Origin: a virus | Virus record (IMG/VR): IMGVR_UViG_3300042896_000579 | Location: 1-23,697 of that record | Strand: one strand, 5' to 3' | DNA length: 23,697 bases | Part shown: in pieces, positions 1-23,697 of the stretch | Numbering within the stretch: the first letter of the stretch is position 1 | How the letters are laid out: every line of letters starts with the position of its first letter | Made by a program: the position numbers and the translations under genes | The notes under the pieces: model-generated | The model's input: only the letters and a program-made list of their open reading frames with translations | The model's database searches: none | Told to the model about the DNA's origin: nothing

Positions 1-456
1 TGCAGGCATAACAAATGCCGAATATCCTGGTTTAGTAAAAACTTTCCATGGGCAAGGTAATTTTAACGCATGAGGTGCAATATCATCGTCAATATTAGCT
101 GAACCTGCTACAACACTATAATCCATTCTTTCAAATTGTTTGCAGGCAACACCTCCACCCATTCCAATAACAATGTCAGCCTTTTGTTCATCTACTATAA
201 TTTCAAAATCTTCCCAAGCTGAAATAATGTAACCCGTTCTGTAATAATCGTGCATCCCAGGACATGCAGCAAATTTATGAGAATTATTCCGTTCTGCATA
301 TTTAGTTTGCTCAATTAACCAGTCTGGTTTAATATCCATTGCTCTTCTTACTGGTTGACCGATTTCATATCCAGGAACATCACAACAAAATTTAATCATT
401 GGCGAAGTATCGGTAGCGTTAAGCAATGCTAATTTGATATTAGATAATATAGACAT
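1..456 (-). CDS. DUF6065-like protein, partial (C-terminus off the left edge)
   Basis: I translated this frame by hand. It opens with ATG at 456-454 and stays open for 152 codons to base 1, so only the N-terminal part is present. Its ATG overlaps the TAA of the upstream gene by one base (TAATG), which implies translational coupling. Visible motifs are KPDW near residue 44, a CPGMHDYY stretch followed by GYIISAW at about residues 65-80, a glycine run (GMGGG) near 100, and TKPGYSAFVMPA at the window edge. The same motif order occurs in the upstream neighbour (KFIPDWYK, CLPMIDAM then GFIIPL, TPPGYSCMFVAP), so the two are paralogues. I think the family is DUF6065, recalled from motif pattern and not searched. 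The biochemical role is unknown to me. It is the last visible gene of the late operon and sits behind a dioxygenase gene, so it is probably an accessory rather than a virion protein. Confidence 0.75.
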   Translation of the reverse strand, partial: MSILSNIKLALLNATDTSPMIKFCCDVPGYEIGQPVRRAMDIKPDWLIEQTKYAERNNSHKFAACPGMHDYYRTGYIISAWEDFEIIVDEQKADIVIGMGGGVACKQFERMDYSVVAGSANIDDDIAPHALKLPCPWKVFTKPGYSAFVMPA

Positions 457-1175
457 TATTTTTTCACCCTAAGATTGTTCACATAATAACTGTTTTGGTT
501 GTCTTGTCTTGCTCTAGTAATTTCTCTTTTGTTCCATTCTTTTTCAGTAAATGGTCTTACTGAATATTTTGATATAGTGTTTTCGCGTTTAAATGGTATG
601 CATTGTATAATTGGTGTACCTGCTGGTAAAATATCATCAAAGTTATCAGCTAACCAGACAGTAGGAAAGTTAATTTCTCTATCATATACATCGGTATCAA
701 CAACAGCACCCAATGTCAGAAACCTAGTTTCCAAATGATTTATTGGGGCAACAAACATACAAGAATATCCAGGAGGAGTCTTGATTACAAAATGATTGAT
801 AAATTTTATCAAGTGTTTTCCTGGGAAAGGGAATGCTGGTCCAACTTGTTCCTGAGCATGTTCTTCAGTTAATCTAACATAAGGATTTTCTGTTATATCA
901 ATTAAAGAAGCATCTTCGTTAGTTCTAATATGAATATCGCCAGCTAAAGGTATAATGAACCCATTAGTCATAGCATCTATCATTGGTAGACATTTCTTAG
1001 CATTCATTGAGTGACCGCCTTTATGGTCACGAGCAGTTTTACTATATGCTGGAATAGCTTTATACCAGTCAGGAATAAACTTGCTTGCTGGAGCAGGTGG
1101 TATTAATACATTAGTATGCTGTTCTGTTGTTAAAAATTCAATCAAAGGTGTTTTAAATACCGATATCAAAGACAT
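456..1175 (-). CDS. DUF6065-like protein, complete paralogue of the next gene
   Basis: This is a 239-residue protein starting at ATG 1175-1173. A longer reading from TTG at 1214 would add 13 residues and overlap the dioxygenase gene by 20 bases. I prefer the ATG because it has a GGA about nine bases upstream and because MSLIS then aligns with MSILS at the start of the paralogue. Motifs in order are an N-terminal FIPDWYK (about 33-39), a Cys-containing CLPMIDAM followed by GFIIPLAGDIHI (about 61-80), TPPGYSCMFVAP in the middle, and PAGTPIIQCIPFKR towards the C-terminus, which then becomes very basic and polar. There is no signal peptide, membrane segment or coiled coil. The pattern, especially PDW, CPM and the late AGTPIxQxIPF, is what I associate with DUF6065, for which I know no established function. 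A cytoplasmic enzyme or binding protein made late in infection is a guess. Confidence 0.75.
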   Translation of the reverse strand: MSLISVFKTPLIEFLTTEQHTNVLIPPAPASKFIPDWYKAIPAYSKTARDHKGGHSMNAKKCLPMIDAMTNGFIIPLAGDIHIRTNEDASLIDITENPYVRLTEEHAQEQVGPAFPFPGKHLIKFINHFVIKTPPGYSCMFVAPINHLETRFLTLGAVVDTDVYDREINFPTVWLADNFDDILPAGTPIIQCIPFKRENTISKYSVRPFTEKEWNKREITRARQDNQNSYYVNNLRVKK

Positions 1176-1194
1176 AATATATTCCAAAGTTAAG

Positions 1195-1797
1195 TTATTT
1201 GAATTTTGGACCAAGTACCCAGCAAACTAGACTTCTACGTTTACCAGATAATACTGGAGTTACTTGATGAGGAACAAAGGCTGGGAATACTAAAATGTCA
1301 CCCCTTTTAACCTTTGTACTATGTATCTGCTCTGGATTTCCTCCTGGAATAAGCTGAAATTCGCCGCCGGTAAACTCAGTTTCTGGATCAGAAAGAATAA
1401 CAGAAATACCTAATTTTCTATGATTTGAACCAAACGTATCTTTAAAATCTCCGTCAATGTGCCAACCATAAAAATCTCCTTCAGTATATGTAGTATATTG
1501 GAATGCGTCAATATGCGATAATTCAAATTGAAATTTATCGGTATTAATTCTAGCAATAATTTCAGCCATTTTATTAAACAACCAAGCAGTATCTTGTTCT
1601 GGATGTATCCATGATACTTTGCTGTTTCTTATTTTTGGGTCATCTATCCCGCCATCTTTAGAAGATCCAACTTTAGCTTGTAGAAATTCTAATCTATCTC
1701 CGATTTTAATAATTTCATCGATGTCTTCTGGCGTAAATGCGCCTGACCAACAGATAATAGGCTCAAGAGCAGAATTGATAACGGGTATAGTAAACAT
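1195..1797 (-). CDS. Fe(II)/2-oxoglutarate-dependent dioxygenase, prolyl-4-hydroxylase type
   Basis: The 200-residue protein has a complete double-stranded beta-helix active site. The iron ligands are His113 and Asp115 in YGWHIDGD and His177 in FVPHQVTPV. Arg187, ten residues after the distal histidine, is placed to bind the 2-oxoglutarate carboxylate. GGEFQL (about 144-149) and KRGDILVFPAF (about 164-174) are the usual core strands of the PKHD/P4Hc group, and the length fits single-domain members. Such enzymes couple decarboxylation of 2-oxoglutarate to hydroxylation of a substrate, often a prolyl or other protein side chain. The substrate cannot be read from sequence. The gene starts nine bases after the adhesin-like gene and is followed by the DUF6065-like pair, so it is part of the late transcript. 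Similar oxygenase genes are common in aquatic T4-like phages. An alternative substrate would be a small molecule or a modified base. Confidence 0.9.
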   Translation of the reverse strand: MFTIPVINSALEPIICWSGAFTPEDIDEIIKIGDRLEFLQAKVGSSKDGGIDDPKIRNSKVSWIHPEQDTAWLFNKMAEIIARINTDKFQFELSHIDAFQYTTYTEGDFYGWHIDGDFKDTFGSNHRKLGISVILSDPETEFTGGEFQLIPGGNPEQIHSTKVKRGDILVFPAFVPHQVTPVLSGKRRSLVCWVLGPKFK

Positions 1798-1806
1798 AAT
1801 AAATTC

Positions 1807-2505
1807 TCACAAAGTAAAGGTAATTGTGACGTATCCGCCAGTTGGTATTGTTATTGAGGTGGCTGTTCCATATTTAGGGTTCGCTATTGCTGTTGCAGGG
1901 ACGACAGTTGCTACTCCTCCAACCCCTCCTGGAAAGGTGACGCCTAGTATATTGGCAGCAGTTCCGGTTGTATAATTTGTTGCATTTGTTCCCGAATTTC
2001 CAGCATAATAAGATTCAGGAGTATATGATGCGGCTACGGGAGCGTAATTTGAACCTGTGCCTGACCAAGCAGGATTGGAATATGGAGCAGGTACAGGACC
2101 TGTTACTGGACCAATATATTGGCCAGCATAATATGTGCTTGAATTTGATGGAGTTCCAAACGCTGGACTGTTATATGTATTATTATCAAAAGTATTGTAT
2201 GCATAAGTAGTCAAATACCATGAATTAACAGTACCGGCGTATGTACCAGCACTAGGAGCATTAATACCAAAATAGCGGCTCCCAGTTACAATATTATATG
2301 CAGGAGTATATACTGCGGGGGTGTACGATGCATTGCTAAAATAATTTCCAGGTACAGTAGTTCCTGTGCCACCTCTTCCGGTTACATAAACTTTTTGCTT
2401 ACCATATTTTGGATTATACGTGCCTGACGTATTAAATGTCACAGCAGTAGTATTAGCAACATTCGTTGTTTCATGTAAAAGCATTTTAAATAATTTAGAA
2501 AACAT
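1807..2505 (-). CDS. Tyr/Pro/Thr/Gly-rich tail adhesin-like protein
   Basis: This 232-residue, low-complexity protein has by my count 24 tyrosines (about 10 percent), 18 prolines, many Thr/Ser/Asn/Gly/Ala and no cysteine. Residues 1-20 are less biased and could be an anchoring segment. Beta-type motifs bracket the protein: TYNPKYGKQKVYVTG at about 29-43 and ANPKYGTATSITI with TGGYVTITF at 208-230. Between them lie short repeats, YTP at 61-63, 66-68 and 161-163, and YYAG at 125-128 and 166-169. The start is ATG at 2505-2503 with GGAG about eight bases upstream, inside the end of the fibre gene. Its position just behind a long tail fibre gene, and its loop-rich composition, suggest a fibre-tip adhesin in the style of gp38-like or glycine-rich tail proteins. 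That function is inferred from context. It might instead be a short decoration protein of tail or capsid. Confidence 0.65.
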   Translation of the reverse strand: MFSKLFKMLLHETTNVANTTAVTFNTSGTYNPKYGKQKVYVTGRGGTGTTVPGNYFSNASYTPAVYTPAYNIVTGSRYFGINAPSAGTYAGTVNSWYLTTYAYNTFDNNTYNSPAFGTPSNSSTYYAGQYIGPVTGPVPAPYSNPAWSGTGSNYAPVAASYTPESYYAGNSGTNATNYTTGTAANILGVTFPGGVGGVATVVPATAIANPKYGTATSITIPTGGYVTITFTL

Positions 2506-2517
2506 TTAATTGCTCCA

Positions 2518-5487
2518 TTAAGCGTTTCTTACATCAGCCATTGATAAACTACCAACAAGCGAACTTCCTGCATCATAAGTAAAGAATGTCCAAATATCAA
2601 TAGCATTTGCAGTTACTGTGCTTGGTGGTACAATATTTCCTGTCCATTTTGGTAATACTGCTGCACCATGTCTCCATACAACCGAATTCGTATTAGCCAA
2701 AGCCGTAGCATGAGACAAGACAACTGAAAATGAAAATACAGTGTTTGACGTTGCTTTGCTTGCTAAATTCGTAAACGTAATTATCGCAGAAGTTGTATTA
2801 GATGGTAAAGGGATAATAATAGTTGAGGAGTTAGCCGAAGAAAAATCTACTGATACGTTAGCAGCAGTTCCGGATATTCCTGTTACTGTATATGTAGTAT
2901 CTACTAATGGTAATCCAGACCAAGTAGCAGTAGAACCATCAGTTGTTAAGAATTTACCGCCATTACTTGTTTGCGTAGGTAATGACACTGGAGCTGCTTG
3001 AGAAACCCATGCAGTTCCATTAGACGTCAATACATTTCCTGTTGTTCCTGGTGTAATAATACCAGTTCCGCCATTAGCAACAGGAAGTATTCCGGTAACT
3101 CCAGTAGATAATGGTAATCCAGTACAATACGTTAATGTTCCCGATGATGGTACTCCTAAAACTGGAGTAGTTAATGTCGGAGAAATTGATAATACATTAT
3201 TTCCGCTACCAGTAGATGTAGTTACTCCAGTTCCACCATTAGCAACAGGAAGTATTCCGGTAACTCCAGTAGATAATGGTAATCCAGTACAATACGTTAA
3301 TGTTCCTGATACCCAATTAGAACCATCGCTGGTTAATACGTTTCCGGTATTGCCTGCTGCTGAAGGAAATTCTGTTCCGGTAGGAGTTTCTAACAATTTC
3401 CAATTAGAAGTAGCAGAGTTGTAAACAAATGATGCATAAGAACCATTTAAATCTAATATAACTGAAGTTGCGTCAGATTCAATGGTATTACCATTAGGTA
3501 ACAATGTTACGTTATTTGCAGCAAATGTATTACCAATATCAATTATTCCAATTAACGATCCATCAGCTGGACTAGCAGGGAATGTTACCGAGAAAGCTCC
3601 TGCTGCCGTATTACAACGAACTAATTGGTTAACAGAGGCAGTATAATTTGTAGTTTGTATAGATGTAGAAATTAATGCAGGTATTGTATTGGCTTTATTG
3701 TAAGCAGAATTAGCTTGAATGTATGCAGAATTGGCCTGAGTATATGCAGAATTAGCTTGAATGTATGCATTAGTGCTTAAATCGGTATAATATGCTCCAT
3801 GCTGTCCGTCAAGAAGGTCTGCGTTAAGATTAGATACATTAGTATTAGATACAACGGAAAACGGTGCAGAGCCATTTGCAACTGAAAAACTAGGAGCGAC
3901 TAAAACAGCGTTATTAGAAAATACTACATTTCCTGTTCCTGTTTTGCTAGCAATCATTGAATATGTAACAACTCCGGAATCACCAGTAGAAACTAATGTT
4001 CCAGTATTATTTGATAATGTTAATATTCCATTAGCAACGGCATTTGATTGGATAATTGTTGCGCCGCTGGATGACCCACTTAACGAGAAATATTTTCCTC
4101 CGACTAGAGAAATATTCTCGGAGCTTGTCCATGCATTAGCAGTGCCGCCAAACCAACTAAACGTTTTATCAGTTGTACCTTTTACTGTAATACCACCGCC
4201 ATTTGCGGAAGTATCAGATGCCCCATTAATATTACCTTGAAACGCGCCAACAAGTTGGCTGTTTGCGCTAAGAGTAAACTGATTAGCTGAATTAATAGAT
4301 ACAATTTCCGCTCCGCTTGCCGGAGTTCCAGGTCCAGTAAGTTTAACAACACTCATACCTAGAATTAATCCTGCTGTATTACCAATTATTGTTCCATTAG
4401 AAGTTGAGGTAGCAACCATTGATGTATTTGAAATTAAAATTACATCGCCTAATGTTATATTTTTATCATCAACTGTTAATGTATTAACATTTAAGTTTGT
4501 AGTTGGGCCATTAATGCTTAAATTGCCAGAAATAGTAACATCTCCACCAAAGACTATTTCCCCGCTGGATCCACCAACTTTACTATTAATGTAATTGTAT
4601 AGGAACGTATTGGCTCCATCTAATTCATTTTTTGTTGTTATTTTATTAAATACTGTAGGATTATCAATATCCCTAATTTGCCATTCTTTTCCGGTATTAT
4701 ACCATCTAATTATTGCATTGGCATTACTTGGCGATCCACCAGAACGATTTACAATAATTTGCGAATTTTGGCTAGACGTACTTCCAGTATTAGCCAAAAA
4801 TAAGTATTCATTTGAGTCTGATATTGTTGTTCCGAAATTGAGTAATGTTCCAAAAACAGATAGATTTCCTGTTGAAATGTAATCTGCAACAATAGAAACA
4901 ATTGACGCAGAGTTTCCGCTTGTTCTTACAAAAGCATTATTTGCATAATTATAGATACTTAATGTTGAATTTGCGATACTAGAAGAAATATTTGCATTAA
5001 TTTGTTGAGTTGTATTTGCTAGATCGTTACGAATAGCAGTATTAACGTCATTTAATTCTTTAGTTGAAATTATTTGATATGAATTACCATCAATATTTTT
5101 AAGTAGAGCATTTGTTGTATTAAAATATGCATTAGCATTAACAGTTAAATCATTAGTAAATATACTATTAGAAGAAATAGTTGTATTACTTTTAATGAAT
5201 CCTGACGTTAATATACTTGAATTTGCTACAACAGTTAACGTGTTATATATTGTTGTAGGATTTTGAATTCTAACTGCTGAATTGACAGGACCACTTATTG
5301 TAACGTTACCTCCAAATTCAGCTGTATTTCCTACATATAAACCTGTATTTGCCGAATTTAAGAATAGAGTTCCGCTATTCTTAAAAAAATTCCCTTCAAT
5401 AAGAGTATTCATATTACTCACTAATTGGTTTGTTGACACCAACCAATGAGAAAATGTATTTGAATATGTAATTTGAGATATAGCCAC
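2518..5487 (-). CDS. Long tail fibre protein with phage fibre repeats
   Basis: The 989-residue protein probably forms trimeric host-recognition fibres. The N-terminus (FSHWLVSTNQLVSNMNTL, then GGNVTISG repeats) is the type I know from baseplate-attached fibres of marine T4-like phages. The shaft is rich in Asn, Ser, Thr and Gly, as expected for beta-helical fibre segments. The widespread fibre motif LNADLLDGQHGAYY lies at about 555-568. It is followed by four heptads of the AYIQANS type (about 574-601) and two copies of a GLPLSTGVTG...ANGGTG module (about 728-754 and 783-808). The C-terminal domain (about 870-989) ends in a WTGNIVPPSTVTANAIDIW...FFTYDAG pattern seen at the ends of other phage fibres. 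The start codon is GTG (5487-5485), supported by AAAGGGA seven bases upstream. No intramolecular chaperone or peptidase domain is evident. A candidate late promoter lies in the 35-base gap before it. Confidence 0.85.
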   Translation of the reverse strand: MAISQITYSNTFSHWLVSTNQLVSNMNTLIEGNFFKNSGTLFLNSANTGLYVGNTAEFGGNVTISGPVNSAVRIQNPTTIYNTLTVVANSSILTSGFIKSNTTISSNSIFTNDLTVNANAYFNTTNALLKNIDGNSYQIISTKELNDVNTAIRNDLANTTQQINANISSSIANSTLSIYNYANNAFVRTSGNSASIVSIVADYISTGNLSVFGTLLNFGTTISDSNEYLFLANTGSTSSQNSQIIVNRSGGSPSNANAIIRWYNTGKEWQIRDIDNPTVFNKITTKNELDGANTFLYNYINSKVGGSSGEIVFGGDVTISGNLSINGPTTNLNVNTLTVDDKNITLGDVILISNTSMVATSTSNGTIIGNTAGLILGMSVVKLTGPGTPASGAEIVSINSANQFTLSANSQLVGAFQGNINGASDTSANGGGITVKGTTDKTFSWFGGTANAWTSSENISLVGGKYFSLSGSSSGATIIQSNAVANGILTLSNNTGTLVSTGDSGVVTYSMIASKTGTGNVVFSNNAVLVAPSFSVANGSAPFSVVSNTNVSNLNADLLDGQHGAYYTDLSTNAYIQANSAYTQANSAYIQANSAYNKANTIPALISTSIQTTNYTASVNQLVRCNTAAGAFSVTFPASPADGSLIGIIDIGNTFAANNVTLLPNGNTIESDATSVILDLNGSYASFVYNSATSNWKLLETPTGTEFPSAAGNTGNVLTSDGSNWVSGTLTYCTGLPLSTGVTGILPVANGGTGVTTSTGSGNNVLSISPTLTTPVLGVPSSGTLTYCTGLPLSTGVTGILPVANGGTGIITPGTTGNVLTSNGTAWVSQAAPVSLPTQTSNGGKFLTTDGSTATWSGLPLVDTTYTVTGISGTAANVSVDFSSANSSTIIIPLPSNTTSAIITFTNLASKATSNTVFSFSVVLSHATALANTNSVVWRHGAAVLPKWTGNIVPPSTVTANAIDIWTFFTYDAGSSLVGSLSMADVRNA
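3062..3141 (-). repeat. 80-base direct repeat in the fibre gene, copy A
   Basis: This stretch is identical to 3227-3306 at 79 of 80 bases (the only difference is g versus a at the ninth base, comparing plus-strand readings). The offset of 165 bases is 55 codons, so both copies are read in the same frame and each encodes the TYCTGLPLSTGVTG...ANGGTG module. Near-identity at silent positions indicates recent duplication or gene conversion. Confidence 0.95.
3227..3306 (-). repeat. 80-base direct repeat in the fibre gene, copy B
   Basis: This is the second copy of the repeat at 3062-3141. It lies nearer the N-terminus of the fibre protein (about residues 728-754). The 85 bases between the copies encode a different Gly/Ser/Thr-rich segment, so the pair could recombine to add or lose 55 residues of shaft. 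Confidence 0.95.
3685..3768 (-). repeat. Four tandem 21-base units encoding AYIQANS-type heptads
   Basis: Four consecutive 21-base units encode AYIQANS, AYTQANS, AYIQANS and AYNKANT in the tail fibre. The period of seven residues suggests a short helical coiled-coil stretch or a beta-turn ladder at a fibre hinge, just after the DLLDGQHG motif. It is a repeat within a coding region and not a CRISPR or regulatory repeat. Confidence 0.9.
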
Positions 5488-5489
5488 TA

Positions 5490-5497
5490 GTGATTCC
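5490..5497 (-). promoter_or_regulatory. Ribosome binding site deciding the GTG start of the tail fibre
   Basis: The minus strand carries an AAAGGGA-type site in the gap before the fibre gene, about seven bases from GTG at 5487-5485. No ATG occurs at suitable spacing, and the residues after GTG (AISQITYSNTF) fit fibre N-termini, so the GTG start is preferred. Confidence 0.6.
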
Positions 5498-5519
5498 CTT
5501 TAAATAAAATTTTTAACTA

Positions 5520-5527
5520 TATTTATG
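5520..5527 (-). promoter_or_regulatory. Candidate T4-type late promoter before the tail fibre gene
   Basis: The minus strand reads CATAAATA, seven of eight bases of the T4 late promoter TATAAATA, overlapping the stop codon of the coiled-coil gene. It ends 32 bases before the GTG of the fibre gene, which would give a short leader containing the AAAGGGA ribosome site. T4-like late promoters need only this -10 element. In AT-rich DNA the motif also arises by chance, so its intergenic placement is the main argument. Confidence 0.4.
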
Positions 5528-5765
5528 CATTGCCATTAGGCTTTATAAATTGTAGTAAAATGTCTTTAATATCTTTTATATCTGTTTTTAATGTTTCTAA
5601 TTCTGATTTAACATTACTCAGATCTTCCGTAATATTATTTATTTGTATATTTTTTTTCTTATTTAATTTACGTTGTTCTAGAGCAGATAAATCTGAATTT
5701 AGAACTGCTTTACTGGATAGGTCTTTGACCCATCCAGGAGTATCTTTGATTTTTAATCTTTCCAT
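5523..5765 (-). CDS. Small coiled-coil late protein
   Basis: The 80-residue protein starts at ATG 5765-5763 and overlaps the TAA of the preceding structural gene by one base. Residues 1-30 (IKDTPGWVKDLSSKAVLNSD) look like a short folded or binding head. They are followed by a strongly basic linker (KLNKKKN at about 34-40) and a heptad-like helix from about 44 to 73 (EDLSNVKSELETLKTDIKDI), so oligomerisation by coiled coil is likely. Short proteins with a comparable head and an N-terminal GAVLN-type stretch occur in structural blocks of T4-like aquatic phages, but I cannot name a characterised homologue. Its placement between peripheral baseplate proteins and the tail fibre gene suggests a connector or fibre-assembly helper. 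That role is inference. Confidence 0.8.
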   Translation of the reverse strand: MERLKIKDTPGWVKDLSSKAVLNSDLSALEQRKLNKKKNIQINNITEDLSNVKSELETLKTDIKDIKDILLQFIKPNGNA

Positions 5766-7234
5766 TATACAGTAGCAATAGCTCTTAAATTTTTAATAGT
5801 AGGAACTTTCGTTGAATCATTAGAATAAAATACAACTTTGATAGCTAATTGGTTAAACGTTTCGTAACCAATTCCATTTACGCCAGTATATGTTATATTT
5901 AGGTTCTCATAAGTTTCTTCAACATAATCCGAAGATAATAATGCTGGAGTTGCTAGTGATTTTTTAGTCATTAAATGCCAATTAGCATCAGCAAATACAA
6001 TACTTGTATCGTATCTATTTAAAATTCGATAGAATACTTCAATTTCAGTTCCTACTGGTTTATTAACATCAATATAAACTGTGATACCATCAGCATCAAA
6101 CCCTTCATTTAATGTTACAGGTTTAGTTCTATATTTAGCGAAAGCTAATCCATTAGGCGTTAATTCTGATTCAGATATTTCAGTTGAATATGCATCTATG
6201 TAATTATTAATAAGAGCAATACCCGTTGCCTCCAAATCAACAATAGGAGTTAAATTTGGGTCAGTATTTGTTAATGCTAATGTAATTGGAACGCCATTAA
6301 CTGAATTTGCCGTAGAGCGAGATGGTAGAACTACATCGCTATTTGGAAATATAGTAATATTAGTATCATTAAGAGAATTGGAATTTCTAATAGTTGCAGT
6401 AGAATTACTGATATATGAAACTTCTTTTACTTGCGACGTTGCTGCTGCGAAATGTAATATATCATAACCAAAATCATACTCAATTCTTTTGGAATCAAGA
6501 TATAAATTTTTAGTTCCAACGTCAAATATAGCTTGTCTTAATATAAAACACAAATCTTTAGTTGGATCAATAACCCAAGATTCGCCTTGCCCAGAATAAA
6601 TAAAATCGCCAAGATATGGGTTAGTTACAATAATGGATGAATTTAACGTTGCTTTACCATTTTCACTAACAAAAACTTCATATGTTGAAGAATTGGTTTT
6701 TAGTGTAAAGCAGTAATATCCAGGAGTAAGGAAAATAGGAAAATCGAATTTAAATAATCTTTCTGAACCTTGCCCTGATGCTCCTGGAATCCAATCTTGA
6801 GTTGGTCTTGTTTGTTCTGGATACGCTGTCACAATAGATAATGGAATCTGTTCTCCCGGAATCCCATTAACTAACGGTCTTACATCAAGGGTTATAGGAG
6901 AAATACTATCTTCTTTTGTTGTAAAGATTGAAATTGACGAAATATACAACCCATTTGGGTTTTTAGTTTTATCAATTAAAAATGTTTGCCCAACATAATC
7001 ATTAAATTGAATTGTTGATAATGATTGTTGATGATTTACTTTATATGTATTTTCAAATTCAGTATCAAATAAACTTAACTCCCACTTGGAATTAAATATT
7101 TGCTGCGCCCAAAATTCAATTTCCTCTGGGTAATATTTTATTTTTCCCGTAGGATATTTTCTATTTTGTATATATGTAGAATTAGTAAATTTATTACTAA
7201 CATACGTTCTAATTAATCCAATATCTAATGCCAT
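5765..7234 (-). CDS. Virion structural protein, resembles the C-terminal part of DUF4815-type proteins
   Basis: The 489-residue protein starts at ATG 7234-7232 with AAGGG about five bases upstream. It has a short N-terminal segment (about 1-40) and then a beta-rich domain containing ISSISIFTTKEDSISPITLDVRPLVNGIPG (about 97-127). Further on come PNGLAFAKYRTKPVTLNEGFDADGITVYIDV (about 364-394) and a C-terminal VFYSNDSTKVPTIKNLRAIA. I recognise these blocks (a recurring phrase about strain/range of parameters and GFDAxxLxVYLxxxKPxGTxIxVYYK) from the C-terminal regions of very large DUF4815-containing structural proteins of marine T4-like phages. Here they form a separate gene 30 bases after the 2171-residue DUF4815 protein. 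The likely role is a peripheral baseplate or fibre-attachment protein working beside its upstream neighbour. No membrane segment, signal peptide or catalytic motif is visible. Confidence 0.75.
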   Translation of the reverse strand: MALDIGLIRTYVSNKFTNSTYIQNRKYPTGKIKYYPEEIEFWAQQIFNSKWELSLFDTEFENTYKVNHQQSLSTIQFNDYVGQTFLIDKTKNPNGLYISSISIFTTKEDSISPITLDVRPLVNGIPGEQIPLSIVTAYPEQTRPTQDWIPGASGQGSERLFKFDFPIFLTPGYYCFTLKTNSSTYEVFVSENGKATLNSSIIVTNPYLGDFIYSGQGESWVIDPTKDLCFILRQAIFDVGTKNLYLDSKRIEYDFGYDILHFAAATSQVKEVSYISNSTATIRNSNSLNDTNITIFPNSDVVLPSRSTANSVNGVPITLALTNTDPNLTPIVDLEATGIALINNYIDAYSTEISESELTPNGLAFAKYRTKPVTLNEGFDADGITVYIDVNKPVGTEIEVFYRILNRYDTSIVFADANWHLMTKKSLATPALLSSDYVEETYENLNITYTGVNGIGYETFNQLAIKVVFYSNDSTKVPTIKNLRAIATV

Positions 7235-7264
7235 AAAACCCTTCTATTTTATTTTTGTAATGTA

Positions 7265-10200
7265 TTATTGAATTTTTTTTCTTAATTCAATTAATTTGGA
7301 ATTTTCTGTGTTATATATAGCCAGTGAAGTTGGGTCAGCCGCTGATGCAGCAGAAAGTTTTGAATTAATCAAATACACAAGGGTTTGTTGACTGTCGTAT
7401 TCAGCCTGTGCATTATTCTTACTTTCGGTTGTTCTGTCAGAATTTGCAGAAGTACTGGTATATCCATTATTTTGTAATTTAGCGACGGCTTCTGCGCTTC
7501 TAGCATTTTTATCTTGACCAACAATTTGCGTAAAAATTGATACAATTGTAGTAGGAGAACCGACTACAGAATAGTTATCGGTTCTATAAGTCGTAGTTGT
7601 TGTAGTAACTGTAGAAGTTTCTGTTACATTTACTGCAGATATACGCTTTAGTCCAGAAAATATTATTTCCCCAGAAAACTCATATGCATTAGAGGATCCA
7701 TTTTCGACTGTTTCTACAGTAGCTGCAGCGCTTGCACCTGCAAAACCGGCAACCCATGAACCTCCAGGGTCAGTTGCGGGGGAAGTCCCTTGTAATGATT
7801 TCAAGGTGCCCTGTGTAATGCCGAATGCATAAGACAAATCCACATCATCTGCTGCAGAAACAGCAAAATTAACCGCACCTGATGTTGCATTCGGGTGTTT
7901 AGCGAATGAACCATAAACTGCAAATTTAGCTGAATTTGGAGTAGTTTCTATTAAAGTAAAAGTTGCATACGTATCTGGGGTCGCGCTAACTTGTGAAATA
8001 CTAATAGCTGGTTTCCAATGAGCAGCAGGAAGACCAGTTTGCTCTGCAACATATGTTTGCTGAACTGTCTGATAAGAAAGAGAAAACAGTTGCGGAATAT
8101 CAACTGTTTTATTTGTTAAAACCGCAACTGACCGTAGCGCGTTTGCCCACGGTCCAGTTGTTCCTGATGCATACGCAGTAGTTAAATAGACTCGAGTAGT
8201 TGTATCCACAGAAACGGCAGAAGCTCCACTAAGAATAACTGTTTGAGGAGTATTCCAATTATTTGGCGTAAATGTTAAAATTTCATCTGATGCAACTGCA
8301 ACTGCAGGGTTACTAAAAGATACAACAGCCCATATATTCTCTAATGGTTTAGCGCTTAAACGAACACGTATGGATGCCGTAATTGAGGTTGCATTACAAA
8401 CAGTAACTTCTGTAGGTCCGTCATATACAGCTTCTCCTCCGGTATCAACTAAAGGAGAAGCTACAGGCGTCTTATTAACTTTATTTTTTAAACTAACCGA
8501 CGCAGTTTTTCCGTTCCACGCGCTATCTGACGATGTTGAAGATGCATTAATATTATAGTCAAAAATATCTTGCAGTAAAGTTCCATTGTAACCATTTCCT
8601 TTAAATCTCAGTATTTGCGGATATGTGTAATTTCCTGAAGTAAAGGTAAGAGAGCCATCTAAAACGGTTCCGCCTCCATTGACTAATGTGGAATTAAACG
8701 ATACAGTTACATCGTTAGTCGGAGCTGGTCCTGCTAACCAAACTGGAATAGCTGATTCTACGCCTTCTGTTGTGGAGAAAATGTCTATACTACCTAGCCA
8801 ACTATAGTCAACATAATTTGAAAAAACAATAGATCGGGGCAATGCAGGTAATGAACTGGCGGATACAGTAAACTGGAGGGATGCGCTTATATTATTCCAT
8901 ACCGGATTAGCAGAAGTAAGCGTAACCGTGAACCCGCATGTTCCTGCTGCTTCTCCTGTTGCAGTAAACGTATGACTATTTGCTGGGCTAGTAAACACTG
9001 TTGTCGTTGAGGAGTTAATTCGTGCTTTATCTGAACCCGATGAATATGTTAAGATAAGCGTTAATGGATACACATCAGGAACAACTTTGTTATCTAATCC
9101 CATATCTCCGCTCCATCGTATATCAAAACTTACTTCCTCGCCGACGGACATAGTAGGTTTAACTGCAGTCATAGATAATGTTGGACTAGGATATTGCGGA
9201 GGTACGACTACTGGTGCATAAATATTATAGGGTATTAATTTGGTTGTAGCAACACCATATACAAATGATGTTGATTTCCAATATCCAAATGGTTTTTCTC
9301 CAGTAAAATTATATACACCATCATCTGAGGCTGCATAAAATTCAATATATGTTGGTAACTTATTATCGCCAACGTTACTTTTTGCACCCAAATCATACGA
9401 AAAACTAATTGTTTGTGGAGTTTTCCAATTTGATCCAGTAAATGTTAATGACGAAGTTCCAGATGAAATCGTTGTATTTGCTGATTTATCGCTTGATGCA
9501 TTAGTTACATATGTAACAGTGACATTACATGGATCTCCATATGCGTCTACTGGTTGTGCGCTCAAATATACAGGAATAGATAAAATACCAGTTTTTGTCT
9601 CTGTATAGTTTTGTTTATAATCGTTAGCCAAATATTGTAATGAAGTTGGAACAACGATATACGAATCTTGTGCTGGAAGTTTTGGTTTTAATGGCGCAAC
9701 AACTTTAGAAATGTATGGATATCTAATCGAATCAGTAACTTTTTGTGTAAATGTCGTTTTAGTATAAAAAGTTGCTCGAGCCATTGATATCGCATTTTCA
9801 GTATCATAATGTGGAGTGTCGCACACCATAATTATTAATTCGCCTGAAATAAAGCTTACAAGGCTATTTGGTAATTGTAATGTTCCAGAACACGTTCCTG
9901 CTCTATTTGAATACAATTGTGTTGCTTGGTGTGGCGTTGTGTATAACGAAATATTTGCTGTATTTGATACAGTAGCGCTATCAATAGTAATAGAAATTGG
10001 GGCAGATGTATCATAACCTTTTCCTGGATTTACAATTGTTATTGCGTCAATAGAACCAGCAACAACTGACAAATTAAACTGTGCTTGCGTAGTTGACGCA
10101 GTATTACTGGTTGCATTTGCTGTAGAAGCATAGCCCGTTCCTGGATATGTAATTTGTGCTGACGTTATTATCCCGATAGGATTTTCGTCTGGAGTCACGT

Positions 10201-13200
10201 ATGCATTCACTAAATGCCCGTTAACATAAACAAACATTTTAGTAAGTGGAGATAATCCAGTTGCAGTAAATTTGATTGGAATAGATCTAGATTTCGGCAT
10301 AATATTATTTGTTAATGCATTCACTTCAGTATTTTTTGTTGAAGTTACTATTGCAGTTCCAACACTATAATTAACATTATCATATTTTACTTTAGCGGGA
10401 TTAGCAGCTTTATCAACAACATATTGATGAGATGCATAAAAACTACTCCATTCATTAAATACTAATCCTGGAACTTGATTTGCCTTTGAAATTGCCGCAG
10501 TATCATCGCTTACATTATTAACAACTGGAGCTAATTCTTCCGTCCAAACATCAGATTGCGGACTAAGTTTTAAATCTCCTTTATATGAGATAGCATCGAA
10601 TTGATTAATTTTAACTGAACTTGTTGCTTGATCTTGAGATGCAATAACAGATTCAGTATAGTTAAATCTAACTAAATTATTTTCAATAATTAAAGAATTA
10701 TCCCCTAAATCGTCAACAGAAGCAGTAACATTTAATTTTTTAGTTGAAAACGATGGTCTAGCAAGATTATTTTCTAAATCAATAGAAATATTTTTATTGT
10801 TATCTGATAAATCAACAATAGTAAAATTAGTAAACGGTTCAACTATAAATCCATTTTTTAATCTAGGGCCAGATTGATCAATAATATTTGTAGTTAATGT
10901 TGCTTTTTCACCGAGACTTAATGCTGTATAATATTCAACATTTGATATCCGTGCATCTAAATTGCCAATATCATCCATAGTATATCTGCGATGTTTAGCA
11001 TAATTTATATGAATTGCTTGTTCATCTGATGAATATGGATCAAATAACACAGTAGCAATAGTCATTGTGTTAGGTTCATCCTTTGGCGTTACATAATTTC
11101 TATATGAAGATTCACCTTTAATCCATTTTAATTTTCCATCTTGCCCGAGAATTAATTTATCAATTCTTCCTAGATAATATGACATATCATAATATAATCT
11201 AGAATCAGTTATTGATGTTGGAATATTGTATGAATCATAAGTAATGATACTTGAGCCTGTATTTGCATTAGCCCTGCGAGGTCTAAAATCAACATAATCT
11301 CTTAATGCATACGAAACATTATTAATCTGTATTTTAGGAATATCTTTATATGTTGTTGGGTATGAATCATATGCAATATATTGACCGCTTGTTGAGTGCG
11401 AATAATAATCAAACAATACAAAAACTTTACCAACATCTAGATATGATAGAGCAGCAATTGTTCCGTGATCATAAATATGTTCTTGTTGGCCATTATTTTT
11501 TGCAAATTTAGATGAAACGTCTTCAAGTTGATCCCAATATGGAGAATCTATTGTTGGGCTATTTCCTGAATTGGAATTGCTAAGAGAATAATATAATTGA
11601 TCTCCAAATTTAACTATATCAAAAAAACTATACGAAGTTCCTATAGCCCAAGTTCCAATATATGTCGATGACGCATCAGGAGATTTGTATATTGACTTAA
11701 AATTGACAATATCTGAATATCCAATACTTGATGGATAAGTAGTTACATTTACTGTCGCAACTGCATTTGTGTGTAAAGTTTTTGTTTTTTTCTGCGCATC
11801 AGTGTACAATAAAGTATATTTAACGTCAATTTGGCCTGTATAACCATTATCAAAAGTAAATCTAGCAATATATTCGTTACTTGCTTCTTCAATAGCTATT
11901 GTAACATTTGCTAAATCTACATATTCTCCAGGAACATATCCAGCATTTGTAGTTTTGGCTACGATAATAAAATTATCATTTTTAACTTCAGTAGATAAAC
12001 CAGTAGAGGTTCCTGTTAAAAATTGTTTTGTTAATGCTCCAGTTGCAATTGTTGCAACATTTGCAGTCACAGAAATTGTATCAAACGAATCAAGCGTAAT
12101 TGATACATTAGTAAATGACGCAACATCAGTATATGGTAATTTAAAAATTAATTTATCAAAACTTGTATCTAAGATAACTGTATTATTTGATGAATCTAAT
12201 ATTGTATTTGCAACAAATCCAGTATTTCCTGATGTGCGAACAGATTTAATTCCAGTTATTTGTTGTTGAGATACTCCAATATTATACAAATATAAATCAT
12301 ATTCATTATTTGTTGTGTAATTAATATTTCTAACATACGCATAACCTAAAAACGAATTCGCTCCAGCAGTAGATGTTGTATTTGCATGTAATTCTATTTT
12401 TGCGCCTACTGTTGGAATGGGTAAATTCCCAGCAACATCCGAAACTCGTATGCTATTACCATAATATATGTTTGTTATATTATTATTTGAATATGCTACA
12501 TCTCTTGCTTTATCTATTGTAATATTAGTTGGGAATCTTCCGCCATATGGATATCCATTAATATATGCTTTGCCGCCAGTAATATTGCAATTTAATTTAT
12601 CTGTAAAATCGCTAAAATTAGATTCATAGAATGTAATATTAAATGGAGTAACAATAAAATTACCAGCATGATCATATAATTGTTTCGCTAATACATCTTC
12701 TAATCCACCTAAAGATGGATCTGTATTATCAGAAATAACAATACCATCTTTAATTCTTAATAATTCAATAAATTTATTAGTCGTTAATGTTGTTTGGTCG
12801 ATTGTTCCATAGACTAATGGTTTCGATACAAGATTTAAATATGCTTTATATCTATCAGCTCCTGGAGCTGTATAATTATATGACCCTTGAGCCGGATCAA
12901 GTAATGATGTATCATCAACGAAATCAACAATTGTTTCTACTACATCAAACCCAATAACACAACTTGGATATTGGGTTTTTGCATTAGGAACAATTGATTG
13001 AGATAGAGCTTTTACAAACATATTATTTGTAAAATAGATACCCTCTGCGAAATTTACTTCAAATACTGTTCTTGATGCGTATTTTGTAATCCTAAGAGGA
13101 ACTGTATTATAATTATTTTGTAATAATTTATCGACGGATACAACTGAATTAGAACCAACGTCAGTAATAATATAACTTATTGTATAATTATCAATAGCTG

Positions 13201-13780
13201 CTGTAATAACATCGCCAACTGCAATTGCAGATGAATTAATTGTAAATTGATTTGAATTTTTTACACCAGAGCAATTGTTAATAGTTACAACTGTATCTTG
13301 ATTTAATGTTGCAGTATAATCGGATGTAATCGCGCTATTATTTAAATAGCTATATGCGAAATCTTTAGTAGAGAAAATATGTAACGTTTCTCCGGATTGG
13401 TAATTAATTACTCCGTTAATTACAGGCTTTACTACAATATAATAATTTAGAATATCAGCAGAAGATACTAAACTGACGCATCTTGACGTTTCACCAACAA
13501 CATACATTCCGGTAAAAAATTCAATATCAGTAGAAATTGTTCCTGTTGGAGATAGATCTAATGATTTTGTATTAGTACCCGTAGAATATTTACCTCCACT
13601 AACTTTTGCGCCATCAGATAATACAAATTTACCGAATTTTCCAATTTGATCTTGTAAAATTGTTTGTAATTGAGTTAATTCTCTTGCTTGAACTGCAACT
13701 CCAGGTTTAAATAGAATTCTATGAAAATTCTTATCTTCATTGAAATCGTCGTAGAATGGGTTTGTGTTGAAATTTAGCAT
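7265..13780 (-). CDS. Giant DUF4815-type baseplate/tail structural protein with Ig-like C-terminal half
   Basis: The 2171-residue protein spans more than a quarter of the window. The N-terminus (NPFYDDFNEDKNFHRILF, then VQARELTQLQTILQDQIGKFG) is the hallmark I associate with DUF4815, a family of large structural proteins in T4-like aquatic phages. The beta-rich N-terminal half continues to about residue 1190. It holds a tryptophan-rich module (TWAIGTSYSFFDIVKFGDQL...YW, about 703-753) and the phrase YVDFRPRR. The second half has two GxGY-type repeats (about 1205 and 1250), an Ig-like segment (about 1530-1643), and three LTFT-x-x-N-[WY]-x-x-PQ repeats (about 1440, 1706 and 1831). A Thr run lies near 2050 and a charged, probably coiled C-terminus at 2100-2171. 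The start is ATG 13780-13778 with AAGG rather far upstream. The likely role is a peripheral baseplate protein that displays domains to the environment. It occupies the gp9/gp10 zone but I would not equate it with either. Confidence 0.85.
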   Translation of the reverse strand: MLNFNTNPFYDDFNEDKNFHRILFKPGVAVQARELTQLQTILQDQIGKFGKFVLSDGAKVSGGKYSTGTNTKSLDLSPTGTISTDIEFFTGMYVVGETSRCVSLVSSADILNYYIVVKPVINGVINYQSGETLHIFSTKDFAYSYLNNSAITSDYTATLNQDTVVTINNCSGVKNSNQFTINSSAIAVGDVITAAIDNYTISYIITDVGSNSVVSVDKLLQNNYNTVPLRITKYASRTVFEVNFAEGIYFTNNMFVKALSQSIVPNAKTQYPSCVIGFDVVETIVDFVDDTSLLDPAQGSYNYTAPGADRYKAYLNLVSKPLVYGTIDQTTLTTNKFIELLRIKDGIVISDNTDPSLGGLEDVLAKQLYDHAGNFIVTPFNITFYESNFSDFTDKLNCNITGGKAYINGYPYGGRFPTNITIDKARDVAYSNNNITNIYYGNSIRVSDVAGNLPIPTVGAKIELHANTTSTAGANSFLGYAYVRNINYTTNNEYDLYLYNIGVSQQQITGIKSVRTSGNTGFVANTILDSSNNTVILDTSFDKLIFKLPYTDVASFTNVSITLDSFDTISVTANVATIATGALTKQFLTGTSTGLSTEVKNDNFIIVAKTTNAGYVPGEYVDLANVTIAIEEASNEYIARFTFDNGYTGQIDVKYTLLYTDAQKKTKTLHTNAVATVNVTTYPSSIGYSDIVNFKSIYKSPDASSTYIGTWAIGTSYSFFDIVKFGDQLYYSLSNSNSGNSPTIDSPYWDQLEDVSSKFAKNNGQQEHIYDHGTIAALSYLDVGKVFVLFDYYSHSTSGQYIAYDSYPTTYKDIPKIQINNVSYALRDYVDFRPRRANANTGSSIITYDSYNIPTSITDSRLYYDMSYYLGRIDKLILGQDGKLKWIKGESSYRNYVTPKDEPNTMTIATVLFDPYSSDEQAIHINYAKHRRYTMDDIGNLDARISNVEYYTALSLGEKATLTTNIIDQSGPRLKNGFIVEPFTNFTIVDLSDNNKNISIDLENNLARPSFSTKKLNVTASVDDLGDNSLIIENNLVRFNYTESVIASQDQATSSVKINQFDAISYKGDLKLSPQSDVWTEELAPVVNNVSDDTAAISKANQVPGLVFNEWSSFYASHQYVVDKAANPAKVKYDNVNYSVGTAIVTSTKNTEVNALTNNIMPKSRSIPIKFTATGLSPLTKMFVYVNGHLVNAYVTPDENPIGIITSAQITYPGTGYASTANATSNTASTTQAQFNLSVVAGSIDAITIVNPGKGYDTSAPISITIDSATVSNTANISLYTTPHQATQLYSNRAGTCSGTLQLPNSLVSFISGELIIMVCDTPHYDTENAISMARATFYTKTTFTQKVTDSIRYPYISKVVAPLKPKLPAQDSYIVVPTSLQYLANDYKQNYTETKTGILSIPVYLSAQPVDAYGDPCNVTVTYVTNASSDKSANTTISSGTSSLTFTGSNWKTPQTISFSYDLGAKSNVGDNKLPTYIEFYAASDDGVYNFTGEKPFGYWKSTSFVYGVATTKLIPYNIYAPVVVPPQYPSPTLSMTAVKPTMSVGEEVSFDIRWSGDMGLDNKVVPDVYPLTLILTYSSGSDKARINSSTTTVFTSPANSHTFTATGEAAGTCGFTVTLTSANPVWNNISASLQFTVSASSLPALPRSIVFSNYVDYSWLGSIDIFSTTEGVESAIPVWLAGPAPTNDVTVSFNSTLVNGGGTVLDGSLTFTSGNYTYPQILRFKGNGYNGTLLQDIFDYNINASSTSSDSAWNGKTASVSLKNKVNKTPVASPLVDTGGEAVYDGPTEVTVCNATSITASIRVRLSAKPLENIWAVVSFSNPAVAVASDEILTFTPNNWNTPQTVILSGASAVSVDTTTRVYLTTAYASGTTGPWANALRSVAVLTNKTVDIPQLFSLSYQTVQQTYVAEQTGLPAAHWKPAISISQVSATPDTYATFTLIETTPNSAKFAVYGSFAKHPNATSGAVNFAVSAADDVDLSYAFGITQGTLKSLQGTSPATDPGGSWVAGFAGASAAATVETVENGSSNAYEFSGEIIFSGLKRISAVNVTETSTVTTTTTTYRTDNYSVVGSPTTIVSIFTQIVGQDKNARSAEAVAKLQNNGYTSTSANSDRTTESKNNAQAEYDSQQTLVYLINSKLSAASAADPTSLAIYNTENSKLIELRKKIQ

Positions 13781-13793
13781 CTGTTTTTAAACC

Positions 13794-15170
13794 TTAATAA
13801 TTAAGTGTTAATCTAAATTGTTCTAGTCCAGTAGAAGTTCTTTGAATTTTCTTTCTGTTTTCGATATATATAATATTTCCGGAGAATGGTACTATTTGTT
13901 CTTTTTGTTGTTGTAACAATAATCTAGATGTATTTGAGATTGAGCCATATAAACCTTGATATACGCTTACTGTTCCTAACGTATTTATAACATATAATAA
14001 ATTATTTGTTGCATCAAAATTTAATACTCTACCAGAATATGTTGGGTTATTTTGATCACCTTGATAAATTATTTCGTCCTGTTGGTATACACCAGATCCA
14101 GGAGATACAACAATATCATCAGTTGTTTTATATATCGTTGAATTGGCAAATGCCATAGAAGATCCGACAGTTATTTCTGGATTAGAAATTAATCCGATTT
14201 GCCTATAATCAATATCAGTCGGTAATGTTCCAGTTTCAGACCCATTGAATTCTGCAGAAATCATTACATTTTTACATCCTAATTCTGCTAATAGATTATG
14301 TCCATGACCGCCAATAGGAGAAATTTCTGCAGTTAATATTGCCCCATTTCCAGAATAACCCAAACCCATAGATGAAATAACGTTTGCTGTAGCATAAGTA
14401 TAACCATATCCAGTATTTGACATTAAAATTTGAGTAACAGTATTTCCGGAAATAATCGCTTTTGCTTCAGCTCCAGTTCCATCTCCGTCTATTTGTATAG
14501 TAGTCGTTCTATTAAATCCATTATCATCTGAATAATTGGTTCCGCCATTATACACATTAATAACAGAAACTTCGCCTGCTCCAACAGTATTATTTAAAAT
14601 TGATGGTCTATGTGTAGTTACAGGAAGAGGAATCCAATTTTCATCAAAGAATTTTAGTTTAGCTCCAGCATCAATTGTAAATAGATATTTCCATTTATAT
14701 CCATCGCTTGTTATAATAATATTATCAATAAAATTTGTGGTAAAATCAATTAATGGCTGTTCAGTTGATACAACTCCACTATCGTTAACGCTATTTGCTC
14801 CATTATATAAACATTTAAATACCTGATCGTACGAATTTCTAACATAATAATTAATATTTGCAACTCGTTCTGATGAGTATTGATTGTATATTATACCTGA
14901 CACCCAATCAATTCTGTTTATAACAGGGCAGATATCATTTGAATTTATTTTTTTAAGCGCTATTAAATTTTTATTAACAGTTTTTAAATAATAATCCGAA
15001 TTTTCAGGTAATGGCGGGCTTGTTTCATTATCCCACTCTTCAACTTTAGCAATAAAACAATATAAATTTAAAAATTCATCTCCTGAATTTTTAAGTAATA
15101 AATTAAGAGAATAGTAATATTTTAAAATTTCTTGAGAAAAACCAGAATAAGGGATTAAACCTTGACTCAT
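13794..15170 (-). CDS. 8: Baseplate wedge protein gp8-like
   Basis: The 458-residue protein starts at ATG 15170-15168, two bases after the TAA of the preceding gene. The region around YVRNSYDQVFKCLYN (about 108-122), the stretch YKWKYLFTIDAGAKLKFF (about 158-175) and its place after gp6 and gp7-position genes fit the T4 gp8 wedge family. Gp8 dimers bind the arms of the wedge and link gp7 to the outer baseplate. T4 gp8 is about 330 residues. The extra length here comes from an inserted middle part with YNGGTNYSDDNG plus GDGTGAEAKAI (about 204-238) and SNTGYGYTYATANVI (about 248-262). These are copies of the Gly/Tyr repeat that also occurs in the gp6, gp7-position and 2171-residue proteins. The C-terminus is beta-rich (TGLEQFRLTLNY). 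Identity as gp8 rests on motif resemblance plus gene order. Confidence 0.85.
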   Translation of the reverse strand: MSQGLIPYSGFSQEILKYYYSLNLLLKNSGDEFLNLYCFIAKVEEWDNETSPPLPENSDYYLKTVNKNLIALKKINSNDICPVINRIDWVSGIIYNQYSSERVANINYYVRNSYDQVFKCLYNGANSVNDSGVVSTEQPLIDFTTNFIDNIIITSDGYKWKYLFTIDAGAKLKFFDENWIPLPVTTHRPSILNNTVGAGEVSVINVYNGGTNYSDDNGFNRTTTIQIDGDGTGAEAKAIISGNTVTQILMSNTGYGYTYATANVISSMGLGYSGNGAILTAEISPIGGHGHNLLAELGCKNVMISAEFNGSETGTLPTDIDYRQIGLISNPEITVGSSMAFANSTIYKTTDDIVVSPGSGVYQQDEIIYQGDQNNPTYSGRVLNFDATNNLLYVINTLGTVSVYQGLYGSISNTSRLLLQQQKEQIVPFSGNIIYIENRKKIQRTSTGLEQFRLTLNY

Positions 15171-15172
15171 AT

Positions 15173-17869
15173 TTACACCGTTGTATATGTTGTAATAGTA
15201 TTAGATGACAATTCTTTTGTTACTGTAATCTGTGTTGGGTATAAAGAATTTCCGCTTTGGTATAGTTGATTTGTAAAATATATTATATTATCAACTATAT
15301 TAAGAATTTCTTCATCAGCAGTATTTGGAGTGGAAATAGAATCACCAATATTAATAAATGTATTCATTGAATATTTATTACTGTTATAATTATTATCATT
15401 AGTTATAATTATTGTATTTCCTTGCGTATATCCACTATAAACATTTGGGAATTTATATTGTATATGATTTTCCAAAAATAATACATTGTTTGAAACGTCA
15501 AGGCTGGAAATAGTTGAGTATACATTAAAATTCGTTGGTCCAATAATGCTAATATTAGTATTAACTGTAAATATTTGATCAATATCAAGACTAGTGTAAA
15601 TTGATATTGTATTAGAAAAACAAGAATTTGCGTTTTGTATCAACAATGAACTGACGTTTGAAATTGTGTTTCCTGTTACTATTACAGTATTTGTTGTCAT
15701 ATTATATTGTGAGTTTGATTTTAATAGATTTCTAGTTACAATTCTAGTTCCAATTGGATGTATTAAATTCTCTATGACAGTTTTATATGAATTATAATCC
15801 TTTTCTACGGATAAAATATATGTAGATAAATTATACATATCACTTTGTAGAACAGAATGAGCAGAAAGCTGTCCATCTGTTGTAACATATCTGCCTGCAT
15901 CTTCAATTAATCCATTTGCAAACACGGCAGTTGCCTTTGCTGTTCCATCGCCATATAATTTTACGCCATTAGTAAAAGTTGCATCCGTATAATTTGACTG
16001 AATAGTTAAATCTGCTATAACAGAACTACTTGCAGTATCATAAACAAATAACGCATTAGCAGTAGATAAATTTCCTCTAAAATCATATATCCTAATAGAA
16101 AATAATTGATAGTCTGTAAGCGGATCAAAATAGAGAGATTTAAGAGAATCAATTTTTCCAATAAACCCTGGAGTAATATATGTTCCTTGATACGCTACCA
16201 TTGACTCGGTTGATTTAATTTGATCTATATTATTTCCAGTAATAACAATATCTTGCATTCTTAATGATACATTAGGAGTGGAAATATAATCTTCTCCATT
16301 GTCAGTTAATGCAATTTTAGTTATAGCTCCGATTTTATCAGTTTCTATTTTATATTCGACGCCAGTACCCAATATTGCAGGAATTATTAACTGTGCATTT
16401 GAACCTGTATTTGAAGTAACAGTCACTGTTGGTAAATTTGCATTGTTATATCCCATTCCGCCCAAACCATATAAATTTGCAGTGGAATAATATTCAGCAG
16501 ATAGAATTGCACCGTTTGCATTAGTGGTATTAATTCTTGCATAGGCAAAATTTCCATCTCCACCTAAGATTGTTATAATATCATTAGATAAATAACCGGA
16601 TCCAGGATTAATTACTTCTATTGGAGCAAGAATCCCTAAATCATGTAAATGTTGTTTATAATGATTAACAGTATTTGCCGTAAACAACGAATCAAATGTT
16701 AAAGATGGTTGAACATCATATCCGCCACCGCCATTTCTAACTAATACTGCTTTAATTGGATATGCGGGAAATGTAATAAACGAAAAACAATTTTTTAATT
16801 GTGTATTTGCATTAGCTGTAATAGAAAAATTATATGTATTGCCTAATGTAATATTTAAATTATCTTCAATACAATCGTTTGATATATAAGCTACATTTGC
16901 TTCTTGTTCAGATTCATTAAGAATTGATATTATACAATTAGCAGTTGTATGTAAAATTCCATGTGTAGTAACATCAATAGACGAATTTGAAAATAATCTA
17001 TATCCATACCCCCCTTTTGTTATTATTACATTTTGAATTTGTCCAGTTGTTACTTCTGAAACAACTGCCGATGCTCCAACAGGAGAAACTGCAGTATTAC
17101 TAAACCCGCCCGATAAAACTACTGGATCTCCTATTTTATAATAAGATCCTCTTCGTGATGGTTCAATATTAATATTAGAAATTGACCCAATAATTTTTGA
17201 TTCTAATAAAACTGACTGTATTGGTGGAGTTTTTTCGTATGGTACATATTCGCCATTTAAAAAATAAACAGGTTTATTATCATAATCTAATATACGAATA
17301 GCTTCGCCTGTAGTAAATAACCGTTCAATATCAGTTAAATAAATCTGAATAAATTTACCGTTAATTTTACTTTTTTCTATAATTCCAATAGATTTAGATG
17401 TTACTCCAAATACTTTAAAATTATCAATATGCAGAAAATTTGTATCAAGAGATTTAATTTTTATTGATTTTGGGACAATCCATTTACCATCGCTTGGTCT
17501 TAATACATATTGCCCAGTAGCAACAACTTCTGCGTTAACATTATATAAAGCTCTAAATAAAAATTTAAATGAATCTGGAACGCCTTTGGCTTTATATAAT
17601 TCTTTTACAATTTTTATTAATTTTACTTTATCTGCAGCAATAGTATCAATATCGGGAAAATAGGGAAGAAAATCTTGCGCATAATATGCATAAAATTCGT
17701 TAAATCCTGAATCAATATCTAATTTATCTCCTAATCCATAAATATCATATGTATCATCAAACCATTCATAGTATGCATTAAAAAATTGAATAAATCTAGA
17801 ATATGCGGGATCATCCCTGATATACGCAGGAAGTTTTTGATCAAAGATTGTAGAGTATCTATATGACAT
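15173..17869 (-). CDS. 7: Baseplate wedge protein in the gp7 position
   Basis: The 898-residue protein begins at ATG 17869-17867, overlapping the gp6 TAA by one base. The N-terminal 120 residues are helical and conserved-looking: LPAYIRDDPAYSRFIQFFNAYYEWF (about 13-37), then VKELYKAKGVPDSFKFLFRALYN (about 87-110). This opening is typical of wedge or tail proteins in marine T4-like phages. The remainder is beta-rich and contains at least four Gly/Tyr repeats: TKGGYGYRL near 280, VRNGGGGYDVQPSL near 378, NPGSGYLSNDIITILGGDG near 418 and TDNGEDYISTPNVSL near 520. T4 gp7 is about 1030 residues and lies between gp6 and gp8, exactly as here, and it bridges the wedge core to its periphery. Sequence resemblance to T4 gp7 itself is not obvious to me, so the symbol reflects position. 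An alternative is an unrelated structural protein in the same slot. Confidence 0.65.
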   Translation of the reverse strand: MSYRYSTIFDQKLPAYIRDDPAYSRFIQFFNAYYEWFDDTYDIYGLGDKLDIDSGFNEFYAYYAQDFLPYFPDIDTIAADKVKLIKIVKELYKAKGVPDSFKFLFRALYNVNAEVVATGQYVLRPSDGKWIVPKSIKIKSLDTNFLHIDNFKVFGVTSKSIGIIEKSKINGKFIQIYLTDIERLFTTGEAIRILDYDNKPVYFLNGEYVPYEKTPPIQSVLLESKIIGSISNINIEPSRRGSYYKIGDPVVLSGGFSNTAVSPVGASAVVSEVTTGQIQNVIITKGGYGYRLFSNSSIDVTTHGILHTTANCIISILNESEQEANVAYISNDCIEDNLNITLGNTYNFSITANANTQLKNCFSFITFPAYPIKAVLVRNGGGGYDVQPSLTFDSLFTANTVNHYKQHLHDLGILAPIEVINPGSGYLSNDIITILGGDGNFAYARINTTNANGAILSAEYYSTANLYGLGGMGYNNANLPTVTVTSNTGSNAQLIIPAILGTGVEYKIETDKIGAITKIALTDNGEDYISTPNVSLRMQDIVITGNNIDQIKSTESMVAYQGTYITPGFIGKIDSLKSLYFDPLTDYQLFSIRIYDFRGNLSTANALFVYDTASSSVIADLTIQSNYTDATFTNGVKLYGDGTAKATAVFANGLIEDAGRYVTTDGQLSAHSVLQSDMYNLSTYILSVEKDYNSYKTVIENLIHPIGTRIVTRNLLKSNSQYNMTTNTVIVTGNTISNVSSLLIQNANSCFSNTISIYTSLDIDQIFTVNTNISIIGPTNFNVYSTISSLDVSNNVLFLENHIQYKFPNVYSGYTQGNTIIITNDNNYNSNKYSMNTFINIGDSISTPNTADEEILNIVDNIIYFTNQLYQSGNSLYPTQITVTKELSSNTITTYTTV

Positions 17870-19917
17870 TATGATTTAGGTATTATATTAATAGTTATTG
17901 ACGTGTCATCCATAATATCTAATGATAACATTTTATCTTTTGTCGATGTAAAAATTGTAGATTCTGGAGTTACAGTTATAGATAAAGTTCCTAATACATT
18001 ATTTATATTGTATGGAGTAAAGTTGGTTAATTTAACAGTTCCTGCCAAATAATGGATTTCTCCGATATTAGAATTTATTATAGTTTTAATATTATTTGTA
18101 TAATAAAAACTTCTAAGTTTAACCGTATTTCCGCTTAATACAGGAACAGCAACTGCATTATTTCCACCCCCTCCAGTTATAACTGCAACAGCTTGCGTAT
18201 AATTCAGCCCATAATCGACAATATTAATTGCTGATATTGCGCCATTAGTTACTTCAGCAGTTGCAATTGCCCCAGTTCCATCTCCGTAAATAGTAACTGT
18301 TGGGATAGCAGTAAACCCGCTTCCAGCGCTAATAATTTGAATCGATTCTATTGTGTTAAAAATTGACGGAGATTCTTCAATTTGAACATTTTCGATTATT
18401 TGGTCATTTGATCCCAAGTAATCAAAATAACTACTAACCAATGTTCCTTTTTTTATTGGGGTTTGAAAATCAAATGTATGCGTATTTACTGTTTTGAATA
18501 CTGGATTAAACCTTTTTTGTAAAGAAATTGTAGATTCAGATGTAATAATAGATGCATCTGTTGATTTAATTGTGGTAATTAAATCTGGTAATACAAATAC
18601 TGAATCAAATGAATCTAATATTCTATTACAAAAATCCATTATTGCCAACTTTAATAAACTTTGTAATTGGGTTGCATCAAATATTGATTTCGCAGAATCA
18701 AAATAAATGTTACTAGAAAGTTTTACAAAAGTAAAGTCAACATCAACAATTTCTGGAATTACAGTAATTACGCTAAATGGTTTAATATATTCGTTAAGTA
18801 ATCTATATTTCTGGAATGCAGATAAATTAAATCCACCACTGGGTTTAATACATATAAACATTTTTCCGTATTGTGGGGGAGTCATATCTTCTCCGCCCCA
18901 GACATTTACTGCTTGAATAGGTATAATTGTATTATCGCGTTTTAATAATTCAAGATAATCAGTTTTTGATACGGCTCTATTTTGTGACGCATATGCTTTT
19001 GGGGCTGAATATTTAATAGATTGTATTGATTCTTTTCCGCGACCGCCATTTGCAGGTTCATAATTATTTGTTCCATTAATAATAACGCCAGAGTATGTTC
19101 CAATTTTATCCATTAGCGTGAATTTATATGCTCCATTTGGAGCCGCGCCTTTGGTTACAATATAATCTACGACAATAACGTTTCCAGTTTTTAATGATGA
19201 ACCTAAAACGCCGTCGCCAAAATATATTTCATATAATCCAGATAGACCTTCTTGTAAGAAATACACAGTTGACGTATTATCTAACGTTAAATGCTTAGAA
19301 GCTAATTCAAATTTCGTAAAAGTCGTCGATTGAGCAGAATCATACACTAAAACTTGTAGAGTTGTCGTATCAATATTTGCATCAGGAAGAGTAAAAGTTG
19401 AAGATTCATTTTGTAAATTATTTACGGAATATGTATATCTTACAGGTTGCCCTTGATATATTTCAACATTATAAAATTGTGCAATATTATTACTGGTTGA
19501 TACTGATAATGATTCTAAAGTAACAAATGGATATTGTACTCCATCAATTGATTGGGACGAGAATTTAGTATATTTTGGAATAGTAAAATTTGGAGCAGTA
19601 GTTCCATTAAATTTTATTTCTATAGTAGCTTTTGATGCTTTTGCAGATGATGGTGTATAATTTAATAATTTAGCATGAGATATAACTGAACCACGTTTTA
19701 CTGCAGTATCTAAAAATGCTTCATTGGCGATCATGTTTAGGTAATATGCATTATAGTGAGTATTGTACGCTAATAAATCTAATACAGTTGAAATAACAGA
19801 ACTTTCAAAGTCGTAATCATTAAATTTATCTTGGCCGCGTAAATAATCTTTAAGATTGCGTTTAATGTTATCAAAATCTAATTCTGCAATATTTATTGAT
19901 GAATTGGCACTAGCCAT
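17869..19917 (-). CDS. 6: Baseplate wedge protein gp6 (gpJ-like)
   Basis: The 682-residue protein is close in length to T4 gp6 (about 660). The N-terminus DFDNIKRNLKDYLRGQDKFNDYDFESS, then LAYNTHYNAYYLNMIANEAFLDTA (residues 14-72), is the classic gp6/gpJ opening. KRGSVISHAKLLNYTP follows, and the middle has NGGRGKESIQSIKYSAPKAYASQNRAVSKTDY, the gpJ-type core. Gp6 dimers form the inner ring around the hub and control the change of the baseplate from hexagon to star. Residues about 526-591 carry an added Gly/Tyr repeat pair (SAGSGFTAIPTVTIYGDGTGAIATAEV, then DYGLNYTQAVAVITGGGG) shared with neighbouring wedge proteins. The start is ATG 19917-19915 with AGGGGA close upstream, and a late-promoter-like AATAAATA precedes it in a 33-base gap. 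The identification is firm. Confidence 0.92.
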   Translation of the reverse strand: MASANSSINIAELDFDNIKRNLKDYLRGQDKFNDYDFESSVISTVLDLLAYNTHYNAYYLNMIANEAFLDTAVKRGSVISHAKLLNYTPSSAKASKATIEIKFNGTTAPNFTIPKYTKFSSQSIDGVQYPFVTLESLSVSTSNNIAQFYNVEIYQGQPVRYTYSVNNLQNESSTFTLPDANIDTTTLQVLVYDSAQSTTFTKFELASKHLTLDNTSTVYFLQEGLSGLYEIYFGDGVLGSSLKTGNVIVVDYIVTKGAAPNGAYKFTLMDKIGTYSGVIINGTNNYEPANGGRGKESIQSIKYSAPKAYASQNRAVSKTDYLELLKRDNTIIPIQAVNVWGGEDMTPPQYGKMFICIKPSGGFNLSAFQKYRLLNEYIKPFSVITVIPEIVDVDFTFVKLSSNIYFDSAKSIFDATQLQSLLKLAIMDFCNRILDSFDSVFVLPDLITTIKSTDASIITSESTISLQKRFNPVFKTVNTHTFDFQTPIKKGTLVSSYFDYLGSNDQIIENVQIEESPSIFNTIESIQIISAGSGFTAIPTVTIYGDGTGAIATAEVTNGAISAINIVDYGLNYTQAVAVITGGGGNNAVAVPVLSGNTVKLRSFYYTNNIKTIINSNIGEIHYLAGTVKLTNFTPYNINNVLGTLSITVTPESTIFTSTKDKMLSLDIMDDTSITINIIPKS

Positions 19918-19944
19918 TATTTTCCCCTAAATCCTTTTTATTAG

Positions 19945-19952
19945 TATTTATT
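19945..19952 (-). promoter_or_regulatory. Candidate T4-type late promoter before gp6
   Basis: The minus strand reads AATAAATA, one mismatch from TATAAATA, touching the gp25 stop codon. It ends 27 bases before the gp6 ATG. Layout matches the candidate before the fibre gene: motif on the upstream stop codon, short leader, then a purine-rich ribosome site (AGGGGA). It would start a transcript covering the wedge genes gp6, gp7-position and gp8. Confidence 0.35.
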
Positions 19953-20355
19953 ATCTAAGTCTCGATAAAATAAAATCTGCAGTAAATGGTTGCACAAGAT
20001 TATTAATATAAAACGTTATTGTTACTTGATATGAGTTATGATCATATAATGCATCTACTTTTACTGATTGTAACGAAACTCGATGGTCGAAATTTTTTAT
20101 TACATATGTTATTTCTTTTGATAGAGCAGAAGAAGTAATTGGACTCATTGGCTCAAATAATAATTTACGAAGATTTGATCCATAATTAGGTTTAAACGGT
20201 TTTTCGTAATAATTAGTGAGTAATAAATTTTTAAGTGCTCTAGTAACAGCCAATTCTCCTGTAGAAATCATTAAATCCTTTTTTGCCGGATGCGAATTAA
20301 ATGTCATATCTAAATCAGAATATCCGCTGTAATTTTGTATATTGGTAGAATTCAT
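19951..20355 (-). CDS. 25: Baseplate wedge protein gp25 (GPW/gp25 family)
   Basis: The 134-residue protein matches the T4 gp25 length (132). The diagnostic block ISTGELAVTRALKNLLLTNYYEKPFKPNYGSNLRKLLFEP (about 30-69) contains the conserved FEP where the family has its E-P-R-type sheath-initiation motif. The C-terminal beta strands (YQVTITFYINN) follow. Gp25 sits at the wedge/hub interface and is the site where sheath polymerisation begins. The family was once called lysozyme-like, but the fold is structural and no muramidase residues are claimed here. The gene begins one base after the spike gene stop (TAATATG) and is followed by gp6, the same neighbour as in T4. Confidence 0.95.
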   Translation of the reverse strand: MNSTNIQNYSGYSDLDMTFNSHPAKKDLMISTGELAVTRALKNLLLTNYYEKPFKPNYGSNLRKLLFEPMSPITSSALSKEITYVIKNFDHRVSLQSVKVDALYDHNSYQVTITFYINNLVQPFTADFILSRLR

Positions 20356-20356
20356 A

Positions 20357-21319
20357 TTAGTTTAAATTTATTTTTGCAGCTTTCTGCGTTAAATTTCCAG
20401 CAACAGTAATATTCATATTGCCCCCAACTGTTATATTATAATTTCCACCAATAGTAACCGAAGAATCTCCAGCTATATGAACTGTAGACTTTCCTTGAAC
20501 TGTTAAATAACAACTTCCGGAAACAGTAACTTTATCATCATTTAATATAATAGTATATTTATCTTTTACTATTTTCTCTACTTGTGAACCATCTGGGTGG
20601 GTCTCAGAGAACGTTCCTGATCTATGGTACATATGTATACGTTCATGTCCAGGAGTATCGTCAAGCTCGAAATAATGTCCTGATTCAGTACTCACAACTT
20701 GATTGTACGGATATTTTGTATTATATGGAGAATTTGGTTCTTTCCATACAACATCACCTTTTGCATTTTTAACCGTAGCAACTGAAGAATTTTTTACTTG
20801 CACTATTGTATTTGCAACATCTTCATTTCTACTCAACCTACTAGTCGTTGGTTGGTCAAGCCTATTAGGATACGAATTAGCAGAAGGATGTTCAGTAATT
20901 TTTGCTCCACCTTTGGCTTTATAATCAATCGCTTTTGGTTTTCTTGGGGCAGTTTTTAATTGTTCTTCAGTTCTTGGATCATTAAACCCTTTTTCCGGAT
21001 CTGGGTTATCTTCTGGTATACCATGAAACATCCCCATAATTATTGGATATTGACTTGCGTGTCCATCCATAAAAAACCCCATTACAAAATCACCTTCTTT
21101 TAATGTAGTTGGAGTTGACGCTGATCCATTAATAGAAAACAGCGGTTGAGCCCATGGTAATGTTTTTGTTGGAACTTTTGCTTTAGTTCCTTCATGTAGT
21201 CCTTGTATTCTTACTCTACACCGACCAAGGTTAAGCGGGTCCATCCTATCTTCAACCACGCCAATCCACCATACGAATCCATTATGCCCTATAAAATTCC
21301 CTCTTTTCGTATTACTCAT
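20357..21319 (-). CDS. 5: Baseplate hub spike protein, gp5/VgrG-like, without lysozyme domain
   Basis: The 320-residue protein starts at ATG 21319-21317. Residues 14-102 form the gp5-type OB fold: WWIGVVEDRMDPLNLGRCRVRIQG, LPWAQPL, then EGDFVMGFFMDG and YPIIMGMFHG. A polar, probably flexible linker spans about 103-205. Residues 208-250 (STESGHYFELDDTPGHERI, then HPDGSQVEKI) match the VgrG-type neck before the needle. Residues 262-320 carry short V-x-G/I-x-G beta-helix repeats (VTVSG, LTVQG, VHIAG, VTIGG, ITVGG, ITVAG). The trimer would be the membrane-piercing spike below the tail tube. T4 gp5 is about 575 residues and has a lysozyme domain between OB fold and needle. That domain is absent here and the linker shows no E-D-T catalytic signature. 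The tip is not obviously a PAAR protein within this window. Confidence 0.92.
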   Translation of the reverse strand: MSNTKRGNFIGHNGFVWWIGVVEDRMDPLNLGRCRVRIQGLHEGTKAKVPTKTLPWAQPLFSINGSASTPTTLKEGDFVMGFFMDGHASQYPIIMGMFHGIPEDNPDPEKGFNDPRTEEQLKTAPRKPKAIDYKAKGGAKITEHPSANSYPNRLDQPTTSRLSRNEDVANTIVQVKNSSVATVKNAKGDVVWKEPNSPYNTKYPYNQVVSTESGHYFELDDTPGHERIHMYHRSGTFSETHPDGSQVEKIVKDKYTIILNDDKVTVSGSCYLTVQGKSTVHIAGDSSVTIGGNYNITVGGNMNITVAGNLTQKAAKINLN

Positions 21320-21320
21320 A

Positions 21321-22676
21321 TTATCTCACGCCTTTCCAACCTGGATTTGTATTATCAAATTTATATGTTTTATTTGGATAAGAATCTTTACTAAGTTCCA
21401 ACACTGTAGTAAATCTATTTTCTTGGTTTATTATATGTCTTAATGCAGTAATAAGATATTTTCCTGAATATATTGGATCTGAAGTTTTTTCTTTACTTTC
21501 TGGATTATTATAACTTATTTCTGGTTTATCAAATTCAACAACCATACCAACTGTTAATCCAATATCCCCATTAATAAGAATTTTTATTCTATTCGACCAC
21601 ATAAGAGATAATTGCGAACTTCGTATAGACATAGTTTTTTCAGGGCAATATTCATTAATAGGTACTTCTTTACCTTTAATATATTTATTTTCGCGCTGTC
21701 CAGAAGTAGAAATACAAAATTTAACTGATCCTGTAGTTTGATTCATCGTTTCGCCTTTTCTATTTGTAGCCGAATTAGGTAACGGAGCATAATCTAAAGA
21801 TTCAACATTTTTTGCATATTCATTATAATCGTGCGTACTTTCTCCAAATTTTAATCGCAATGGATCAATGGTTATAGTTTTGCTTGCCATCGTTCCATGT
21901 TTAACTGCTGATATAGAATCAAACGAGCTTATATGTTCAAACCAAATAACATTAACAAATTCTTTATTATTATCTGAAACTAAATCATTTTCTTTTGATT
22001 TTAAATTTTTTTCTTCAAATTTATATTTTCTTGCAGGGTTTTGTTTATATAAATTTAATACTGATTTAAAATTCCATCCATATTTGTCTTCATAAAAAAG
22101 ATAAAACGCCCCAGCATTTTTATCTTGATCAGCTTGCGCAAAATTTGTTAACCAATTAATTGCTTGTAATGGTTTTAAATTTGGAATTACAATATCATGT
22201 ACTCCAGTAGTTTTATCAAAATTTTTCAACTGTTCTGGTTTAGTATCAAAATATTCTTGCATTATTTTATATACAATATCTCCAAGTTGCCAATTATTAA
22301 ATGCCATCGAAAGTTTATATTGTTCATTTAAATATGCTTCCTCTGAACAAAAATGTAAAATATAATTTTCATTAGAAGTTTTTGTTTGCGATCTTCCACT
22401 ATGTTTATAAATTTTCAATGTTTTTTTGAGTGGATTATCTAGTCCAGGTTTGTCAATTTCTAATATCAATACTTCTTGTCCTTGAAATTGAAACATTTGA
22501 ATACAACCAACAGAATCATTAATAATTAATGCACCATTAACGAAATTTGAAAAGATGTCTTCAAAATAATTTATTTCTACCACCATGCTAGATATATCTA
22601 TAGGCTGGCCTGCTACTCCAACTATTTTACATTGTATAATAGATACATCTTGTATATGTAATAAACCATCAGCCAT
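21321..22676 (-). CDS. Baseplate hub protein, gp27-like
   Basis: The 451-residue protein starts at ATG 22676-22674, overlapping the gp53 TGA by eight bases. The N-terminal VVEINYFEDIFSNFVNGALIINDSVG (about 32-57) resembles the tube-like first domain of gp27/VgrG-type hub proteins. INWLTNFAQADQDKNAGAFYLFYED (about 172-196) is the helix-plus-strand block, and a second tube-like domain with MWSNRIKILINGDIGLTVGMVVEF lies near 370-395. Gp27 trimers form the torus joining the tail tube to the spike. T4 gp27 is about 390 residues, so this one is somewhat longer. It lies directly upstream of the gp5-like gene, the order in which the two parts are fused in VgrG. I leave the symbol empty because T4 gp27 is encoded elsewhere in its genome and resemblance is at the level of fold-type motifs. 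The C-terminus ends NTNPGWKGVR. Confidence 0.7.
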   Translation of the reverse strand: MADGLLHIQDVSIIQCKIVGVAGQPIDISSMVVEINYFEDIFSNFVNGALIINDSVGCIQMFQFQGQEVLILEIDKPGLDNPLKKTLKIYKHSGRSQTKTSNENYILHFCSEEAYLNEQYKLSMAFNNWQLGDIVYKIMQEYFDTKPEQLKNFDKTTGVHDIVIPNLKPLQAINWLTNFAQADQDKNAGAFYLFYEDKYGWNFKSVLNLYKQNPARKYKFEEKNLKSKENDLVSDNNKEFVNVIWFEHISSFDSISAVKHGTMASKTITIDPLRLKFGESTHDYNEYAKNVESLDYAPLPNSATNRKGETMNQTTGSVKFCISTSGQRENKYIKGKEVPINEYCPEKTMSIRSSQLSLMWSNRIKILINGDIGLTVGMVVEFDKPEISYNNPESKEKTSDPIYSGKYLITALRHIINQENRFTTVLELSKDSYPNKTYKFDNTNPGWKGVR

Positions 22677-23673
22677 AATATGTTCTCATTAAATATTTTA
22701 ATTCTTGTTCAAGTTGCGATACATATTCTTTTCGAATTAAATTTATTGTACGTTTATTTTCATTTAATTCTTGCTCGTAATCGTAAATTGATAATCTTTC
22801 TTTTGTTACTGAAATTTCTATATTATCAGCTTGTAGCGTTTCATTTGCAAAATTAAATATACTATTTGCATATCCATTTACTCCTCCATTATATGCCTTT
22901 TCATCAATAAATAGTTTTTCTGCAGTAGATTTACCTGTTAAAATATCAGTAGTAGTAGTAATTGCCCTATATGAAAACGGTTCTTTATTTGTTGTAACCA
23001 GTGTATATTCTATTGCATTATTATATGTTTTCCAATAATCTGCGTTAGAATAGGTAATACCTGTAATATTATTTGCTATATTATCTTGTTTGCAAATATA
23101 AATTGTATTATTATTTTTTACAACATCATCTCGATTATATTCCGTATCATTTTGCCAAACTCCTTTCCAATAAACTCCATCTAGAATTCTAGTCCAATAT
23201 TTTTTGGCCAAATCAGCTTTAAATGTAGTTGGATTGTGATCAACATTGCAAATAAACGCAGTATTACTTGTTATTACAGTGTTGCCTGCATAATATCGAT
23301 TAACTATATCAATAATAGCATATTCTGATGAACTCCATTCCCCTCTCCATGTTGAGTTTGCCCATTGATTTATGCTATTGGCTTCAGCTTTATATTTATC
23401 CATAAGATATTTATTAAATACTGGATAATCTAAAGTAAAATCAAAAAATGGATTAATTGTATCATTTGCCAACATCACTATCCAGTGACGTTCAGGATCC
23501 CCATAATATTTTGATGCAATAATTTCTGGAGTATCGCCTTCTTGAATATCATATGGGTAATAAAGAGATAATTTATTAGAATACTTTTCTCTAATTGCAA
23601 TTCTAGTGACTATATCAGTTACAATTTTACTATTAATTGTAAGTTTAGGATATTTTGAAAAAAATGAAGACAT
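22669..23673 (-). CDS. 53: Baseplate wedge protein gp53 with inserted tryptophan-rich modules
   Basis: The 334-residue protein starts at ATG 23673-23671 with a very strong AAGGGGGG site seven bases upstream. The N-terminal part, YYPYDIQEGDTPEIIASKYYGDPERHWIVMLAND (about 38-71), is the gp53 signature with its LysM-like GDTPExIAxKYYG. The C-terminal helix YDYEQELNENKRTINLIRKEYVSQLEQELKYLM (about 297-329) is also typical. Gp53 clamps neighbouring wedges together during baseplate assembly. T4 gp53 is only about 196 residues. The excess is an insert at about 105-225 holding two W-x-G-x-W modules: WRGEWSSSEYAIIDIV...YW (about 109-160) and WKGVWQNDTEYNRDDVV...YW (about 169-214). These resemble small carbohydrate-binding or surface modules found in phage structural proteins. 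Function of the insert is unknown. The gene is complete, and 24 bases of upstream DNA remain in the window. Confidence 0.88.
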   Translation of the reverse strand: MSSFFSKYPKLTINSKIVTDIVTRIAIREKYSNKLSLYYPYDIQEGDTPEIIASKYYGDPERHWIVMLANDTINPFFDFTLDYPVFNKYLMDKYKAEANSINQWANSTWRGEWSSSEYAIIDIVNRYYAGNTVITSNTAFICNVDHNPTTFKADLAKKYWTRILDGVYWKGVWQNDTEYNRDDVVKNNNTIYICKQDNIANNITGITYSNADYWKTYNNAIEYTLVTTNKEPFSYRAITTTTDILTGKSTAEKLFIDEKAYNGGVNGYANSIFNFANETLQADNIEISVTKERLSIYDYEQELNENKRTINLIRKEYVSQLEQELKYLMRTYYG

Positions 23674-23680
23674 ATTAATA

Positions 23681-23688
23681 CCCCCCTT
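23681..23688 (-). promoter_or_regulatory. Strong ribosome binding site of gp53
   Basis: The minus strand reads AAGGGGGG, ending seven bases before the gp53 ATG. It is the most G-rich Shine-Dalgarno sequence in the window and stands out in AT-rich surroundings. It supports the chosen start and suggests high initiation on the first baseplate gene of this block. Confidence 0.7.
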
Positions 23689-23697
23689 GTTCTATTT

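Follow-up and report, generated by a model that had tools for sequence, protein, structure and literature searches.

The locus analysed here raises the question of why one and the same Gly/Tyr beta repeat occurs in several neighbouring proteins of a phage baseplate. The window, i.e. the whole stretch of viral DNA under analysis (23,697 nucleotides, positions 1 to 23,697 of IMG/VR record IMGVR_UViG_3300042896_000579), encodes on its minus strand gp53, a tail protein, gp5, gp25, gp6, a protein in the position of gp7, gp8 and a 2,171-residue DUF4815 protein and is a portion of a T4-like myovirus tail module. The original prediction held that the repeat had invaded gp6, the gp7-position protein and gp8 by recombination between adjacent wedge genes, possibly giving these proteins a common surface or interlocking strands. 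We regard it as probable that the repeat builds a mobile barrel resembling domain I of the T4 sheath protein gp18, that these barrels are old loop insertions and that, by analogy, they most likely provide an outer decorating or docking surface.

The repeat unit and its host proteins

Two of the host proteins are true homologues of T4 wedge proteins. The 682-residue baseplate wedge protein gp6 (17869..19917; minus strand, as are all features below) is recognized by Pfam Gp6-like_1st (6.4e-19; 68 bits against PF21379, cut-off 27), PHROG 219 (4e-151) and the solved structure 5hx2_D (7.9e-45), and the 458-residue wedge protein gp8 (13794..15170) by Pfam Phage-Gp8 (2.7e-8; 33.7 bits against PF09215, cut-off 25) and by an AF2 model that matches 1n7z with a Z of 22.6. 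Where these proteins carry a block of about 75-90 residues, their T4 counterparts have unrelated residues, about 40 in gp6 (PF21379/PF21387) and about 20 in gp8 (PF09215, 1N7Z). The 898-residue protein in the gp7 position (15173..17869) scores 12.4 bits against PF23786 (cut-off 27), and its PHROG wedge-subunit matches, including PHROG 17744 (baseplate wedge, 7.6e-25), lie within residues 6-307; its putative identity is derived mainly from its N-terminal third and from synteny.

The Gly/Tyr motif marks a unit of about 37 residues and three predicted strands, with the approximate consensus G-x-I-x-x-I-x-[IV]-x-[NT]-x-G-x-[GN]-Y-x(4)-P-x-[VI]-x-I-x-G-D-G-T-G-A-x-A-x-A. There are two copies in gp6, two in gp8, about six in the gp7-position protein (one strong, the others divergent) and two in the gp10-position DUF4815 protein. 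The gp6 units follow each other directly (residues 521-558, 18244..18357, 61.9 bits; residues 559-597, 18127..18243, 53.4 bits) and together form one predicted barrel. So do the gp8 units: unit 1 (residues 199-242, 14445..14576, 37.3 bits) has predicted strands at 201-211, 223-229 and 232-241, and unit 2 (residues 243-284, 14319..14444, 34.8 bits) at 244-255, 260-266 and 275-283. Directly after the gp8 barrel comes the motif SPIGGHG (residues 284-290, 14301..14321), of which, in a 45-row gp8 alignment, G288 is invariant and P285, H289 and G290 are almost invariant.

In the gp7-position protein, three putative barrels can be delineated. The first (units at about 228-272 and 273-312, 16934..17188) contains a repeat unit at 276-299 and is kept in 12 relatives; the second (about 370-411 and 412-450, 16520..16762) includes the strong copy (412-445, 37.9 bits) and a weaker unit at 372-391; the third (about 451-501 and 502-545, 16235..16519) is divergent, being matched weakly by the HMM at residues 470-494 and 514-534, and is kept in 11 relatives. 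A GDGT half-unit follows at residues 625-651 (KLYGDGTAKATAVFANGLI, 15917..15997), where hhalign relates the gp6 block to residues 580-670 at 89.5%. The weaker units of this protein, at 2-5 bits each, are not significant alone and rest on their conservation in the 11-12 relatives. The gp10-position units (about 1203-1241 and 1242-1290, 9911..10174) reach 16.8 bits at 1242-1265; these copies lie outside the region covered by the original prediction.

That all these copies belong to one genuine family, as had been proposed for gp6, the gp7-position protein and gp8, is confirmed. An HMM built from the gp6 units only, run alongside 2,211 reversed or shuffled decoy sequences, recovered the copies in gp8 (19.2 bits), the gp7-position protein (13.3) and the gp10-position protein (11.2) above every decoy (best 10.3). 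Likewise, hhalign related the gp6 block to the gp8 block at 98.1%, to the gp10-position block at 96.1% and to residues 405-470 of the gp7-position protein at 91.4%, against at most 1% for control regions, with the exception of one control that has a half-unit of its own. An iterated profile found 536 units above 10 bits in a viral and 272 in a bacterial set. That the repeat is an artefact, produced by chance or by the composition of Gly/Thr/Ala-rich beta proteins, was suggested by its low complexity and by the failure of an artificial consensus query to find a match by tblastn in phages and plasmids. This failure is probably due to the low-complexity filter; a natural gp6 block did match. The artefact reading retains next to no probability and is ruled out by the reversed or locally shuffled sets, which yielded no unit above 10 bits, alongside a confidently predicted fold. 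Among solved structures searched by sequence, the repeat profile matched BURRH (TALE-like) repeats only; these matches consist of many short, individually insignificant pieces and were rejected as spurious.

A predicted barrel and its likeness to domain I of gp18

Two units in tandem are predicted to form a single six-stranded beta-barrel of about 75 residues. An AF2 model of gp8 (45 homologues, pLDDT 84) has three strands per unit across residues 201-283, and the gp6 block modelled alone (window positions 18100-18396, 89 rows) has six strands with a core pLDDT of 97-98. Compared with solved structures, the gp6 block found as its top match residues 99-188 of 3fo8 (VIA Z 6.0, rmsd 2.9, 73 residues, 22% identity), i.e. 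domain I of T4 gp18; ranks 1-5 were all T4-type gp18, and the next unrelated fold, at rank 6, fell to Z 2.8. The whole gp8 model found 3fo8 again (Z 6.1 over residues 202-284). A Z of 6 is below the level regarded as secure, and Foldseek alone was weak, with 3fo8 at rank 5 and an E of 0.95.

Domain I of T4 gp18 is described as an insertion in domain II that is made up of a six-stranded barrel and a helix (PMC3004832). This domain (residues 98-188, PF22639, 3FO8/3FOA) and the modelled block have several features in common: both are six-stranded barrels built from two half-units that bear G-x-x-[GN]-Y, both interrupt a loop of the domain that hosts them, and both occur in tail proteins of T4-like phages. 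They differ in that the T4 domain sits in domain II of the sheath protein, whereas the blocks of the window sit in gp6, gp8, the gp7-position protein and the gp10-position (DUF4815) protein; moreover, the block has a GDGTGAxAxA half, is often in tandem and scores below the Pfam cut-off.

What is known of gp18 provides a precedent for the role of the block. In T4, domain I protrudes from the tail without inter-subunit contacts and is bound by the baseplate and, on retraction, by the long tail fibres, and the mutations G106S, S175F and A178V in gp18 inhibit fibre retraction (PMC3004832). Because of this precedent, a surface for decoration or docking is the most economical reading: by analogy, we infer that the block is exposed, most likely on the outside of the baseplate rather than as a strand-sharing link between wedge proteins, and retracted fibres, the first sheath disc or a weak contact with the cell surface would be candidate partners. 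A docking or adhesion role as such is tentative. The main alternative to docking is host adhesion, with the block acting as a receptor- or carbohydrate-binding module much like virion Ig-like or CBM domains. This would be compatible with the barrel fold and draws on the range of proteins that carry the block, among them fibre, tail-tube and secreted proteins and glycan-binding lipoproteins of the SusD type, as well as on the proposal that Ig-like domains bind surface carbohydrates weakly (PMC9230969, PMC8718954); domain I of gp18, however, is reported to bind phage parts, i.e. baseplate and fibres, and not the host, and we consider adhesion possible but the less likely function.

Several sequence comparisons bear on whether the two domains are actually related. 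T4 gp18 domain I reads as two half-units, with G-S-N-Y and G-K-N-Y standing in the register of the repeat, although the second motif is lost in most T4 relatives. In 12 phage records searched with Pfam Gp18_dom_I at E<=1, matches occurred in T4 gp18 and at six other places, and all six, which come from five phages other than T4, overlap repeat units located by an independent profile. Under random placement, and with two near-identical phages counted as one, the joint chance of this overlap is about 1e-10. The best of these matches (2.6e-6) comes from Stenotrophomonas phage BUCT608, in its gp7-position protein, and the best non-sheath phage match to PF22639 has 24.7 bits, the Pfam gathering cut-off being 27. 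BUCT608 also leads the 25 matches that a gp18-domain-I HMM gave among 1,042 proteins above the best decoy (6.6 bits), all of which are gp7-position proteins or repeat units; in the window, residues 231-284 of the gp7-position protein score 6.7 bits, about equal to that decoy. When the block and gp18 domain I were aligned directly by hhalign, the score was not significant (2.4-8.5%), and in a Pfam scan the gp6 block gave no PF22639 match, nor do the window copies score on this model.

We regard common ancestry of the repeat barrel and gp18 domain I as likely, though not as proven. If the likeness were convergent, the block would be an unrelated small beta-barrel, a widespread repeat domain of bacteria and phages that lacks a name; this reading takes its strength from the insignificant profile-profile score, a middling Z of 6, the commonness of barrels and the fact that the blocks closest to the consensus are bacterial. 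We consider it unlikely, given that six of six non-sheath Gp18_dom_I matches fall on repeat units, that the GxxY motif and the strands are in register, that Z drops from 6.0 to 2.8 once gp18 is passed and that sheath proteins carry the block as well. In Stenotrophomonas phage Ps15, for instance, the sheath has no domain I at the T4 site and the block is in another loop.

Insertion and inheritance of the block

The block is predicted to be a self-contained domain that fits into loops, so that the host protein would keep its own fold. The idea that gp6 and gp8 contain insertions relative to T4 is borne out. The gp6 block represents a clean insertion of about 80 residues, with homologues of 604-617 residues existing without it. 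Within the block-bearing gp6 clade, one member (L148) lacks the block and has its flanks joined directly at a clean EES|GTLQTYY junction. On a gp6 tree computed without the block residues, block presence requires two changes, compared with 16 for shuffled labels, and is read as a single gain, probably in the ancestor of the window's clade, and a single later loss in L148. The nearest bacterial copies are a biased sample, having been fetched with a consensus, and so do not point to a donor of the gp6 block. As regards gp8, nearly every cyanophage-type relative examined carries the block, and a weaker form of it is present in Rhizobium, Sinorhizobium and Stenotrophomonas phages; T4 gp8, with which it was compared, has no two-unit block. 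Entry into gp8 and the gp7-position protein would be of long standing. Among the relatives examined, the gp10-position block was detected in the closest ones only, into whose protein the barrel would likewise have been inserted.

The suggestion that the repeat spread by intragenomic recombination among adjacent wedge genes, with gp6, gp7 and gp8 interlocking via shared strands, starts from the occurrence of the repeat in three neighbouring proteins. It can be examined by comparing copies within and between phages. In 23 phages that have both, units of gp6 and gp8 from the same phage are no more alike than units from different phages (identity 0.451 versus 0.451, p=0.485); further values for a same-phage excess were p=0.943 for gp6-gp8 and 0.96 and 1.00 for gp6-gp7, with a single marginal value for gp8 unit 1 against the gp7-position protein (p=0.045). 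Blocks group by host protein instead: the nearest neighbour comes from the same protein for 26 of 30 gp6 blocks and for all 111 gp8 blocks, and the block tree requires 23 changes of host-protein label, against 153 with shuffled labels. From the lack of a same-phage excess together with this clustering it follows that the copies are old and were inherited in place. At the DNA level, the genes have only short repeats in common (20-38 nt, 63-90%), which do not point to a recent duplication.

What does speak for exchange is that gp6 and gp8 resemble each other more in like units (44% for unit 1 with unit 1, 39% for unit 2 with unit 2) than in crossed pairs (32-37%), so that whole two-unit blocks may be what moved, long ago. 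With respect to interlocking, the two-unit blocks that were modelled, in gp6 and gp8, are each predicted as a separate six-stranded domain, and the module is present in many non-neighbouring proteins. Taken with the same-phage comparison and the clustering by host protein, this makes spread by recombination between adjacent genes, and strand-sharing with it, quite improbable, whereas a common exposed surface among the wedge proteins is possible.

Distribution and the wider family

The module is not confined to wedge proteins, the setting considered in the original prediction. Overall, the hosts include hub, gp6, gp7-position, gp8, gp10-position, neck/Hc2, sheath, tail-tube and fibre proteins. 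The block fold also turns up among predicted viral structures, for example in fibres, hub-lysozymes and wedge proteins. In Synechococcus phage ACG-2014d, 25 matches are spread over six or more reading frames, and most of them fall within a single protein of some 6,800 residues; the frames include the giant gp7-position protein, a protein of 1,154 residues, gp8, gp14/Hc2, a protein of 2,059 residues and a frame of 1,008 residues that is annotated as a wedge subunit. In bacterial and archaeal genomes, the block occurs in 71 contigs from many phyla, including secreted bacterial proteins, and whole two-unit blocks split tail sheaths, SusD, DUF2589 and a tail-tube domain of the lambda type.

No model in the Pfam and NCBIfam libraries covers the block, and in the literature, of which few subscription papers were covered, we found no paper describing the repeat or a domain I outside gp18. 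Small, mobile all-beta domains in unrelated virion and bacterial surface proteins are familiar from the Ig-like domains of phages (Big_1, Big_2, FN3), but the block differs from these in being a predicted two-unit barrel that often lies within a loop and not at the C-terminus; Pfam scans of the block gave no Ig family match and structure comparison just a low-Z Ig row. A far-reaching and correspondingly tentative extension would be that gp18 domain I, rather than being peculiar to the T4 sheath, belongs to a very large family, as yet without a name, of plug-in barrels in phage tails and secreted bacterial proteins, which coat the sheath, baseplate, neck and fibres of T4-like phages as a docking surface for fibre retraction and baseplate-sheath contact.

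Overall, an abundant repeat of cyanophage-type myoviruses thereby gains a predicted fold and a relative, and one module connects proteins of the baseplate, neck and sheath. The block also explains why names like 'head closure Hc2' are assigned spuriously: PHROG 460, which bears this name, and PHROGs 701, 2885, 708, 1922 and 5342 contain the block, which carries their matches to gp6 and gp8, so that the family name should not be transferred. Finally, the role of gp18 domain I becomes testable in natural gain and loss pairs, e.g. in gp6 proteins with and without the block.

The repeat block in sheath, tail-tube and other proteins

The repeat block, i.e. two tandem Gly/Tyr units with a predicted beta-barrel fold, also occurs in tail proteins outside the baseplate. 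In the sheath protein of phage Ps15 (L213:3146-5119), domain I is absent at the position that it occupies in T4 gp18, and a clear two-unit block is found at residues 240-315, i.e. in another loop than the domain I site of T4. One whole two-unit block interrupts tail-tube and tail-sheath proteins encoded at bacterial loci (L067:4641-5387, L094:4626-5393, L126:4536-6044 and L079:4437-5954), and likewise SusD-like proteins of loci L086 and L125 as well as DUF2589 proteins of L058 and L118. The barrel fold is also matched by two predicted proteins of a giant virus, Sylvanvirus (BFVD A0A3G5AH06 and A0A3G5AH46; E-values of 9e-6 and 2e-5).

In Pelagibacter phage HTVC008M, the gp7-position protein (L057:11772-14822; 33435-36485 in the record) bears the annotation 'head closure Hc2'. 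Because PHROG 460 (Hc2) also matches both gp6 and gp8 of the window through the repeat block, this name has probably been carried over by the module alone.

gp8 and other genes of the window

Residues 351-423 of gp8 (window 13902-14120) resemble residues 768-844 of T4 gp7 (5iv5_BJ; Z 8.5, rmsd 1.7 over 68 residues), which suggests a second, different beta domain common to gp7 and gp8. Immediately following the barrel, an S-P-x-G-G-H-G motif (window 14301-14321) is near-invariant among barrel-bearing gp8 proteins in the gp8 alignment (A3).

At window 5765-13780, what is one gene in relatives seems to be divided in two, since the DUF4815 protein (2,171 aa) and the following ORF (489 aa) match separate parts of PHROG 358 (584-1388 and 1836-2054 of 2,056 positions). 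In gp53, residues 173-200 (window 23074-23157) weakly match the carbohydrate-binding module CBM_5_12 (20.2 bits, below the cut-off of 26.2).

Loss of the block from gp6

Within the block-bearing clade, one gp6, that of L148 (610 aa), has lost the block, and its junction is clean. Together with the block-containing gp6 of L163, this protein thus provides a natural comparison pair.
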